Of a DNA stretch of 64,000 nt, positions 1-64,000 are shown in pieces. Position numbers and translations under genes: made by a program. The notes under the pieces are model-generated. The model was not told where the DNA came from, made no database searches, and saw only the letters and a program-made list of their open reading frames with translations. The DNA is from an uncultured Spirochaetaceae bacterium (GTDB lineage Bacteria > Spirochaetota > Spirochaetia > Sphaerochaetales > Sphaerochaetaceae): contig CALXMP010000003.1 in assembly GCA_944389505.1 (NCBI GenBank), forward strand, positions 1 through 64,000, in the 5' to 3' direction. Every line of letters begins with the position of its first letter. The stretch's first letter is position 1.

Positions 1-189
1 CGGCGCCTGACGGGGAAGGACCGAACGCTGTGGGCGAGAGGATACTATGTAAGCACGGTTGGGATCAACGAGGATGTTATACGGAAATACATCAAGGAAC
101 AGGAGGAAGCCGATCAGTTCGGCGCCGCGGATTTGGGTGCATTTGGGGTTGCAGCTTTTAGCTGTCTGCAGGTGATGGTCCCCTTCTAG
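1..189 (+). CDS. tnpA: IS200/IS605 family transposase TnpA, C-terminal 62 residues
   Basis: The frame is open from base 1 to the TAG at 187-189. The segment LWARGYYVSTVG followed by INEDVIRKYIKEQ is the conserved C-terminal stretch of IS200-type Y1 (HUH) transposases, enzymes that excise and insert single-stranded DNA. The last 20 or so residues (after EQEEADQF) are poorly conserved in the family. The N-terminal HUH motif and catalytic tyrosine are outside the window, so whether the copy is intact cannot be judged. Confidence 0.85.
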   Translation, partial: RRLTGKDRTLWARGYYVSTVGINEDVIRKYIKEQEEADQFGAADLGAFGVAAFSCLQVMVPF

Positions 190-231
190 GTGGATTTAAA
201 GCCACCGGCTGGGCCGGTGGTCATTACTCAA
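1..231 (+). mobile_element. IS200/IS605-type insertion sequence, right end only
   Basis: The window opens inside the transposase gene of a single-strand IS200/IS605-type element. After the transposase stop at 187-189 comes a perfect hairpin, CCACCGGC-TGG-GCCGGTGG (202-220), followed by TTAC and TCAA at 225-231. Subterminal hairpins and a short TCAA-like cleavage tetranucleotide are known for right ends of this family. The exact boundary at 231 is inferred. The left end and most of the element lie outside the window. Confidence 0.75.
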
Positions 232-321
232 AGTATTCATCAAAAATTGAAACAGGATAGAGATAAGATAAGCAATGTTTGATTACTACGATGTTTTTGC
301 GGTGATGATTGGATACTTGTG

Positions 322-337
322 TGTTTCACGTGAAACA
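322..337. promoter_or_regulatory. parS: parS centromere site
   Basis: TGTTTCACGTGAAACA is a perfect 16-bp palindrome identical to the classical bacterial parS consensus bound by ParB. It lies about 425 bp upstream of parA and, like most chromosomal parS sites, suggests an origin-proximal location. It abuts the terminator of the minus-strand nfu gene. Confidence 0.95.
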
Positions 338-339
338 AA

Positions 340-370
340 AAGCAGGGGGCTTTTATAATAGCTCCTGCTT
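340..370 (-). terminator. intrinsic terminator of the nfu-like gene
   Basis: On the minus strand AAGCAGGAGC pairs with GCCCCCTGCTT across an AT-rich loop (one bulged base), followed by TTTT-G-TTT running into the parS palindrome. It sits 24 bp after the stop of the minus-strand gene. Confidence 0.75.
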
Positions 371-394
371 GTATTGCTCTTGTAGCTTTGTGAA

Positions 395-646
395 TTAGAA
401 GTTTGGCTGCCCGTCATTTACAATGGTCAGATCTTTATCTACTGTTTCTCTCATGTAGCGCTGTACGCCGTTTGTAAGAGTCAGCTGACTCATTGGGCAT
501 CCTGCACAGGCTCCTACAAGCCTTACATGAACGGTTTTCTCTGCTTCGTCATAGCTGACATATTCAATATCTCCGCCATCGTTCTGCAATGCTGGGCGAA
601 TTGCATCAATGGCTTCTTTGATTGCTTCTATGCTTACTGTGGCCAT
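395..646 (-). CDS. NifU-like C-terminal (Nfu) iron-sulfur scaffold protein
   Basis: This 83-residue protein is a stand-alone Nfu domain. It begins with the family pattern of alternating helix and NDGGDIEYV strand and carries the CxxC pair (CAGC, about residues 47-50) that holds a transferable [4Fe-4S] cluster between two subunits. Nfu proteins pass clusters to apo-enzymes in the cytoplasm. AAGGAG lies 7 nt before the ATG. A promoter TTGACC-17 nt-TATCTT (693-698 and 670-675) precedes it. It is transcribed away from parA and ends at a clear terminator. Confidence 0.9.
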   Translation of the reverse strand: MATVSIEAIKEAIDAIRPALQNDGGDIEYVSYDEAEKTVHVRLVGACAGCPMSQLTLTNGVQRYMRETVDKDLTIVNDGQPNF

Positions 647-669
647 TTTTTATCTCCTTTGGTTGCTTT

Positions 670-698
670 AAGATACTACAGCATTGTCATACGGTCAA
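670..698 (-). promoter_or_regulatory. promoter of nfu-like gene
   Basis: On the minus strand TTGACC (693-698) and TATCTT (670-675) are separated by 17 bp, just upstream of the Shine-Dalgarno of the gene ending at 395. Confidence 0.5.
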
Positions 699-727
699 GA
701 TTTTGTCTTCAAGGATAAATCTTTTTG

Positions 728-756
728 ATGACAGATTGATTTATATTGTGTATTTT
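728..756 (+). promoter_or_regulatory. predicted leaderless promoter of parA
   Basis: ATGACA (728-733), 17 bp, then TATTTT (751-756). The parA ATG follows 6 nt later and has no Shine-Dalgarno, so transcription should start at or next to the A of the start codon. Confidence 0.5.
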
Positions 757-762
757 GAATAT

Positions 763-1524
763 ATGAGTGCTCATAAGATTATATTCTATAATCAGAAAGG
801 TGGTGTAGGAAAAACAACTGCAACTGTTAATCTTGGATCTGCCTTATCTGAAATGGGTCATAAGGTTTTGTTAATAGACTTTGATGCCCAATGCAATCTG
901 ACCGGTGCCGTGTCCGGTGATCTGAAGAAGCCTAATATATATCAGGTGATTGTTGGTGATGTCCCTGCGAGCATCGCTGTTCAATCCACCATATTCAATA
1001 ATCTATATCTTATTCCGGGATCATTGGATGTTGCAGGGCTATCTATTGAACTTGTAAATCAGAATAACAGGGAGTATTTTCTGAAGACAGCATTAGAATC
1101 AATAGATGATGATTTTGAATATATTCTCCTTGATTGTCCTCCTTCATTGGGCCTTGAAACAATGAACGCACTTGCCTGGGCGGATTATATTATCATTCCG
1201 CTTCAGTGCGAGTATCTTGCAATGGAAGGACTGAATCTTATTATGAGGACCATAAGTAATGTTAAGAAGCAGCTTAATCCAAAAATTAAGACGCTTGGTA
1301 TATTATTTACTATGTATCAGAAGCGAGCACTTCTTAATCAGCAGGTTGTTGAAGATATTTCATCCTTTTTCAGCGATGTTGTTTTTAAAACAATCATTCC
1401 TCGTTCAATAAGATTGTCGGAAGCTCCTTCCCATGGTCTTCCTATTAATTATTACGATAAGTCAAATGTTGGATCGAAAGCATTTGCTGAGCTTGCCAAG
1501 GAGGTTGTAAGCCGTGTCCAGTGA
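763..1524 (+). CDS. parA: chromosome partitioning ATPase ParA/Soj
   Basis: This 253-residue protein has the deviant Walker A motif KGGVGKTT (residues 12-19), the LLIDFDAQCN segment (A') and LLDCPPSLG (Walker B), all hallmarks of ParA/Soj. The ATPase dimer binds DNA non-specifically and is released by ParB, driving origin segregation. The start at 763 was chosen because the family begins a few residues before the P-loop; upstream in-frame codons would add an unsupported 47-residue extension. No Shine-Dalgarno is present and a -10-like box lies 6 nt upstream. It overlaps parB by 11 bp, and parS lies upstream. Confidence 0.96.
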   Translation: MSAHKIIFYNQKGGVGKTTATVNLGSALSEMGHKVLLIDFDAQCNLTGAVSGDLKKPNIYQVIVGDVPASIAVQSTIFNNLYLIPGSLDVAGLSIELVNQNNREYFLKTALESIDDDFEYILLDCPPSLGLETMNALAWADYIIIPLQCEYLAMEGLNLIMRTISNVKKQLNPKIKTLGILFTMYQKRALLNQQVVEDISSFFSDVVFKTIIPRSIRLSEAPSHGLPINYYDKSNVGSKAFAELAKEVVSRVQ

Positions 1525-2497
1525 TAAAAAGCATGGTCTCGGAAAAGGAATCGGATCTTTGCTTGGAAGTTTTGATTATGATTCCCAGGTTGAGAACATT
1601 ATAAATAAGACAACAGCTTCTGAAAAACCTGAATCTGCATCGTCTGTTTCTTCATCAAAGGTGGTGGTAGAAAAGGCCGATAAAACAGATTCGATTTCAG
1701 CAATTTATGTTCCTCTTTCAAATATTTCTGCAAATCCAAACCAGCCAAGAAAGTCTTTTGATGAGGAGTCTTTGAAGGAACTTTCTGTATCGATAAAAGA
1801 GCAGGGAATAATCCAGCCTATTATTGTTGAGGAAATAGTTCCAGGAAGATATTCAATCATTGCTGGTGAAAGGCGTTTCAGAGCTGCAAAGATGGCAGGA
1901 ATCAATAAAGTTCCTGTAATCATTAAATCATTGAATGAGATGCAGAGAATACAGATGTCCCTAATTGAGAATATCCAGCGTGAAAACCTGAATCCAATTG
2001 AAGAGGCATCGGCCTATCAGTACCTTATGCAGCGTTCAGATATGACTCAGGAGCAGGTTGCTGAGAAGGTTGGTAAATCCAGATCCGCCATAGCAAACTC
2101 TGTAAGACTTCTCTCGCTTTCAGATGCGATTAAGGATGATTTGATTTCAGGGCAGATCTCTGCAGGGCATGCACGTGCTATTCTTTCTCTGGTGAATCCT
2201 TCTGATCAGAAACTTCTCAGGGATAAGATAATTGAGCGGGATTTGTCGGTGAGGGAGGCAGAGAAGCTTGCTGATGAGTATAATAAAGGACATAAGATTG
2301 TTCCTAAGAAAAAAGATAAGGATGATGATCCTGAGATAACTGAGATTGAGGAACGCTTTGTGTCTGCTATTGGCAATAGATGTGAGATCAAAGGCAATCT
2401 CAGTAAGGGAAAGCTTCTTATACGCTATAGATCACAGCAGGATCTAGAGAGGATTTATTCTCTTCTTTCTGATGGTGGAGAACTTTTTACGGAGTAA
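1514..2497 (+). CDS. parB: chromosome partitioning protein ParB/Spo0J
   Basis: The 327-residue protein starts with HGLGKGIGSLLG, the ParA-stimulating N-terminal motif of ParB. The CTP-binding core follows, including GERRFRAA (118-125) and ENIQRENLNPIEEA (about 152-165), then a helix-turn-helix around 175-200 and a C-terminal dimerisation part. ParB is a CTP-dependent DNA clamp loaded at parS. The GTG start inside parA is supported by AAGGAGG about 9 nt upstream. A low-complexity linker (about 33-60) separates the N-terminus from the core. Confidence 0.96.
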   Translation: MSSDKKHGLGKGIGSLLGSFDYDSQVENIINKTTASEKPESASSVSSSKVVVEKADKTDSISAIYVPLSNISANPNQPRKSFDEESLKELSVSIKEQGIIQPIIVEEIVPGRYSIIAGERRFRAAKMAGINKVPVIIKSLNEMQRIQMSLIENIQRENLNPIEEASAYQYLMQRSDMTQEQVAEKVGKSRSAIANSVRLLSLSDAIKDDLISGQISAGHARAILSLVNPSDQKLLRDKIIERDLSVREAEKLADEYNKGHKIVPKKKDKDDDPEITEIEERFVSAIGNRCEIKGNLSKGKLLIRYRSQQDLERIYSLLSDGGELFTE

Positions 2498-2500
2498 ATG

Positions 2501-3451
2501 ATGGATAAAAATAATCTTAAAGATGGAATGTATGCAGTAATACATACAGATAAGGGTGATATTCTTCTTGAGCTTGAGTATAAGCGCTGCCCTATGACAG
2601 TTTGCAACTTTGTTGGCCTTGCTGAAGGGTCCTTGAATATTGATGATAAAGGTACTCCTTTTTATGATGGGCTTTCCTTCCATAGAGTAATAAAGGACTT
2701 CATGATCCAGGGTGGATGTCCTAAAGGTGATGGAACGGGTGGTCCTGGCTATCGGTTCCCAGACGAATTTGATCCCGATCTTAAGCATGATAAGCCAGGA
2801 ATATTGTCCATGGCTAATGCTGGTCCTGGTACAAATGGAAGCCAGTTCTTCATAACACATGTACCTACACCTTGGCTCGATGGAAAGCATACGGTATTTG
2901 GTCACGTTATTGATGGACAGGATGTGGTTAACAGCATCGAGCAGGGCGATCGTATAAATTCAGTTGAGATAATCAGAGTTGGTAAGGATGCAGAATCCTT
3001 TGATGCTTCCGGTGAATCTTTTGCAACACTTGTTGAGAATGTTGAGAAAAAGATCAGAGAGGCTCATAAGGCAGCAAAAGAAAAGGTTGAGAAAGAAATT
3101 GATAACCGATATCCTAATGCAATAAAAACCTCTACCGGGTTACGGTATATTATCCAGAGAGAGGGAACTGGTAACGAATCTCCGAAGATGGGACAGAGTG
3201 TTACTGTTCACTATCAGGGAGAGCTTCTTAATGGAAAGGTTTTTGATTCATCCATGATACGCGAGAAGCCTGCAACATTCCGTGTTGGCCAGGTTATCGA
3301 CGGCTGGAATGAGGCTCTTCAGAACATGAAAAAAGGGGAGAAACGCCTTCTTATCATTCCTCCTGAACTTGGATACGGTGAATATGGATATCCTGGGGTA
3401 ATTCCTCCAGATTCTTATCTTATCTTCAATGTGGAGCTTCTTGATTTCTGA
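2501..3451 (+). CDS. cyclophilin-FKBP dual-family immunophilin (peptidyl-prolyl isomerase)
   Basis: About 316 residues with two prolyl isomerases in one chain. An N-terminal cyclophilin (about 10-165) has [35 protein letters not shown] and [11 protein letters not shown] charged coiled linker follows (about 165-205), then a C-terminal FKBP domain with [18 protein letters not shown] and [14 protein letters not shown]. There is no signal peptide, so it is probably a cytoplasmic folding helper. ATG codons occur at 2498 and 2501; GGAG at 2491-2494 is better spaced for 2501. Its stop overlaps the radA start (TGATG), so parA-parB-this gene-radA form one unit. Confidence 0.93.
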
Positions 3452-4815
3452 TGGCAAAGGAGAGCACCGTTCAGTATATATGCTCGGAATGCGGGCATAT
3501 CGAATCCAAATGGAATGGCAGATGCCCTGAGTGCGGGTCCTGGAATTCCTTTGTTGAAGAGAGGGTTATTTCCAAGAAAGCGAAGGGAGCACCTGCTGAT
3601 GCAACTGTGATGGATGATTCTGTGAGGATGCTCTCCGATATCCCTATTGAAAGCGCCATGCGGATTTCATCTGGCATGGATGAGCTCGACAGGGTTCTCG
3701 GAGGAGGTGTCATGAGGCCTTCCTCCGTGCTTGTCGGTGGAGAGCCAGGCATTGGCAAATCCACAATCATGATCCAGATGCTTTCCAACCTTTCATCATC
3801 GGCATCTGTGCTGTATGTTTCCGGTGAGGAATCCCCATCTCAGGTCCGCATGCGGTCAGATAGGCTCTCGCTGAGGACAGATTCTATTTCAGTATTCTGC
3901 GATACAAGGCTTGAGGCGCTTTCAGAAGCGATTGAAAAGGTCCATCCGGGTTATATTGTCATCGATTCGCTGCAGACGCTTTACAGCGCTTCCTTGCCGT
4001 CTCTGGCGGGCTCTCCGAATCAGGTCAGGGCCTGCTGCATGGAATTATCTCTGCTTGCGAAGAAGATAGGAGCGGCTGTCTTCTTTGTTGGCCATGTGAC
4101 CAAGGATGGGAACATAGCAGGGCCTAAGATCGTTGAGCATATGGTCGATACCGTTCTCTATTTCGAGAGCGCTGAGTCCGGGCTGAGACTGCTCAGAGCA
4201 AGCAAGAACAGGTTCGGATCTGTTGATGAGATTGGTCTTTTCACAATGGACAGTGATGGACTTCATGGGGTTAAAGATCCCTCGTCCGTCTTCATATCAA
4301 GAAGGACCGGCAATGATATTCCTTCCGGAATAGCATTCACTCCGGTAGTGGAGGGAAGCCGTACATTCATTGTCGAGATACAGGCTCTGGTTGTTCCTGC
4401 TAAGGGCAGTATGCAGCGCATCTATTCCGACAGAATCGACAGTGCCCGCGTCAGCCGTGTCGCGGCAATCCTCGAACGGCATGCCGGACTTGTTCTTTCC
4501 GATCAGGATATCTATGTCAATGTCGGCGGAGGCATGAAGCTTTCTGAGGTATCGATAGAGCTGGCGCTTGCTCTTGCCCTGTATAGTTCAAGGATGGATG
4601 TGCCAATCTCCGGGCAGCTTGCAGCCTTCGGGGAGCTGTCGCTTGCTGGTGAGGTAAGACCAGTATCATTCTCCTCTCGCAGGATGAAGGCTCTCTCCGA
4701 TATGGGTTTCAAAAAGGTGCTTACAACAGATAGTAAGCAATGCTTAGAAACTGCCCCTGTTAATGTGAAGGATGTCAAGAATGCGATAATATCTGCATTC
4801 AGCAGAAATAGATAA
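3451..4815 (+). CDS. radA: DNA repair protein RadA (Sms)
   Basis: The 454-residue protein has the N-terminal zinc finger (CSEC, 11-14; CPEC, 25-28), a RecA-like ATPase with Walker A GGEPGIGKS (96-104), the RadA signature KNRFG (252-256), and a C-terminal Lon-protease-like domain. RadA is a hexameric helicase that extends recombination intermediates and supports repair and transformation. Length and domain order are standard. It is translationally coupled to the immunophilin gene by a one-base overlap. Confidence 0.97.
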   Translation: MAKESTVQYICSECGHIESKWNGRCPECGSWNSFVEERVISKKAKGAPADATVMDDSVRMLSDIPIESAMRISSGMDELDRVLGGGVMRPSSVLVGGEPGIGKSTIMIQMLSNLSSSASVLYVSGEESPSQVRMRSDRLSLRTDSISVFCDTRLEALSEAIEKVHPGYIVIDSLQTLYSASLPSLAGSPNQVRACCMELSLLAKKIGAAVFFVGHVTKDGNIAGPKIVEHMVDTVLYFESAESGLRLLRASKNRFGSVDEIGLFTMDSDGLHGVKDPSSVFISRRTGNDIPSGIAFTPVVEGSRTFIVEIQALVVPAKGSMQRIYSDRIDSARVSRVAAILERHAGLVLSDQDIYVNVGGGMKLSEVSIELALALALYSSRMDVPISGQLAAFGELSLAGEVRPVSFSSRRMKALSDMGFKKVLTTDSKQCLETAPVNVKDVKNAIISAFSRNR

Positions 4816-4838
4816 CCATTAGTAAGTGGTGCTGATTT

Positions 4839-5483
4839 ATGGCTGAGAAGAAAATAAACGTATTCCCTTCTGAGAATGCCAATGCCCCGCTTGTAGTTGT
4901 TAATGCAACCGGGGATGAAGGAGAGATTATATATAATGCAATCGGCGATAAGGCTTCGCTGGCTGCTGTATGTAATCTTGATTGGAATGATGATCTTTCC
5001 CCTTGGCCTTCTCGGCCTGTTTTCAGGAAAGGAGAGCCTTTCGGAGGCTTGGCTGACAGGTATGCTGCAGAGCTTTCCGGAACCATCATCCCTGGGATAG
5101 AACAGGAGTATGGTCTTCAGCCTGCATATATTGCTATTGCAGGATATTCGCTGGCTGGAATGTTCGCTCTGTATTCAGCATACCGCACAAGCATGTTCTC
5201 GCGGATAGCCTCAGTCTCAGGGTCCCTTTGGTATCCAGGTTTTGCTGACTATGCCGAATGCCATGAAATGATGAGGAGACCTGATCGTATATATCTATCG
5301 CTTGGTGACAGGGAAGAGAGTACAGCGAATCAGTATATGAGAACCGTCAGGGATTGTACTGAAAGGCTGTATGAAAAATACAGGCAGGAAGGTATAGATT
5401 CAGTTCTAGAAATGAATCCGGGAAATCATTTCCAGGATGCTGAGGAACGGATGATTAAGGGGATACGCTGGATTCTCCGGTAG
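4839..5483 (+). CDS. alpha/beta-hydrolase esterase
   Basis: This is a 214-residue alpha/beta-hydrolase. The nucleophile elbow GYSLAG (around residue 105) supplies the catalytic serine, and GNHF near the C-terminus (about residue 195) is a good position for the catalytic histidine. The pattern SLAGMFALYSAY...SRIASVSGSLWYPGF resembles IroE/FrsA-like and putative siderophore or sugar-ester esterases. There is no signal peptide, so a cytoplasmic substrate is likely. It follows radA by 23 bp and may be co-transcribed. Substrate unknown. Confidence 0.75.
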   Translation: MAEKKINVFPSENANAPLVVVNATGDEGEIIYNAIGDKASLAAVCNLDWNDDLSPWPSRPVFRKGEPFGGLADRYAAELSGTIIPGIEQEYGLQPAYIAIAGYSLAGMFALYSAYRTSMFSRIASVSGSLWYPGFADYAECHEMMRRPDRIYLSLGDREESTANQYMRTVRDCTERLYEKYRQEGIDSVLEMNPGNHFQDAEERMIKGIRWILR

Positions 5484-5501
5484 ACGTATCCCTCATGTAT
5501 C

Positions 5502-6695
5502 TTAGGCAAGTCTTGCAATAAGGAGAGGGAATGCTACGAATGTCCCTAGCATGCTTCCAATCGACGAGAGGAAGAATACAAGGAGGCAGTGCAGTATTCT
5601 GTTCCTGTACCATCCCTTCAGCGTCATCGCATCATCATTGAGCTTCTCGAAATCCATTACCTTAGGCTTTCTGAGCGTTGCCTCAAGTATTCCCCCGAGC
5701 ATTCCGACTCCAAGGACTGGATTGAGGGCAAAGAAAGGAGCGGTTATCGCGCAAGCGAGGATGTTCAGCGGATGAGCCGCGGAGATGAGCGTTGTGACGA
5801 ATGTGCATGATACATTCACTATTATCCAGTAGATGAATGTCATGATTCCCTGATCCCATCCATTGGCAGCAATCCCGTATACGATGAGGGCTATGATCAG
5901 TGCAGGGATTGCAAAGCTGACAGCCTTGCCGATGTTTTTGCCTTTTGGAATAACCTCAAGCTCATTGGTATCAGGGGTGCTCTCTCCGTTATCGATGCAT
6001 TCCATCGTGGCTATCACGCCTTTCGTATGTCCTGCTCCGATGACAGCAACCTTGCGCTGACCGGGGGCGCTGCAGATTTTTGATGCCAGGTAGGCATCCC
6101 TTTCATCAATCAGTACTTCCTTTACGGAGGGAAGCTCTTTTGCGACCTCATTGAGCATTCCCTCAAGTGTTTCCTGGTTCTTGAGCTCCTCGAGCTCCTC
6201 GGGAGTTATCTCCTCATCGGAGAATGCAGCTGATATCAGCGTGGCAAGAAGCTTGCACTTATTCCAGAGTCCGCTTTTGGCCCAGGCCCTGCGGAATGTG
6301 GTCTGTATGTCCCTATCGCAGAGCGAGACAGGTATTCCCTTCTCTTCAGCAAGCTTTGCAGCTCCTAGGATCTCTTCTCCTGGGTTTGCTCCTGTCTGTG
6401 CTCCCAGCTTCCGCTGGAATGAGGCAAGAGCTGTATTGGCGAGGAGCAGGAAGCCTTTTCCTTCCTTGAATACTTTTCTTATATCCTGGTTCTCCCAGTT
6501 CTGCCTGCTTGTCTTGCTTGCCATCCTGGAAGCATCGAGCTCTATGCAGACTCTGTCTGGATTCTCGGTCTCTATTATGTTCCTGACCTCTTCCACGCTG
6601 TTCTTTGAGACGTGCGCAGTGCCTATCAGATAGACTATGCTGCCGTCAGAGAATGTTATGCGGTGGTAAGTGTCGCTGATTTTCTCAATCTGCAT
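5502..6695 (-). CDS. TraB/GumN family membrane protein
   Basis: The 397-residue protein has the TraB signature GTAHVS near the N-terminus (about 26-31) with CIELD (about 50-54) and a late GAGH motif (VAVIGAGHTKG, about 218-228). Several hydrophobic segments occupy residues 250 to 397. TraB proteins are membrane-bound, possibly metal-dependent hydrolases, first linked to inactivation of peptide pheromones; the substrate here is unknown. No Shine-Dalgarno is present. A promoter TTGCCC-17-TATACT ends 6 nt before the ATG, predicting a leaderless mRNA starting inside the end of the upstream gene. Confidence 0.85.
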   Translation of the reverse strand: MQIEKISDTYHRITFSDGSIVYLIGTAHVSKNSVEEVRNIIETENPDRVCIELDASRMASKTSRQNWENQDIRKVFKEGKGFLLLANTALASFQRKLGAQTGANPGEEILGAAKLAEEKGIPVSLCDRDIQTTFRRAWAKSGLWNKCKLLATLISAAFSDEEITPEELEELKNQETLEGMLNEVAKELPSVKEVLIDERDAYLASKICSAPGQRKVAVIGAGHTKGVIATMECIDNGESTPDTNELEVIPKGKNIGKAVSFAIPALIIALIVYGIAANGWDQGIMTFIYWIIVNVSCTFVTTLISAAHPLNILACAITAPFFALNPVLGVGMLGGILEATLRKPKVMDFEKLNDDAMTLKGWYRNRILHCLLVFFLSSIGSMLGTFVAFPLLIARLA

Positions 6696-6701
6696 AACGC
6701 A

Positions 6702-6730
6702 AGTATAGCCATAAGAAAAACAGAGGGCAA
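6702..6730 (-). promoter_or_regulatory. predicted leaderless promoter of the TraB-family gene
   Basis: On the minus strand TTGCCC (6725-6730), 17 bp, TATACT (6702-6707), then 6 nt to the ATG at 6695. Confidence 0.55.
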
Positions 6731-6731
6731 C

Positions 6732-7145
6732 TCACTGGGGAATCATGAACTGCATTACGGATTCAAGTATGCTTTCCTTGAAGAATCTGATGTAGATCTG
6801 TCCGGATTTCGTCGCATATGGCAGCAGCAGTCTCGGTATGTCCGATGAACTGAATGCCGCAGGGAACTGCTCAAAGAGATATCTGCCGGAAGGAATCGAG
6901 CAGGTTTCCTCTGGTTTTCTTATCGGGGAGAGACCTGCTTCTATTCTTTTCCTGTCCTCTTCCGTATATCCATTCCTTTCTCCTGAATGGAGGGGTTTCA
7001 GATCCATGGCATCATCGGTCAGAGATAGTTCATACAGGACAAAGGCGTCATAGCCTCTGTCCTTTGAGGGGAGAGAGGCCATGATGCTATCGATCGATAC
7101 ATCCGATGGTTTGTACCATAGCGGATCGATGAGGTTGAGTGTCAT
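6732..7145 (-). CDS. conserved-looking protein of unknown function
   Basis: A 137-residue protein that I do not recognise. It has no signal peptide, membrane segment or obvious catalytic motif. The middle is charged (about 50-75) and the C-terminal third is rich in aromatic and hydrophobic residues (GRYLFEQF, IPRLLLPYA, GQIYIRFF), suggesting a small alpha/beta fold. The ATG at 7145 overlaps the stop of pepD (TGATG), so it is coupled to pepD and shares the nagA-pepD transcript. That context suggests a role near amino-sugar or peptide recycling, but this is only positional. Confidence 0.7.
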   Translation of the reverse strand: MTLNLIDPLWYKPSDVSIDSIMASLPSKDRGYDAFVLYELSLTDDAMDLKPLHSGERNGYTEEDRKRIEAGLSPIRKPEETCSIPSGRYLFEQFPAAFSSSDIPRLLLPYATKSGQIYIRFFKESILESVMQFMIPQ

Positions 7146-8572
7146 CAGCGGAGATCCTTGAGCATGGTCTTCAGGCAAGCTGCAGTTCTTTCAGCAGACC
7201 CTGCATTGAGATTCTCGTTGACGGAATGTACATCTCTCAGCTCAGGACCTATCGATACTGACTGCATGCCTGGAATTCTCGAATTGATGATTCCGCATTC
7301 AAGACCAGCATGTATTACGGTTACCTTTGGCTTTCTTCCTATGTGCTTCCTGTAAGATCTTGCGAATCTTTTCGTAAAAGTAGAGTCTTTATCAGGCTCC
7401 CATGCTGGATACGAGCTTGCGATCCATGTCTTGTAATCGAAGGCTTCGAGGATAGTCTGTATCTCTGAGCAGAGGAGATTCTTTCTGGAGTCGATTGTGC
7501 TCCTGACAGATATCGAGATATGGAATCTGTTCTTATCGATTGAGATGATAGCGAGGTTGTCAGAGGTTTCGACAACACCCGGGAACTTTGTATCCATCGC
7601 TCTTACGCCATGCGGTATGGCAAGGAGCGAATCGGCGATAAGCATGCTCTTCTTTCTTTTTATCGCCATCTCGGGCATCGCAGCATCGCTTATTGTCAGC
7701 TTGAGATCCGGCTCTGAGATTGAATATTCATTCCTGAGCTCACCTCTGAGGGTTTCTGCTATTGATAGCGCAGCTTCCTTGTCTGCGACCGTTATTATCG
7801 CTTCTGCGGAAGATGGGATGACATTGCTCCTTGTTCCTCCGCTTATCGATGCCAGCTGGAAGTAAGGAAGGCGCGTAAGGTATCTGGCAAGGATCTTTAT
7901 GGCATTAGCCCTTTCCTTTCCGATCTCATTGCCACTATGGCCTCCGAGAAGCCCCGAGACCTTCACGCGGAGAGCAGAACCCGCAGCCTGCTCATACTTT
8001 ACTTTCATCGTTGCTTCGATATCTGCACCGCCTGCACATCCGACATAGATGATGCCTTCCTCCTCGCTGTCGAGGTTTATCATGCGTCTTGCAGTGATTG
8101 TCTCTGGCTCAAGAGCGAATGCCCCATCCATTCCTGTCTCTTCTGAGACCGTGAAAACAGCCTCAATAGGACCATGCTCTGCATTCTTGTCGGAAAGGAT
8201 GTCGAGTACCATTGCTATTGCTATCCCGTTATCAGCACCGAGGGAAGTCCCGCGTGCTTTGATGAGATTGCCATCGGTCGTTATTGATATCGGATCCTTC
8301 GTGAAATCATGTGAAGATGAAGCTTTCTTCACGCATACCATATCCATATGTCCCTGCAAAGCAATCGCAGGAATTTTCTCGCAGCCTTCTGTAGCAGGAG
8401 CTTTGATGATTACATTTCCCGCTTTATCCGCAAAGGCTTCAAGGTTGTTCTTGCTGCTCCATGAGAGCAGATAGTTCCTTATGCCTTCCTCGTTGCCACT
8501 TTCCCTTGGTATCTTCGATATCTCACTGAAAATCTGCCAAAGTCGTTTATTCTCAAGCGCGCTGTACCACAT
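7145..8572 (-). CDS. pepD: aminoacyl-histidine dipeptidase PepD (M20 family)
   Basis: The 475-residue zinc metallopeptidase matches PepD in length. It has the first metal ligand in LQGHMDMV (about 79-86), TSLGADNGIA with the bridging aspartate, SEETGMDGA with the catalytic glutamate, and NLDSEEEG. A central dimerisation lid and a C-terminal HAGLECG histidine follow. PepD hydrolyses Xaa-His and other dipeptides in the cytoplasm. Its start overlaps the end of nagA by 20 bp, so the two are translationally linked. Confidence 0.93.
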   Translation of the reverse strand: MWYSALENKRLWQIFSEISKIPRESGNEEGIRNYLLSWSSKNNLEAFADKAGNVIIKAPATEGCEKIPAIALQGHMDMVCVKKASSSHDFTKDPISITTDGNLIKARGTSLGADNGIAIAMVLDILSDKNAEHGPIEAVFTVSEETGMDGAFALEPETITARRMINLDSEEEGIIYVGCAGGADIEATMKVKYEQAAGSALRVKVSGLLGGHSGNEIGKERANAIKILARYLTRLPYFQLASISGGTRSNVIPSSAEAIITVADKEAALSIAETLRGELRNEYSISEPDLKLTISDAAMPEMAIKRKKSMLIADSLLAIPHGVRAMDTKFPGVVETSDNLAIISIDKNRFHISISVRSTIDSRKNLLCSEIQTILEAFDYKTWIASSYPAWEPDKDSTFTKRFARSYRKHIGRKPKVTVIHAGLECGIINSRIPGMQSVSIGPELRDVHSVNENLNAGSAERTAACLKTMLKDLR

Positions 8573-9695
8573 ATTCCTCTCCTTTGTGGAAAATACACTT
8601 TATGCTCAGATCCTCATCTAGAAGCAGAAGATCCGCAGTCTTGCCATATTCTATACTTCCCTTGTCTTTCATGCCATAGATACCTGCCGGCGCTGATGAC
8701 GAAGCCGCTGAAGCATCTTCAATCGGCAATCCCCATGATATGGCATTCATGAATGCCTTGTGCATGGTCAGGGCCGATCCTGCAAGAAGACTGGGGTTCT
8801 CCCTTGATACCCAGACACCGTTTTCCATGATCACCTCGGTGCCATTGGCATAGAATGGGCCGGTTTCCTGTCCAGTAGGTTTGAGGGCGTCTGTTATCAG
8901 CACAATTCTGCCTCGTCCCTTTGTTCTCATTGTGAACGCAGCAAGATCCGCATTCACATGGATCCCATCTGCAATGATCTCGGCACTCATAGCGCTGTTC
9001 ATAAGAATGCATCCGGCAGCCCCGGGGTTTCTGTGGTTTATGCCCGACATGGCATTGTACATATGAGTAGCATGGTGTATGCCCATGGCGATTGCAGTCT
9101 TTGCCTCATCATATGATGCATTGGTATGCCCTATAAGGAGAACAATGCCGTATTCCTCCGCTATTCGCACTATTTTGTCAGTATTATGGAGTTCTGGGGC
9201 TATTGTCATGGCTTTAATAAGGCCATTTCCTGCCTCGATGATTCTGAGCATCAGATTTGTGTCTGGATCATGTCTGCCCTCAGCGGCCTGTGCTCCGATT
9301 CTCTTTTCGGAGATGAATGGGCCTTCTACATGGATACCTGCAATTGACGCACCTTTTTCCTTTCCGGCAACCTCCGCTATAGCCCGGATTGAATGAAGCA
9401 TCCTTTCTTCAGCATCCGTATATACAGTAGGGAAGAAAGATGTAACGCCGTTTCTGATAAGGAGTTCTGACATAGCCAGGATTGATTCAGGATTGGCATC
9501 CTCTGTACCGTATCCCCCATAGCCATGGATGTGAGTGTCTATCATGCCGGGTATGGCAATAAGACCTGTCCCGTCTATCTCTCTATCAGCCGGACAGCCA
9601 TCAGGATGGCAGAATACTCCTTTGTCAAAGGAAATATCCATTGTCTTTATTCCATCCTGGAGTACCGTGGCTGCGTTTCTTATAATAGTTCCCAT
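8553..9695 (-). CDS. nagA: N-acetylglucosamine-6-phosphate deacetylase
   Basis: This 380-residue amidohydrolase carries DTHIHG (H55, H57) for metal binding, GIHVEGPF with the metal-ligand glutamate, the histidines of GHTNA and HATHMYNAM, and the catalytic aspartate of LITDALKPTG. NagA removes acetate from GlcNAc-6-P in amino-sugar and cell-wall recycling. No nagB is next to it; pepD and an unknown gene follow instead. An extended -10 (TGCTATAAT) ends 8 nt before the ATG and no Shine-Dalgarno is seen, so the mRNA may be leaderless. Confidence 0.94.
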   Translation of the reverse strand: MGTIIRNAATVLQDGIKTMDISFDKGVFCHPDGCPADREIDGTGLIAIPGMIDTHIHGYGGYGTEDANPESILAMSELLIRNGVTSFFPTVYTDAEERMLHSIRAIAEVAGKEKGASIAGIHVEGPFISEKRIGAQAAEGRHDPDTNLMLRIIEAGNGLIKAMTIAPELHNTDKIVRIAEEYGIVLLIGHTNASYDEAKTAIAMGIHHATHMYNAMSGINHRNPGAAGCILMNSAMSAEIIADGIHVNADLAAFTMRTKGRGRIVLITDALKPTGQETGPFYANGTEVIMENGVWVSRENPSLLAGSALTMHKAFMNAISWGLPIEDASAASSSAPAGIYGMKDKGSIEYGKTADLLLLDEDLSIKCIFHKGEEYVVQRA

Positions 9696-9703
9696 AATAT
9701 AGG

Positions 9704-9712
9704 ATTATAGCA
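9704..9712 (-). promoter_or_regulatory. extended -10 promoter of nagA
   Basis: On the minus strand TGCTATAAT; the -10 hexamer ends 8 nt before the nagA ATG at 9695. No convincing -35 was found. Confidence 0.5.
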
Positions 9713-9731
9713 AAAACAGAGCATTCCGATA

Positions 9732-9760
9732 TTGCTGATTTCCGATCGAAAGCGCATACT
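9732..9760 (+). promoter_or_regulatory. predicted leaderless promoter of the YegS/DgkB-like gene
   Basis: TTGCTG (9732-9737), 17 bp, CATACT (9755-9760), then 6 nt to the ATG at 9767. It diverges from the nagA promoter about 20 bp away. Confidence 0.5.
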
Positions 9761-9766
9761 TTCCAT

Positions 9767-10708
9767 ATGCTCGAAAAGGACATCCTCCTCATCATAAATC
9801 CCAATGCATCAAAGGGCCGCGGACGAAAGAGCGCCAAGCTTATCCAGAGCATCTTCAAAAGCCGCGGTAGACAGTGCACGGTAGCCTATACAAAGGGGGC
9901 CGGGCATGCTGCTACATTGGCAAGGAAGGGAGTCCAGTACGAGTATAAGGTCATCATTGCCGCAGGCGGTGACGGTACGGTCAACGAAGTGCTCAATGGC
10001 ATTATGTTCTCTGGAAGGTCATCTTCCGTGACGATGGGAATCATACCAATCGGAAGAGGTAATGATTTCGCCTGGTGCGCAGGGATTCCAAGAAAGCTTG
10101 ATGAGTCCATAGATCTCATAATCAATGGTTCGGCAAAGCCTGTTGATGTGGGAATATGCAGGGGTACTGACCATCCAGAAGGAATGTATTTCCTCAATGG
10201 AACAGGCTTCGGATTCGAGCCCATGGTCAATTTCAAGGCGATGGAGTATCAAAAGATAAACGGAATGCTGAGCTATGCAGTAGCATTCTTCTATATTCTC
10301 CGCCATTTCCCGGATCCATACCATCTCCGCATCTCCATCGATGATGGTGAGACGTTCACACTTGATACACAGCAGCTTTCGGTCCTCAACGGCAAGCGTA
10401 TGGGCGCATCGTTCGTGCTCGGCCCGTCAGCCAGCATAAACGATGGAGTTTTCGATATATTCTATGCCAATAGGCCATTCCGGACACGCAAAGATCTGAT
10501 GATTGCAGTCCTGGAGTTCTTCAGGGGAGCTCATATTAAGGATAAAGAGCGCTTTACATATCTGAAAGCGAGGAAGATCAGGATAGCGTCCGATGAGCCT
10601 TCAGTCGTCGCGCATAGCGATGGGGAAGTGTTTACAAAGGCAGGCTGCAGCTTCCAGGTGGAGATTCTTCCGCATGCCCTGAAACTCATATATGGCCAAG
10701 AAAAATAA
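9767..10708 (+). CDS. YegS/DagK family lipid kinase
   Basis: This 313-residue protein belongs to the diacylglycerol/lipid kinase catalytic family. LLIINPNASKGRG is at the N-terminus, the nucleotide signature AAGGDGTVNEVLNG follows at about 66-80, and PIGRGNDFA is present. The C-terminal beta-sandwich contains DGEVF. These cytoplasmic kinases phosphorylate diacylglycerol or related lipids and feed phospholipid recycling. Length is typical. It is monocistronic, lacks a Shine-Dalgarno, and has a promoter ending 6 nt from the start. Confidence 0.9.
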   Translation: MLEKDILLIINPNASKGRGRKSAKLIQSIFKSRGRQCTVAYTKGAGHAATLARKGVQYEYKVIIAAGGDGTVNEVLNGIMFSGRSSSVTMGIIPIGRGNDFAWCAGIPRKLDESIDLIINGSAKPVDVGICRGTDHPEGMYFLNGTGFGFEPMVNFKAMEYQKINGMLSYAVAFFYILRHFPDPYHLRISIDDGETFTLDTQQLSVLNGKRMGASFVLGPSASINDGVFDIFYANRPFRTRKDLMIAVLEFFRGAHIKDKERFTYLKARKIRIASDEPSVVAHSDGEVFTKAGCSFQVEILPHALKLIYGQEK

Positions 10709-10758
10709 TTTCTGCATAACTTATTGAAATGCAAGAAGAACCATTTGTAAAAAACAAT

Positions 10759-10794
10759 TTGACTTTCTTGGTTCACTGCAATATTATGTATAAT
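10759..10794 (+). promoter_or_regulatory. promoter of the (alpha/alpha)6 glycosidase-like gene
   Basis: TTGACT (10759-10764) lies 17 bp before TATTAT (10782-10787). A second, better -10 hexamer TATAAT (10789-10794) is 24 bp from the -35 and would need another -35. A leader of about 50 nt with CGGAGA precedes the GTG. Confidence 0.5.
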
Positions 10795-10846
10795 GCGATT
10801 CAAGGACAAAAATCAGGGGTTTTTAACTTGAAAACGGAGAAAAGCA

Positions 10847-12271
10847 GTGGTTAAGGATCTAGTTCCGCGCATTCATTTCTATGACCAGGATTTTGTGGAT
10901 ATGTATGATAGAACCTGGGTCTGGATCGATGAGATCTGGCATCAGGGCGAGAAGGATGGGTTATTCCCAGAGGGCTATCTCACACATGCTGATTCTCCTG
11001 TGATCAGCCTGTTTGATTCTTCTTTGTCGGCGCTTTTCCTTGTTTACAGCAATCAGAATTACAGCCCATATTCGATGATAGACTTCTTCTATTCTGTACA
11101 GGGAGAGGATGGGCAGATTGCCGAGAAGTATGATATAGCCTCAAAGACGCCTGTTTTTGATAGCAGCAATCCTCTCGGTGCGTCGCTTCCTTTGCTCTCA
11201 TATGTTGAGTTTGTCTTCTATCACAAGATCGGCAACAAGAAGAGGCTGAAGGATGTTGTTCCATTCCTTGAGAAGTACTTTGCATGGATTCAGAAGAACT
11301 TCATGGACAAGGATGGTCTTTATTCTGTACCGGATAGTGCTACCCATATGGGGAATCTTCCCAGGGAGGGAGCTGTATATACAGTTGATTACAACTCTGC
11401 GATAGCAGTGTTCGCTCTTTATATGTCGTATATCGGCGATATCCTCAATGATAAGGAACTGGCTTTCAGATACAAGAGGATCTATTTCTCGGTAAAGACA
11501 CGCATCAATTCGATGATGTGGGATTCCGATGATAAGTTCTACTACGATCTGGATGCTGATAAGAACAGGATAAAGAACAAGCATATCGGAGCGTTCTGGA
11601 CGCTTCTTGCTGAGATACCGAATGATGAATATGCCTCATTCCTCATCAATAGCCTGAAGGATGACAAGGAGTTCGGTACTGAGAATCCGTTCCCGACCGT
11701 GCCAGCTTCCTCAAAGTACTTCTCTGAATCAGGTGATGGATACAGGGGCGGTGTCGTTCCTTTCCTGACATACATTGTCGTGAAGGGTCTGATGAACTAT
11801 GGCGCTTTCGTATTCGCAAGAGAATGCGCTATCAGGCACATGTACTTCATCCTCGATACGCTCCATCCGGATGCTGAGAAACAGGATGATGTGTGGGAGA
11901 TATACAAACCGCTTTCCGAAGGTCCTGCCGTTGTAATAAACGGGGAGATTGAGAACAGAAAGCGCTATCTGCCGATGGTCGGTCTGGTGACGATTTCCCT
12001 CGTGATAGAGAATATCATAGGGCTTGAGATATCCCTGCCAAGAAAGACTGTGAACTGGACTATGCAGTCTCTTGAGGAGATGGGTATCGAAGACCTGTCA
12101 TTGAAGAAGAACAGCATCACGATACTTTCCAACAAGAATGTCAGAGGATGGGAGATAAGGCTTGAGAGCGAGAAGCTCTATTACTTTACGATCCATATCC
12201 TTGATGAGGACAAGAAGAAGACGCTTCCTATTCCTTCGGGCAAATGCTCGATGCTTATTGATAAGCTCTGA
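10847..12271 (+). CDS. MGH1-like/GH63-like (alpha/alpha)6 glycosidase-type protein
   Basis: A 474-residue protein with no signal peptide. Repeated aromatic helices (YDRTWVWIDEIW, FLEKYFAWIQKNF, VDYNSAIAVFALYMSY, KHIGAFWTLLAEIPND) and YRGGVVPFLTYIV fit an (alpha/alpha)6 toroid as in GH63, trehalase and mannosylglycerate hydrolase-like proteins. GH63-type acids usually lie in DxW/E-containing loops; DGYRGGVVPF and DVWEIYKPLSEG are candidates, not proof. It uses a GTG start with CGGAGA 6 nt upstream. It lies just before a probable uronate operon, so an oligosaccharide substrate is plausible. Confidence 0.6.
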   Translation: MVKDLVPRIHFYDQDFVDMYDRTWVWIDEIWHQGEKDGLFPEGYLTHADSPVISLFDSSLSALFLVYSNQNYSPYSMIDFFYSVQGEDGQIAEKYDIASKTPVFDSSNPLGASLPLLSYVEFVFYHKIGNKKRLKDVVPFLEKYFAWIQKNFMDKDGLYSVPDSATHMGNLPREGAVYTVDYNSAIAVFALYMSYIGDILNDKELAFRYKRIYFSVKTRINSMMWDSDDKFYYDLDADKNRIKNKHIGAFWTLLAEIPNDEYASFLINSLKDDKEFGTENPFPTVPASSKYFSESGDGYRGGVVPFLTYIVVKGLMNYGAFVFARECAIRHMYFILDTLHPDAEKQDDVWEIYKPLSEGPAVVINGEIENRKRYLPMVGLVTISLVIENIIGLEISLPRKTVNWTMQSLEEMGIEDLSLKKNSITILSNKNVRGWEIRLESEKLYYFTIHILDEDKKKTLPIPSGKCSMLIDKL

Positions 12272-12275
12272 AAAA

Positions 12276-12290
12276 CGGAACAAAGTTTCA
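12276..12290. promoter_or_regulatory. IclR/KdgR-like operator, site 1
   Basis: CGGAACAAAGTTTCA, preceded by five A, is an imperfect palindrome almost identical to the sites at 31218 and 47057. It ends 7 bp upstream of the -35 of the SDR gene. Confidence 0.6.
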
Positions 12291-12297
12291 TTTCTTC

Positions 12298-12326
12298 TTG
12301 CTTTATGCGATATGCTGTATTAGAAT
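12298..12326 (+). promoter_or_regulatory. promoter of the SDR gene
   Basis: TTGCTT (12298-12303), 17 bp, TAGAAT (12321-12326), followed by a leader of about 40 nt with AGGAGG. Confidence 0.6.
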
Positions 12327-12372
12327 CTATAAAGTCCGGGTCTTATAGACCAGCAGGCAGGAGGTATTGCAT

Positions 12373-13158
12373 ATGGAAATGAAGGATTTCTCCCTTGAGG
12401 GAAAGGTCGCATGGGTAACCGGTGCATCATATGGTATTGGCTTTGCTATCGCATCCGCATTCGCAACAGCCGGTGCAAAGATTGTTTTCAATGATATCAA
12501 GCAGGAGCTTGTGGACAAGGGCATTGCTGCATATAAGGAAGAAGGCATTGAAGCGAAGGGCTATGTCTGTGATGTGACAAATGAGGCCCAGGTTCAGGCA
12601 ACAACAGAAGAGATCATCAAGGAGTTCGGCAAGATCGATATCCTCGTGAACAATGCAGGTATCATCAAGAGAATCCCTATGTGCGAGATGAAGGCAGAGG
12701 AGTTCCGCCAGGTCATCGATGTTGATCTCAATGCTCCTTTCATCGTTTCCAAGGCAGTCATTCCTGGAATGATCAAGCAGGGACATGGAAAGATCATCAA
12801 CATCTGCTCCATGATGTCTGAGCTCGGAAGAGAGACTGTAAGCGCATACGCAGCTGCTAAGGGCGGTCTGAAGATGCTTACAAGGAACATCGCTTCTGAA
12901 TACGGCGAGTATAACATCCAGTGCAATGGAATTGGACCTGGATATATCGAGACGCCTCAGACAGCACCTCTCAGGGTTCCTGGCAATCCGTTCAATGAAT
13001 TCATCCTTGCAAAGACGCCTGCTCACAGATGGGGCAAGACTTCAGATCTGCAGGGACCTGCTGTATTCCTTGCATCCGATGCATCTAACTTCGTCAATGG
13101 ACATATCCTCTATGTCGATGGCGGAATCCTTGCATATATCGGAAAGCAGCCACAGTAA
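12373..13158 (+). CDS. short-chain dehydrogenase, gluconate 5-dehydrogenase/KduD-like
   Basis: The 261-residue Rossmann SDR has TGASYGIG (nucleotide binding), NNAG, a catalytic serine in ICSMMS and the YAAAK catalytic pair. The end, FLASDASNFVNGHILYVDGGILA, closely resembles gluconate 5-dehydrogenase/KduD-type enzymes found in uronate loci, which act on keto-sugar acids such as 2,5-diketo-3-deoxygluconate with NAD(P)H. The ATG at 12373 follows AGGAGG by 8 nt. An IclR-like operator and a promoter sit upstream and an intrinsic terminator follows. KduI, its usual partner, is not in the window. Confidence 0.85.
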   Translation: MEMKDFSLEGKVAWVTGASYGIGFAIASAFATAGAKIVFNDIKQELVDKGIAAYKEEGIEAKGYVCDVTNEAQVQATTEEIIKEFGKIDILVNNAGIIKRIPMCEMKAEEFRQVIDVDLNAPFIVSKAVIPGMIKQGHGKIINICSMMSELGRETVSAYAAAKGGLKMLTRNIASEYGEYNIQCNGIGPGYIETPQTAPLRVPGNPFNEFILAKTPAHRWGKTSDLQGPAVFLASDASNFVNGHILYVDGGILAYIGKQPQ

Positions 13159-13167
13159 TGATTATAT

Positions 13168-13191
13168 AAGGCCGGTCAATCCGGCCTTTTT
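13168..13191 (+). terminator. intrinsic terminator after the SDR gene
   Basis: AAGGCCGG-TCAAT-CCGGCCTT with five T. It lies 48 bp before the GH4 start, so expression of the downstream genes needs read-through or a further promoter. Confidence 0.85.
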
Positions 13192-13238
13192 CTGATTATT
13201 CCATGTTATATGCATGGGATTTTATTTTGGAGGCTTAT

Positions 13239-14582
13239 ATGGAAAAGGTAAGGATCTGCATAATCGGAGGCGGATCAAGGCTCTGGGCAATCAGGTTCCT
13301 CCAGGATCTGACTCTGCAGGATAAGGTATCCGCTCACGTTGTGCTTTATGATATCGATAAGAAGGCAGCTCTGAATAATGAGGCTGTAGCCAATGAGATA
13401 TTCAAGGTGAACGGAAAGAGCAATACGCTCTCCGTTTCTGTTGCGGATACTCTTCCGGAAGGCCTGAAGGGTACGGATTTCATCATAATCGCAATCGAGC
13501 CTGGTGTGACCGACATAAGGAAGTATGATCTGGGACTGCCTGAGGAATATGGAATACTCCAGTCCGTAGGCGATACGACAGGTCCTGGCGGTCTTATGCG
13601 CGCACGCCGTGCACTTCCTCTCTTCTTTGATTTCGCCAGGGAGATTGAGAAATATGCTCCAGAGGCATGGGTTATCAACTACACGAACCCGATGACGCTC
13701 TGCACAGCCGCACTGTATAAGGCTTTCCCTGGTATCAAGGCTCTTGGATGCTGCCATGAGGTCTTCCATACAGAGACATTCATCGCTGAGTTCCTTGCAG
13801 AGAAGCGCGGAATCGCTGTTCCTGACAGACGTGAGATAGACATCGACGTTTCCGGCCTCAACCACTTCACTTTCGTGACAAGCGCAAAGTACAAGGGAGA
13901 GGATGTGATGCCTCTGCTCAGGGAGTATGTCAGGACAGATGAGGCTTTCCCTGATCTCACAGAAAAGGGCAAGGAGAGAGTCAAGGATGGAAAGTGGTTC
14001 GAGTCCGACCATCGCGTAGCACTCAAGTTCCTCAAGGATTTCGATGTCCTTGGAGCAGCTGGCGATAGGCATCTTGCAGAATTTGTTCCATTCTTCCTGA
14101 CCAGTGATGAGATGGCATGGCGCTATGGCTTTGTCAGAACACCTTACTCCTACAGAGAGGCAGAGGCTATCAGGAAGAAGAACAAGGTCTATACAGATGA
14201 GGAACTTATCGCAAAGCCTTCCGATGAGGAGGGAGTCGATATCCTTCTCTCGCTCTGCGGCGAAAGGACCCTCAAGACGAATATCAATATGCCGAACAAA
14301 GGCCAGGTAAGATATCTTGGAGAGGGACATATCGTAGAGAGCAATGGATATATATCATGCAATTCCATCGTTCCTATCGTCTCTGCAGATCCATGCCCTG
14401 CAATACAGTCCATGGAACAGAGAATAGAGAAGGAACAGGATATAGCGCTTGAGGCTATCTGGAAGAATGATATGGATCTTCTCTTCGAAGCTTTCGCTAT
14501 CGATCCTCTGGTATCCCTCCATCTTGATAAAGCCCACGAGCTCTTTGATAAGATGCTCCCGCTCTGTGAGCTGAGATATTAA
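13239..14582 (+). CDS. GH4 family NAD-dependent glycosidase (alpha-glucosidase/alpha-galacturonidase type)
   Basis: A 447-residue GH4 enzyme. IIGGGSRLW is the N-terminal NAD motif, NYTNPM the substrate loop, CCHEVF the Mn-binding Cys/His motif, and GLNHFTFV a further family signature. GH4 enzymes cleave by redox-assisted elimination using NAD and a divalent metal. As I recall, the CHEV signature is used by alpha-glucosidase and alpha-galacturonidase subgroups; the pectin context favours a uronidase. The start follows TTGGAGG by about 5 nt. The ABC transporter genes follow without a gap. Confidence 0.9.
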   Translation: MEKVRICIIGGGSRLWAIRFLQDLTLQDKVSAHVVLYDIDKKAALNNEAVANEIFKVNGKSNTLSVSVADTLPEGLKGTDFIIIAIEPGVTDIRKYDLGLPEEYGILQSVGDTTGPGGLMRARRALPLFFDFAREIEKYAPEAWVINYTNPMTLCTAALYKAFPGIKALGCCHEVFHTETFIAEFLAEKRGIAVPDRREIDIDVSGLNHFTFVTSAKYKGEDVMPLLREYVRTDEAFPDLTEKGKERVKDGKWFESDHRVALKFLKDFDVLGAAGDRHLAEFVPFFLTSDEMAWRYGFVRTPYSYREAEAIRKKNKVYTDEELIAKPSDEEGVDILLSLCGERTLKTNINMPNKGQVRYLGEGHIVESNGYISCNSIVPIVSADPCPAIQSMEQRIEKEQDIALEAIWKNDMDLLFEAFAIDPLVSLHLDKAHELFDKMLPLCELRY

Positions 14583-14583
14583 A

Positions 14584-16089
14584 TTGAGGATATCTGCTTT
14601 AATTGTCATGATGCTCCTCCTTCTTCCCTCATGCGGGGAAGAGAGGAGCTCTTCGTTTGATATAGCCCTGAGCCAGGAACCTCCTGTTCTCGATGTTATG
14701 CTCAACTCCTCAATATCTGGCAGAATGATAGCTGTAGGGAATGTATATGAGAAGCTTCTTGTGCTTGATGCTGATGGGAATGTCAGGCCTGAGCTCGCTG
14801 AGAGCTTTTCTCTGTCAGAGGATGGACATAGGCTTTCCTTCAGACTACGTTCCGATGTCACCTTTCATAATGGCGATATCCTTACAGCAGAGGATGCCGC
14901 TGCTTCCATGAACCGATGGCTTGATTCCGTCCCGGCTGCGAAGAATGCGTCCGGGGGGTCGTACTTTATCGCTTTAGACCCTGTTACGCTTACGATTGAA
15001 TCATCCAGCAATCTCTCCTTTCTCCCTGTAATGATGGCTTCATCACCGCAATCTGCTGTGATAATGCCATTGGAGTGCATAGATGAGGCAATGGATACCG
15101 GACTTGTTACAGAGTTCATCGGAACGGGGCCATATGAATTCTCAGACTGGAAGACCGGAGAGTATATTGAGCTGAAGGCCTTCCGGGATTATAAGCCATA
15201 TGCCGATACCAGTTCTGGACTATGGGGGAATAAGAAGGGGCAGGAAGATGTGCTCAGATACTATTTCGTGCCTGACGAGGTCACACGCACCATTGGATTC
15301 GAGAGCGGTCTGTATGATGCCATAGACTGTGTTTCCTCCGATGATGTCCAGAGACTGGCTGATCGCGGGGCCTCGATACTCCAAGGAGGGGAAAATGGAT
15401 CGATTGCCATCGTCTTCAACAAGAAGGAAGGTGTCTCCACGGATAGGCTCTTCCGGCAGGCTGTATCGCTTATTGCGGATCGTGATACGCTGATGAGATC
15501 GTGCTATGGTGATTATGGATTCTCCCTGCACTCCGATTATATGGAGAAAGAGCAGGGAATCTGGCTATCGGCATCGGATGATCCTTATGGATATATGGAT
15601 GCTGAGAAAGGCAAGGCGATGCTTGATCTCTCCTCATATGATGGAAGTCCTGTCAGAATACTTACCTCAAATCTCACGAATCTGGACAGAATCGCTGTAT
15701 CGCTTGCATCCTGTCTTGAGAGTGTAGGGATTGATGCTGAGGTATCGGTGATGGACTGGGCTTCGTTCCTTGAGAAACGCAAGGATCCATCTTCCTGGGA
15801 TATATATGTATCTGCAATGTCGAAGGTACCGCTTCCGCAGCAGAAGACCTATCTTTCACCAGATTTCCCCGGATGGTTCTCTGATGAGGATATTCTCTCA
15901 GATATTGCAGCCATGAACTCCTCTTCATCTATCGAGGAAGCAGCTGAGCGCTGGGCGGAGATACAGTACAGCCTCTGGGAGTATGTGCCTGTCATGATTC
16001 CTGGCCATTACTCCACAATCTATGCAGTTGCGGAAGGGATAGATGGGGTGATTGCTGAGGATGGATTCTATTTCTGGAACGCGGAGTAG
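14584..16089 (+). CDS. ABC transporter substrate-binding lipoprotein, family 5 (DppA/OppA-like)
   Basis: This 501-residue protein has a short N-terminal hydrophobic stretch ending in LLLPSC, a good lipobox whose Cys should be lipidated. A family-5 solute-binding fold follows: LDVMLNSSISGRMIAVGNVYEKLL, LAESFSLSEDGHRLSFRLR, VTFHNGDILTAEDA and GTGPYEFSDW. Family-5 proteins bind oligopeptides, nickel or oligosaccharides. The TTG start lies one base after the GH4 stop without a strong Shine-Dalgarno, suggesting translational coupling. The context points to an oligosaccharide ligand. Confidence 0.88.
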   Translation: MRISALIVMMLLLLPSCGEERSSSFDIALSQEPPVLDVMLNSSISGRMIAVGNVYEKLLVLDADGNVRPELAESFSLSEDGHRLSFRLRSDVTFHNGDILTAEDAAASMNRWLDSVPAAKNASGGSYFIALDPVTLTIESSSNLSFLPVMMASSPQSAVIMPLECIDEAMDTGLVTEFIGTGPYEFSDWKTGEYIELKAFRDYKPYADTSSGLWGNKKGQEDVLRYYFVPDEVTRTIGFESGLYDAIDCVSSDDVQRLADRGASILQGGENGSIAIVFNKKEGVSTDRLFRQAVSLIADRDTLMRSCYGDYGFSLHSDYMEKEQGIWLSASDDPYGYMDAEKGKAMLDLSSYDGSPVRILTSNLTNLDRIAVSLASCLESVGIDAEVSVMDWASFLEKRKDPSSWDIYVSAMSKVPLPQQKTYLSPDFPGWFSDEDILSDIAAMNSSSSIEEAAERWAEIQYSLWEYVPVMIPGHYSTIYAVAEGIDGVIAEDGFYFWNAE

Positions 16090-16103
16090 AATAGCATCTT
16101 CTC

Positions 16104-17072
16104 ATGGTGGCGTATGATTGCTATCTTTTCCGTATGAAGCGGTTAGCAAAGCGCCTTCTATCGATACTGCTGACGATTATCGTTGTCTCCCTGATAGTAT
16201 TCCTTCTTCAGGAATATGCTCTTGGCGATAGCGCTTCCTATATACTTTCAGAGGACGCAGGAGGCAGTGCTGCGGATATATTCAGGGCTTCTGTCTCTGC
16301 CGATGGCTCGCTGATGGAGAGGTATATATCATTCCTGCAGGCATTCCTGTCAGGCAGATGGGGCAATACGGTCTCCGGCCAGGATATAGCCGGGACAATA
16401 GCTGACAGAGCTGGCGCTACCCTGTCACTTGCAGTGTTCTCCGTGCTGCTCTCCGTTCTTATCTCCGTGCCTGTATCCCTGGTATCCGTAAAGCCTGGAA
16501 AATTCCCCGATAGAGCAGCATCTTTCCTATCTGTGATCATTCTATCCCTGCCGTCGTTCCTTACTTCATTCTTCTTGATAATCCTATTCTCATTCCTGCT
16601 TGGCATCCTTCCTCCTGCCGGGTATGTCCATCCTTCTGTATCGGTACCGGGCTGGATACGGACTCTTATGCTACCTGCATTATCGTTATCGCTTCTCTAT
16701 GCAGCGATGATCATAAGGATCTTCAGGAAGGCGCTACGTGAGAATATCGATAAACCATATGCCAGGGCACTGTATGCAGCTGGAGCTTCATACCCGGAAG
16801 TATTGATGAAAGGAGCGCTCAAGCCATCTCTTCCCGTTCTGTATACCCTGATTGCATCATCGTTCTCCTCTGCTGTTGCCGGAGCTGCTGTAACCGAGAC
16901 AGTATTTGCCTTTCCCGGTCTTGGCTCGCTGATGGTAACGGCGGCTCTGTCCAGGGATGCTGTTCTGTCAGGAACGCTTGTGATGCTTGCAGCTCTTGCA
17001 GTCTCATCAACGTACATGATTCTTGAGCTTGTCCTGTTTATGGCAGATCCGCGGTCAAGGAGGGAAGCATGA
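16104..17072 (+). CDS. ABC transporter permease, DppB-like
   Basis: A 322-residue inner-membrane permease with about six membrane segments. A periplasmic loop after the first segment and the cytoplasmic EAA-type loop ARALYAAGASYPEVLMKGALKP identify it as the DppB half of an oligopeptide-type importer. Two starts are possible: the ATG at 16104, and the ATG at 16134, which gives the more usual N-terminus MKRLAKRLL; neither has a clear Shine-Dalgarno. It overlaps the next permease by 4 bp (ATGA). Confidence 0.88.
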   Translation: MVAYDCYLFRMKRLAKRLLSILLTIIVVSLIVFLLQEYALGDSASYILSEDAGGSAADIFRASVSADGSLMERYISFLQAFLSGRWGNTVSGQDIAGTIADRAGATLSLAVFSVLLSVLISVPVSLVSVKPGKFPDRAASFLSVIILSLPSFLTSFFLIILFSFLLGILPPAGYVHPSVSVPGWIRTLMLPALSLSLLYAAMIIRIFRKALRENIDKPYARALYAAGASYPEVLMKGALKPSLPVLYTLIASSFSSAVAGAAVTETVFAFPGLGSLMVTAALSRDAVLSGTLVMLAALAVSSTYMILELVLFMADPRSRREA

Positions 17073-17848
17073 GGGGAAGGATTGCAGCCGGGGTGGCTAT
17101 CATTGCATTCATCGTGGTTGTCTCTTTCTTCTGTGCGTCCCCGGGAATTGCGGATGGTAGCCTGCGTCTTCAGTCTCCCTCTCTGCAGCATATTGCAGGA
17201 ACGGATACGCTTGGACGTGATCTTGCCGGACGTATTGGATATGGAGTCCTTGTCTCATTCTCGATAGCTCTTCCCGTATCGATGATCTCATTGATTCTTG
17301 GCATCATCCTTGCATTTGCCTTCTCCGGGGCAAGAACGCTCAACACACCATTTCTTATGCTTTCCGATACAATGAAGTCTCTTCCGCCTATACTGCTTGC
17401 TTTGTTCCTGAATGCCCTTTCAGGTCCAGGGATGGTGAAGCTTATTGCCGCGCTATCAATCGGCAATATACCTAATATAGCAAGACTATGCAGCGCACGT
17501 GTGATTGTCCTCAGGAGCGATGGCCCTGCGCTTGCAGCATCTTTGATGGGTATCAGCAGAGGAAGGATATTCATCCGCCATATACTTCCATTCCTGATGC
17601 CGTACCTTGGAGCAGAGGCCATTACGATATTCTCCGCCTCGATTCTCACAGAGGCTTCTTTGTCATATCTTGGATGCGGCGTACCTCCGATGATTCCTTC
17701 AATAGGCTCCATACTTGCGGAAGGAAGGTCCGTAATGCTTTCAGCTCCTTGGATGATACTTATTCCTGCAGTGGTGCTTGCCGCTGTAGGAATTGCTCTT
17801 GAAATGATAGTCTCCGGGCTTTCAGAGTCTGACTCTGCCTCTCATTGA
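17069..17848 (+). CDS. ABC transporter permease, DppC-like
   Basis: A 259-residue partner permease. AGTDTLGRDLAGRIGYGVLVS is the conserved DppC segment, and the EAA loop ALAASLMGISRGRIFIRHILP contacts the ATPases. It is coupled to the DppB-like gene by ATGA. The operon stops here: no DppD/DppF ATPases follow, and the 3' end overlaps recR by 27 bp antisense. The transporter must borrow an ATPase encoded elsewhere. Confidence 0.88.
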   Translation: MRGRIAAGVAIIAFIVVVSFFCASPGIADGSLRLQSPSLQHIAGTDTLGRDLAGRIGYGVLVSFSIALPVSMISLILGIILAFAFSGARTLNTPFLMLSDTMKSLPPILLALFLNALSGPGMVKLIAALSIGNIPNIARLCSARVIVLRSDGPALAASLMGISRGRIFIRHILPFLMPYLGAEAITIFSASILTEASLSYLGCGVPPMIPSIGSILAEGRSVMLSAPWMILIPAVVLAAVGIALEMIVSGLSESDSASH

Positions 17849-18412
17849 GCGTGCAAGGGTAAGCTTGTCCGCATAGCCGAGATCGCCTCCTATCGGAAGG
17901 CCAGATGCGAGACGAGTCAGCGTGATGCCTTCCCTGTCCTTAAGGATATGCCTTATGTATAAAGCCGTCGTATCTCCCTCTTCCGTCGGGTTCGTGGCGA
18001 TGATGACCTCTTTGAATGTTCCCTCGTCTATCCTTTTGATAAGCATAGGGAAGGAAAGGGCATCTGGACCGATTCCGCTTAATGGATCGATTGCTCCTCC
18101 CAGTACATGGAAAAGGCCATTATAGGCACCGGATGATGCGATCGACAGCACGTCCTGAGGCTCCTCTACAACGCATAGCAGCGTCCTGTCCCTGTCGGGC
18201 GATGAGCAGTATCCGCAGATCTCTTCCTCTGTATAGCAGCCACAGATAGGGCAAGGGTGTATCCTGTCCTTTATCTGCATGATTGCGCCTCCAAGGGCTT
18301 TATTGAAGCTGTCATCTGTCTTTATGAGATGGTAAGCTAGCCTGGATGCGGATTTCTCTCCCATGCCAGGGAGATGCTTCAGCAGCCGTATGAGATCCTC
18401 GATGGCATTCAT
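17822..18412 (-). CDS. recR: recombination mediator RecR
   Basis: The 196-residue protein has the standard RecR layout: an N-terminal helix-hairpin-helix (LIRLLKHLPGMGEKSASRLAYHL), a zinc finger (CPICGCYTEEEICGYC), a Toprim domain (LLCVVEEPQDVLSIASSG, IATNPTEEGDTTALYI) and a Walker-B-like C-terminus with GLPIGGDLGYAD. RecR works with RecO/RecF to load RecA on SSB-coated DNA. It overlaps ybaB by 4 bp in the classical dnaX-ybaB-recR order. Confidence 0.97.
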   Translation of the reverse strand: MNAIEDLIRLLKHLPGMGEKSASRLAYHLIKTDDSFNKALGGAIMQIKDRIHPCPICGCYTEEEICGYCSSPDRDRTLLCVVEEPQDVLSIASSGAYNGLFHVLGGAIDPLSGIGPDALSFPMLIKRIDEGTFKEVIIATNPTEEGDTTALYIRHILKDREGITLTRLASGLPIGGDLGYADKLTLARSMRGRVRL

Positions 18413-18711
18413 ATCTTCAACCCGTACTGACGTGCTTTATCAAGGCCTTTCTGGGCTCTCTGCTCCTGGGATTTCGTCAGCGCATCATTGGCAGCGGACA
18501 GGATCAGCACCTCAAGGGACTCCTTATCGTTCATGGCCATTGCCTCATCGGAGATGCTTATGGATTTAAGGTTTCCGGCACCATCAGCGATGACTTTGAC
18601 AAGGCCTGCGCCAGAAGATCCCTCAACAGACATATTCTTAAGCTCAGCCTGCATTTCATTAAGGCTGTTCTGGATCGAACTCATCTGCTTCCACATTTCG
18701 TATGGATTCAT
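18409..18711 (-). CDS. YbaB/EbfC family nucleoid-associated protein
   Basis: A 100-residue YbaB/EbfC protein: MNPYEMWKQMSSIQNSLNEMQ is the N-terminal helix, GAGLVKVIADGAGNLKSISIS the central sheet, and a C-terminal helix follows. These dimers bind DNA and affect nucleoid organisation. The ATG at 18711 was chosen because AAGGAGC lies upstream and it matches the family start; the reading frame begins inside the 3' end of dnaX (53 bp overlap). It lies between dnaX and recR, as in many bacteria. Confidence 0.94.
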   Translation of the reverse strand: MNPYEMWKQMSSIQNSLNEMQAELKNMSVEGSSGAGLVKVIADGAGNLKSISISDEAMAMNDKESLEVLILSAANDALTKSQEQRAQKGLDKARQYGLKI

Positions 18712-20428
18712 AATTTCCTGCTCCTTTCCATTCTTCCGGGGTATTCTGCCCGGCATTCTCTGTCTTGATCAGCTTCCCGCCAAGGAATGCTTTCAGCCTC
18801 TTCATGTCATCGGAGAAGTCATCGTCGGTAAGCGCCTTCTTCTCCTCAAGCCTAAGCTTGATTGCCACAGGGTATCCCATGACCGATGATATTGCTTTGG
18901 ACACATCCTTTTCTGCGAGCTTAAGATTGTTGTATGCCAGAGGTTTCGATAGCGTGATGAAGTACGATCCATCATCGTTCTCGCTTATGCTTTCAACAGT
19001 TTCAAGATAGCGTGCTGCTACAGTCTTGCCCATCTTTGAGAGCATCTCTGCTGCGGCTGGTATATCGCTGAGCGAGAAAGGGCGGTTCTCTTCCTCCGCT
19101 ATGTCTTCGGCAGGGATTGGCGCCTCCGTTTCCTCTTCCTCCTGCTCAGGCTGCTGGAGCTGGGGCTCTTCCATCTTCTCCGGTTCCTTTTCCGGTTCGT
19201 TGGATATCACTGCTTCAGCAGGAGCCGATTCGATGATCCTCTGGACTTTCTTCTTTATTACGACGCTCCCTTCGGCTACGCCATTCTTCAGGTCCTCTAT
19301 CTTCCTCACAAGTATTTCAGGAGAAGTCAGATCCGGAAGGGATGCCAGACGGGAGAAAAGCAGCTCTATCTCAAAGCGGGGAGAAAGAGAGTATCTCAGA
19401 TCGCGATAGAGAGACAGGAATGCCTTCAGCGCAGCTTCAAGCTGTTCCCGTGAAAGCATAGCCACGATGTCCTCAGGAATGTCCTGTATAGCGGATCCGA
19501 GGATATCCGTTCTACGGATGCCCTCTTTATAGAGCAGAAGAGTCCGGAAGTAATCTGCCGCATCCTTTGTTATCTGCTCGGCAGAGACGCCATCTGCGAA
19601 AAGTCCGGACAGGTTCTCCATCGCTGTCTTATGATCATCGGAAAGGACAGAGGAGATTATCGAAGAGATAGCGGAGAATCCTGCTATTGCGAGTTTCTCC
19701 CTGATCTTCTGGAGTGTTATATGATCTCCTGAGAATGCCGCTACCTGATCGAAGAGCGTGTATGCATCCCTCATCGATCCAGTTGCTTCCTTCGCAATCC
19801 AGAAGAGAGCATCCTCATCTGCCTTTATGTTTATATCCGCTGCAGCTGATGCAAGGCATTTCATGATCAGATCCTGGCTGATCAGCTGGAAGCGGAACTG
19901 CTGGCACCTTGACCGTATTGTCGCAGGGACTTTCTGGAGCTCCGTCGTCGCAAAGATGAATATGATGTACTCAGGCGGCTCCTCTATTGTCTTCAGAAGG
20001 GCATTGAATGCCGAAGTGGAGAGCATATGGACTTCGTCGATGATGTATATCTTGTAGCGGGATGACTGAGGAGGGAACATAATCTCCTCCTTGATAGCCC
20101 TTATATCATTGACGGATGTATTCGAAGCGCCATCGATCTCTATGACATCAACGGAGGAACCCTTTGCTATCGCACGGCATGATTCGCATTCCCCGCAGGG
20201 ATGGGCGCTCATTCCCTTCTCGCAGTTGAGAGCTTTGGCAAGGAGGCGAGCTGAGCTTGTCTTTCCTACGCCCCTCGGGCCTGAGAAGAGATATGCATGG
20301 GCGATCCTGTTTTCCTTGATTGCATTCTCAAGCGTCGATACAACGAAATCCTGACCGACGAGGCGGTCGAAATCCTGAGGTCTCTTCCTCGTTGCGGTGA
20401 CTTCGTATGTGCTTCTTTCTGTAGACAC
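18659..20428 (-). CDS. dnaX: DNA polymerase III subunit gamma/tau
   Basis: This 589-residue clamp-loader ATPase has RPQDFDRLVGQ, Walker A GPRGVGKTSSARLLAKALNC, a four-Cys zinc module (CEKGMSAHPCGECESC), Walker B IIDEVHMLS, sensor-1 TTELQKVPATIRSRCQ, and an acidic, Pro/Glu-rich linker around 410-450. The tau-like C-terminus follows. The GTG at 20428 has GGAGGG just upstream; an extended -10 lies at 20446-20454. The SRP RNA gene lies immediately upstream. Confidence 0.97.
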   Translation of the reverse strand: MSTERSTYEVTATRKRPQDFDRLVGQDFVVSTLENAIKENRIAHAYLFSGPRGVGKTSSARLLAKALNCEKGMSAHPCGECESCRAIAKGSSVDVIEIDGASNTSVNDIRAIKEEIMFPPQSSRYKIYIIDEVHMLSTSAFNALLKTIEEPPEYIIFIFATTELQKVPATIRSRCQQFRFQLISQDLIMKCLASAAADINIKADEDALFWIAKEATGSMRDAYTLFDQVAAFSGDHITLQKIREKLAIAGFSAISSIISSVLSDDHKTAMENLSGLFADGVSAEQITKDAADYFRTLLLYKEGIRRTDILGSAIQDIPEDIVAMLSREQLEAALKAFLSLYRDLRYSLSPRFEIELLFSRLASLPDLTSPEILVRKIEDLKNGVAEGSVVIKKKVQRIIESAPAEAVISNEPEKEPEKMEEPQLQQPEQEEEETEAPIPAEDIAEEENRPFSLSDIPAAAEMLSKMGKTVAARYLETVESISENDDGSYFITLSKPLAYNNLKLAEKDVSKAISSVMGYPVAIKLRLEEKKALTDDDFSDDMKRLKAFLGGKLIKTENAGQNTPEEWKGAGNYESIRNVEADEFDPEQP

Positions 20429-20445
20429 ATTCCCTCCGTGGCGTG

Positions 20446-20454
20446 ATTATACCA
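20446..20454 (-). promoter_or_regulatory. extended -10 promoter of dnaX
   Basis: On the minus strand TGGTATAAT. It lies between the SRP RNA 3' end and the dnaX GTG, giving a leader of about 10 nt that contains GGAGG. Confidence 0.6.
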
Positions 20455-20479
20455 TCGAACAGCCATGTGAGAAAAGAAA

Positions 20480-20580
20480 CAGCAGCAAATGGTCCCGGTC
20501 ACATAAATATTCCGCTTACCGCTGCTGCATTCCTGCCCTGACGGGGTTGGGCGGCATTTATTGCCAGGTATCTGCTGCTG
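20480..20580 (-). ncRNA. ffs: 4.5S signal recognition particle RNA (bacterial small SRP RNA)
   Basis: On the minus strand the conserved SRP Alu-less hairpin core is clear: GTCAGG...GCAGGAATGCAGCAGC, close to the universal GUCAGG/GGAAGCAGC motif bound by Ffh. The ends pair as CAGCAGCA (20573-20580) with TGCTGCTG (20480-20487), defining an RNA of about 100 nt followed by TTTCTTTTCTC. It starts 4 nt after tRNA-Ser(GGA), so it is probably released from a common precursor, and lies upstream of dnaX as in Bacillus. Confidence 0.93.
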
Positions 20581-20584
20581 ATAG

Positions 20585-20670
20585 CGGAGAGGGGGGGATT
20601 CGAACCCCCGATGGCTTTTGACCATACACGACTTCCAATCGTGCACCTTCGACCACTCGGACACCTCTCC
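20585..20670 (-). tRNA. tRNA-Ser(GGA)
   Basis: An 86-nt class II tRNA on the minus strand: acceptor GGAGAGG/CCTCTCC, anticodon loop TTGGAAG (anticodon GGA), a long variable arm and the T-loop TTCGAAT. CCA is not encoded. Confidence 0.95.
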
Positions 20671-20687
20671 AAAGGATTCTGAGTTTC

Positions 20688-20775
20688 CGGAGAGAGTGGG
20701 ATTCGAACCCACGGTAATGCAGAGCACTACACCGGATTTCGAGTCCGGCTCCTTCGACCACTCGGACATCTCTCC
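20688..20775 (-). tRNA. tRNA-Ser(CGA)
   Basis: An 88-nt class II tRNA on the minus strand: acceptor GGAGAGA/TCTCTCC, anticodon loop CTCGAAA (CGA), a long variable arm and TTCGAAT. CCA is not encoded. Confidence 0.95.
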
Positions 20776-20779
20776 TGTT

Positions 20780-20853
20780 CGAGACTAAGAGGATTCGAAC
20801 CTCCGACCCTCAGTTCCGCAAACTGATGCTCTATCCAGCTGAGCTATAGTCTC
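20780..20853 (-). tRNA. tRNA-Arg(GCG)
   Basis: A 74-nt class I tRNA on the minus strand: acceptor GAGACTA/TAGTCTC, anticodon stem TCAGT/ACTGA with loop TTGCGGA. The anticodon is GCG, reading CGC/CGU. Most bacteria use ACG (deaminated to ICG) here, so the G34 form is unusual. CCA is not encoded. Confidence 0.92.
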
Positions 20854-20932
20854 ATAAATTCAGCGGTTGTCAATTTATCACAATGGAAGAACATAAGCAA
20901 GTAGCAGTCTTCCACGCGCTGATTTATGGCAG

Positions 20933-20940
20933 AAAAAAAA
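20933..20940 (-). terminator. T8 tract directly after tRNA-Ser(GCT)
   Basis: On the minus strand eight T immediately follow the discriminator base of tRNA-Ser(GCT), so the GC-rich tRNA 3' half plus the T tract can act as a terminator or attenuator inside the cluster. A possible new promoter (TTGCTT-17-TAAATT) lies before tRNA-Arg. Confidence 0.5.
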
Positions 20941-21030
20941 CGGAGAGGGGGGGATTCGAACCCCCGGACCCGGGTTTGCCAGGTCAACTCCTTAGCAGGG
21001 AGCCCGATTCGGCCTCTCTCGCACCTCTCC
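20941..21030 (-). tRNA. tRNA-Ser(GCT)
   Basis: A 90-nt class II tRNA on the minus strand: acceptor GGAGAGG/CCTCTCC, anticodon loop CTGCTAA (GCT), a long variable arm and TTCGAAT. CCA is not encoded. Confidence 0.95.
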
Positions 21031-21044
21031 ATTTATTTTTCTAT

Positions 21045-21129
21045 CGGAGAGAGAGGGATTCGAACCCCCGGAGACTTTCGCCTCAGCAGTTTTCAAGACT
21101 GCCACCATCGACCACTCGGACATCTCTCC
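21045..21129 (-). tRNA. tRNA-Ser(TGA)
   Basis: An 85-nt class II tRNA on the minus strand: acceptor GGAGAGA/TCTCTCC, anticodon loop CTTGAAA (TGA), a long variable arm and TTCGAAT. It is the first gene of the cluster. Confidence 0.95.
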
Positions 21130-21142
21130 AGTCAAGGTCTGA

Positions 21143-21171
21143 ATAATACTATTCAACGGACTTTGTGTCAA
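21143..21171 (-). promoter_or_regulatory. promoter of the tRNA/SRP RNA cluster
   Basis: On the minus strand TTGACA (21166-21171), 17 bp, TATTAT (21143-21148). Transcription should begin a few bases before tRNA-Ser(TGA). Confidence 0.75.
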
Positions 21172-21197
21172 TAATACTGTTTCTGTACCTCTGTTTT

Positions 21198-21206
21198 TGC
21201 TATATT
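21198..21206 (+). promoter_or_regulatory. extended -10 of the M28 peptidase gene
   Basis: TGCTATATT; the hexamer ends 7 nt before the ATG at 21214. No good -35 was seen. Confidence 0.45.
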
Positions 21207-21213
21207 ACGGAGT

Positions 21214-22590
21214 ATGGGAAAGTTCAGCGTTTTCAGGGATAAGCTGAAAGATGCGGTATCGAGAATCAGGGCAGGAAGGAAAGATGGAGCAGAGGAGGAG
21301 AAGATAGAAGCTCCTCCCATAAGGCTTTCCGATGAGGCAATGGCTTTTATCCGGACTTTCACCGCTGAGCATCCGGAAAGGAGAGCCGCAAGCGAGGATT
21401 CAAAGAATGCTGCCCGCAGGATATTCTCATTATTCCGTGAATATGCCGGGGATGATGCTGTCATCACGACGTGCCGTATCGCCCCATTCAGGCATAAATC
21501 AATGGTTATAGCAGCAGCTGTATCTTCTGCCCTCATCTTCCTGCTGATCATCGCTGGTCTGCCTCTTGTTGCTATTGCAGTTTCCGTTTTCTATCTCAAC
21601 CAGCTGAGGAATGAGCTTACTAAGAAGCCGAATAGGCTCAGGAAGTTCTTCATGACATCTGAAGCATACAATGTCCATGCTGTCGCTGAGCCTGAAGGGG
21701 AGTGCAGGAATACGGTCATCCTGGCAGCGCATCATGACAGCGCTGAGATAAGAAAGAAGGAGGGCGGTGTGAAGGGATTTGCCTCATCCTTGGTTCCCCT
21801 TGTCGTCTCATTCTCCGCACTCAGTGCCATCTCTCTGATTTCGCTGATTATTGAGATTGCCGGAGGACGGCTCTTTGCATTCAACTTACCGTCCATCCCC
21901 GTCGCGATTCTGTCTGTAATCTTCACTGCTCCTTCAATTTCTGCTGTATTCCATCTGAAATCATATACTGGAAAGTATTCACCGGGTGCCGGTGATAACG
22001 CTTCCGGTCTTGCTGTCATTTCCACACTGCTCCATTACTATTCGAAAGAGAGAGCAGAAGGCCGCCCGCTGTCATCTACAAGGCTTGTATTCGCATCCTT
22101 CGATGGGGAGGAATGCGGGACAGCAGGAAGCCTTGGCTGGTTCAGCAGCAATACCCATCTGCTGGCAGAGAAATCCTATGTGCTGAATTTCGATGGTCTC
22201 TACAGGGAAGAGGATATGGTTTTTCTTGCGAGGGATGGCAATGGACTGATTCCTCTGTCCTTCCCACTTGCATCAAGATGTTCCCGCATCGCCTCTTCAA
22301 TGGGGTATCATATCGGGGTCGGGAAGCTCGGATTCCTTGGGGGAGAGACAGATGCGGCATCGGCTTCTGCTATGGGAATTCCAGCTGTCACTCTCACATC
22401 GATGGCTCCTGGTACCGATACACCCGCGCATTCAGAGGATGATACGTGCGATAAGATCTCGGAGGAAGCCATCGCAGAGGCAATATCCATAGCTATAAAG
22501 CTTGTGTCGGAGATCGATGAGGAGGACAAAAAGCCATCATCGGGAAGCTATCTTGATAGCGGTAAGCACTACAAGCTCTCTAAGTACTGA
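21214..22590 (+). CDS. M28 family metallopeptidase with membrane segments
   Basis: This 458-residue protein has two hydrophobic segment pairs (about 95-125 and 190-240) and an M28 zinc peptidase core: AAHHDSAE, GAGDNASGLAV (bridging Asp), FDGEECGTAGS (catalytic Glu), LNFDGL, GGETDAASA and HSEDDT for the last ligand. M28 enzymes are aminopeptidases; insertion of membrane spans between the first two motifs suggests a membrane-bound variant. The 3' end overlaps the minus-strand YigZ gene by 11 bp. Confidence 0.87.
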   Translation: MGKFSVFRDKLKDAVSRIRAGRKDGAEEEKIEAPPIRLSDEAMAFIRTFTAEHPERRAASEDSKNAARRIFSLFREYAGDDAVITTCRIAPFRHKSMVIAAAVSSALIFLLIIAGLPLVAIAVSVFYLNQLRNELTKKPNRLRKFFMTSEAYNVHAVAEPEGECRNTVILAAHHDSAEIRKKEGGVKGFASSLVPLVVSFSALSAISLISLIIEIAGGRLFAFNLPSIPVAILSVIFTAPSISAVFHLKSYTGKYSPGAGDNASGLAVISTLLHYYSKERAEGRPLSSTRLVFASFDGEECGTAGSLGWFSSNTHLLAEKSYVLNFDGLYREEDMVFLARDGNGLIPLSFPLASRCSRIASSMGYHIGVGKLGFLGGETDAASASAMGIPAVTLTSMAPGTDTPAHSEDDTCDKISEEAIAEAISIAIKLVSEIDEEDKKPSSGSYLDSGKHYKLSKY

Positions 22591-23176
22591 TCTCTAGCAA
22601 TATACGTCCCTGCCCGATGTCCTCGGAGGCCTTTCTTAGAGCATCAGCCTCTGACATAGGTATGGTTCCCTCTACGGTTATCATATCGGCGAAATCCTCT
22701 GTCACGACAGAGGCATGCACCGCCTCGAATGCCCTCTTGATAAGAGTATAGGAGCTGTAGGGAAGTACCATTCTGAAGCTCCGTTTCTCGATAAGCTCCT
22801 CTGTTCTGACAATCTTCAGGACTTCCTTGGCACTGTCCCCATATGCCTTTACAAGACCTCCTGTACCGAGAAGAGTACCTCCGAAATAGCGTACTATGCA
22901 TATGACTATATTGGTGATGCCTGAGCCTTTCAGGACTTCGAGTGCTGGTCTTCCTGCTGTATTCTTAGGTTCTCTGTCGTCGGAGACGGAATACTCCGTT
23001 CCTGCTTTCCCTATGACAGCTGCGTGGACGACATGATTAGCATCGGGATGTTCCTTCCGTATGCTTAAAACAGCATTCTTTACATCCTCAGGAGTGTTTG
23101 CAGGAAGGGCAATAGCAATGAATCTGGACCGTTTTACCTCAATCTCTGCTTCAGCCCTCTCTGTAAGTACAAGCAT
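22580..23176 (-). CDS. YigZ/IMPACT family protein
   Basis: A 198-residue UPF0029/IMPACT protein. The N-terminal domain has KRSRFIAIA, HPDANHVVHA, DDREPKNTAGRPALEVLKG and VRYFGGTLLGTGGLVKAYGDSA, the family signature. A small C-terminal DUF1949-like domain follows. Family members bind nucleic acids or ribosomes; their exact role is unresolved. The ATG overlaps the stop of the upstream aldo/keto reductase (TAATG), with GGAGGA upstream. Confidence 0.93.
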   Translation of the reverse strand: MLVLTERAEAEIEVKRSRFIAIALPANTPEDVKNAVLSIRKEHPDANHVVHAAVIGKAGTEYSVSDDREPKNTAGRPALEVLKGSGITNIVICIVRYFGGTLLGTGGLVKAYGDSAKEVLKIVRTEELIEKRSFRMVLPYSSYTLIKRAFEAVHASVVTEDFADMITVEGTIPMSEADALRKASEDIGQGRILLEIST

Positions 23177-24033
23177 TATCTCCTCCAGTCATGTGAGAAT
23201 ATGTTATCACAGGAGAAGGAGCATGAGACAGCATGTGAAAGATCCATAAGCTTCCTTTTCCTTTCATCAGGTATCGGGCCGATGGAATCGAGGATTGTGA
23301 GATCGTTCTCCGATGAGAATCCCGAGATGATTCCATACGGTCTCTCTCCATATACCCAGGACAGAGCCTCCTCAGGTCCTGAAAGATAATCTGCAAGCTC
23401 GGAGAATGATGGTGATGATACGGCTTTTATCATCTTTCTCTCATCGGGAATGTCATCAGCAGAGCGGTATTTCCCGGAAAGAAGGCCCATGCCAAGTGGA
23501 GCATAGGCAAGGGTTCTGAGCCCAAGAAGCCTCTCTTCATCCCAGTCCTTTGTCCACAGCAGTGACAAGGGGCGCTCATGGTACCTGATATCGAAATCCG
23601 CTGCGGCTGATGAAAGGAGAGACAGAGGGAAATTGCTTACACCGATTTCTTTTACCTTTCCTTCAGCAGTCAGCTTCTCAAGACTCCTGAGGCTTCTGTA
23701 CAGGCTCTCTCCTTCTGTGGGCCAGTGCAGCATCAATACATCAAGGCAATCCCGCCCGAGACGACGGAGCATCGTCTCCGCCTTCCTTTCCATTGTCGGT
23801 ACAGGCATTACCTTGGTGTATATCCTCCAGTCATTGGCCTTCAGCTCCTTCATCGCGGATGCAAGTATGCTGTCCGCTTCATTGTAGCTGTAGGCGGAGC
23901 TGAAATCCCTTATGCCCCGTCTGTATGCGGCTTTGATGAGATTGCGCCCTTCCTTTGCGGATAGTTTCCTATGGAACCGTCCTTCCCCGATGTTCCAAAG
24001 GCCCATCAGGACGACGGAATCATTGATCCTCAT
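23176..24033 (-). CDS. aldo/keto reductase
   Basis: A TIM-barrel oxidoreductase of about 285 residues. The DFSSAYSYNEAD segment gives the catalytic Asp and Tyr, IYTKVMP the Lys and LHWP the His. KEIGVSNF and APLGMGLLSGKY are standard AKR motifs. It reduces aldehydes or keto-sugars with NADPH; the substrate is unknown. The ATG at 24033 lies inside the end of the Nudix gene (14-bp overlap) and a TTG two codons upstream is an alternative. It is in an operon with yigZ downstream. Confidence 0.88.
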   Translation of the reverse strand: MRINDSVVLMGLWNIGEGRFHRKLSAKEGRNLIKAAYRRGIRDFSSAYSYNEADSILASAMKELKANDWRIYTKVMPVPTMERKAETMLRRLGRDCLDVLMLHWPTEGESLYRSLRSLEKLTAEGKVKEIGVSNFPLSLLSSAAADFDIRYHERPLSLLWTKDWDEERLLGLRTLAYAPLGMGLLSGKYRSADDIPDERKMIKAVSSPSFSELADYLSGPEEALSWVYGERPYGIISGFSSENDLTILDSIGPIPDERKRKLMDLSHAVSCSFSCDNIFSHDWRR

Positions 24034-24970
24034 CGTCAAACATCGGCTCTTCCGCCTCTTCCTCCGTCACACGGCTGTCTATCATGATCTTATCATCGAA
24101 GATGAAGCGGCCATCGAAATTCTTGCCTTCAAGTGCCATGGGCAGCCATAGCCTGTCATCTTCCCACATCCTTGAGTAGTCGAGGGAAGCGATATCGGTC
24201 CAGAATGGCCTGGTCTCCTCGCACTCGTCTATTAGAGTGCCAGAGAAGGATGATGTGAAGAATACGTATCCAAGCATCCTCAGCCCATCCTTGAACTGGA
24301 AGCGCAGTACACCGCGCTCTTCGAGATTCGAGACATCAAGTCCTGTCTCCTCCTTTGTCTCTCTTATCGCAGCCTCTGTCTTCGTCTCCTCCAGCTCTAT
24401 ATGCCCACCTGGCGCATTGATGTATCCACTTCCGAGCCCAGTCTTCTTCTCGATCATCAGGATCTTGTCTCCATCGGTGACATATGTGAGGACGCATGTC
24501 TCCGTTGGTTCCCAGCTATCCCAGTCGATATCATCGATGGAAGAGGCTTCTGTGAAGCTCTTTTCCCTCTTCTCCTCGGGAGTCATCGCCTTGGCTTTCT
24601 CCTTCTCAGCTTCTTCTGGATACTTCTCAAAGAAGCACTCCTGGCAGAGATTCTCGTCGTATCCGATTATGTGGTTGAAATCGAGGCGCTTGCCGCACTT
24701 TGCGCAGTGCAGCCTGAAAGGCCAGAAGATTCTGCGGAAGATTATTATCACGGCAATAAGGACTGCGATGAATATCCATTCCGTCCAGGATGGCAGGTTC
24801 CACTGCAGGCGTAGAATAAGAACTACATATACAGCCAGGAACAGGACAGCAAGCAGCAATGTTGCCTTCCTCTTTCCATCGGAGTGGGGGATCTTCCTCT
24901 GCGATATATTGAGGAGGATCACGAAGAGCATGATCCATGTGAAGAATTCTGCGAAGAAATTAAGTACCAT
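24020..24970 (-). CDS. membrane-anchored zinc-ribbon Nudix hydrolase
   Basis: A 316-residue three-part protein. Residues 1-80 hold about three hydrophobic spans. A four-Cys ribbon follows (CAKC and CQEC, about 90-115), then an acidic linker, then a complete Nudix domain at about 155-310 with box GGHIELEETKTEAAIRETKEET. The catalytic part should face the cytoplasm and hydrolyse nucleotide-like diphosphates; GYINAPGGHIE resembles MutT/8-oxo-dGTPases. The ribbon upstream of a membrane-tethered Nudix is unusual. A promoter TTGGCT-16-TACTCT ends 8 nt before the ATG. Confidence 0.85.
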   Translation of the reverse strand: MVLNFFAEFFTWIMLFVILLNISQRKIPHSDGKRKATLLLAVLFLAVYVVLILRLQWNLPSWTEWIFIAVLIAVIIIFRRIFWPFRLHCAKCGKRLDFNHIIGYDENLCQECFFEKYPEEAEKEKAKAMTPEEKREKSFTEASSIDDIDWDSWEPTETCVLTYVTDGDKILMIEKKTGLGSGYINAPGGHIELEETKTEAAIRETKEETGLDVSNLEERGVLRFQFKDGLRMLGYVFFTSSFSGTLIDECEETRPFWTDIASLDYSRMWEDDRLWLPMALEGKNFDGRFIFDDKIMIDSRVTEEEAEEPMFDDEDQ

Positions 24971-24978
24971 ATAACCAA

Positions 24979-25006
24979 GAGTACGATAATAATCGGATTA
25001 AGCCAA
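24979..25006 (-). promoter_or_regulatory. predicted leaderless promoter of the Nudix gene
   Basis: On the minus strand TTGGCT (25001-25006), 16 bp, TACTCT (24979-24984), then 8 nt to the ATG at 24970. Confidence 0.4.
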
Positions 25007-25029
25007 TGCGGATCAGAAGGCATATAAGT

Positions 25030-25058
25030 TTGCAACAGTATCATTTCCATGTGACAAT
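25030..25058 (+). promoter_or_regulatory. predicted leaderless promoter of the Gfo/Idh-like gene
   Basis: TTGCAA (25030-25035), 17 bp, GACAAT (25053-25058), then 6 nt to the ATG at 25065. Confidence 0.45.
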
Positions 25059-25064
25059 CCATAT

Positions 25065-26039
25065 ATGGATGCTGTATTGCTCGGAACGGGCTGGCGTGCC
25101 CGTTTCTATATGAGGATAGCAGGATTCTGTCCTGATATTCTTCGGATCGTTGCTGTCTTTACGCATACACCGGAGCGGAAGGCTGAGATGGAAGCGGAAG
25201 GGTTTTCTGCCTTCACTGATATTGCCTCTGCCCTTGCTGTGGATCATGATGCCGTCATCATCGCATCTGGGAAGAATGGTTTTTCTGATACCCTGAGATA
25301 TCTTCATGGCAGAAGAGAGCGGATAATAACAGAGACTACATTCCTTGGTCTTCCAGAGGAGGATCTTGAAGAGTTCTCCTCTTACGATGGCCTTGTGATG
25401 GAGCAGTACTGGAACACTCCTCTGTTCTCATCCCTGCTCAATGCACTTTCCGCCTTGGAAGCCGAGCCTGACCAGCTCTATCTTTCAGGTCTGCATAATC
25501 ATCATTCAGCCTCCATTGCTCGCAGAGTGCTTGGAACAGGGTATCAGATGCCTGAGGAGATCCAATCCTTATCCTTTCCGTCATCGATTGTCAGAACAGG
25601 ATCAAGGAGAGGGCTTGAGGTATCAGGAGAGAGCGAAGAATATGTGAGGAATATAAGGGTGATGAAGCTCGGGAAATCTCTTTTCATCCATGATTTCTCA
25701 TCGAATCAGTATCATTCATATCTTTATGGGAAGCACTTTGAGGTCAGAAGCAGGCGGTGTGTTATCACGGAAAAAGGGGTAAGCGGCATCGATAGGGAGG
25801 GATATCCATATTCACTGCCGTTCATCTTCCATCGTGATAGCTCCATAGGAAGTGGATCTCTTGCTCTCTCCCATGTCACGCTTGGGTTGAGGACTGTCTT
25901 TGTGAATCCTTACTATCCTCTGGCGATGAATGATGATGAGATTGCCATGGCCATGATGCTTGAGCAGTATGGTGAAGGCCACAATCCATATCCATTCTGC
26001 GAAGGCGTAATGGATGCACGGCTTGGAAAGCTATTGTAG
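25065..26039 (+). CDS. Gfo/Idh/MocA-like oxidoreductase
   Basis: A 324-residue protein with an N-terminal Rossmann fold (AVLLGTGWRARFYMRIA), a short AVFTHTPERKAEMEAEGF turn and ITETTFLGL in place of the usual EKP motif, so a key lysine appears to be missing or displaced. The C-terminal half fits the alpha/beta substrate domain (HHSASIARRVLGTGYQMPEEI). Gfo/Idh enzymes oxidise sugars or sugar acids with NAD(P). The atypical EKP region makes catalysis uncertain. It precedes deoC by 41 bp and may share transcription with it. Confidence 0.7.
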   Translation: MDAVLLGTGWRARFYMRIAGFCPDILRIVAVFTHTPERKAEMEAEGFSAFTDIASALAVDHDAVIIASGKNGFSDTLRYLHGRRERIITETTFLGLPEEDLEEFSSYDGLVMEQYWNTPLFSSLLNALSALEAEPDQLYLSGLHNHHSASIARRVLGTGYQMPEEIQSLSFPSSIVRTGSRRGLEVSGESEEYVRNIRVMKLGKSLFIHDFSSNQYHSYLYGKHFEVRSRRCVITEKGVSGIDREGYPYSLPFIFHRDSSIGSGSLALSHVTLGLRTVFVNPYYPLAMNDDEIAMAMMLEQYGEGHNPYPFCEGVMDARLGKLL

Positions 26040-26080
26040 CTTCCTTGTTTTTAGCTTAGATTCTTTTCGGAGGCGCTTGG

Positions 26081-26740
26081 ATGTCTATTGCAAAATACAT
26101 AGATCATACACTTCTCAAGGCTGATGCCAGGAAGGAGGATATCGAGAAGCTCTGCAGCGAGGCTTTCCACAATGGTTTTGCTTCTGTCTGCGTTAACTCC
26201 TGCTGGGTTCCTCTTGCTTCGGAGCTTCTTGCAGGTACAGATGTCAAAGTCTGCACAGTTGTGGGATTCCCCCTTGGAGCAGCTTCTGCCAATGCGAAGG
26301 CTGCCGAAGCTGCTGATGCGGTGAAAAACGGAGCTGATGAGATCGATATGGTCATCAATATAGGCATGCTGAAGTCGGGTATGATGGAAGCTGTCGAGGA
26401 TGATATCAAGGAAGTGCGCAATGCGGCAAAAGGCAAGATCCTGAAGGTTATCATCGAGACATGCCTTCTCTCCGATGATGAGAAAAAGGCAGCCTGCAGA
26501 GCTGCTGCCGATGCTGGTGCAGATTTCGTCAAGACAAGCACAGGCTTCTCTACCGGCGGAGCAACGGTCCACGATGTTGCACTGATGAAGGAAGCGGTCT
26601 CCGCCCGCGGACTCAAGGTGAAGGCTTCCGGTGGCATCAGGAACTACAAGGATGCGAAGGCAATGATTGATGCAGGTGCTGACCGTATCGGAGCTAGTGC
26701 TGGCATTGCGATAGTGAAGGAAGAGAATGCCGAAGCTTGA
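26081..26740 (+). CDS. deoC: deoxyribose-phosphate aldolase
   Basis: A 219-residue class I aldolase: [10 protein letters not shown] at the N-terminus, KVIIETCLL and [14 protein letters not shown] with the Schiff-base Lys at about 151, and [12 protein letters not shown]. It splits deoxyribose-5-P to acetaldehyde and glyceraldehyde-3-P in nucleoside salvage. CGGAGG lies 6 nt before the ATG. Its 3' end overlaps the thymidine kinase gene by 14 bp. Confidence 0.97.
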
Positions 26741-27869
26741 GGAACAGAATTCCGGGACGGATTTTCTGAAATCATTGGGATTTCCGACACTGGATGTGCA
26801 TGAGACATTCACACATTTTGACTTCACCACGCCCGGGAGAAGGGTGCTCCTTATAGGACCAATGGGGGCAGGGAAGACAGAGAAGGCTGCGGGAATCTGG
26901 CGCGATGCAGCAGTAGCCTTGAAGAAGAGCGATGCTGTAAGCGCTCTTACCTCTACGGGCATCGCTGACAGGAGGCGTGTATTCTTCATCCGTTATGCTG
27001 CCGATAGCGTGCGCTTCCAGGATTATCCGGACGATGCCCTGCCATACCGTTCAGGGTATGTCAGGTGCGGAAGCAATATTGCGAAGATAAGCGATTCATT
27101 CGGGCTGGAACAGGTCATAAAGGATAACCCCGATGTCGGTACATACATTATCGATGAGGCATCTTTCTTTGATGAGCGCATAGCATATGTCGCCCGCAAC
27201 TACTCGATAGAAAGGGGCTGCATGTTCGTATTCCCTACGCTTATGCTGAATTTCCGCAAGGAGTTCTTCAATTCGACAGCCCGTCTTATTCTGGATATGG
27301 CGACCGATGTTATACCTCTCACAGCATACTGCGAGCACAGGGACTGTCTTTCGCCAGCGTTCTATACTTATAGGTATTACAGCGTTGATGGCAGGGAGTG
27401 CCCAGCTCTTTACTTCGATCCTCTGATCATAATCGGAGGTGACAAGCAGAAGAACAGCGCTCTTGCTCCTGACTATGCCGCACGGTGCGACAGGCATCAT
27501 TACCTTCCAGGCAAGGAATATACATTCTTCACGCTCAAGCCTCTTGGAGAGGAGGCAGGGAAGGGCAACCCTGAAGGTCTTATCAGAGAGCTAGGCTTAT
27601 TGAAGGAGAATCCGCAGGCATCTCTTCTCTGCAGAAGCCTGGAGAAGAGCTATGAGAAGGACCCTGACAGGGATATCTATATGAATGCCATGCTTCCTTC
27701 CCATCTGGCTGAGAAAGCCGCAGCGTATCTCTTCTGTGAGCAGAATATGATAGGAGAGTCACTTCTCGTGAAGCTCTCCTATGATCTCGGGCTTGATTCC
27801 TCTTATCTTGAGAAGACTCTTATGGAGAACAGACATCCTGTGTCCTTCTCCCAGGGGTATCTTCTATAG
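26727..27869 (+). CDS. tdk: long type II thymidine kinase
   Basis: This 380-residue protein is about twice the usual length of type II thymidine kinase. It has the P-loop GPMGAGKT (44-51), DEASFF (143-148, where DEAQFF is usual) and the zinc lasso CEHRDC (202-207) with CDRH (254-257) around [10 protein letters not shown] and IIIGGD. Extra sequence lies at the N-terminus (about 38 residues), inside the lid and in a C-terminal domain of about 90 residues. It phosphorylates thymidine in salvage, fitting the overlap with deoC. Function is inferred with fair confidence because the core motifs are complete. Confidence 0.8.
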
Positions 27870-28745
27870 AGCCTCGAGGATCTTCGATGTCTCAGCGACG
27901 GTCTTTGGATCAAGGTTCTCCATGAGCCATGGGACATCGATATTCCTTCTGTGGATCTCTTCTGCGAAATCCTTCCATCTGAAATTGCCTGTAAGCGCAG
28001 GCAGATTCCCGACCTTGAGCCCCGCTTCCTCGGTAAGGATATAGTCCTTGCAGTGGATGGCTATGAGCTTGTCTTTATAAAGATCCAGGACCTCTGTTAC
28101 GAATCTGTGCTCGGTCTCTGCCGTAGGAATCCTAAGAGGAACGCCATCCGGTTCCAGAAGACCTGTGTAGGGAATCAGATTGACAGGGTCGAAGATTACC
28201 TTGAGCCTGTCGGTCCTGAATGTCTCGAGGATATCGCGCATCCTTGCCGGACTTGATATCGAATGGGAACGTGCAACAGCCTCGATAGCGACATAGGCAT
28301 CGTACTTCTCTGCTGCATCGAGCATTCTGGAGAGGCTATCCTTGAATATCTCTATGTTCTTCGGATCGGAAGTATTTATAGAGTATTTCAGATCCGGATG
28401 CTGCGAACCTGTCTCTGTTGCTACATAGCGGCATCCGAAGGCCTTTGTCAGCGAAAGAGATTTCTCGAAGCGTTCAACCTCAAGCTTCCTTCTCTCAGGA
28501 TCCGGATGGATCGGGTTGATGTAGCAGCCTACAATTGCAATGGAGACTCCATGGCTCTTAAGCTCGGATGCAATGGAGGAGATATACTCCTCATCCCATT
28601 CCTGCCATGGTTTCGATGAAGGTATTACCTTCTTCAGCGCAAGCTGTATGAAAGATGTGCTGCGTATTTCCTCAAGGCGCCTTCCAAGTTCGGAAGCCGA
28701 TTCGAATGAACCTAGATCATGTGCTCTGTATCCAATTCTCAACAT
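27864..28745 (-). CDS. sugar phosphate isomerase/epimerase-like TIM barrel
   Basis: A 293-residue AP-endonuclease-2-like TIM barrel. ATETGSQHPD, VAIEAVARSHSI, VIFDPVNLIPYTG and IAIHCKDYIL supply the Glu/Asp/His metal ligands typical of xylose-isomerase-like sugar epimerases, and WLMENLD ends the barrel. The substrate is unknown; the divergent GH28 gene suggests a pectin-derived sugar. It overlaps tdk antisense by 6 bp. TTCACT-17-TATTAT ends 6 nt before the ATG, predicting a leaderless mRNA. Confidence 0.82.
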   Translation of the reverse strand: MLRIGYRAHDLGSFESASELGRRLEEIRSTSFIQLALKKVIPSSKPWQEWDEEYISSIASELKSHGVSIAIVGCYINPIHPDPERRKLEVERFEKSLSLTKAFGCRYVATETGSQHPDLKYSINTSDPKNIEIFKDSLSRMLDAAEKYDAYVAIEAVARSHSISSPARMRDILETFRTDRLKVIFDPVNLIPYTGLLEPDGVPLRIPTAETEHRFVTEVLDLYKDKLIAIHCKDYILTEEAGLKVGNLPALTGNFRWKDFAEEIHRRNIDVPWLMENLDPKTVAETSKILEAL

Positions 28746-28750
28746 ATGGT

Positions 28751-28780
28751 TATAATATATGCATCAGATGATAAAGTGAA
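28751..28780. promoter_or_regulatory. divergent promoter pair, isomerase-like gene / GH28
   Basis: On the minus strand TTCACT (28775-28780), 17 bp, TATTAT (28752-28757), 6 nt to the ATG at 28745. The same AT-rich core read on the plus strand is TATAAT (28751-28756), a -10 for the GH28 gene, whose AAAAGGAGG lies in the leader. Confidence 0.5.
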
Positions 28781-28796
28781 GGAAAAGGAGGACTGT

Positions 28797-30134
28797 ATGT
28801 TCAACCCTGCAGATTGGGGACTCATCCCCGATGGACACGATATAGCTAGAGAGCTTGAGAAAGCGCTTAAGGAAAATGATTCTGTTACATTGCCGAAGGG
28901 CGAGTATATGACATCTCCGCTGGATATCCCATCGGGTGCTCATCTTATCCTGGAGGAAGGTGCTGTCCTCAAGTTCATCCCGGATTTCTCAATTTATGAG
29001 CCTGTATTCACAAGATGGGAAGGCGTGAAGTGCTACTGCATGCATCCATGCGTATATATCGATAATGCAAAAGATGTCACGATAGAAGGAAAGGGCGTCA
29101 TCGATGGTTCTGGCCAGGCTTGGTGGGATGAAGCCCTGAAGAAGAAGGGCAAGGTATTCGAGCCTACAAGCGATATCGAGAAGAAGTTCGCAGCGCTGAA
29201 TCCTGACTATAAGACACAGGCAGATGGCGGTGGCGGAAGGCCTTTCCAGTTCCTCAGGCCACCACTTATGCAGATAAAGAACAGCAGCAATATAACACTG
29301 CGCGGAATCACCGTGCAGAACTCTCCATTCTGGACGCTTCATCCGCTCTTCTCTGACCATATTGTCCTTGATGGTGTTACTGTCCTCAATCCTTATGATG
29401 CGCCCAATACCGATGGAATAGATATCGAGTCGAGCACGGATGTCAAAGTCCTCAACTGCTCTGTATTCGTCGGTGATGATGGTATTGCCCTTAAGTCGGG
29501 ATCTGGCCCTGATGGTATTGCTGACAACATGCCGACGCAGAGAATCGAGATAAGGGGATGTACTGTAAAGGCAGCGCATGGCGGAGCTGTAATCGGATCC
29601 GAGACGGCGGCAGAGATCTCTGATCTTATCGTTGCGGATTGCGTATTCGATGGCACGGACAGGGGCATAAGAATCAAGTCTAGGCGTGGTCGCGGCGGAA
29701 AGATCCATGATCTTGTCTTCAGGAATATCATAATGAGGAAGAACTTCTGCCCATTCGTCGTCAATATGTATTACAGATGCGGTGTTCCTGATCCGATTCT
29801 GTTCTCTCTTGATAAGATGCCTGTCACAGAGGAGACTCCTGTTCTCTATAATATCCTGATTGAGGATTGTCATGCTGTTGATTCCCGTTCATCGGCTGGT
29901 ATGCTTCTTGGTCTTCCAGAGGTTCCTCTCAAGGATGTCGTGGTAAGGAATTCCTCTTTTGCTGTAGCAAAGGATCCTGATCTCCCGATAACCGAGAGCG
30001 ATATGTATACAGGCGTTCCTGATCCTGTATCCAGAGGCTTCCGCATCATGAATGCTGAGGTGAAGCTTGAGAATGTCGAAGTGGAGTGCGAAGGGGAGAA
30101 AATCATAATGGACAGAGGAGCTGTGCTTCTCTGA
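28797..30134 (+). CDS. GH28 polygalacturonase-like glycosidase
   Basis: A 445-residue right-handed beta-helix enzyme with the GH28 catalytic set: NTDGID, GDDGIALKSG, HGGAVIGSE and RGIRIKSRRGRGG. It hydrolyses alpha-galacturonosyl linkages in polygalacturonan or rhamnogalacturonan. No signal peptide is visible, so it probably acts on imported oligomers as a cytoplasmic exo-enzyme. The ATG at 28797 was chosen because GGAGG lies 6 nt upstream. A strong terminator shared with the convergent eda gene follows. Confidence 0.94.
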   Translation: MFNPADWGLIPDGHDIARELEKALKENDSVTLPKGEYMTSPLDIPSGAHLILEEGAVLKFIPDFSIYEPVFTRWEGVKCYCMHPCVYIDNAKDVTIEGKGVIDGSGQAWWDEALKKKGKVFEPTSDIEKKFAALNPDYKTQADGGGGRPFQFLRPPLMQIKNSSNITLRGITVQNSPFWTLHPLFSDHIVLDGVTVLNPYDAPNTDGIDIESSTDVKVLNCSVFVGDDGIALKSGSGPDGIADNMPTQRIEIRGCTVKAAHGGAVIGSETAAEISDLIVADCVFDGTDRGIRIKSRRGRGGKIHDLVFRNIIMRKNFCPFVVNMYYRCGVPDPILFSLDKMPVTEETPVLYNILIEDCHAVDSRSSAGMLLGLPEVPLKDVVVRNSSFAVAKDPDLPITESDMYTGVPDPVSRGFRIMNAEVKLENVEVECEGEKIIMDRGAVLL

Positions 30135-30152
30135 GCCTGGTGTGATGGCATG

Positions 30153-30184
30153 AAAAAGGAGCGGCATCAGAACCGCTCCTTTTT
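30153..30184. terminator. bidirectional intrinsic terminator, GH28 / eda
   Basis: AAAAAGGAGCGG-CATCAGAA-CCGCTCCTTTTT, symmetrical with A and T tracts, between two convergent genes. Confidence 0.9.
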
Positions 30185-30199
30185 CTTCGCTTTCCTCTC

Positions 30200-31162
30200 T
30201 TACTTTATGAAGTGGACAGCGAAGCCACCGATTTCCTCGTTGACGTAGAAGACCTTCATCCTGCCTTTTGCATCATAGGATACGGTCTCTTCATTGATTG
30301 TGAAGCCCTTGTTCTTGAGGAAATAAGCTGTTCTCTCGAGATCATAGCACCTGAAAGCGAGGTGGCCGTTCTTTCCGAGATAGTTCTTCTTCATGACCTC
30401 GATCTCCTTGTTCATGAAGATGGAGCTGTTGCCGTTCTTGATCTCAAGCCCAAGCTTTGCGAACTCATCAGCAACTCCTGCAGCTGCATCAGCATCGGGG
30501 AGGTTGATTCCAACATGTGCGAGCTGGATTCCCTGAAGCTTGACAGTTGCTTCCTTGCAGAGCCTTGTGATCTCTTCCCAGTTCTCATTCTCGATGAGGT
30601 CTGCCTTTACCATCCATGAACCTCCGATAGCGAGGACGTTTGATGCCTTCGCATAGTCAGGGAGGTTGTTCGGATTGATTCCGCCTGTTGTCATGAATCT
30701 GACCTGTGAGAATGGGCCAGAGAGGTCCTTGAGCATTGCGACACCACCAGAAGCCTCAGCTGGGAAGAACTTGAGGACATTGAGTCCCATCGAAAGTCCC
30801 ATCTCAATCTCAGAAGGTGTGCATACGCCAGGAACGACAGGGATGTTGTGCGAAAGACACCATGCAACAGTGTCCTTGTTGAAACCTGCGGATACGATGA
30901 ACTTCGCACCTGCTGCCACAGCCTTCTCTGCAAGCTGCGGATTGATTACAGTTCCAGCTCCGACAACCATCTTCGGGAAAGCGGCTGTGACCTTCCTGAT
31001 TGCTTCCTCTGCCGCAGCTGTCCTGAATGTGATCTCTGCGGAGTTGATGCCTCCATCAATCATTGCTTTTGCAAGCGGTACGGCCTTCTCGGCATCATCG
31101 ATCTTCACGACAGGTACGATTCCTGAGTCATGGAAGAATGTGTAAAGTTCATCTTTTGTCAT
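30200..31162 (-). CDS. eda: KDPG/KHG aldolase fused to a VOC-like domain
   Basis: A 320-residue fusion. Residues 1-205 are a full Eda aldolase: EITFRT with Glu43, VGAGTV, and the Schiff-base Lys131 in LKFFPAEA. It cleaves 2-keto-3-deoxy-6-phosphogluconate to pyruvate and glyceraldehyde-3-P. Residues of about 212-320 form one vicinal-oxygen-chelate (glyoxalase-like) module starting LAHVGINLPDADAA and containing GHLAFRCYDLERTAYFL. The tail's role is unknown. The start has GGAGAG about 9 nt upstream, and a shared operator separates it from divergent kdgK. Confidence 0.92.
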   Translation of the reverse strand: MTKDELYTFFHDSGIVPVVKIDDAEKAVPLAKAMIDGGINSAEITFRTAAAEEAIRKVTAAFPKMVVGAGTVINPQLAEKAVAAGAKFIVSAGFNKDTVAWCLSHNIPVVPGVCTPSEIEMGLSMGLNVLKFFPAEASGGVAMLKDLSGPFSQVRFMTTGGINPNNLPDYAKASNVLAIGGSWMVKADLIENENWEEITRLCKEATVKLQGIQLAHVGINLPDADAAAGVADEFAKLGLEIKNGNSSIFMNKEIEVMKKNYLGKNGHLAFRCYDLERTAYFLKNKGFTINEETVSYDAKGRMKVFYVNEEIGGFAVHFIK

Positions 31163-31217
31163 AAGAAATACTCTCCTTTCTTTCTTAATGCTTATATTAT
31201 CATACGATATTCAAAAA

Positions 31218-31232
31218 TGGAACAATGTTCCA
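31218..31232. promoter_or_regulatory. IclR/KdgR-like operator, site 2 (kdgK/eda)
   Basis: TGGAACAATGTTCCA is a perfect palindrome with a central A, preceded by AAAAA. It abuts the kdgK -35 and overlaps the -35 region of divergent eda. It resembles KdgR-type (IclR family) boxes. Confidence 0.7.
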
Positions 31233-31260
31233 TTGACAATACCGCACTTCGTTGTACAAT
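31233..31260 (+). promoter_or_regulatory. kdgK promoter
   Basis: TTGACA (31233-31238), 16 bp, TACAAT (31255-31260), immediately next to the palindromic operator. Confidence 0.75.
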
Positions 31261-31304
31261 ACTTAAGTATCTATTCGATTATAAAGCAGTTTTGGAGGTT
31301 TTGA

Positions 31305-32336
31305 ATGTCAAGATATGTAACTTTCGGCGAAATCATGCTTCGCCTCAGGAGCCAGGAGCTCTATCGCCTTTTCCAGACACCTTCTCTGGAAGCGACTTTC
31401 GGTGGCGGTGAGGCCAATGTAGCAGTATCCCTCTCCATTTTTGGCGAGGATGCAGCATTCGTTACAGCTCTTCCGGAGAATGCAGTGGGTGAGGCTGCCG
31501 AGAGAGAGCTTCTCAAGTATGGTGTCGATACTTCATGCATCAAGAAGGTGAAGGGCGGCAGGCTTGGAATCTACTTCCTTGAGACCGGTGCTAACCAGAG
31601 ACCTTCCCTTGTTGTATATGACAGGGATAACTCAGCTATCGCAAAGGCTGTTCCTGCAGACTTCGATTTCGATGCTATCATGAAGGGTGCCAACTGGTTC
31701 CATACAACAGGTATCACACCTGCAGTAAGCCAGGGTGCAGCGGACTGCGCGCTTGAGGCTATGAAGGCTGCAAAGAAGGCTGGCGCTACCGTCTCCATCG
31801 ATCTTAACTACAGGAAGAAGCTCTGGAACTACGGAAAGAAGGCTCCAGAGGTTATGAGAGAACTTGTGAAGTATGCTGATGTCATCATCGCAAACGAAGA
31901 GGATATCCAGAAGTGCCTTGGTATCGAGGCTGATAGCGATGTAACATCCGGCAAGCTTGATACAAAGGTATATGAGGAGCTCGCAGCAAAGGTAAAGGCT
32001 CAGTTCCCGAATGTATCGGTTGTTGCAATCACCCTCCGTGAGTCAAAGAGCGCAGATCACAATGGATGGTCAGCAGCTCTCTCCGGCAAGACTGGTTTCT
32101 ACCTTTCCCGCCACTATGAGATCACGGATATCGTTGACAGAGTCGGCGGCGGAGACAGCTTCGCAGCAGGTATCATCTATGCTCTCTCCCATTTCGAGGA
32201 TGAGCAGTACTGCATCAACTTCGCAGTTGCTGCATCCTGTCTCAAGCACTCCATCAGCGGAGACTTCAACCTCTCAAGGCTTTCAGAGGTCAAGGCTCTC
32301 TGCGAGGGTGACGGATCAGGCCGCGTACAGCGCTGA
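31305..32336 (+). CDS. kdgK: 2-keto-3-deoxygluconate kinase (PfkB family)
   Basis: A 343-residue ribokinase-fold enzyme. FGGGEANVAVSLSIFG is the N-terminal PfkB signature and DRVGGGDSFAAGIIYAL holds the catalytic Asp and anion hole. SIDLNYRKKLW and the GRLGIYFLETGANQRPS substrate loop fit KDG kinases. It phosphorylates KDG to KDPG, the substrate of the divergent eda product, completing the UxaCBA route. TTGGAGG precedes the ATG. A terminator follows directly. Confidence 0.95.
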   Translation: MSRYVTFGEIMLRLRSQELYRLFQTPSLEATFGGGEANVAVSLSIFGEDAAFVTALPENAVGEAAERELLKYGVDTSCIKKVKGGRLGIYFLETGANQRPSLVVYDRDNSAIAKAVPADFDFDAIMKGANWFHTTGITPAVSQGAADCALEAMKAAKKAGATVSIDLNYRKKLWNYGKKAPEVMRELVKYADVIIANEEDIQKCLGIEADSDVTSGKLDTKVYEELAAKVKAQFPNVSVVAITLRESKSADHNGWSAALSGKTGFYLSRHYEITDIVDRVGGGDSFAAGIIYALSHFEDEQYCINFAVAASCLKHSISGDFNLSRLSEVKALCEGDGSGRVQR

Positions 32337-32358
32337 TTATCCAGTCATAAGTGTCATT

Positions 32359-32387
32359 GCAGGTCTTCTGATGAGGACCTGCTTTTT
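32359..32387 (+). terminator. intrinsic terminator between kdgK and the CE12 gene
   Basis: GCAGGTC, a 10-base loop, GACCTGC and five T. The CE12 ATG is only 24 bp further on, so this may act as a partial terminator. Confidence 0.8.
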
Positions 32388-32411
32388 CATAATATGGGAG
32401 AGTGTTGTGAT

Positions 32412-33074
32412 ATGAAGCTTTTTCTTCTTGGTGATTCTACGTGTGCAGACAAGACTCCTGAGGCTAGGCCTGAGACGGGGTGGGGAGAGTGTATCCAAGA
32501 GTATCTGGCAGATGGCTGGGTTGTTGATAATCGTGCCATAAATGGACTTTCGACAAAGGATATGATAGCAAAAGGACTATTCCAGGCTATCGTTGATGAT
32601 GCCAGTGAAGGGGATGCTGCTCTTATACAGTTCGGCCATAATGACAGCAAGAGCGAGGATCCTGTGCGTTACTCAGCACCATGGACCCAGTTCATTGCCA
32701 ATCTTGTCTATATGGCGGATAAACTCAGGGAGAAGAATGTTTCTACTGTCTTTCTTACTCCGATAGCAAGGCGCCGCTTCAAGGATGGCATCATCGTTGA
32801 TACCCATGGAGATTATCCTGCTGCAATGAAAGCTGCTGCGCATCAGGTGGGCTGTCCCTGCATAGATCTTACAATCCCGACGATGGTCTGGCTGCAGAAA
32901 GAAGGCCCCGAGGACTCGAAGAAGTACTTCATGAACTTCGGCCCAGGACTGTATCCGAACTATCCGGAAGGGGATAGCGATGATACGCACCTAAGGCCAG
33001 ATGGGGCTGGATATATCGCCGCGATGGCAGCAGATTGCCTCGGAAGAATCCCAGGTTTTCCTGCATTCCTCTGA
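32412..33074 (+). CDS. CE12-like rhamnogalacturonan acetylesterase (SGNH hydrolase)
   Basis: A 220-residue SGNH esterase: GDSTCADK with the nucleophile Ser, the glycine of RAINGLST, FGHND with the Asn, and DDTHLRPDGA with the Asp/His pair. The pattern is that of family 12 carbohydrate esterases, which deacetylate rhamnogalacturonan and related pectins. No signal peptide is seen, so oligomers are probably trimmed after uptake. The ATG at 32412 is 9 nt after GGGAGAG; an upstream in-frame ATG at 32394 is less likely. Confidence 0.9.
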   Translation: MKLFLLGDSTCADKTPEARPETGWGECIQEYLADGWVVDNRAINGLSTKDMIAKGLFQAIVDDASEGDAALIQFGHNDSKSEDPVRYSAPWTQFIANLVYMADKLREKNVSTVFLTPIARRRFKDGIIVDTHGDYPAAMKAAAHQVGCPCIDLTIPTMVWLQKEGPEDSKKYFMNFGPGLYPNYPEGDSDDTHLRPDGAGYIAAMAADCLGRIPGFPAFL

Positions 33075-33116
33075 TCAGGCAGGAATAAGATTTTCGGCAC
33101 AATGCGGCCCATATTA

Positions 33117-33145
33117 TTGTATTCATCAATGTATTTTCGTATAGT
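33117..33145 (+). promoter_or_regulatory. promoter of the putP-like gene
   Basis: TTGTAT (33117-33122), 17 bp, TATAGT (33140-33145), with a leader containing GGGGTG. Confidence 0.5.
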
Positions 33146-33178
33146 AACAGAAAATAACTATCAAGGGGTGACGGAATT

Positions 33179-34741
33179 ATGAGCACTTCATCAGCTCAGA
33201 TGCTTATTTCGATGGTCCTGTATATGTGCGTGGTCATCGGCATAGGCGTCTATTTTGCAAAACGTGCAAATCAGAATAGCGATAACTACTACCTTGGCGG
33301 AAGATCACTGGGACCCTGGGTCGCAGCATTCAGCGCAGAGGCTTCGGATATGTCAGGATGGCTTCTCATGGGTCTTCCCGGTCTTGCTTACTGGTGCGGT
33401 CTTGCCGATGCATTCTGGACAGCTATCGGACTTGCGATCGGAACGTATATCAACTGGCTGCTTGTGGCTAAGCGTCTTCGCCGCTACTCGCATGTCGCAG
33501 GCAATTCAATAACGCTTCCTGAGTTCTTCAGCAACAGATTCCATGAGACGAAGAAGGTTATCCTTACGATTTCATCGCTCTTCATTCTCATATTCTTCTG
33601 CGTGTATGCTGCAAGCTGCTTCGTAACCTGCGGTAAGCTCTTCTCCTCCATCTTCGGCGCACCATATATACCGATGATGCTCTGCGGAGTCGCATTTGTT
33701 GTCATATATACATTCCTCGGTGGATTCCTTGCAGAGAGCACCAGTGATTTCATGCAGGCTATAATCATGGTTTTCGCACTTATCGTGGTGCTTGTTTCTG
33801 GAACGATCGCTGCAGGCGGCATGGGAGAGGTTCTTGAGAATATAAAGAATATCCCGGGATTCCTTGAGTTCTTCAATATCGCATCTCCTGCAGTGAATGA
33901 AGCAGGTGAGCAGATTGTAGAGAACGGAACTCCGCTCTTCAATGAAGCGCTTCCGTATCCACTCCTTTCCGTTGCATCGATGCTTGCATGGGGCCTTGGA
34001 TACTTCGGCATGCCTCAGGTTCTTCTGAGATTTATGGCTATCAGGAGATCTGATGAGCTTACGAAGAGCCGCCGTGTTGCTACAGTATGGGTTCTCATCT
34101 CCCTTCTTGCTGCTGTCACAATCGGTCTTGTCGGAAGGGCATTCGCGCCAACAGCCTTTGTTACGAAGTCATCAGCTGAGAATATCTTCTCATACCTTGC
34201 AAGCATGCTTATGCATCCGCTCTTTGCAGGTCTTGTCATGGCAGGAATCCTTGCAGCGACAATCAGCTCATCAGATTCCTATCTGCTTATCGCAGCATCG
34301 GCTTTCTCGAAGAATCTCTTCCAGGGAGTATTCCATACAAAGGCCAATGATAAGCAGGTCATGGTTGTATCGCGTGTGACTCTGATTGTAATCGCTCTCA
34401 TCGGTTCTCTTATCGCTCTTGATGAGAACAGCGTCATCTTCACAATCGTAAGCTTCGCATGGGCGGGCTTCGGCGCAACATTCGGACCATTGATGCTCTT
34501 CTCCCTCTTCTGGAAGAGGACAACAAGGGCTGGAGCTATTGCTGGCATGCTCTCTGGCGGAGCGATGGTCTTCATCTGGAACTACCTTGTAAAGCCGCTC
34601 GGCGGCATGTTCGGAATCTATGAGCTCCTCCCGGCTTTCATCGTTTCCTGCATTTTCATCGTAGTCGTATCGCTCATCACGAAAACTCCTGACAAGGAAA
34701 TCCTTGATGAGTTCGAGCTTGCAAAGACATTTGAGTGCTGA
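33179..34741 (+). CDS. putP: sodium/solute symporter, PutP (sodium/proline) type
   Basis: A 520-residue SSS-family transporter with about 13 membrane segments. YYLGGRSLGPWVAAFSAEASDMSGWLLMGLPG and the IAGMLSGGAMVFIW region are characteristic of the sodium/proline symporter PutP. The N-terminal segments carry the conserved Na-site residues of the ASDMSGWL helix. Proline is the best guess, but its position after pectin genes leaves a sugar-acid substrate possible. It is coupled to the UPF0303 gene by a one-base overlap (TGATG). Confidence 0.88.
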   Translation: MSTSSAQMLISMVLYMCVVIGIGVYFAKRANQNSDNYYLGGRSLGPWVAAFSAEASDMSGWLLMGLPGLAYWCGLADAFWTAIGLAIGTYINWLLVAKRLRRYSHVAGNSITLPEFFSNRFHETKKVILTISSLFILIFFCVYAASCFVTCGKLFSSIFGAPYIPMMLCGVAFVVIYTFLGGFLAESTSDFMQAIIMVFALIVVLVSGTIAAGGMGEVLENIKNIPGFLEFFNIASPAVNEAGEQIVENGTPLFNEALPYPLLSVASMLAWGLGYFGMPQVLLRFMAIRRSDELTKSRRVATVWVLISLLAAVTIGLVGRAFAPTAFVTKSSAENIFSYLASMLMHPLFAGLVMAGILAATISSSDSYLLIAASAFSKNLFQGVFHTKANDKQVMVVSRVTLIVIALIGSLIALDENSVIFTIVSFAWAGFGATFGPLMLFSLFWKRTTRAGAIAGMLSGGAMVFIWNYLVKPLGGMFGIYELLPAFIVSCIFIVVVSLITKTPDKEILDEFELAKTFEC

Positions 34742-35223
34742 TGGATATCGATAGAGCACTTGAGATAGTAGCCGGACAGGAGGAGACCCTCCGGTTCGGC
34801 ATGGTCTCGGAGAGAGATCTTCAGGCTATTGGCAAGGATGCCGCTTCCCGCATAAGGGCAATGGGCAGGAGCGGCATTGTCGATGTTTGTGTGAATGGTC
34901 TGACAATCTATATGGAATCCATCAATGCCAATACCGACAACATGGAATGGGTAAGGCGCAAGCGCAATCTCGCATCCCGTTTCTGGCGCAGTTCCCTCCA
35001 CACTGCTCTTGAGTACAGGAAGACGGGAAAGACCCTTGATGGACGTGGCATGGACTGGCATGATTATGCGCTTTCCGGAGGATCCTTCCCGATTCTTCTT
35101 GAATCCGGACTGCCTGTTGGGACAATCACCGTATCGGGAATGACGGAATGGGAAGATCATCAGACTGCTGCCGATGCAATCGCTTCTTTCCTTGGTGTTG
35201 ATATCGAGAGAGTGGAACCATAG
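34741..35223 (+). CDS. UPF0303/HbpS-like (DUF336) protein
   Basis: A 160-residue UPF0303 protein with the conserved NTDNMEWVRRKRNLASRFWRSS and GGSFPILLESGLPVGTITVSGMTEWEDH motifs. The fold is related to GlcG/HbpS; function is uncertain, and annotations as heme-degrading rest on weak similarity. The ATG overlaps the putP stop, so expression is coupled to the symporter. Confidence 0.85.
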   Translation: MDIDRALEIVAGQEETLRFGMVSERDLQAIGKDAASRIRAMGRSGIVDVCVNGLTIYMESINANTDNMEWVRRKRNLASRFWRSSLHTALEYRKTGKTLDGRGMDWHDYALSGGSFPILLESGLPVGTITVSGMTEWEDHQTAADAIASFLGVDIERVEP

Positions 35224-35250
35224 GCGAGATAAGCTTATTCGATTGGATTA

Positions 35251-35280
35251 TTGCGGCTTTGTTTTAAACATAAGCCGCAA
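35251..35280. terminator. hairpin between convergent UPF0303 and AbiEii genes
   Basis: TTGCGGCTT and AAGCCGCAA are perfect 9-bp arms around TGTTTTAAACAT. There is no clean T tract on either strand, so efficiency is uncertain. Confidence 0.5.
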
Positions 35281-35283
35281 TTC

Positions 35284-36351
35284 TCAGTTTAGAAGAAACG
35301 TCATTTCCGCTTCTTCAAGGTTTCTAATGGCTTTGCCAATATATTCATATGAGGTCTTATCAACAAAGCGAAGATAAGAAAAACATCTAGGTTTTGATAG
35401 TGAGGAATTCCAGGAATAGGTTTCTTCCTGTCCATTGGAACCTGAATTGAATTCTCGGCCAGTAATCATTGAGGAAGTTAGATACAGTATCCTGCCAGCA
35501 TATGAGCCGGCAATCTCACCATTGAATTTGTTACCGATGATATGATTGCGGATGCGTGAGATGCCATCCTTGAAATAGTCATATTCATCTCTAGAATATT
35601 GTCCTCTGCTTGCAATACATAGACAGCTTCTGATTGTGTCTTTAAGAATATCTTCTGGCTGGATACTGAGGCCTTTATATTTAATCTCTGTTTCAGCAAT
35701 GCGCTTATATGATGAACAAAGTTCATGATAATCATCCATAGCTTCGAATAGCACACTGCAGTCAAATAGCTGTTTTATGATCTCAAGCTCTTTTCTTTCA
35801 CCAAAGGGTATTCCTGTAGTGTGTGGTGCAAAAGCAGTAAGTTTGTCTGCTAGAAGTCCATTGGCATTAGGTGCAAGTACAGAAAGATCTTCGCCTTCCG
35901 TAATAAGCAGATCATTTCTTATCGGATATTCCCTAATGGTTTCATACAGAATATTCTCAAACAGTACATCCAGAAGTATTGTGACATCTCTATTGCTTTC
36001 GGGAGATTGATAGATGAAACGGAAATATCTTTTCTGGATATTTCCGTTTCCTGTTCTTGGAATTTCCTCTACTTTTCTGAATGGAAATATTGTCCCAGCC
36101 TTGCTGATATATTCCTCTATATCTATACCAGGTTCGACAATGATATCAATATCGGTACTAAGTCTTTTGGGGTGTTCTAGTAGCAACATTAAGGATGTTC
36201 CTCCCTTGAAACAGAAAGGAAGCTCAACCTTCCTGATTGCTTCAAGTAGACCGAAAGCATAAATCACTCTTTCAAGCAATTGAGGATCATAGCCTGTGTT
36301 TTCTCGTAGCTGATGAATATATTCTATGGTAAACATTGTCCTTGAGAGCAT
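35284..36351 (-). CDS. AbiEii-type nucleotidyltransferase toxin
   Basis: A 355-residue protein of the AbiEii/DUF1814 family. FKGGTSLMLLLEHPKRLSTDIDIIVEPG contains the GGTSL and DID nucleotidyltransferase signature (about 49-75). An alpha-helical C-terminus follows. AbiE is a type IV-like toxin-antitoxin system that aborts phage infection; AbiEii-like toxins modify RNA with nucleotides. It is much more AT-rich than its neighbours and is coupled to the antitoxin gene by TGATG, suggesting a horizontally acquired cassette. Confidence 0.9.
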   Translation of the reverse strand: MLSRTMFTIEYIHQLRENTGYDPQLLERVIYAFGLLEAIRKVELPFCFKGGTSLMLLLEHPKRLSTDIDIIVEPGIDIEEYISKAGTIFPFRKVEEIPRTGNGNIQKRYFRFIYQSPESNRDVTILLDVLFENILYETIREYPIRNDLLITEGEDLSVLAPNANGLLADKLTAFAPHTTGIPFGERKELEIIKQLFDCSVLFEAMDDYHELCSSYKRIAETEIKYKGLSIQPEDILKDTIRSCLCIASRGQYSRDEYDYFKDGISRIRNHIIGNKFNGEIAGSYAGRILYLTSSMITGREFNSGSNGQEETYSWNSSLSKPRCFSYLRFVDKTSYEYIGKAIRNLEEAEMTFLLN

Positions 36352-37064
36352 CAGAGAATACCTCCTATATACCTTTCGACTTCTTCTGCTTTTCCTCTTC
36401 GTCCTGCATATCTTGTCAATTTTCGTTTATCTATCTGGTAATTTTTTATGGCAGAGGAGAATATGCTGGGTAATTCAGATGGGCTGAATACCGAAGCAAT
36501 GCTCTTTTCTGCGATTATATCGACAAGCAATTTCTCCAGTAGAATATCATGTGGAAAATCATGTGAGATAGGAGACTGGCTGATAAGATCAAGAATAATA
36601 ATGCAGTCGGGCTTCCAGTATATATCCAGTTCCTTAGAATCAGGATTATATAGTATCTCTCTATATTTATCTTTGAGATTATCAAAGACAAATAAGCTTA
36701 CATTCTTTTCTACTTGGATGAATATTGTATTATTTGCGATTTGATGATTCAGGAACTCATTGAGAAGGACAGCTTCAGAAACAATGAACTTCAGATCCGG
36801 GAATACACCGGAAAGCATCTGTATTAGGCTTGCTGCTTTGTCTGAATATATAGGGGTGTATGCTGGCAGCGTATCCTGCTGACATAATGTATATTGGTCA
36901 TATCCGTACCTGAATAGTTTTCCATTTTTCAGCAGATCATATAATACCCATTTGAAAGTGCTGGTAGTTAAATTGTTTTTCTCTTCGAGGAATATCCTAT
37001 GCAGGTCGTTTCTAGAATAGATGATATCCTTGGAAAGTTTATTTACGATATTATCTGTCCACAT
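36351..37064 (-). CDS. AbiEi-type antitoxin
   Basis: A 237-residue AbiEi protein. The N-terminal winged helix (about 1-65; KDIIYSRNDLHRIFLEEKNNLTTSTFKWVLYDLLKNGKLFRYGYDQYTL) should bind operator DNA and repress the operon; the rest forms the toxin-neutralising part. It is the first gene of the AbiE operon, with GGGGGTG before the ATG. Two inverted repeats upstream are candidate autoregulatory sites. Confidence 0.85.
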   Translation of the reverse strand: MWTDNIVNKLSKDIIYSRNDLHRIFLEEKNNLTTSTFKWVLYDLLKNGKLFRYGYDQYTLCQQDTLPAYTPIYSDKAASLIQMLSGVFPDLKFIVSEAVLLNEFLNHQIANNTIFIQVEKNVSLFVFDNLKDKYREILYNPDSKELDIYWKPDCIIILDLISQSPISHDFPHDILLEKLLVDIIAEKSIASVFSPSELPSIFSSAIKNYQIDKRKLTRYAGRRGKAEEVERYIGGIL

Positions 37065-37084
37065 TGAGACACCCCCAGTGTATT

Positions 37085-37106
37085 GTCAATTTTAAAATAA
37101 ATTGAC
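37085..37106. promoter_or_regulatory. inverted repeat upstream of abiEi, arm set 1
   Basis: GTCAATTT (37085-37092) and AAATTGAC (37099-37106) are perfect 8-bp arms around TAAAAT, about 20-40 bp before the abiEi start. It is a plausible AbiEi autorepression site and contains AT-rich promoter elements. Confidence 0.5.
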
Positions 37107-37110
37107 GCAA

Positions 37111-37125
37111 CACTTATAATAAGTG
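37111..37125. promoter_or_regulatory. inverted repeat upstream of abiEi, arm set 2
   Basis: CACTTAT-A-ATAAGTG is a perfect 15-bp palindrome just upstream of the first repeat, in line with paired operator sites reported for AbiEi autoregulation. Confidence 0.5.
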
Positions 37126-37187
37126 ACATCCATAGTATTTGCAATAGAATTGTTGTTCAGAAGCATATCCGGAGAACTGTCTGCATG

Positions 37188-37217
37188 TTCACCATTATTT
37201 TGATAATCTGTTATATT
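37188..37217 (+). promoter_or_regulatory. predicted leaderless promoter of the GNAT gene at 37225
   Basis: TTCACC (37188-37193), 18 bp, TATATT (37212-37217), then 7 nt to a GTG without Shine-Dalgarno. Confidence 0.4.
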
Positions 37218-37224
37218 CATTGCT

Positions 37225-37920
37225 GTGACTAACGAGGAAGCAAAGAATCTTATTCTAAGTATCGATAGGTTCTCATATGTCGATATGATCTCACTGCTTG
37301 GCCAGGATGAGTGCCGCATCAGCTATGAGGGACCGGAAGGAATAATCATCATGCTGGGTGATGATTTCATGTCTGTCGCATCTTTCGGGGACTGGCATGG
37401 TATCCTGCCGCATATCGATGCATCCTGTCCTCTGATTTGTGTCCACGACGAAGGTCTACGAGATTATCTGATGGAGAATGAGGGATATGAGAATAAGGAG
37501 GGCTGCTATAGCTATTCCTGGTGGGGTTCCTCCTTTGATATCGATGATCATGATATAAGAATACTTGGTCCTGAATACCTGGAATCAATAACATCTGTAT
37601 ATGCCATCGACAGCGAAGACAGCATCCGGGAGCTTCTCAGAAAAGGAAGGATCTCTGGTCTCTTCATAGAGGGAAAGCTTGCGGGATTCGTCGGTTTCCA
37701 TAGCGAGGGAAGCATGGGGATGCTGCAGGTATTTGATGAGTACAGAAAGCATGGGTATGGAGAGCTTCTGGAGAAGCATGATATAAACTGGGCACTTTCC
37801 GAGAACCGCATACCATACTGCCATGTCTTCTTCAGCAATCAGGCAAGCATCAATCTGCAGAACAAACTCGGACTTGTCTGTGGTGAAAAGCCGATCTGGT
37901 GGGTCTGGAAAGATAACTGA
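37225..37920 (+). CDS. GNAT family N-acetyltransferase
   Basis: A 231-residue protein. The C-terminal half is a GNAT fold: KLAGFVGFHSEGSMGMLQVFDEYRKHGYGELLEKHDINWAL holds beta-4, the acetyl-CoA loop and alpha-3. The N-terminal 110 residues form an additional domain that I cannot assign. The substrate is unknown. It starts with GTG (MTNEEAKNLI) without Shine-Dalgarno and has a -10-like TATATT 7 nt upstream. Confidence 0.78.
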   Translation: MTNEEAKNLILSIDRFSYVDMISLLGQDECRISYEGPEGIIIMLGDDFMSVASFGDWHGILPHIDASCPLICVHDEGLRDYLMENEGYENKEGCYSYSWWGSSFDIDDHDIRILGPEYLESITSVYAIDSEDSIRELLRKGRISGLFIEGKLAGFVGFHSEGSMGMLQVFDEYRKHGYGELLEKHDINWALSENRIPYCHVFFSNQASINLQNKLGLVCGEKPIWWVWKDN

Positions 37921-37944
37921 TTTTCTTCCGCTTTCGTATTTTCC

Positions 37945-37972
37945 TTGACATATGAAATAACACTGATACTCT
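37945..37972 (+). promoter_or_regulatory. promoter of the rubredoxin-ferredoxin operon
   Basis: TTGACA (37945-37950), 16 bp, TACTCT (37967-37972). The Fur/PerR-like box begins at the end of the -10 and would cover the transcription start. Confidence 0.6.
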
Positions 37973-37992
37973 ATTGATAATAGTTATCAATA
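37972..37992. promoter_or_regulatory. Fur/PerR-family box
   Basis: TATTGATAA-TAG-TTATCAATA is a perfect inverted repeat. Its centre TGATAATAGTTATCA matches the 7-1-7 Fur box TGATAATNATTATCA at all but one base. Its place over the start site of a rubredoxin/ferredoxin operon suggests iron- or peroxide-controlled repression. Confidence 0.7.
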
Positions 37993-38022
37993 ACTGACAT
38001 TGTCTCGTAAAAGGAGGGATTT

Positions 38023-38652
38023 ATGAAGTACATATGCCAGGTCTGTGGATATGTCTATGATGAAGAGGCTGAGGGCGTTCCTTTCTCCGAACTGCCAGAT
38101 GACTGGGCCTGTCCGATGTGCAGAGCTCCTAAGAGTATGTTCGCTCCGGATGAATCCAGAGAGAAGGAGGAAGTCCCTACGGAATCCATTCCAATCGATC
38201 CAGATATGCTTAAGCTCTCACCCGGGGCTCTTGCTGCATTGTTATCCAATCTGGCGAGAGGGGCGGAAAAGCAGTATATGGCTAAGGAGCCAGAGCTGTT
38301 CAGAAAGATCTCTGACTATTTTGCATCTGCTGCCATCGATATAGATGGGGCGGATCTGGAGCTTCTCAGATCCCTTGCCACTGAGGATATCTCCTCGGGA
38401 TATCCTGAGGCGAAGGCTGTTGCCTCTGGACATGGAGACAGAGGAGCTCTGAGGGCGTGCACATGGGGAGAGAAGGTTGAAAGGATAGTCCAGGCGCTTA
38501 TTGATAGGTATATAAGCGAAGGGGAGTCGTTCCTTGAGAATACCGATGTATGGGTCTGCAGTATCTGCGGATTTGTCTATATAGGCGAAGAGCCTCCAGC
38601 AATATGCCCCGTCTGCAAGGTTCCTGACTGGAAGTTCGAGAAGGTCGTATAA
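38023..38652 (+). CDS. double-rubredoxin protein with degenerate rubrerythrin-like middle
   Basis: A 209-residue protein. It opens with a complete rubredoxin ([16 protein letters not shown]...[11 protein letters not shown], about 1-43) and ends with a second rubredoxin-like iron site ([30 protein letters not shown], about 175-207). The helical middle resembles rubrerythrin in length and position ([32 protein letters not shown]), but the ExxH diiron ligands are not evident. It probably passes electrons in oxygen or peroxide detoxification. AAAGGAGG precedes the ATG. Confidence 0.85.
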
Positions 38653-38663
38653 GGAGGTCCGGT

Positions 38664-39299
38664 ATGAAAAGAATAGCTGTAAGGAATCTCAGGCTCTGCA
38701 CAAAGGACTGTCTATGTCTCTATGTTTGTCCGAATGGAGCTACAGATACAGAGAACAGTATCATCGATACGGAGAAATGCATCGGATGCGGCGTATGTGC
38801 CGATGCATGTCCCAGTGGTGCGATAAGCATGGTACCAGTGGAGTATCCTCCCCAGCAGAAGAAGGATGATGCCGTCATTGCTGCGATGAACAGGGTAGCG
38901 GAGAATAAAGCAAAGGCAGAGAAGATAGCTATGCAGTTAGCCCGCGATACCAATAAACCCGGGCTCAGAAGGCTTATGAAGGCTATAGCAAGATCTTCGA
39001 GGCTGTCCGCTGAGGATATTATCAGAGAAGCTGGATACATGCTCCCCCAGAGCGGCAATTCAATGAATCTGATTCAGGAGCTTCTGGATGATCCTCCCGG
39101 GCAGGGATTCCCATCCGATGCCGCAGAATCCCTTCTGTCTTCCCTTGAATGCAATGATGGCGGGTATTCCAGAAGGCCTTCCGGAACAAGGCGATACAAA
39201 TGCCTGCTCTGCCTTACGGAGTTTGAGGCTGCGGAAGGTGAGGAGCCAGTCTGTCCTATGTGTGGCGCAAAGGGTGACAATCTCGAGCTTATCGGCTGA
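38664..39299 (+). CDS. ferredoxin-like protein with C-terminal zinc ribbon/rubredoxin-like site
   Basis: A 211-residue protein. The N-terminal 60 residues form a two-cluster ferredoxin: CTKDCLCLYVCPNGA is an atypical first motif and CIGCGVCADACPSGA a standard second [4Fe-4S] motif. An alpha-helical middle follows (about 70-150), then a four-Cys site at the end (YKCLLCLTEFE...CPMCGAKGDN). It likely shuttles electrons with the preceding double rubredoxin, 11 bp upstream and under the same promoter. An AAGGAGG lies before its ATG. Confidence 0.83.
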   Translation: MKRIAVRNLRLCTKDCLCLYVCPNGATDTENSIIDTEKCIGCGVCADACPSGAISMVPVEYPPQQKKDDAVIAAMNRVAENKAKAEKIAMQLARDTNKPGLRRLMKAIARSSRLSAEDIIREAGYMLPQSGNSMNLIQELLDDPPGQGFPSDAAESLLSSLECNDGGYSRRPSGTRRYKCLLCLTEFEAAEGEEPVCPMCGAKGDNLELIG

Positions 39300-39305
39300 T
39301 GGATC

Positions 39306-39824
39306 TCAGATCTTCTTTTCCAGAAGTACCAGCTGTACTCCTTCGATTCCGTTGAATACAGTTGGTACTATTCCTATCTCTCTGTATCCAAGTTTCCTGT
39401 ACATGGCTCTGGCGGCTTCGTTCCTTGCATTCGTATCCATTCTGAGGTAATGGCAGCCCTTGGACAGGGCGTACTGCTCATAAAATCCAACGAATTTCCT
39501 GCCGTATCCTTTTCCTGATTCGGATGGGGATATCACAAGGGTATGAAGAACCATTACCTCATTATCCTGAGCTGGATACTGCCAGTTTCCCTCGCTGTAT
39601 ACATCGACCTGCTTCTGGTTTATTATCGCAGCGCCGATGACTCTGCCATCCACTGTCTCTACGAAGAGCTCTCCGCATTCGATAGCATTCCTTGCAGTCT
39701 CCTCTGTCGGGTATATACCTCTTATCCAGCCTATGGATGTGAGTCCTTGTTCTTCTCGGGAATGTATTTCGTCGTATATATCAGATATGGCTCTAAGATC
39801 ATCGGGCGATGCTTTTCTAATCAT
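39306..39824 (-). CDS. GNAT family N-acetyltransferase
   Basis: A GNAT enzyme of about 172 residues: LHTLVISPSESGKGYGRKFVGFYEQYAL supplies beta-4 and the acetyl-CoA binding loop, and RNEAARAMYRKLGYREIG the C-terminal motif. The substrate is unknown. The ATG at 39824 (MIRKASPDD) was preferred over one six codons upstream because it matches typical GNAT starts and an extended -10 (TGGTATTTT) ends 8 nt before it. Confidence 0.85.
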   Translation of the reverse strand: MIRKASPDDLRAISDIYDEIHSREEQGLTSIGWIRGIYPTEETARNAIECGELFVETVDGRVIGAAIINQKQVDVYSEGNWQYPAQDNEVMVLHTLVISPSESGKGYGRKFVGFYEQYALSKGCHYLRMDTNARNEAARAMYRKLGYREIGIVPTVFNGIEGVQLVLLEKKI

Positions 39825-39832
39825 GATATAGG

Positions 39833-39841
39833 AAAATACCA
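39833..39841 (-). promoter_or_regulatory. extended -10, predicted leaderless promoter of the minus-strand GNAT gene
   Basis: On the minus strand TGGTATTTT, 8 nt before the ATG at 39824; no Shine-Dalgarno is seen. Confidence 0.4.
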
Positions 39842-39892
39842 TCTGGGTGCTGTTTTCACAATATGCGGCTATGCCTGCGGCTGTATTCTGAT

Positions 39893-39898
39893 TATATT
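39893..39898 (+). promoter_or_regulatory. predicted leaderless -10 of the plus-strand GNAT gene
   Basis: TATATT ends 6 nt before the ATG at 39905, which lacks a Shine-Dalgarno. The -35 is weak. Confidence 0.4.
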
Positions 39899-39904
39899 CA
39901 TCTC

Positions 39905-40426
39905 ATGATTGAGATTGTTCCTGCCTATGACCGCCTTGATGATATAAGGATGCTTCTGTCTGAGTACACGGAGATGCTCCTCTCCATTAACTATGAGTTC
40001 AGGCTTTACCTTGAGCTCCAGAGATACGATGATGAGGCGCTCAATCCATCGGAGAAGTATGCGATGCCTTATGGTAGACTGTATCTCGCATTATATGATG
40101 GGAGGCCGGCAGGCTGCATTGCGCTTCACAGGCTTGAGGGAACAGCGTGTGAGATGAAGAGACTTTTTGTCAGGCCGGAATATAGAGGTCATCATATTGC
40201 AACGATGCTTGTTGACAGGATTCTGGAGGATGCTTGTGCAATCGGATACGATGAGATGTACCTTGATACGCTGCCTGAGCTTTCCGATGCTGTCAGCCTG
40301 TACCATACTTTCGGCTTTACAGAGACATCTTCTTACAATGATAGTCCCGTGGAAAGGACGATCTTCATGAAAAAGACTATTCAGCCGAAGAGCTCAATGG
40401 CTTTTGAGGCAAAGCGATTGCCATAG
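39905..40426 (+). CDS. GNAT family N-acetyltransferase
   Basis: A 173-residue GNAT protein: GCIALHRLEGTACEMKRLFVRPEYRGHHIATMLVDRIL is the diagnostic acetyl-CoA segment, and MYLDTLPELSDAVSLYHTFGF follows. It resembles small-molecule acetyltransferases of the YjgM/PanM type; the substrate is unknown. The last 15 residues extend 46 bp into the 3' end of the convergent flavodoxin gene, an unusually long antisense overlap. Confidence 0.83.
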   Translation: MIEIVPAYDRLDDIRMLLSEYTEMLLSINYEFRLYLELQRYDDEALNPSEKYAMPYGRLYLALYDGRPAGCIALHRLEGTACEMKRLFVRPEYRGHHIATMLVDRILEDACAIGYDEMYLDTLPELSDAVSLYHTFGFTETSSYNDSPVERTIFMKKTIQPKSSMAFEAKRLP

Positions 40427-40878
40427 ATCCGGAACATCTCCCTGCTCTCCTCGTAGTGATTCCCTTCCTTGTCCAGGGCAACAGGCCCATGGTGGATTAT
40501 AGGGAGGCCATAGCTGCCTCCTCCTGAATAGATGAGCATGCCTTTGACAAGCAATTGCCCCAGCATATCCATGATGGCTGTATCCTGACCGCCCTGAGCG
40601 TAATGTGCAGTCGCAAACGCTCCTCCGAGCTTTCCTGATAGATTGATCTTCAGCGAATCCTCTTCCAGCCATTTCCTGATCTGCCATACACTCGCTGCAA
40701 GGTAGGTAGGGGATCCGATTATAAGCCCTGAAGCGGATTCAAGGTATTCTCTGTCAGCTTCCTCATTCTTTATGTTGAATATCCTTGCATCGGCACCAGC
40801 TTCCCTGATTCCTTTTGCTATCTCCTCTGCCATATCGAGGGTATGGCCTGTAAGGCTGTAGCAGACTATCGCGTCCAT
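40381..40878 (-). CDS. flavodoxin-like/NADPH-dependent FMN protein
   Basis: A 165-residue flavodoxin fold: VCYSLTGHTLDMAEEIAKGI is the phosphate-binding loop of FMN, GLIIGSPTYLAAS the 50s loop and GGAFATAHYAQGG the WrbA-like loop. It is probably an electron carrier or quinone reductase. The ATG is 1 bp after the stop of iclR, so it is the last gene of the uxa operon or is coupled to it. Longer starts would run into iclR and are unlikely. Confidence 0.85.
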   Translation of the reverse strand: MDAIVCYSLTGHTLDMAEEIAKGIREAGADARIFNIKNEEADREYLESASGLIIGSPTYLAASVWQIRKWLEEDSLKINLSGKLGGAFATAHYAQGGQDTAIMDMLGQLLVKGMLIYSGGGSYGLPIIHHGPVALDKEGNHYEESREMFRIYGNRFASKAIELFG

Positions 40879-40879
40879 A

Positions 40880-41644
40880 TTAGTCACAGAACCCGAGTAT
40901 CGAGGAGATCTCGCAGGCAGTCTCTGAAACGAGGGATGCATTCTTGTCGAGATCCTCCCTGCTGAAGCGGAAGACAGGCCATGATGCTGATATCGCAGCG
41001 ACAGCCTTGCCCGAGTAGTCCCTTATAGGAGAAGCGATGCAGACAATATTCTCCTCATGCTCCTCCCTGTCGATAGCCCATCCTCTGCTATGTATCTCCT
41101 TTAGCTCAGCCCTGAGCCCGGATTCATCAAGGGATTTCGGGGTGAATGGCTTTAGAGTATGGGTCGAAAGGTAGCCATCAAGCTCCTCATCGCTCATTTC
41201 GGAGAGGAATACCTTGCCGATAGCCGTGCAGTATAGCGGGATGATTTTCCCAACCCGGGAATACATCCTAAGCGTGTAGCTCGATTCCTCCTTGAGGACA
41301 TATACAGCCTCGTCATCCTCAAGGATTCCCATATGAACTGTCTCTCCAAGCTCCTGCGAGAGCTTCTTTGCAAAAGGCTTCGCAGTAGAGACAAGATCGA
41401 TATGGGAAAGAGACCTCGACCCGACCATGAACATCTTCAGCGTAAGATGGTACTGATCGGCCGAGTCGCGGTATACGTAGCCAAGCGAGATAAGAGAGGA
41501 GAGGAACCTCAGAAGCGTAGCTTTCGGTAGCGCAGTCATTTTAGCCATGTTCTCAAGATTTATTGCTTCTGCCTTAGACAGCGTTTCAAGAATCAGCATG
41601 GTGCGCTCCACCGCGCTCATTCTGTTTTCGTCATCCCTCTCCAT
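40880..41644 (-). CDS. IclR family transcriptional regulator (uxa operon)
   Basis: A 254-residue IclR protein with an N-terminal winged helix (VERTMLILETLSKAEAINLENMAKMTALPKATLLRFLSSLISLGYV) and a C-terminal ligand domain (YCTAIGKVFLSEMSDEE, CIASPIRDYSGKAVAAISASWP). IclR proteins often sense sugar acids; KdgR is the best-known uronate example. It lies 16 bp downstream of uxaC and is probably transcribed from the promoter before the SBF gene, whose operator it may bind. Confidence 0.92.
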   Translation of the reverse strand: MERDDENRMSAVERTMLILETLSKAEAINLENMAKMTALPKATLLRFLSSLISLGYVYRDSADQYHLTLKMFMVGSRSLSHIDLVSTAKPFAKKLSQELGETVHMGILEDDEAVYVLKEESSYTLRMYSRVGKIIPLYCTAIGKVFLSEMSDEELDGYLSTHTLKPFTPKSLDESGLRAELKEIHSRGWAIDREEHEENIVCIASPIRDYSGKAVAAISASWPVFRFSREDLDKNASLVSETACEISSILGFCD

Positions 41645-41660
41645 TCTCTCTTTTCCTCTC

Positions 41661-43064
41661 TCAGCCTTCGAAGTACTTCTGTGCGTTGTTGAACGATATG
41701 TTCCTTACCATCTCACCGAGGTTGTCGATATCAGCAGGGAACTCTCCATTCTCTACCCAGTTTCCGATCACGTTGCAGAGTATGCGTCTGAAATACTCGT
41801 GGCGTGAGTAGGAGAGGAAGGATCTTGAATCGGTGAGCATACCGATGAATGCCGGAAGAACGCCAACATTTGCAAGAACCTTGATCTGCTCCTCCATTCC
41901 ATCTTTGTGATCGCAGAACCACCATGCGGAGCCAAGCTGCATCTTTCCCTTGATTCCACCGCCCTGATAGCATCCCATAAGAGTTGCGAGCGTGTAGTAA
42001 TCCTTAGGATTGAGGGTATAGAAGATTGTCTTAGGTACTTCATCTGTCTCAGAGAGAGCACCGAAGAACATTGAGATGCCTTCTGCCAGCTCCTTGTCAT
42101 GCGATGCATCGTAGCCTGTATCCGGTCCGAGAAGACGGAACATCGTCTTGTTGTTGTCCCTGATTGAGGCAAAGTGGCACTGGAATGCGACATTGTTCTT
42201 GTTGTATGCGCGGGCAAGAGCCGAAAGGACGAATGTCCTGTATGCATCTGCCTCTTCTGCTGTCACAGCGCTTCCATCCATCCTCTTCTGGAATACAGCA
42301 TTGACCTTCGATGCTTCCCAGAATGTGTGCGGGCATGTGACAAGTGCATGGTCGGATGCTCTGCAGCCCATCTCCACGAAGAACTCGAGTCTCTTCTCAA
42401 GAGCCTTGATGACATCCTCTGCGCTCTTGATCTCAATGCCAGCAGCTGCGCTGAGTTTTGCGATATACTCTGCGAAGTCAGGCTTCTCGATGTTCAGAGC
42501 CTTGTCAGGGCGATAGGAAGGAATAACCTTTGCAGGGCACTTTCCATCTGCCTTGATAATCTTGTGATACTTGAGATCATCAGCTGGATCATCCGTCGTT
42601 CCTACTGCGTATACCTTGAATTTCTTCATGATACCGAAGACGGAGAGCTCAGGATTGGACTTGAACTGCTCGTTAGCCTCGTCATAGATCTTCTTTGCAT
42701 TCTTCCTGCAGAGGATATCGTTGATGCCGAAATATCTCTGGAGCTCAAGGTGTGTCCAGTGATACAGCGGATTGCCGATGAGATTCTCCATCGTCTCTGC
42801 CCATGCGAGGAACTTGTCATATGGATCCGCATCGCCTGTGATGAGCTTCTCATCAAAGCCGCATGCTCTCATCATTCTCCACTTATAGTGGTCGCCGCCG
42901 AGCCAAGCATCAGTGATGGTTGTGAACCTCTTATCTGATGCAATCTGCTCCGGGATGAGATGGCAATGATAATCGAATATCTGAGCATCTGCAGCATATT
43001 CATGATACAGAGTCTTCGCTGTTCCGGTTTCCAGAAGGAAATCCTTATCCATAAATGGTTTCAT
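41661..43064 (-). CDS. uxaC: glucuronate/galacturonate isomerase
   Basis: A 467-residue UxaC: MKPFMDKDFLLETGTAKTLYHEYAADAQIFDYHCHLIPEQIA has the zinc-binding HCH motif, and TTDDPADDLKYH and DSRSFLSYSRHEYFRRILCNVIG are conserved. It converts D-galacturonate to D-tagaturonate (and glucuronate to fructuronate), the first step of the pathway encoded here. It overlaps uxaA by 4 bp. Confidence 0.97.
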   Translation of the reverse strand: MKPFMDKDFLLETGTAKTLYHEYAADAQIFDYHCHLIPEQIASDKRFTTITDAWLGGDHYKWRMMRACGFDEKLITGDADPYDKFLAWAETMENLIGNPLYHWTHLELQRYFGINDILCRKNAKKIYDEANEQFKSNPELSVFGIMKKFKVYAVGTTDDPADDLKYHKIIKADGKCPAKVIPSYRPDKALNIEKPDFAEYIAKLSAAAGIEIKSAEDVIKALEKRLEFFVEMGCRASDHALVTCPHTFWEASKVNAVFQKRMDGSAVTAEEADAYRTFVLSALARAYNKNNVAFQCHFASIRDNNKTMFRLLGPDTGYDASHDKELAEGISMFFGALSETDEVPKTIFYTLNPKDYYTLATLMGCYQGGGIKGKMQLGSAWWFCDHKDGMEEQIKVLANVGVLPAFIGMLTDSRSFLSYSRHEYFRRILCNVIGNWVENGEFPADIDNLGEMVRNISFNNAQKYFEG

Positions 43065-44575
43065 AGTACAACACCATCCTTGAATATCGAGATCTCGGAA
43101 TAGCCGTTGATCTCGTTCTTCGTATGCTCTTCCCCATCAGCGACACTGATGATGAACTTGATAAGATCGTCCGTTACCTTTCCCGGATCTTCTGTAAGCA
43201 TCGGAGATGCATCGAAGTCGATCCAGTCCTTCTTGTGAAGCGCCAGATTGTGGTTTGTGGCAATCTTAACCGTTGGTACAGGAGCGCCAAGCGGAGTTCC
43301 GCGTCCCGTTGTGAAGAGAATCATGTGGGCACCTGCAGCTGTCATGTCTGTTGTGGACACGATATCATTGCCGGGACCGGAGAGCAGAGTGAGTCCTGGT
43401 TCAGAGACTCTGTCTCCATAGCCAAGGACCGATGTTACAGGAGCTCTTCCTCCCTTCTGCACGCATCCAAGGCTCTTGTCCTCCAGCGTAGATATTCCAC
43501 CAGCTTTGTTGCCTGGTGAAGGATTCTCATACACAACCTGTCCATGTGCGGTGAAGTAGTGCTTGAAATCCTGGACCATCTTCACTGTCTTATTGAAGAT
43601 TTCCTCTGTCACAGCCCTGTTCATAAGCATCTGCTCAGCTCCGAACATCTCCGGAACCTCTGTAAGGATGCCTGTTCCGCCCATTGCCGTGAGGGCATTG
43701 CAGAAATGACCTACGAGAGGATTTGCCGTAATGCCGGAAAGACCATCCGAGCCGCCGCATTTGAATCCAACGACAAGATTGGACATCGGAACCGATTCCC
43801 TTCTGTCTGCCTTCATCGTCTCTGCGATCTCGCTCATGAGCTTCTTCGCATCGGCAATCTCATCCTCGGACTCCTGGGCTACAAGGAATTTCACCCTTGA
43901 GCTATCAACAGGTCCGAGAAGCTCCTTGAAGGAATCCATCGTGTTGTTCTCGCATCCAAGGCCGAGCACAAGCACGCCACCGGCATTTGGATGATGTACG
44001 AGATCTGCGAGAATCTTCCTTGTGTTCTCGTGATCTCCACCCATCTGCGAACAGCCGAACGGATGGATCCATGCATGGACCCCATCCTCGATTCCAAGCG
44101 TTTCATTTCCCCATGCTTCAAGCTTCTCAGCTATGCGGTTGACGCAGCCAACGGTGGGAACAATCCAGAGAGCATTGCGGATGCCTATCTTCCCGTTCTG
44201 CCTCTTGTATGCCTTGATCATAGGCACATGATCCTTCCATCTTGCCCTGTCTACCTCGGCTTCTCTCATGGCCTCTTCAGCCTGGGCTCTGTCATACGTA
44301 TACTCAGCATCCTCAGAGAGCAAGGTGTGGATATTGAACGCATGGACATGCTGTCCCTTTTCTATATCCTCCTTGGCCGCTCCGATAGGGTAGCCGTACT
44401 TGATGATCTTCTCCTCCTTCTTTATATCCGAAAGGGCAACCTTGTGCCCTCCGGGGATATCAGAGAAGATCGTGAATGTATCTCCGTCGACAGTCACAAC
44501 ATCGCCTTTGAAGAGCGGCTCGAGAGCTACTGCAACATTATCGCGGGGATTGATCCTGATCAGTTTTCTTGCCAT
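43061..44575 (-). CDS. uxaA: altronate dehydratase
   Basis: A 504-residue UxaA: an N-terminal SAF domain (LIRINPRDNVAVALEPLFKGD, PGGHKVALSDI), then a dehydratase domain with RNALWIVPTVGCVNR, HPFGCSQMGGDHENT, VVGFKCGGSDGLSGITANPLVG and ENPSPGNKAGGISTLEDKSLGC. It dehydrates D-altronate to 2-keto-3-deoxygluconate using iron/manganese. A second, paralogous enzyme (GarD type) is encoded at 54487. It is spaced 3 bp from uxaB. Confidence 0.97.
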   Translation of the reverse strand: MARKLIRINPRDNVAVALEPLFKGDVVTVDGDTFTIFSDIPGGHKVALSDIKKEEKIIKYGYPIGAAKEDIEKGQHVHAFNIHTLLSEDAEYTYDRAQAEEAMREAEVDRARWKDHVPMIKAYKRQNGKIGIRNALWIVPTVGCVNRIAEKLEAWGNETLGIEDGVHAWIHPFGCSQMGGDHENTRKILADLVHHPNAGGVLVLGLGCENNTMDSFKELLGPVDSSRVKFLVAQESEDEIADAKKLMSEIAETMKADRRESVPMSNLVVGFKCGGSDGLSGITANPLVGHFCNALTAMGGTGILTEVPEMFGAEQMLMNRAVTEEIFNKTVKMVQDFKHYFTAHGQVVYENPSPGNKAGGISTLEDKSLGCVQKGGRAPVTSVLGYGDRVSEPGLTLLSGPGNDIVSTTDMTAAGAHMILFTTGRGTPLGAPVPTVKIATNHNLALHKKDWIDFDASPMLTEDPGKVTDDLIKFIISVADGEEHTKNEINGYSEISIFKDGVVL

Positions 44576-44578
44576 AAA

Positions 44579-46057
44579 TCAGAGACTCCTGATGGTTTCT
44601 GTCATTCCCTTTGTCCAGATGGACTCGAGGTAGGAAGCTACCTTGTCCTCAAGACCTGCAACTGCAGTGAGATCCTCTCCCCACCATGCAGACTCGGAAA
44701 GAACAGCCTTTGCGATAGCTTTTCCCTTCTCAGCTGCGTCCTTGTAGGATGCCTTGTAGAGGGAAGCGAACTTCTCAAGAACCTCAGGGCTGTCGCTGAT
44801 GAGGTACTTCTCACCATTCCTGCTACCCTTGAGCGATGTGCCCTCATACTCTGTTCCCTCATAGAAGCTGATCAGAGCTGCAAGAGAGAATGAAAGGACT
44901 GTCGGGAGCTTGCCATTCTTCTTTACATAGCCGAGAAGCGATGGAAGGTCACGTGTCTTGAACTTCGATACGCTGTTGAGGGAGATAGAGAGAAGAAGGT
45001 GGACGATATACGGGTTAGCGAATCTCTCAAGAACGTCACCTGCATACTCCTCAAGCTGCTTCTTGTCGCCATCCATTGATGGGATGATTTCCTCGAAGAG
45101 GCCTCTCTTCATCATCGGGAAGATGAGATCGGACTTGATGCATTCCTCGACTGTGTTGAGACCTGTCTGGTATGCTGCAAGAACGGACATCGTATGGGCA
45201 CCATTGAGGATGCGGACCTTCCTTGTCCTGTAGAATGACATATCATCGGTCCAGATGACGTTTACGCCAGCAGCTGCTGTCGGTAGCTCGTCCTCATGTG
45301 TCTTTCCATGGCACTCGATGACCCAGAGAAGGAAGATCTCTGCGCTGTCGAGGAGGTTGTCCTTGTATCCGAGCTTCTCGCAGATTGCATCTGCCTCAGC
45401 TCTTGGGTATCCCGGAACGATTCTGTCAACAAGGCTGTTGCAGAAATCACAGGCATTCTCGAGCCAGTCGATGAAGCCCTTCTCAAGACCCCACTCGTTG
45501 GAATACTGGAGAACGATTCTCTTGAGATTGTCGCCATTCTTGTCGATGAGCTCACATGGGATTGCGATGATTCCCTTAGATGCGTCGCCGTTGAAGTGCT
45601 TGTATCTTCTGTAGAGGAAAGCTGCTACCTTGCCAGGATATGAGACCTGCGGCCTATCCTCAAGCTTGTCGCCCTCATGGTATGCGATACCAGCCTCTGT
45701 TGTATTGGATATGATGAATCTGAGGTCGGGATTCTCTGCCTGAGCAATGAATGCATCATAGTCCGAATATGGGTTGATGCATCCTGCAACGCTGGTGATC
45801 TTCCTGAATTCCTCAACAGGCTTTCCATTCTGTACACCTCTGAGAACAGTCGTGTAGAGACCCTTCTGCGTATTGATCATCTCTCCCATGCCGTTGGCAA
45901 GCGGCTGTACCATCATCACATCACCGTTGAAGCCACCCTTCTCATTGAGGATATCGATGATCCAGTCAACGAATGCCCTGAGGAAGTTTCCCTCACCGAA
46001 CTGAAGTACCTTTACAGGGCGCTGAGGCTTCTGTACCGTTTCCATGATTGTCTTCAT
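44579..46057 (-). CDS. uxaB: tagaturonate reductase (altronate oxidoreductase)
   Basis: A 492-residue polyol/mannitol-type dehydrogenase: VLQFGEGNFLRAFVDWIIDILNE is the NAD loop, VDRIVPGYPRA and VRILNGAHTMSVLAAYQTGL with the catalytic Lys/His region are conserved. It reduces tagaturonate to altronate with NADH. It sits between the transporter (4-bp overlap) and uxaA in transcription order. Confidence 0.96.
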   Translation of the reverse strand: MKTIMETVQKPQRPVKVLQFGEGNFLRAFVDWIIDILNEKGGFNGDVMMVQPLANGMGEMINTQKGLYTTVLRGVQNGKPVEEFRKITSVAGCINPYSDYDAFIAQAENPDLRFIISNTTEAGIAYHEGDKLEDRPQVSYPGKVAAFLYRRYKHFNGDASKGIIAIPCELIDKNGDNLKRIVLQYSNEWGLEKGFIDWLENACDFCNSLVDRIVPGYPRAEADAICEKLGYKDNLLDSAEIFLLWVIECHGKTHEDELPTAAAGVNVIWTDDMSFYRTRKVRILNGAHTMSVLAAYQTGLNTVEECIKSDLIFPMMKRGLFEEIIPSMDGDKKQLEEYAGDVLERFANPYIVHLLLSISLNSVSKFKTRDLPSLLGYVKKNGKLPTVLSFSLAALISFYEGTEYEGTSLKGSRNGEKYLISDSPEVLEKFASLYKASYKDAAEKGKAIAKAVLSESAWWGEDLTAVAGLEDKVASYLESIWTKGMTETIRSL

Positions 46058-47064
46058 ATGACGTCTCCTTTCCCTTGTGTGTTTTCCATTATATTCTTAT
46101 CCGGCTTGTTTCCGAAAAGGAAATGCGCCGAGATTGCCGTTGTTGTCTGCTGCAGCACGATTCCGGAGATTATCGGGATCAGCGAAGCAGGAGGAAAGAA
46201 CTGTATGGCGAGTACCATTGCTGCCGATATGTTCTTCATGCTTGATGCGAATGTGACCGAGACCGTATTCGCATGATCCAGTCTGGTAAGCCTTGCGATG
46301 GTCCTCGATATGATGAATCCAAGAACTGTGAAGCAGAATGCCGCAAGCGCCTGCGGGATGTATGCGACCGATGCCGATGCGATGAGGTCATCTGCTATCT
46401 GGCTTGTGTTTATTATGACTACAAAGAGCAGACCTATCTTTGTGAATGGCTTGAGCACAGGTACAGCATGGTCCATGCAGTGTCCCTTTGTGATAGCATT
46501 TATGAGAATGCCTACCGCGGAGGGAATCACGACCATGTAAATAAGTGACAGCATCATTCCGGATGTATCGAATTCGATGTGCGATGATGCGAGAACCCTG
46601 ACTGTAAGCGGGACGGAGATAGGAGCAAGCATTGTTCCGATTACTATCAGCGTCAGCGAGAGTGCGTTGTTGCCGTTGTATATGCTTGACCATATGCAGC
46701 CTACGACCGCTGTTGGAATCGCATAGAGCAGGACGAACCCTGTTATAACATCACCATTGCCATGGAACAGCAGATTCGCCAGCCCTGTCATGATGCATGG
46801 CGTGATTATATATGTCGTAAGCAGGAAGATGAATATGGGTTTAGGCTTCCTGATTATCGCTCCGAAATCCTTTACGGTGACACCCATGCCGCTGACAAGC
46901 GTCAGGAATGCGAAGAGCGGTGTCACGAACGGTTTGCCATCTATGAAGAACCTCGCAGCGACAAGACCAAGGATCACACCAGTTGGTGTGAGCAGCGGCA
47001 TCATGCGCTCCAGCCATTTGTTGGCGGTTATGAGATTCTGTTCGACAGCTGAAAAACGGAACAT
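46054..47064 (-). CDS. bile acid:sodium symporter (SBF) family permease, candidate uronate transporter
   Basis: A 336-residue membrane protein with about nine to ten spans. MPLLTPTGVILGLV, LTLVSGMGVTVKDF, IPTAVVGCIWSSIYNGNNALS and SVTFASSMKNISAAMVLA are characteristic of the SBF/BASS family, which couples Na+ to organic anion uptake. It is the first gene of the uxaBAC operon, which suggests galacturonate import. The start at 47064 is favoured because a TTGACA-16-TAAACT promoter ends 6 nt before it; 47004 or 47001 (MMPLLTP) are alternatives. Confidence 0.85.
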   Translation of the reverse strand: MFRFSAVEQNLITANKWLERMMPLLTPTGVILGLVAARFFIDGKPFVTPLFAFLTLVSGMGVTVKDFGAIIRKPKPIFIFLLTTYIITPCIMTGLANLLFHGNGDVITGFVLLYAIPTAVVGCIWSSIYNGNNALSLTLIVIGTMLAPISVPLTVRVLASSHIEFDTSGMMLSLIYMVVIPSAVGILINAITKGHCMDHAVPVLKPFTKIGLLFVVIINTSQIADDLIASASVAYIPQALAAFCFTVLGFIISRTIARLTRLDHANTVSVTFASSMKNISAAMVLAIQFFPPASLIPIISGIVLQQTTTAISAHFLFGNKPDKNIMENTQGKGDVI

Positions 47065-47071
47065 AGTTTCA
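47057..47071. promoter_or_regulatory. IclR/KdgR-like operator, site 3 (SBF-uxaBAC operon)
   Basis: CGGAACATAGTTTCA with AAAAA in front, nearly identical to sites 1 and 2. It covers the region from the last base of the -10 through the start codon of the SBF gene, a repressor-like position. Confidence 0.68.
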
Positions 47072-47098
47072 GTTTAGTCCATTATGGCAATCTGTCAA
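47071..47098 (-). promoter_or_regulatory. promoter of the SBF-uxaBAC-iclR operon
   Basis: On the minus strand TTGACA (47093-47098), 16 bp, TAAACT (47071-47076), then 6 nt to the ATG at 47064. Confidence 0.6.
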
Positions 47099-47110
47099 AT
47101 ATATTTGCCA

Positions 47111-47139
47111 TTCATAGTGGAATTTCGGCACAATAAAAT
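47111..47139 (+). promoter_or_regulatory. predicted leaderless promoter of the hybrid AraC regulator
   Basis: TTCATA (47111-47116), 17 bp, TAAAAT (47134-47139), then 7 nt to the ATG at 47147. Confidence 0.45.
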
Positions 47140-47146
47140 CAGGAAA

Positions 47147-50119
47147 ATGGCAGAAAGAATAGGATTCATAACCTCGAACATATATCAGGGGACAAGCATT
47201 GCGATGTGGAAGGCTTTATCGGAAGTGTTCCGGTCTGTCTCCGACTGCTCTCTCTTCATTCTTCCCGGAGGCCGTCTCAACGCAGCTGATGACAGTGAGA
47301 ATATGCGTTCGATGATATACGATCTTGCCTGCAGAGGCTCTCTTGATGGAATCATAATATGGGCTTCTTCTCTGTCGGGCTTTGCCAGAAAGAGCGATAT
47401 CACAAGATTCGTCCGCGAGATTGCTGCGGATATACCTGCCGTTGTCGTAGGAATGGATGTTGAGGGGATTCCATCGGTTACATTCGATGACTACAGTGGG
47501 ATGAGGGCTCTTGTCAGCCATTTCATAGAGGTGCATGGAGAGAGGCGCATTGCATTCCTCCGCGGTCCCCGGAACCATGAAGGAGCAGAGGAGAGATACA
47601 GAGCATACTGTGACGCGCTGTCCATCCATGGCATATCGTTTGATGAAAGGCTTGTATCAGAGCCGCATGGATGGAATGATGGTGTCGGGGCAATCCGCGA
47701 TCTAACCGATTCAAGAGCCCTTGTGCCCGGACGGGATTTCACTGCTATCATTGCAGCCTCAGATCTTCTCCTTACATCCGCGGTCCTGCATCTTGAGAAG
47801 CAGGGGATAACTGTTCCAGATGACCTGAGAGCAGGTGGATTCAATGATACCGATGATAATCTTAGGCTTTCCACCGGACTTACTACAGTGCGTCTGCCAG
47901 TGGCAAGGATCATATCATCAGCGTACTCGATGCTGCGCGCTCTTATGGAAGGCAGGCCTGCAGAAAGCCAGTGCATCAGGACAGAGCTCGTGGTACGCAA
48001 TTCCTGCGGGTGCGTATCGGACAGGATGGCGGGGGAGCATGTGAATCCTTATGAAGGCGTTCAGCGTATTCTTTCATCCTGCGGCAGCCGAAGCGATCTC
48101 CATGAGAGCATTTCCGCTTTCATTGCCGCATCCGGGGATACCGATGTCCTTGTTGATGCTGTCATGAAACGTCCTGATGCGCTCATGCTCGGCCATGAGA
48201 TCACAAGGGAATACAGAAGGACGGAGGCAGAGCTGAGAAGCCGGGTGCGCAATGAAGGCCGGATCCTTGATGTCTTCAAGACGGGGCTGCTTGCTGCAAG
48301 ATCCTATGAGGCAATCCCTCCCATCATGCAGAAGAGTTTCCCCGATATAGGAATAAGGAACTGCTTCCTTGTTCTTCACAAAGAAGGACGCTCTGTCATG
48401 AGAGCCGGGTTCTCAGGCGGAATGCTCTATTCCACGCCGTGCTCATTTCCCGGGAGCATGATGCTTCCTGAATCGGTAAGCAGCCGGCTTGAGCAAGGAG
48501 TATACATAGTAGAGCCGCTGTTCTATGGAAGCTCGGAGCTTGGACATCTTGTCTTCTCGATGGAGAGCAATGTCAGCTATATCGCCGAGAATCTTCGTTC
48601 GTCATTCTCTGCTGCAGTCAGAGGCATAGAGCTCTTTGAGGAAGCTACCAGGATGAGGAAAGAAGCGGAGCGGAGCGAGAACGATGCCCAGATGTTCTAC
48701 TCCAAGCTATCCCAGGGTGTTCTTCAGCCGATTTCCGAGATGAGAGGGCTTCTTCTCTCAGAGGATATCGACAGGGAAAAGCTCTCGATGAAGCTCTCGG
48801 AGGCTGAGCATATACTCAGGCTGGCGCTTATGGAGCGCGCTGGATACTCTCCTGAGAAGAGACTCATACCATTCGGCCATATGGTCCCCGTGCTGGAATC
48901 CATCGGATTCAGACTGGATCTCCCTCAGGATCTTCCATCGTTCGAGATTGACAAGAAAGCATTCGCAGAGATGATGCATCTCATAAAAGCGTGGGGAGAC
49001 CGGGGCAATGGATATCTGGATGATAGAGGTCTCAGGCTTTCAATCAGCATAGGAGAGGAAGGGGAAGGAAGTCCTTCGCTTATTCTTGCGGAGCGTATTG
49101 CATTCTTCTCTTCTTATGGATTCACGATAGAGGGCGGCAGACTTGTCATATCCATTCCATATCCACGGCTTTCTGATGGATCATCGCCAGAAGGAAGATC
49201 TGGGATTCTTTTTCTCAGAGGTGATTCCACAGATGATATCCCTGATGCGATAGCAAGTCTCGCCTCTCTGGATAATCCGCATCCCAGAACCATAGCATGG
49301 CGCTATGGCGATGTTCCTTCATCGCTTATAGAGGGATATAAGGATTCATATATGGCCTGCTTTTCGCTCGGGAAGGAAGCTGTATCGCTTGAAGCGGTAT
49401 TGTTCCCAGATAATCTTGTCCTTGTTTATGGGGATATCGAGCTGCCGGCATCGATTGCCGGGAGGATAATCAAGATACATTCCCGGGAGGAGTCGCTGAA
49501 AGCAGGTGCTGTCTCTGCCATAATCCTCTGTGGTGTGGATGTTCAGGATGCACTCTGGTTCAGAGCTGAAGTGGCTTTTGCCTCAGTTCCCATCATTTAT
49601 ATTAAAGACAGATTCCAGATGGAGGAGGCTGAGGTTCTTTCCTCTGCGCCTTCAATGCTGATGCTGAATCCCTCTGTTTTCGCTTCTTCCGATGCGGTGA
49701 AGCGGCTTTCCGGGATAATCAATGGCGATGATATGCTTCCTGCGTTCACTGCCTCACCGGTCAGGAGAGCCATCGCATACATGAACGGTAAATCGGGATC
49801 GGTCATATCGCGCTGGCAGGTTGCAGAGGCAGCTGGCGTGAATGAGGACTATCTTACACGCATATTCCATAGGGAGATCGGAGTCTCACCATGGGAGTAT
49901 CTCAGCCTTTACCGAGTCCATGCTGCAAAGGAGCTTCTCATTTCAACAGCGCTCCCTGTCCGCGATATAGCCGCAGAGACAGGATTCCAGGATCCTGCAT
50001 ATTTCTCCCGGGTCTTCAGGAAGGCTGCAGGGATGTCTCCCGGAGATTTCAGGAAGCTTCATGTACAGGACCCCAGAAGAGCTTTCAAGCATGAAATATG
50101 TTTGACAGATGAAGCATAA
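47147..50119 (+). CDS. hybrid LacI-sensor/AraC-type transcriptional regulator with GAF and degenerate kinase/receiver-like parts
   Basis: A 990-residue regulator. Residues 1-290 match a LacI/ribose-binding sensor (IGFITSNIYQG, ALVSHFIEVHGERRIAFLRGPRNHEGAEERYRAYCDAL, DLRAGGFNDTDDN). A GAF-like part follows at about 375-500, then a helical stretch resembling a histidine-kinase dimerisation region without an obvious catalytic His, a degenerate receiver-like part (about 780-860), and a C-terminal AraC double HTH (about 885-980; EDYLTRIFHREIGVSPWEYL, AAETGFQDPAYFSRVFRKAAG). It is divergent from the uxa operon and precedes GH105, so it probably activates pectin genes. Start at 47147, not 47084, because the sensor begins there. 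Confidence 0.82.
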   Translation: MAERIGFITSNIYQGTSIAMWKALSEVFRSVSDCSLFILPGGRLNAADDSENMRSMIYDLACRGSLDGIIIWASSLSGFARKSDITRFVREIAADIPAVVVGMDVEGIPSVTFDDYSGMRALVSHFIEVHGERRIAFLRGPRNHEGAEERYRAYCDALSIHGISFDERLVSEPHGWNDGVGAIRDLTDSRALVPGRDFTAIIAASDLLLTSAVLHLEKQGITVPDDLRAGGFNDTDDNLRLSTGLTTVRLPVARIISSAYSMLRALMEGRPAESQCIRTELVVRNSCGCVSDRMAGEHVNPYEGVQRILSSCGSRSDLHESISAFIAASGDTDVLVDAVMKRPDALMLGHEITREYRRTEAELRSRVRNEGRILDVFKTGLLAARSYEAIPPIMQKSFPDIGIRNCFLVLHKEGRSVMRAGFSGGMLYSTPCSFPGSMMLPESVSSRLEQGVYIVEPLFYGSSELGHLVFSMESNVSYIAENLRSSFSAAVRGIELFEEATRMRKEAERSENDAQMFYSKLSQGVLQPISEMRGLLLSEDIDREKLSMKLSEAEHILRLALMERAGYSPEKRLIPFGHMVPVLESIGFRLDLPQDLPSFEIDKKAFAEMMHLIKAWGDRGNGYLDDRGLRLSISIGEEGEGSPSLILAERIAFFSSYGFTIEGGRLVISIPYPRLSDGSSPEGRSGILFLRGDSTDDIPDAIASLASLDNPHPRTIAWRYGDVPSSLIEGYKDSYMACFSLGKEAVSLEAVLFPDNLVLVYGDIELPASIAGRIIKIHSREESLKAGAVSAIILCGVDVQDALWFRAEVAFASVPIIYIKDRFQMEEAEVLSSAPSMLMLNPSVFASSDAVKRLSGIINGDDMLPAFTASPVRRAIAYMNGKSGSVISRWQVAEAAGVNEDYLTRIFHREIGVSPWEYLSLYRVHAAKELLISTALPVRDIAAETGFQDPAYFSRVFRKAAGMSPGDFRKLHVQDPRRAFKHEICLTDEA

Positions 50120-50270
50120 GAAAGATAATGTAAAGAGTACTTATGCAGGGGGTCTGCAGGCAGTATCCATCAGGTTCTCCCGTTCCCTGCAATGGCATAA
50201 TCCATATTCCGGATGCGGTCTTAAGCCGTTCCCTGGATATTGCCATATAGAGATAAAAAAGGAGTAAGCA

Positions 50271-51470
50271 ATGGTTTTCGATCTCTATTTCAAGCAGTAT
50301 ACGAAGTGGTTCGCTTCATATGACAGGAACACATGGAATTACGAGGATGCCTGTGTGATCATAGGCCTCAGGGAGCTTTATTCCTCTACAGGCGATAAAG
50401 TCTGGTGGGATGCTGTGAAGGCTTTCTACGGCAGATATATCAATGAGGATGGTACTATCAGGCTCTATGATGAGTCGGAGTACAATCTTGACAGGATTCC
50501 TGGAGGAAGGGCACTTTTCGATCTTCTGAAGGAAACAGGTGAGGAGAAGTACAGAAAGGCTATCGAAGCGCTTGCTGGTCAGATGAAGAGGCAGCCAAGG
50601 GCTAAGTGCGGCAGCTTCTGGCATAAGAATATCTATCCGAATCAGATCTGGCTTGATGGGCTCTATATGGGTCTTCCGTTCTATATGCTCTATGCGAACC
50701 TTACAGGGGATGCATCGATCTATGATGATGTTGTCAGGCAGTTCAAGAATGCCAGGGAGCATATCTTCGACGAGGAGAAGAAGATCTACTACCATGCCTG
50801 GGATGAGAGCCGCTCGATCTTCTGGTGCGATAAGGAGACCGGACTTTCTGCCAATTTCTGGTCCAGAGCGCTTGGCTGGTATCTTATGGCGCTTGCTGAT
50901 GTATATGAGTACATGCCGGAGAGCAGAAAAGAGGACCGCGAGACGATTGCCAGCATCTGGAAGGAAGCCATGGATGGAATGCTGCTTTACCAGGATAAGG
51001 AGAGCGGTATGTTCTATCAGCTTACGGCTCTTGGAAAGACTGTCGAGGGCAATTATCTTGAGACGAGTTCTTCCATGATGGTCGCATACAGTCTCTTCAA
51101 GGGAGCTCTTCTCGGAGTCTTCAAGGATGAGCACTATATCGATGCCGCTATATCGGCTCTCCTGGGAACAGCTATCCAGAAGTTCACATTCGTCAATGGA
51201 AAGCTCTCCCTGGGCGGTATGTGCAAGGGCGCAGGGCTTGGTCCAGATGGAAACTTCAAGAGGGATGGCAGCGTCGCCTATTACCTTGCAGAGGAGGTCG
51301 TTGCCGATGAGCAGAAAGGTACCGGTGTCTCGATGCTTGCCTATGCAGAGTATATAAAGGCGGCAAAGGCAGGACTTATTCCCGATTCATTCCCGCACGT
51401 TGAGCTATTCAAGCGCAATTACGATCCAATCCTCCCGACGGATCCTGGATTCAAAGCCACGATGAATTGA
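50271..51470 (+). CDS. GH105 unsaturated rhamnogalacturonyl/galacturonyl hydrolase
   Basis: A 399-residue (alpha/alpha)6 enzyme of family GH105 (YteR/YesR-like): RPRAKCGSFWHKNIYPNQIWLDGLYMGLPFYMLYANL carries the catalytic Asp region, and GLSANFWSRALGWYLMALADV and ETSSSMMVAYSLFKGA are conserved. It hydrates and cleaves the 4,5-unsaturated uronic acid left by pectin lyases. There is no signal peptide. AAGGAG lies 7 nt before the ATG; a terminator follows. Confidence 0.95.
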   Translation: MVFDLYFKQYTKWFASYDRNTWNYEDACVIIGLRELYSSTGDKVWWDAVKAFYGRYINEDGTIRLYDESEYNLDRIPGGRALFDLLKETGEEKYRKAIEALAGQMKRQPRAKCGSFWHKNIYPNQIWLDGLYMGLPFYMLYANLTGDASIYDDVVRQFKNAREHIFDEEKKIYYHAWDESRSIFWCDKETGLSANFWSRALGWYLMALADVYEYMPESRKEDRETIASIWKEAMDGMLLYQDKESGMFYQLTALGKTVEGNYLETSSSMMVAYSLFKGALLGVFKDEHYIDAAISALLGTAIQKFTFVNGKLSLGGMCKGAGLGPDGNFKRDGSVAYYLAEEVVADEQKGTGVSMLAYAEYIKAAKAGLIPDSFPHVELFKRNYDPILPTDPGFKATMN

Positions 51471-51475
51471 CAGAT

Positions 51476-51497
51476 GGCCGCTCCGGCGGCCTGTTTT
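51476..51497 (+). terminator. intrinsic terminator after the GH105 gene
   Basis: GGCCGC-TCCG-GCGGCC followed by TGTTTTC. It lies 37 bp before the next gene. Confidence 0.7.
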
Positions 51498-51533
51498 CTG
51501 AGGTAATAATTCAAGCTTTAGGAGTAAATACTT

Positions 51534-52577
51534 ATGAAGGCAGTTTACATTGTTGAGCCTGGAAAGGTGGAGATCAGGGATATCCCTGCTCCTGTGAGAA
51601 AGAAGGGCGAGGCTCTTCTCCGCGTCCTCCGTGTCGGTATCTGCGGCAGCGATCTCGGATCATACCGCGGTACATTCGCATATTTCGATTATCCCCGCAT
51701 CCCTGGGCATGAGTTCAGCGCAGAGATTGTGGAGATTGACGATAATGATCTCGGCTTCAAGCCCGGTATGATCGTTACAGCCGATCCATATTTCAATTGC
51801 GGTGAATGCTATAGCTGCAAGCGCGGCCATGTGAACGCCTGCATGGACAACCGCACGATGGGATGCCAGATGGATGGTGCGCTCTGCGAGTACATCACAA
51901 TGCCGATTGAGCGTCTTGTCGATGGAAGAGGCCTCACACCTGACCAGCTTGCTGTCATCGAGCCTATGTGCATCGGATACCATGGAATGGTCAGAGCAGG
52001 GATCAGACCGGGAGAGAACGTCCTTATCTTCGGAGGCGGGACGATAGGTGTAATGGCAGGCATATCTGCAAAATCCATGGGTGCTAATGTCTATATCTCC
52101 GATATAATCCCTGAGAAGCTTGAGCGCGATGTCGAGATGTTCGGTTTCGCAGGATCGATCTGCAATACTTCCCCTGAGGCTCTTATGGAAGGAGTGGAGC
52201 GCATAACAGGATCCACCATGGTCCATGGAAAGAAGCAGATCAATGGTTTTGATGTAACGGCAGAGGCTGTAGGCCTTCCGCAGACATTCCAGAATGCTAT
52301 CGATTCTGTCGCATTCGGCGGACGTGTCGCTCTCATAGGCGTCAGCAAGAAGAACCTTGATTTCAATTTCACTCTCATACAGAAGAAGGAAATCGATATC
52401 TACGGTAGCAGGAATGCCATGAAGAAGGACTTTGAGGACCTCGTCGACCGCGTCGTGACTGGAAAGATCGATGTATCGAATATCGTATCGGCAAAGTACA
52501 GCTTCGATGATTCTGCAAAGGCCTTTGAGGCGTTCTCAAGCAACCATGAGCTTCTGAAAGTCTTGATTTCCCTGTAA
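51534..52577 (+). CDS. zinc-dependent MDR dehydrogenase, sugar-acid/polyol type
   Basis: A 347-residue medium-chain dehydrogenase: VGICGSD with the catalytic-zinc Cys, GHEFSAEI, the structural zinc Cys set CGECYSCKRGHVNAC, and the NAD motif GGGTIGVMAG. It resembles L-galactonate/sorbitol or threonine-type dehydrogenases; the exact substrate is unknown. The location before DapA-like, garR and garD genes suggests oxidation of a hexonate or related sugar acid. AGGAG lies 8 nt before the ATG. Confidence 0.85.
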   Translation: MKAVYIVEPGKVEIRDIPAPVRKKGEALLRVLRVGICGSDLGSYRGTFAYFDYPRIPGHEFSAEIVEIDDNDLGFKPGMIVTADPYFNCGECYSCKRGHVNACMDNRTMGCQMDGALCEYITMPIERLVDGRGLTPDQLAVIEPMCIGYHGMVRAGIRPGENVLIFGGGTIGVMAGISAKSMGANVYISDIIPEKLERDVEMFGFAGSICNTSPEALMEGVERITGSTMVHGKKQINGFDVTAEAVGLPQTFQNAIDSVAFGGRVALIGVSKKNLDFNFTLIQKKEIDIYGSRNAMKKDFEDLVDRVVTGKIDVSNIVSAKYSFDDSAKAFEAFSSNHELLKVLISL

Positions 52578-52583
52578 ATTTTT

Positions 52584-52596
52584 CAAATTGTATTTG
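52584..52596. promoter_or_regulatory. palindrome over the -35 of the DapA-like gene
   Basis: CAAAT-TGT-ATTTG, a perfect 5-bp-arm palindrome overlapping the -35 TTGACA. In addition AATTTTTCAA (52577-52586) and TTGAAAAATT (52635-52644) form a 10-bp inverted repeat bracketing the promoter. Either could be a site for the IclR protein encoded at 56009. Confidence 0.4.
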
Positions 52597-52621
52597 ACAA
52601 ATGCGGATAACGTCTTAGGAT
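52594..52621 (+). promoter_or_regulatory. promoter of the DapA-like-garR-garD operon
   Basis: TTGACA (52594-52599), 16 bp, TAGGAT (52616-52621). A better -10 sequence, TATAAT at 52624-52629, is 24 bp away and would need another -35. Confidence 0.5.
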
Positions 52622-52655
52622 TATATAATAAGAATTGAAAAATTAAGGGGAGACT

Positions 52656-53555
52656 ATGGATAAAAGCTTTTTCTCTGGAATTGTCCCGCCGATAGCGGTT
52701 CCTATTGATTCTGAGGAGCGCCTTGATGAGGCCAGACTCAGGAAGCATATCGATTTCATGATCGATGGCGGAGTCAGCGGCATACTTGCTTTTGGCTCGA
52801 ATGGCGAGTTCTATATGCAGGACGAGGATGAGCAGGAGGAGATCCTTTCTGTCATCATGGATCAGGTCAACGGCCGTGTTCCTGTGTATATGGGAATCGG
52901 AGAGATAAGGACAAAGAAGTGCATCAGGCTCGCACATATGGGCATGAAGCACGGAGCGAAGGCAATATCCATCCTTCAGCCGATGTTCCTCAAGCCGTCA
53001 GCAGATGAGCTCTATACGCATTTCGCAACCATCGCAGATAGCATAGAGGGAACTCCGATGATTCTCTACAACAATCCTGGACGTACCGGCTATGGTATTC
53101 CGCAGGATGTCGTTGAGCGCCTTGTTCATGAGAAGGAAAATGTCATCGGAATGAAGGATAGCTCTGGTGATATAACACAGACTGAGGAGTTCATCAGGCG
53201 TAATCGCGATGTAGGATTCCGCGTTATGTGCGGAAAGGATACGCTGATCTTCGCCGGTCTCTCTGTCGGTGCGATCGGAGCTGTCTGCTGCACAGCGAAC
53301 TTCCTGCCTGAGCTTGTCTGCTCGATATACGACAAGTTCATGGCTGGCGATCTGAAGGGAGCTCTTGAGGCTCAGTTCACCCTCAACCCGATAAGGCTGC
53401 AGATGGATAAGTCATCGTTCCCTGTTGCTACTAAGGATCTGGCAAATATACTCGGCCATGAGGTCGGCAGGCCTTATCTTCCGTCAAAGCCATCTCCGGA
53501 AGGACAGCAGGAAGCGCTGAAGGACGTTCTCAGGAAATACGGATATCTCAAGTAA
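52656..53555 (+). CDS. DHDPS (DapA) family aldolase/dehydratase
   Basis: A 299-residue TIM-barrel lyase: GSNGEFYMQ, YNNPGRTGYGIP with Tyr138 and VIGMKDSSGD with the Schiff-base Lys167. Family members include dihydrodipicolinate synthase, KDG aldolase and 5-keto-4-deoxyglucarate dehydratase. Next to garR and garD, the likely role is cleavage of 5-keto-4-deoxyglucarate to pyruvate and tartronate semialdehyde, replacing GarL. A dehydratase role would make garR redundant. AAGGGGAG precedes the ATG. Confidence 0.87.
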   Translation: MDKSFFSGIVPPIAVPIDSEERLDEARLRKHIDFMIDGGVSGILAFGSNGEFYMQDEDEQEEILSVIMDQVNGRVPVYMGIGEIRTKKCIRLAHMGMKHGAKAISILQPMFLKPSADELYTHFATIADSIEGTPMILYNNPGRTGYGIPQDVVERLVHEKENVIGMKDSSGDITQTEEFIRRNRDVGFRVMCGKDTLIFAGLSVGAIGAVCCTANFLPELVCSIYDKFMAGDLKGALEAQFTLNPIRLQMDKSSFPVATKDLANILGHEVGRPYLPSKPSPEGQQEALKDVLRKYGYLK

Positions 53556-53582
53556 TAATGGAAATCAGGAGGAAGAAGTAGT

Positions 53583-54467
53583 ATGAAGATTGGTTTCATT
53601 GGTCTTGGCATTATGGGCCGCCCGATGGCAAAGAACCTTATCAAGGCAGGCCATGAGCTTGTTGTCTGCGATCTCAACAAGGATGCAGTCGCAGATCTCG
53701 TAGCATGCGGAGCAAAGGCTGCAGAGAATGGCGCAGCAGTTGCATCTGAGTGCGATCAGGCTATCACAATGGTCCAGAACAGCCCGCAGGTAAGAAGCGC
53801 TGTTCTTGGCAAGGGTGGTATCATCGAGACAGCAAAAGCTGGCTTCACCCTTATCGATATGTCCTCAATCGACCCGGTTGAGAGCAAGAAGATCGGCGAG
53901 GAGCTCAAGGCTAAGGGCTGTGACATGCTTGATGCACCTGTATCCGGTGGAGAGCCTAAGGCTATCGATGGCACACTCTCTGTCATGGTAGGTGGCGAGA
54001 AGGCTACATTCGACAAGTATCTTCCTGTTCTCCAGGCAATGGCTGGTTCTGTGACCTATGTCGGTGCTCTTGGCGCTGGCAATATCGCAAAGCTTGCGAA
54101 CCAGATCGTTGTTGCATGCAATATCGCAGCAGTCGCAGAGGCTCTTACATTCAGCAAGAAGGTCGGAGCTGATCCTGAGCTTGTATACCAGGCTATCAGG
54201 GGCGGACTCGCTGGCTCAACGGTAATGGATGCAAAGGCTCCTATGATGATTGCTGGAAACTATAAGCCAGGATTCAGGATTGAGCTCCACATCAAGGATC
54301 TGACAAACGCTCTCAATGCTGCACATGCTGTAAACGTTCCTGTTCCTCTTACAGGAGAGGTCATGGAGATGATGCAGTCACTTAAGGCATATGGCTTTGA
54401 GAAGGAAGATCACAGTGCCCTCGCAAGGTACTATGAGAAGATCAGCGAAGTTTCCATAAAGAAGTGA
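53583..54467 (+). CDS. garR: 2-hydroxy-3-oxopropionate (tartronate semialdehyde) reductase
   Basis: A 294-residue beta-hydroxyacid dehydrogenase: IGFIGLGIMGRPMAKNL is the NAD(P) motif, DAPVSGGEPKAIDGTLSVMVGG the substrate loop, GNIAKLANQIVVA with the catalytic Lys, and KDLTNAL. It reduces tartronate semialdehyde to D-glycerate. It sits 27 bp after the DapA-like gene and 19 bp before garD, giving an aldolase-reductase-dehydratase operon. Confidence 0.93.
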   Translation: MKIGFIGLGIMGRPMAKNLIKAGHELVVCDLNKDAVADLVACGAKAAENGAAVASECDQAITMVQNSPQVRSAVLGKGGIIETAKAGFTLIDMSSIDPVESKKIGEELKAKGCDMLDAPVSGGEPKAIDGTLSVMVGGEKATFDKYLPVLQAMAGSVTYVGALGAGNIAKLANQIVVACNIAAVAEALTFSKKVGADPELVYQAIRGGLAGSTVMDAKAPMMIAGNYKPGFRIELHIKDLTNALNAAHAVNVPVPLTGEVMEMMQSLKAYGFEKEDHSALARYYEKISEVSIKK

Positions 54468-54486
54468 TTTGACAGGGGGAAGGAGA

Positions 54487-55995
54487 ATGAGACTCATCAG
54501 GATATCCTCAGAGGATAATGTTGCGATTGCTGTAACGGCCATAGAGAAAGGCAGTGTCATCGACGGATTCGGTTTCTCCGTGCTTTCCGATGTTCCTCAG
54601 GGCCATAAGGTTGCTCTTGAGGACATGAGGAAAGGTGATAAAGTCATTCGCTATGGCGTTGAGCTCGGTACTGTCAACCGGGATGTCCAGAAAGGTGAGT
54701 GGATCAATGAGAAGATGATCGATCTTCCTCTTTCTCCGGCTCTTTCATCTCTCCGTCCTGGCAACAAAGGCGTTGTCTACCCGAATCCGCCTGAGAGGAA
54801 GACATTCCTTGGCTATGATAACGGTGAAGGGCGCTATGCCGGGACGAGAAATCTCCTTGGTATTGCTACGACTGTGCAGTGCACGGCCGGCGTGCTGAGG
54901 ATTGCTGCAGAGAAGATCCGTAAGGAGATTCTCCCGAAGTATCCTAACGTTGATGGCGTTTCCGCCCTTATCCATCCATATGGATGCGGCGTCGCTATCA
55001 ATGCAACCGATGCTTATATTCCAATCAGGAATGTTTCGAATCTCATCCACCATCCGAATTTCGGCGGAGAGCTTATGGTTGTCGGACTTGGATGCGAGAA
55101 GCTCACGTTCGATCGTGTGCTCACTCCAGATGAGATCAATGACAACAATGTACTTGTCCTTCAGAAGTGCCATGGCTTTGCCGACATGGTTGCTTCCATC
55201 TGCCGCATGGCGGAGAAGAAGCTCCAGCGCCTGAATGAAAGAAAGCGCACAGAGCTTCCTCTCGATAAGCTCATTGTCGGAACGCAGTGCGGCGGGTCCG
55301 ATGCCTTCAGCGGCATAAGTGCCAATCCTTCTATCGGAAGGGCCTTCGATATGCTTGCCGCAAATGGTGCGACAGTGATGTTCTCCGAGGTCACAGAGGT
55401 CCGTGACGGAGTGCATTTCCTTGCAGACCGCTGTTCCTCCGAGGAGGTTGTCGAGAAACTGAAGAAGGAAATCGGCTGGTACGATGAATATCTTGCCAAA
55501 GGCGGTGCGGACAGAAGCGCGAATCCGACTCCGGGTAACAAGGCCGGCGGCCTGAGCAATATCGTCGAGAAGGCAATGGGTTCAATCGCAAAGAGCGGAC
55601 ATTCTCCTATCGCAGAGGTGATAGGACCAGGAGAGCTCCCGACTAAGCATGGTCTCATATTCGCGGCAACGCCTGCCAGCGATATCGTATGCGGACCTAC
55701 ACAGCTTGCATCTGGCATAACGCTCCAGGTATTCAGCACGGGCCGCGGTACGCCGTATTCGCTTGCGGAGATACCTGTAATGAAGATATCCACTCATTCA
55801 GAGCTTTTCGAGATGTGGCCTGATCTCTTCGATGTCGATGCAGGTGGCATAGTCACAGGTACGAAGTCCATCGACGATGTCGGACGTGATCTCTACAATA
55901 TGATTCTTGACGTTGCAAGCGGAAAGAAGAGCAAGGCGGAGGCCCTTGGCCTGTATAATGATCTGGTCATTGATAACCCTGCGCCTATAACCTGA
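54487..55995 (+). CDS. garD: galactarate dehydratase (UxaA family)
   Basis: A 502-residue enzyme with an N-terminal SAF domain (LIRISSEDNVAIAVTAI, PQGHKVALEDM) and a dehydratase core. YPNVDGVSALIHPYGCGVAIN, FGGELMVVGLGCEKL, QCGGSDAFSGISANP, MFSEVTEVRDGVHFL and ANPTPGNKAGGLSN follow the galactarate (GarD) pattern more closely than altronate dehydratase. It dehydrates galactarate to 5-keto-4-deoxyglucarate. The start at 54487 follows GGAAGGAG; a TTG 18 bp upstream is less likely. Confidence 0.92.
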   Translation: MRLIRISSEDNVAIAVTAIEKGSVIDGFGFSVLSDVPQGHKVALEDMRKGDKVIRYGVELGTVNRDVQKGEWINEKMIDLPLSPALSSLRPGNKGVVYPNPPERKTFLGYDNGEGRYAGTRNLLGIATTVQCTAGVLRIAAEKIRKEILPKYPNVDGVSALIHPYGCGVAINATDAYIPIRNVSNLIHHPNFGGELMVVGLGCEKLTFDRVLTPDEINDNNVLVLQKCHGFADMVASICRMAEKKLQRLNERKRTELPLDKLIVGTQCGGSDAFSGISANPSIGRAFDMLAANGATVMFSEVTEVRDGVHFLADRCSSEEVVEKLKKEIGWYDEYLAKGGADRSANPTPGNKAGGLSNIVEKAMGSIAKSGHSPIAEVIGPGELPTKHGLIFAATPASDIVCGPTQLASGITLQVFSTGRGTPYSLAEIPVMKISTHSELFEMWPDLFDVDAGGIVTGTKSIDDVGRDLYNMILDVASGKKSKAEALGLYNDLVIDNPAPIT

Positions 55996-56008
55996 TACGT
56001 GGTGGAAT

Positions 56009-56794
56009 ATGGCAGAGAACGGAGATAAGTACACTATAAATGCAGTAGGCAGAAGCTTCAGGATACTGGATTACATAGGATCCCTTCCCGGGCCTGTGTC
56101 CATCCAGGATGTGGCGGCTGAACTTGGCTGCAACAGCAATATGGCATTCAGACTCCTCAGAAGCCTGGAGGATACCGGCTATGTCCAGAAGGATTCAAGA
56201 ACTGGTCTGTATTCCCTGTCGCTGAAAGTCCTCAAGCTTTCGCGCAAGGCTCTCCAGTCCCTTGAGATACGCAAGTATGCAATGCCATGCCTTGAGCTGC
56301 TGTGGGCACAGTTTCCGAAGGCCAATGTCAATCTTGCTCTCCGTGATGGCGATGACATCCTGATGGTTGACCGCATCGATGCGAATCAGGTTCCGCGTAC
56401 ATATTTCACACCAGGAAAGATTGTTCCTTTCCATTGCTCCGGAGTTGGCAAGGTGCTTGTATCGGCGCTTCCCGATGATGAGATACTGGCGATGATTGAA
56501 AGGGCAGGGGGTCTTAAGGTGTTCACTCCTGATACGATAACAGATCCGGATGCCTTCCTTGCCGAGATTGCGAAGGTAAGGCTTGAAGGTGTAGGCCGTG
56601 ACCGCAATGAGTACATCCCGAATGATAACTGCTCTGCTGTTCCGATCATTGGTGCTGATGGTGCTATCGCTGGCGCTATATCCACTAGTGCCCTTGAATC
56701 GAGCATGAGCGCAGAAGAGATCGAGAATACGATTCCGGAGCTCAAGAAGACCGCAAGCCGCATAAGCGGTATGCTTGGTTACATCGCAGTCTGA
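56009..56794 (+). CDS. IclR family regulator of the galactarate cluster
   Basis: A 261-residue IclR protein: RSFRILDYIGSLPGPVSIQDVAAELGCNSNMAFRLLRSLEDTGYV is the winged helix, and CSGVGKVLVSALPDDEI and NEYIPNDNCSAVPIIGADGAIAGAISTS the effector domain. It ends the MDR-DapA-garR-garD operon and probably controls it. It differs clearly from the IclR at 40880. Confidence 0.92.
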   Translation: MAENGDKYTINAVGRSFRILDYIGSLPGPVSIQDVAAELGCNSNMAFRLLRSLEDTGYVQKDSRTGLYSLSLKVLKLSRKALQSLEIRKYAMPCLELLWAQFPKANVNLALRDGDDILMVDRIDANQVPRTYFTPGKIVPFHCSGVGKVLVSALPDDEILAMIERAGGLKVFTPDTITDPDAFLAEIAKVRLEGVGRDRNEYIPNDNCSAVPIIGADGAIAGAISTSALESSMSAEEIENTIPELKKTASRISGMLGYIAV

Positions 56795-56824
56795 GATTAA
56801 ATGTATTCAGACCTGTGAAGAAGA

Positions 56825-56855
56825 CGGATGGTTTCCCATCCGCCTTATCTTTTTC
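56825..56855. terminator. intrinsic terminator after the IclR gene
   Basis: CGGATGG-TTTC-CCATCCG followed by CCTTATCTTTTT. It lies between the convergent iclR and GH43 genes and serves the plus strand best. Confidence 0.8.
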
Positions 56856-58398
56856 ATTCAGCTTCGTATCTGAAATAGCTGTATACAGCGCAGTTTTTGC
56901 TTTCCTTGCCGTTCGAGGTCCCATACATGCCGAACATCACTCCGGTGAAGCCCCCCTGCATGATTGAGAGCCTGGAGCCATCGAGGACAGGGCCGAAAGG
57001 CTTGTAATCCTTATCATCAGGCATCTTGTACCATGCCTGGTAGTCCAGACCTCTGCATGTGAAGCGAAGGCAGAGATGATCTTTGCATTCCATCTCCTCA
57101 ATCTTCTCTCCCGCATAGGAGAGCCTGAGGACTCTCTTTCCTTCAGACCCTGTTATCGCAAGGGTATAGTGCCTGTCCTGATTGAGAAGCACCGCAAGTC
57201 CGGCTTCCTCTCCATCTGTTGGATTGAATCCGATCTCTGTCTCCGCCATGAAGATCTTCTCTGTCTGCCTGACTCCGGCGAATGCCGCAGGGTGTGGATC
57301 TTTAAGTGTGAAGCTGTTTATGTGCAGTGAGAGCTTCCCATCATTTAACGTGTAGACAGGACAGGAAGAAGTACGCAGTGTCTCGAAAGCAAGCGGAAGC
57401 CTGTCTGGGAATGATTCCGATGTATCCGGGCTCTGGATGATCTCCATCCTTGATTCTACAGGTGATTCATATGTGCTTTCTACCTTTCCTGTATCGGGTG
57501 CGAATACAGGCCATCCTTCTTCCCATATGACAGGTGCGATGAAGGTCTCCCTTCCTATATTCCTCAGCATCGGATCCTCATAGGGCCGTACTCCGAGAAC
57601 CGAGCTCCACCATGATCCATCGGGAAGCTGTATGAGATCGGCATGTCCTATGCTGTTGAACTCACTGCCTCTCCTCATCATCCTGTGTGTCAGGACAGGA
57701 TTCCTGGGATTCGGTTCGTATGGTCCCAGTATCTCTGTGCTTCTGAATACGCTTACTGCATGGTTATGCGATGTGCCGCCTTCTGCAATTACAAGGTAGA
57801 AATACCCGTCATTATATAAGAGATGGGGGCCTTCAGGACATGCAGCTCCGCGCACAGCTCCATCCTTGAGCAGTATTTCACGCTCTCCGATGAGCTTTCC
57901 TTCATCAAGATCTATCCTGCTTATCCAGATCCAGCGGCTCCTGTCAGAGGGATTCTCCGGATGGGGCCTCATATTCCCGAGGCAGTAAGCTTCTCCGTTA
58001 TGGAAGAAGAGGGCGGGATCTATTCCCTCAACTTCTTTTATATATTGTTTCTTCCAAGGTCCGCGAGGATCCTTCGCGCTCATGAGTATGCATTCATTCT
58101 CACGATAGTTATCATTCTTCACGAGCGTAGTGATCATATAGAAGGTATCATCATCCTCCCTGTACCTGATAGTCGGGGCGTAGATGCCTTTTGTGGCTCT
58201 GGATGCAGACAGGTCTATGTCGGATGGATCCGTGATGCAGAATCCAATCTGCTCCCATTGAGCAAGGTTCGTTGAATGATAGATGGGGACTGCTGGAAAG
58301 TACTCGAATGTGGATGTAACGATATAGAAATCATTGCCTTTCCTGCAGATTGATGGATCGGGATTGAAACCTCTTAAAACAGGGTTGTTTATCGTCAT
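56854..58398 (-). CDS. GH43 beta-xylosidase/alpha-L-arabinofuranosidase
   Basis: A 514-residue enzyme. The N-terminal five-bladed propeller has NPVLRGFNPDPSICRKGNDFYIVTSTFEYFP (catalytic base Asp), EGIDPALFFHNGEAYC and CPEGPHLLYNDGYFYLVIAEGGTSHNHAV (general acid Glu). A C-terminal beta-sandwich of about 200 residues follows, as in XynB-type xylosidases. There is no signal peptide, so it degrades imported xylo- or arabino-oligomers. AAGGAG precedes the ATG; it is divergent from a sugar ABC transporter. Confidence 0.94.
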   Translation of the reverse strand: MTINNPVLRGFNPDPSICRKGNDFYIVTSTFEYFPAVPIYHSTNLAQWEQIGFCITDPSDIDLSASRATKGIYAPTIRYREDDDTFYMITTLVKNDNYRENECILMSAKDPRGPWKKQYIKEVEGIDPALFFHNGEAYCLGNMRPHPENPSDRSRWIWISRIDLDEGKLIGEREILLKDGAVRGAACPEGPHLLYNDGYFYLVIAEGGTSHNHAVSVFRSTEILGPYEPNPRNPVLTHRMMRRGSEFNSIGHADLIQLPDGSWWSSVLGVRPYEDPMLRNIGRETFIAPVIWEEGWPVFAPDTGKVESTYESPVESRMEIIQSPDTSESFPDRLPLAFETLRTSSCPVYTLNDGKLSLHINSFTLKDPHPAAFAGVRQTEKIFMAETEIGFNPTDGEEAGLAVLLNQDRHYTLAITGSEGKRVLRLSYAGEKIEEMECKDHLCLRFTCRGLDYQAWYKMPDDKDYKPFGPVLDGSRLSIMQGGFTGVMFGMYGTSNGKESKNCAVYSYFRYEAE

Positions 58399-58420
58399 TG
58401 CGGACTCCTTTTCTTCCTGG

Positions 58421-58448
58421 ATTATATTCTATAGGAGGTTTTTAGCAA
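58421..58448 (-). promoter_or_regulatory. GH43 promoter
   Basis: On the minus strand TTGCTA (58443-58448), 16 bp, TATAAT (58421-58426). A 21-bp repeat (58451-58471) begins 2 bp upstream of the -35. Confidence 0.6.
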
Positions 58449-58450
58449 TA

Positions 58451-58471
58451 AAAAATCTAATTGAATTATAA
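58451..58471 (+). repeat. 21-bp direct repeat, copy 1 (GH43/ABC intergenic region)
   Basis: AAAAATCTAATTGAATTATA plus A; identical to copy 2 except at one base (G versus C in the middle). The core TAATTGAATTA is palindromic. It lies beside the GH43 -35, an activator- or operator-like position. Confidence 0.7.
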
Positions 58472-58490
58472 TATATTCAACAGTCATTTG

Positions 58491-58511
58491 AAAAATCTAA
58501 TTCAATTATAA
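58491..58511 (+). repeat. 21-bp direct repeat, copy 2 (GH43/ABC intergenic region)
   Basis: The same 21-bp sequence with TAATTCAATTA as core, exactly 40 bp after copy 1 and 8 bp upstream of the ABC-operon -35. Confidence 0.7.
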
Positions 58512-58519
58512 AATTTTCC

Positions 58520-58547
58520 TTGACAAAATGAATTTGTGAGTTAGCAT
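58520..58547 (+). promoter_or_regulatory. promoter of the sugar ABC operon
   Basis: TTGACA (58520-58525), 16 bp, TAGCAT (58542-58547). The -35 is perfect and the -10 weak, which fits an activated promoter. Confidence 0.5.
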
Positions 58548-58564
58548 TTAATAAAAGAAAGAGA

Positions 58565-58576
58565 GTGCTCGAGCAC
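58565..58576. promoter_or_regulatory. GTGCTCGAGCAC palindrome downstream of the ABC promoter
   Basis: A perfect 12-bp palindrome with central CG, about 10-20 bp after the predicted start site. Central-CG palindromes are typical of LacI-family operators; no LacI gene is in the window. Confidence 0.45.
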
Positions 58577-58623
58577 ATAATGCTTGAAAATATATTCATC
58601 TCGGGCCTGAAAAGGAGAAAAAC

Positions 58624-59922
58624 ATGAAAAGGAGACTCTTTACAATAGTATTGTCTGTTCTTCTTGTTGCTTCCGTTTTCGCAGGTGGCTCTTCTGAGAG
58701 CGCATCATCTGAGAGCGGGGAGACTGTGCTCACTGTCCTTACGACGGCAGTTACACAGGAGCCGGAAGGAACTCTTGCAAAGGAGTATATAGCTGAATTC
58801 GAAGCGCAGCATCCTGGCGTACATATCGAGTGCACAGGTGTTCCTATGAACTCTGCTCTCCAGAGAATCACAACGCTTGCTGCATCCGGAGCTCTTCCTG
58901 ATCTCTTCGTAAACGTAGAGAACATCATCGGAACACTTGATGAGATGGGAATCTGCGAGGATCTTACTCCATATCTCTCTGAAGAGGAGAAGAGCAATAT
59001 CGTCGATGCTGTAAGAGAGTCCTGCACAATCGATGGAAGGATCATCGCTTATCCTTGGTATTCTGCTCCAAACGCTCTTATCTTCCGCACTGACTGGTTC
59101 GAGGAGCTTGGAATCGAGCCTCCTACAACGCTTGATGAGATGGCTGCAGCAGCTCAGAAGCTCACAAGAGATACAAATGGCGATGGAACAATCGATACAT
59201 ATGGCTTCGGTCTTATCGGAACGAATGATGACTCCGGCGCTACAAGATTTGTTATGATCATGAGAAGCTTTGGCGCACGTGAGCTCTATTTCGAGGATGG
59301 CGAGTGGAAGACCGAAGTAGGTTCTCCTGAGAGCATCCAGGCATTCCAGTTCTTCAGCGATCTCAAGAACAAGTATGGCGTTGTTCCTCCAGGAGCTATC
59401 GAGAACAGCTTCAATGAGAACGTTAACCTCATGGCTATGGAGCAGATCGGTATGCTGATTGCAGGATCCAACTCCGTAGGAAAGATCTTCAATGCAAATC
59501 CTGACCTCCGCGGCAAGATCGGAAGCGTCCAGATGCCTTCAGCAGTGACTACATATACTCCGGTCTCAATGCTCGGCTGGTCTCTCAATCCTGAGTCAAA
59601 GAACAAGGATCTTGCAATCGAGTTCGTGAAGTTCATGTCCAACAAAGAGAATTCAATCAAGTGGGTTGAGACAACTGGAAGACTTCCTGTCATGAAGGAT
59701 GCTATCGCAGAGTCCGAGTACCTTGCTGATCCTCTCTTCGACGGATTCATCGCTGGTGTTGAGAACATGGTTCAGGCTCCTAATGCCCCATTCTATGCTG
59801 AGGTCAAGACTGAGCTTGGAAGGACATATCAGAAGCTTCTTCTCGATCCAACGCTTGATGTAGCAGCAGAGGTTAAGGCCTGCGGCGCAGCAATTCAGAA
59901 CATCATCGATAACAACACCTGA
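58624..59922 (+). CDS. ABC transporter sugar-binding protein (family 1)
   Basis: A 432-residue solute-binding protein. The signal peptide MKRRLFTIVLSVLLVASVFAGG has no lipobox Cys and is probably cleaved at AxA/G; a GSSESASSESG linker follows. The mature part is a family-1 fold (EYIAEFEAQHPGVHIECTGVP, LPDLFVNVENI, YPWYSAPNALIFRTDWFEELGIEPPTTLDEM, FVKFMSNKENSIKWVETTGRLPV) for mono- or oligosaccharides. Divergent GH43 suggests xylo- or arabino-oligomers. A stem-loop separates it from the permeases. Confidence 0.93.
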   Translation: MKRRLFTIVLSVLLVASVFAGGSSESASSESGETVLTVLTTAVTQEPEGTLAKEYIAEFEAQHPGVHIECTGVPMNSALQRITTLAASGALPDLFVNVENIIGTLDEMGICEDLTPYLSEEEKSNIVDAVRESCTIDGRIIAYPWYSAPNALIFRTDWFEELGIEPPTTLDEMAAAAQKLTRDTNGDGTIDTYGFGLIGTNDDSGATRFVMIMRSFGARELYFEDGEWKTEVGSPESIQAFQFFSDLKNKYGVVPPGAIENSFNENVNLMAMEQIGMLIAGSNSVGKIFNANPDLRGKIGSVQMPSAVTTYTPVSMLGWSLNPESKNKDLAIEFVKFMSNKENSIKWVETTGRLPVMKDAIAESEYLADPLFDGFIAGVENMVQAPNAPFYAEVKTELGRTYQKLLLDPTLDVAAEVKACGAAIQNIIDNNT

Positions 59923-59944
59923 TAGGTGGAATCGGATCGCATCC

Positions 59945-59965
59945 CCAGCCCCGATCCGGGGCTGG
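59945..59965 (+). other. intercistronic stem-loop after the binding-protein gene
   Basis: CCAGCCCC-GATCC-GGGGCTGG, an 8-bp GC-rich stem without a T tract, between the binding protein and the first permease. Such hairpins commonly block 3' exonucleases and keep binding-protein mRNA abundant. Confidence 0.6.
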
Positions 59966-59999
59966 ATTGCATATTGGCTCTCTTAAGGAGAAAAGCACT

Positions 60000-60902
60000 G
60001 TGGCTAAAGACAGGAAAGTAATCAGACATAAAGGGGATTTATTCCAGAGCAGGGCAGGGTACGCTTTCATCTCACCGGCATTCCTTGTTCTCGTGCTGAT
60101 GGTCGTCTATCCTCTTATATATGGTATCGTGATCAGCTTCTTCGATACCAACCTTGTGAATAAGTTCGATTTCGTAGGACTTAAGTACTATGGGAGATTG
60201 ATCAAGGACGCCTCCTTCTACGCATCTCTCGGAAGGACTGTGATGTTCACATTCTTCACAGTTCTCGGAAGGACGATTCTTGCTGTATTGTTCGCAAACA
60301 TCCTTGTCATGGACAATCTTCCGTATAAGAAGGTTTTCAGGGCAATCCTCGTGCTTCCATGGTTCTTCCCGGATGTCGTTGTAGGTATGCTCTGGAGATG
60401 GCTGTACAATGCCAACTACGGACTTTTCAATTTCATCCTCAGATCCCTGCACATAATCGATGCTCCGATTGAATGGCTCAGCAATACCGATACAGTAATG
60501 TGGGCTGTCATTCTCGTAAGCATCTGGAAGGGATTCCCATTCATGATGGTTATGCTTCTTGCAGCATTGCAGACAATCTCAAAGGATCTGTATGAGGCTG
60601 CAGAGCTCGATGGCTGCGGTGTTATCCAGCGCTTCCTGCATGTTACTCTCCCTGGTATCATGCCGGTTCTCTCCACGACGCTCATGCTTGAGATCATGTG
60701 GTGCTTCAAGCACTTCACTCTCATCTGGAACCTCACGAAGGGTGGTCCTGTCGATGCGACAAGGGTAGTGAGCATCGATATCTACCGCACAGGTTTTGAT
60801 TATATGAGATTCGGCGAGTCATCAACCCGCGCTGTATTCGTATTCATAATAATCATCATCCTGACTCTTCTTCAGAAGAAAATGAAAAGGAGCGATGTAT
60901 AA
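60000..60902 (+). CDS. sugar ABC transporter permease (MalF/UgpA type)
   Basis: A 300-residue permease with six spans. AGYAFISPAFLVLVLMVVYPLIYG opens the membrane domain and the EAA loop is ALQTISKDLYEAAELDGCGVIQRFLHVTLPGIMP. GTG at 60000 was chosen: AAGGAG lies 9 nt upstream, whereas the TTG at 59967 lies next to the hairpin. It overlaps the next permease by one base (TAATG). Confidence 0.93.
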   Translation: MAKDRKVIRHKGDLFQSRAGYAFISPAFLVLVLMVVYPLIYGIVISFFDTNLVNKFDFVGLKYYGRLIKDASFYASLGRTVMFTFFTVLGRTILAVLFANILVMDNLPYKKVFRAILVLPWFFPDVVVGMLWRWLYNANYGLFNFILRSLHIIDAPIEWLSNTDTVMWAVILVSIWKGFPFMMVMLLAALQTISKDLYEAAELDGCGVIQRFLHVTLPGIMPVLSTTLMLEIMWCFKHFTLIWNLTKGGPVDATRVVSIDIYRTGFDYMRFGESSTRAVFVFIIIIILTLLQKKMKRSDV

Positions 60903-61732
60903 TGAGCAGGCGTAAAAGATTTCCCGTATTAGCATTGATCATCGTCATTCTTGGCTGTCTCATGGTCCTTGTTCCTGTCTACTGGATGATCATCACATCA
61001 TTCAAGGAAGCTCCGGAGACGTTCAGCAATCCTCCGACTCTCTGGCCGACCAAGTTCACGCTTGATGCCTATAAGAAGGTCATGGATGTATATTCGTTCG
61101 GAAGCTTCTTCGGCAACAGCCTTATAGTTGTAGTGCTGTCAACATTGCTTACGATTCTCGTATCGACAATGGCTGGCTTCGGCGCATCAAGATTCAAATT
61201 CAAGGGAAAGGGCGCGTTCCTGGGCTTTGTCCTTGTTACCCAGATGTTCCCATCGGTAATCATGCTTATCCCGTACTTCAGGATACTGAGGCTGTATGGC
61301 CTTATAAATACGCACCTTGGCCTGATTATCGTATATATATCCTTCCAGGTACCGCTCTGCACATGGCTTATGTACAGCTATTTCGAGACAATCCCGAAGG
61401 ATCTTGATGCCGCCGCAGCTATCGATGGCCTTAACCAGTGGGGTATATTCAGGAAGATTGCCCTTCCTCTCTCCCTTCCTGGCCTGGCTTCGACAAGCAT
61501 CTATGCATTCATCAACAGCTGGAATGAGTTCCAGTTCGCAATGGTTCTTACCACTACCGATGATATGAAGACGGTATCCGTAGGACTAGGACAGATGATC
61601 GATGATACGATGATCAACTGGAATGATATGATGGCTGCCAGCATCCTTGCCAGCATACCTCTTATCCTGGTCTTCCTTTTCTGCCAGAACCTGTTCTTCT
61701 CCGGCCTTACCGCTGGTGGTGTAAAGCAGTAA
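60902..61732 (+). CDS. sugar ABC transporter permease (MalG/UgpE type)
   Basis: A 276-residue partner permease: PVYWMIITSFKEAPETFSNPP after the first span and the EAA loop SYFETIPKDLDAAAAIDGLNQWGIFRKIALPLSLPG. With the preceding permease and binding protein it forms a CUT1 importer. The ATPase (MsmX-like) is not in the window, as is common for CUT1 systems that share one ATPase. Confidence 0.93.
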   Translation: MSRRKRFPVLALIIVILGCLMVLVPVYWMIITSFKEAPETFSNPPTLWPTKFTLDAYKKVMDVYSFGSFFGNSLIVVVLSTLLTILVSTMAGFGASRFKFKGKGAFLGFVLVTQMFPSVIMLIPYFRILRLYGLINTHLGLIIVYISFQVPLCTWLMYSYFETIPKDLDAAAAIDGLNQWGIFRKIALPLSLPGLASTSIYAFINSWNEFQFAMVLTTTDDMKTVSVGLGQMIDDTMINWNDMMAASILASIPLILVFLFCQNLFFSGLTAGGVKQ

Positions 61733-61753
61733 TAGCGGATAGGTACCTGATTC

Positions 61754-61779
61754 AATGCTCTCCGGATCCGGGGAGCATT
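61754..61779 (+). other. strong stem-loop between the permease and enolase-superfamily genes
   Basis: AATGCTC plus TCCG pair with CGGGGAGCATT around GATC, an 11-bp stem (one G-T pair) followed by CTTATAATGGAGG rather than T. It is more likely an mRNA processing or stability element than a terminator. Confidence 0.5.
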
Positions 61780-61799
61780 CTTATAATGGAGGAAATCAC

Positions 61800-62915
61800 A
61801 TGAAAATAACCGATGTACGTGTATTCATGCACTATTCGGTATGGAGGAATATAACATTCGTCAGGGTTGATACCGATGAAGGTATATCGGGTATAGGGGA
61901 AGCGACGATAAGGAATAAGGAGACAGCAGTCAAGGCAGCCATAGAGAATCATCTGAAGCCAATGCTCGTCGGCATGTCTCCATTTGATATCGAGAAGTTC
62001 TTCCATACCGCATTCATCCGCGATGCATGGAGGAATGGTGCTGTATTCAACACAGCAATCTCAGGAATCGAGATCGCCATGTGGGATATAATCGGCCAGA
62101 AGCTTGGACAGCCTGTGTACAATCTCCTCGGAGGAAAGCTCAGGGATTGCATCCCTTTATATGCGAATTCATGGTTCGATGGTGCAAAGACTCCCGATGA
62201 TTTTGCAGAGGCAGCAGTGAAGGTAGTTGCAAAGGGATTCAAGGCAATCAAATGGGATCCTTTGAAGACGCTTCCGGCTGATGCTCCGGAGATGAAGCGT
62301 GTCGATGCTGGCATAAAGTGCCTTGAAGCGGTAAGAAAAGCTGTTGGAGATGATATTGAGCTCTTTATTGAGCTTCATGGTTCTCTGTCCTACGATGGAG
62401 CATTGCGCTATGCGAGGCTTTCCGAGAAATACAACCCAGGTTTCATAGAGGAACCTATGCATCCCGATGACTTCACAGGCTACAGAAAGCTTGCGGTTAA
62501 GTCCAATGTTCCGATAGCTGCAGGGGAGAGGTATTTCACCAGATTCTCCCACAGAGCATTGAACGAGGAAGGTTTCTATTCAATTGTACAGCCGGATCTC
62601 ACCCATTGTGGAGGAATCCTTGAGACAAGGAAGATTGCCGCAGCTGCAGAGACCTACGGCCTTAAGTTCGCCCCGCATAATAGCAGCGGGCCTGTTGCGA
62701 CAATGGCCAGCGCGATGGTTGATACGCTGGCTCCGAACTTCTTCTATCAGGAATTCTCTGTTGAGAACTTTGACCTGTCCAGTAAGTTCTTCAAGCGGGG
62801 CCTCGATTATAGTGACGGAGCGCTGCACCTTTCGGATGCTCGTCCCGGCATTGGCCTCATCCCGGACTGGGATGCAATCGAAGAAGAGGATTACAGGCAT
62901 ATACAGACATTCTAG
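61800..62915 (+). CDS. enolase-superfamily (mandelate racemase/galactonate dehydratase group) sugar-acid dehydratase
   Basis: A 371-residue enzyme. After the N-terminal capping domain (KITDVRVFMHYSVWRNITFVRVDTDEGISG) the barrel has metal ligands in ELHG, FIEEPMHPDD and GERYFTRF, and the base His in FAPHNSSGP. The KWDPLK segment replaces the usual KxK. The pattern is closest to galactonate- or glucarate-type acid-sugar dehydratases. The sugar is uncertain. GGAGG lies 7 nt before the ATG; it follows the sugar ABC genes. Confidence 0.85.
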   Translation: MKITDVRVFMHYSVWRNITFVRVDTDEGISGIGEATIRNKETAVKAAIENHLKPMLVGMSPFDIEKFFHTAFIRDAWRNGAVFNTAISGIEIAMWDIIGQKLGQPVYNLLGGKLRDCIPLYANSWFDGAKTPDDFAEAAVKVVAKGFKAIKWDPLKTLPADAPEMKRVDAGIKCLEAVRKAVGDDIELFIELHGSLSYDGALRYARLSEKYNPGFIEEPMHPDDFTGYRKLAVKSNVPIAAGERYFTRFSHRALNEEGFYSIVQPDLTHCGGILETRKIAAAAETYGLKFAPHNSSGPVATMASAMVDTLAPNFFYQEFSVENFDLSSKFFKRGLDYSDGALHLSDARPGIGLIPDWDAIEEEDYRHIQTF

Positions 62916-62923
62916 CATTACGG

Positions 62924-62943
62924 TCCTGCCTCATGGCAGGATC
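62924..62943. terminator. hairpin between the dehydratase and hicB genes
   Basis: TCCTGCC-TCAT-GGCAGGA, followed on the plus strand by TCACTGTTTTC. It lies between convergent genes; moderate terminator quality. Confidence 0.5.
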
Positions 62944-63322
62944 ACTGTTTTCTGTACCTGTATTCATGTATTGCATTATCATTCATGGAAAGCAGCATTG
63001 TGCAGTATTGATTCATGCTCACCCCTGAATCCCGGGAGTGCATATAGAGCTTTCTATGCAGCTCCTTTGGAATCCTGATCTGGAACTGGCCGGAAAAATT
63101 CTTCAGTGAATCCGGGAGTGGAATTTCTATGCCTTCCTCTATGCATGCTTTGAACCAGCTTCTTTTAGCATCTTCCGCATTTCTTACAGCATCCTGAATT
63201 GTCATTCCTGAGGTCAGGCATCCCCTGAGTTCAGGGAATGATACCGTATAGCCAGCTTCTTTGTCTGCTTTGACGATTTCCATGCGGTATGGCAGATCCA
63301 TATAGTATTCAGCATCTTTCAT
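62942..63322 (-). CDS. hicB: HicB-type antitoxin with C-terminal ribbon-helix-helix
   Basis: A 126-residue antitoxin: YRMEIVKADKEAGYTVSFPELRGCLTSGMTIQDAVRNAEDAKRSWFKACIEEG is the HicB RNase-H-like domain (degenerate, non-catalytic), and SGQFQIRIPKELHRKLYMHSRDSGVSMNQYCTMLL a ribbon-helix-helix for operator binding. AGGAGA upstream of the ATG at 63322 supports this start; it overlaps hicA by 14 bp. Confidence 0.9.
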   Translation of the reverse strand: MKDAEYYMDLPYRMEIVKADKEAGYTVSFPELRGCLTSGMTIQDAVRNAEDAKRSWFKACIEEGIEIPLPDSLKNFSGQFQIRIPKELHRKLYMHSRDSGVSMNQYCTMLLSMNDNAIHEYRYRKQ

Positions 63323-63563
63323 CTGATTTCTCCTCATCTTCGATGGTCTTTCTTATAAGATTTACATACGGACCGGGAATTGGATTATGCCTTGGTATTG
63401 TAATCGGCATTTTCCCTTTCTTTCTGAATGTATAATGGCTGCTTCCTGATCCTGGTTGATGCATAGAGTATCCCATCCTTCTCAGAATTCCTGCTACTTC
63501 CCTGAATTGCAGTTCTGCAGGTCTGTTCCGTATTTTCTCTATCAGTTTTTCCCATTGGGACAT
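63309..63563 (-). CDS. hicA: HicA-type mRNA interferase toxin
   Basis: An 84-residue HicA: a dsRBD-like fold with FREVAGILRRMGYSMHQPGSGSSHYTFRKKGK, where His43 is the catalytic residue that cleaves mRNA, and ITIPRHNPIPGPYVNLIRKTIED. AAGGAGG precedes the ATG. It is the first gene of the hicAB pair. Confidence 0.92.
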   Translation of the reverse strand: MSQWEKLIEKIRNRPAELQFREVAGILRRMGYSMHQPGSGSSHYTFRKKGKMPITIPRHNPIPGPYVNLIRKTIEDEEKSDERC

Positions 63564-63575
63564 GTATCCTCCTTT

Positions 63576-63604
63576 AGAATATGACTAACTATATTCAGTG
63601 TCAA
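63576..63604 (-). promoter_or_regulatory. hicAB promoter with overlapping inverted repeat
   Basis: On the minus strand TTGACA (63599-63604), 17 bp, TATTCT (63576-63581). GAATAT (63577-63582) and ATATTC (63591-63596) form an inverted repeat over the -10 and spacer, a candidate HicB site. Confidence 0.6.
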
Positions 63605-63815
63605 ACTTATATAATCTATATACGCGCTGAGTTGTTGTTTCTGCCAACTATTCACAGAAAAAAGCAGAATTATCTGTTTGAAAAAACATATATGATTGCC
63701 GCCGTGGTCGCCCAGAATGTTTGTGTCAGCTGCATGCATTATGATCGACACTAGGGCTGTTTGTTTTTATTTCCTTGCTATATAAAGTATTAAATTGAGA
63801 AATCAATAAATTTAT

Positions 63816-63844
63816 TTGACAGCTCAATACTCTCTCTGTAGAAT
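63816..63844 (+). promoter_or_regulatory. promoter of the BMP-family gene
   Basis: TTGACA (63816-63821), 17 bp, TAGAAT (63839-63844). The leader holds GGAAGGAGAG before the ATG at 63880. Confidence 0.75.
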
Positions 63845-63879
63845 CATAGTAGCGATTTGAAATCGGAAGGAGAGTCTTG

Positions 63880-64000
63880 ATGCTGAAGAAAATCTTTGCG
63901 GTGATGCTTGTTGCATGCCTTTGTTTCTCCATCTATGCCGGAGGCAGTCAGGAATCTGACAGCCTGATGCTCGGAATGGTAACTGATTCCGGGACAATCG
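63880..64000 (+). CDS. BMP-family (PnrA/TmpC-like) binding protein, N-terminal fragment
   Basis: Only 40 codons lie in the window. The signal peptide MLKKIFAVMLVACLCFSIYAGG is followed by SQESDSLMLGMVTDSGTI; the GMVTD-SG-I segment is the start of basic-membrane-protein/PnrA nucleoside-binding proteins. AGG follows the signal as in other spirochaete binding proteins. The gene continues past the window end. Confidence 0.75.
   Translation, partial: MLKKIFAVMLVACLCFSIYAGGSQESDSLMLGMVTDSGTI

Follow-up and report, generated by a model that had tools for sequence, protein, structure and literature searches.

The locus examined here raises the question of which carrier brings hexuronate into a cell whose uronate operon is headed by a permease of the bile acid:sodium symporter (SBF or BASS) family. 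The window (the whole stretch of DNA analyzed, 64,000 nucleotides) comes from the 2.1-Mb genome of a gut spirochaete. The permease gene, located at 46054-47064 on the minus strand, is an intact ORF of 336 aa and the sole PF01758 match in the genome, with an E-value of 2e-24 and 86.7 bits against the Pfam SBF cut-off of 24.3. It is followed on the same strand by genes for tagaturonate reductase (uxaB, 44579-46057; NF002969, 640 bits, cut-off 359), altronate dehydratase (uxaA, 43061-44575; GD_AH altronate/galactarate dehydratase family), uronate isomerase (uxaC, 41661-43064; UxaC PF02614, 1e-196), and an IclR-family regulator (40880-41644), which is KdgR-like by profile matches and scores 202 against the KdgR equivalog cut-off of 275, i.e., below it. 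The identities of UxaB and UxaC are firm, while UxaA is assigned only to the level of the GD_AH dehydratase family. ORF, gene order, and profile matches agree with the proposal of an earlier note that the permease is the head gene of an operon SBF-uxaB-uxaA-uxaC-iclR. As for the 4-bp overlaps also reported there, two of the four junctions have them, SBF/uxaB (46054-46057) and uxaA/uxaC (43061-43064), and the other two have gaps of 3 bp (uxaB-uxaA) and 16 bp (uxaC-iclR). A divergent pectin block contains a GH88/GH105-type unsaturated uronyl hydrolase by family match (50271-51470, plus strand). An ORF on the plus strand at 47084-50119 encodes an AraC-type regulator with a fused periplasmic-binding-protein-like domain; its start overlaps the SBF promoter, and the true start is probably 47147.

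The shared IclR-type operator suggested previously is borne out by a KdgR/IclR-type site, CTGAAACTATGTTCCGT, a 17-bp palindrome-like sequence that spans the SBF start codon (47056-47072, minus strand). A second site, the palindrome ATGGAACAATGTTCCAT (31217-31233), lies between the divergent genes for KDPG aldolase (kdgA-like, 30200-31162, minus strand) and a KDG kinase-like PfkB protein (kdgK-like, 31305-32336, plus strand), and a third, ACGGAACAAAGTTTCAT (12275-12291), is located upstream of a gluconate 5-dehydrogenase/KduD-like SDR gene (12367-13158, plus strand), all three genes being identified by profile matches. Since the SBF starts of relatives and also, in part, the SBF site of the window itself went into the operator profile, the kdgA/kdgK and KduD-like sites serve as the independent test. 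These three are the only strong matches in the 64-kb window. With the symmetrised profile they score 20-24, the next site in the 64 kb scores 13.4, and the 99th percentile for random 215-bp stretches is 8.7. From the operator common to SBF, kdgA/kdgK, and the KduD-like gene we infer that the permease and KDG metabolism belong to a single regulon, and on this point the evidence goes beyond that available to the earlier note.

A sigma-70-like promoter, TTGACA-N16-TAAACT (47071-47098, minus strand), ends 6 nt before the SBF ATG, which predicts a leaderless SBF message. The same layout of promoter and start recurs in the genus at every uxa-linked SBF gene but that at L098, as well as in several genomes from other genera of the family. 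The KdgR-like IclR protein would be expected to repress by occupying the -10 element and start codon of this predicted message. The arrangement resembles the KdgR regulon of pectin degraders, which also combines an IclR-family regulator with palindromes at KDG genes, of what we take to be the TGAAAC/GTTTCA type. Here, however, the site lies across the start codon of a transporter gene predicted to be leaderless, and the regulator falls under the KdgR equivalog cut-off. A further operator-like palindrome (score 17.8, L118:2235) lies just upstream of a gene for a 449-aa membrane protein with ~13 TM segments and no evident uronate link.

The earlier note named missing linkage to uxa genes in relatives as grounds for giving up its proposal; linkage holds in many of them. 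Relatives with identities of 97-62% have the same operon. In a phylum sample of 393 genomes, with the permease counted at E <= 1e-20, it is present in 27; it stands in a strand run with uxa genes in 12 of these and has a uxa neighbour in 2 more. Linkage occurs in 9 of the 16 permease-carrying genera of this sample, and a rough binomial estimate of the phylum linkage arising by chance is 1e-15. Within the genus, the permease occurs in 18 of 48 genomes and uxaB in 44 of 48; of the 18 carriers, 12 have SBF immediately upstream of uxaB and another 2 have it next to other uxa genes. On the tree, uxa-operon labels are clustered, requiring 8 changes compared with 12.7 in shuffles (3 of 500 shuffles were as low). 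The permease is unlinked in four genus genomes: in G331 and G422 it is located away from their own uxa operon, and G302 and G226 have homologues of 47-48% identity, with no uxaB or uxaC found in either genome. Membership in an operon and regulon of uronate catabolism, kept in relatives, is the context expected of a hexuronate importer, and the permease has it. An apparent SBF-UxaB fusion in G358 (L047:8657-11146, one 829-aa frame) was rejected: uxaB still has a ribosome site and an ATG of its own, and the two coding parts meet across a 9-A tract, so that a one-base indel or sequencing error probably explains the frame. At L046:8313-8717, in a single-contig genome, uxaB is seemingly truncated or disrupted (~134 aa), the rest of the uxa operon being intact.

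Sister operons that have no SBF gene retain the operator upstream of uxaB in 16 of 17 cases checked. In one of these genomes (G407), with a UxaB of 95% identity, the sequence separating the operator from uxaB (L102:5453-5680, minus strand) reads like both ends of SBF, giving FRFS..LI....WLE and, in another frame, LFGKRPERHIIKSIQGKGELI, the 3' reading having been made by eye; judged by these readings, it is an internally deleted SBF relic. Together, the kept operator and the relic make SBF look repeatedly lost in these sisters. Many SBF-less operons face a Bmp-type or BPD_transp_1-type ABC cassette (a subset of the cassettes was run against Pfam), and 2 cassettes are typed as having a substrate-binding protein, i.e., as import type, which would fit a swap of one transporter for another. 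ABC cassettes opposite uxa operons of SBF-less genomes were recorded at L066, L068, L070, L071, L073, L106, and L109. The binding protein in the tested L066 and L068 is Bmp/PnrA-like (nucleoside-type), and the cassette may represent an unexpected family of sugar-acid importer.

An AlphaFold2 model computed with 31 clade sequences (pLDDT 87.4) predicts helix breaks at 116-120 and 276-278, and the top Foldseek matches in the PDB are ASBT_Yf (E 1.5e-13) and also ASBT_NM, consistent with the BASS crossover fold. The likeness to ASBT_Yf, ASBT_NM, and PanS lies in this fold, in the broken crossover helices TM4 and TM9, and in the crossover/substrate Asn, which is retained (N278, equal to N265 of ASBT_NM). 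Sequence identity to these three proteins, in contrast, is 17-21%, and the operon partners here are uronate enzymes. The canonical Na1/Na2 ligand set was taken from ASBT_NM and includes S128, T132, E260, Q264, and Q77, which we presume to be ligands. Its other two members, S114 and N115, are confirmed as Na+ ligands in ASBT_NM (PMC10645422). Alignment of the permease with ASBT_Yf and PanS gives the replacements S114 to G122, N115 to C123, T132 to I140, E260 to A273, Q264 to K277, and Q77 to T84, and the sole retained ligand is S128 (S136 here), unlike the canonical Na+-coupled subgroup. Among 42 aligned clade members, most of the Na1/Na2 ligands are absent, the Glu is gone, and position 277, which corresponds to the Na2 Gln, is Lys or Arg in 41 and His in one. 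W125, K209, and Q305 are invariant in the 42 and Q306 is present in 41, whereas the residues of PanS and ASBT_Yf at positions 277, 125, 209, 305, and 306 are Q, M, a hydrophobic residue, H, and N, respectively. According to these alignments, the permease is a BASS member outside the Na+-ligand-bearing subgroup, and the earlier argument that the family's Na+/organic anion chemistry fits does not stand, most Na+ ligands being replaced throughout the clade. With its fixed positive charge, residue 277 could take the place of the ion at the former Na2 site and bind the carboxylate of the uronate. Plasmid relatives (~21-28% identity) were discarded as a functional guide, as each of the 5 aligned either retains the crossover residues in canonical form or does not have the signature. 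A Shinella plasmid SBF (L088:4056-7879) keeps the Na+ ligands and was not used as evidence for the clade, though it is beside uxuA. Its adjoining uxuA and mannitol-dehydrogenase family gene may represent an independent SBF-uronate linkage.

On balance, these observations favor an inner-membrane BASS-fold carrier that takes up free hexuronate, most likely pectin-derived D-galacturonate. A sugar-acid transporter role is well supported from context, galacturonate import being its most likely form, and the protein probably carries a hexuronate or another sugar acid without the canonical two Na+ ions. Of the original claim of a galacturonate importer, linkage and regulon uphold the uronate or sugar-acid transport role; the substrate is not pinned to galacturonate, given G411 (described below), G226, and G302. 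The carrier would be of the elevator type and would feed galacturonate to UxaC-UxaB-UxaA-KdgK-KdgA, with K277 and the invariant K209 holding the substrate carboxylate and with H+ or a metabolism-maintained gradient, rather than two bound Na+, as the presumed drive. Because the membrane potential would drive an anion uniporter outward, import has to rely on H+ coupling, on exchange, or on a steep gradient directed inward. The more specific proposal, a spirochaete BASS subfamily of Na+-independent hexuronate importers in which the Na+ sites were swapped for a Lys/Arg charge, an invariant Lys, and a Trp/Gln pocket, is plausible and is put forward tentatively. The presence of UxuA in the genome indicates that glucuronate use may occur too. 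Against uptake of free hexuronate, the pathway may instead be fed by ABC systems that take up oligogalacturonides, and the homologues in G226 and G302 without uxaB/uxaC, the unlinked genes of G331 and G422, and the pairing of SBF with only uxaA and iclR in G411 also count against it.

The last case bears on an unlikely though serious alternative, in which SBF imports one or several other six-carbon acids entering the pathway lower, e.g., D-altronate or tagaturonate, rather than galacturonate. G411 (L098) has SBF-uxaA-iclR, with uxaB and uxaC undetected, which makes related acids such as altronate possible substrates as well; this genome, however, is only a 93% complete MAG. SBF-uxaB-uxaA without a nearby uxaC (L053) and SBF with a UxaA-like dehydratase (G417, L101, where the start of UxaC is at the contig edge) point the same way. 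In contrast, L036, L040, and L054 combine the permease with uxaC and have neither uxaA nor uxaB alongside; UxaC acts on uronates, and free altronate is rare in nature.

It is improbable that SBF instead exports uronate, KDG, or some other acid of the pathway, or serves as an overflow valve for it, in the manner of a PIN-type charge-driven uniporter. The loss of the Na+ sites would suit such a role, and PIN8, which has the same fold, exports a carboxylate and reportedly depends on neither a Na+ nor an H+ gradient (PMC9477730). The PIN auxin carriers share the superfamily fold and carry carboxylates, and the comparison concerns only the way they work: PIN8 is a plant exporter with inverted membrane orientation and negligible sequence similarity. 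Moreover, SBF heads a catabolic operon, and the ABC cassettes that often neighbor its SBF-less sisters include the 2 of import type.

Distinctly improbable, too, is a side role for SBF with another carrier as the galacturonate importer, either a TRAP system elsewhere or the SSS symporter at 33179-34741. The genome carries 3 TRAP systems, 5 MFS proteins, and 1 SSS protein; one TRAP system adjoins a galactonate-dehydratase-like gene, and the SSS gene is downstream of kdgK and an esterase gene. The SSS protein, however, passes the PutP sodium/proline equivalog (531 against 515.5) and was rejected as a uronate carrier, a strong operator was sought and not found in the 3 TRAP loci (best scores 9.8-11.0, compared with 20-24 at the regulon sites), and none of the 5 MFS proteins of the whole genome exceeds an NCBIfam sugar-acid transporter cut-off. 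At L113:5812-12393, a likely sugar-acid locus, a galactonate-dehydratase-like enolase and a nickel-pincer isomerase (NPN group 22) accompany a TRAP transporter.

Finally, a conventional PanS-like symporter that moves pantoate or a comparable anion with Na+ and stands in the operon incidentally would agree with the fold and with the best solved relatives being BASS proteins, but is very improbable given 65.9 bits against the PanS equivalog cut-off of 400 (NF047939), the different Na+ ligands and pocket residues, the repeated linkage, and the shared operator. The ACR3 arsenite carrier model TIGR00832 likewise gives 50.6 bits against a cut-off of 282.8.

Returning to hexuronate import as the preferred reading, hexuronate or galacturonate is not known as a substrate of the bile-acid carrier family, and a search of openly licensed papers found no earlier SBF-uronate report. 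ExuT (MFS) and the TRAP and ABC systems of uronate uptake share with this permease the presumed physiological slot by uxa genes and belong to unrelated protein families. As for annotation, the results argue against the label "bile acid:sodium symporter" for these genes. If the reading is true, both the substrate class and the coupling mode would be new for bacterial BASS members, and a bacterial BASS fold would seemingly have given up its two Na+ sites and gained a fixed positive charge in exchange, making the ions' role in substrate binding testable by comparison. Uronate uptake, which pectin use by gut spirochaetes requires, would also gain a further transporter family.
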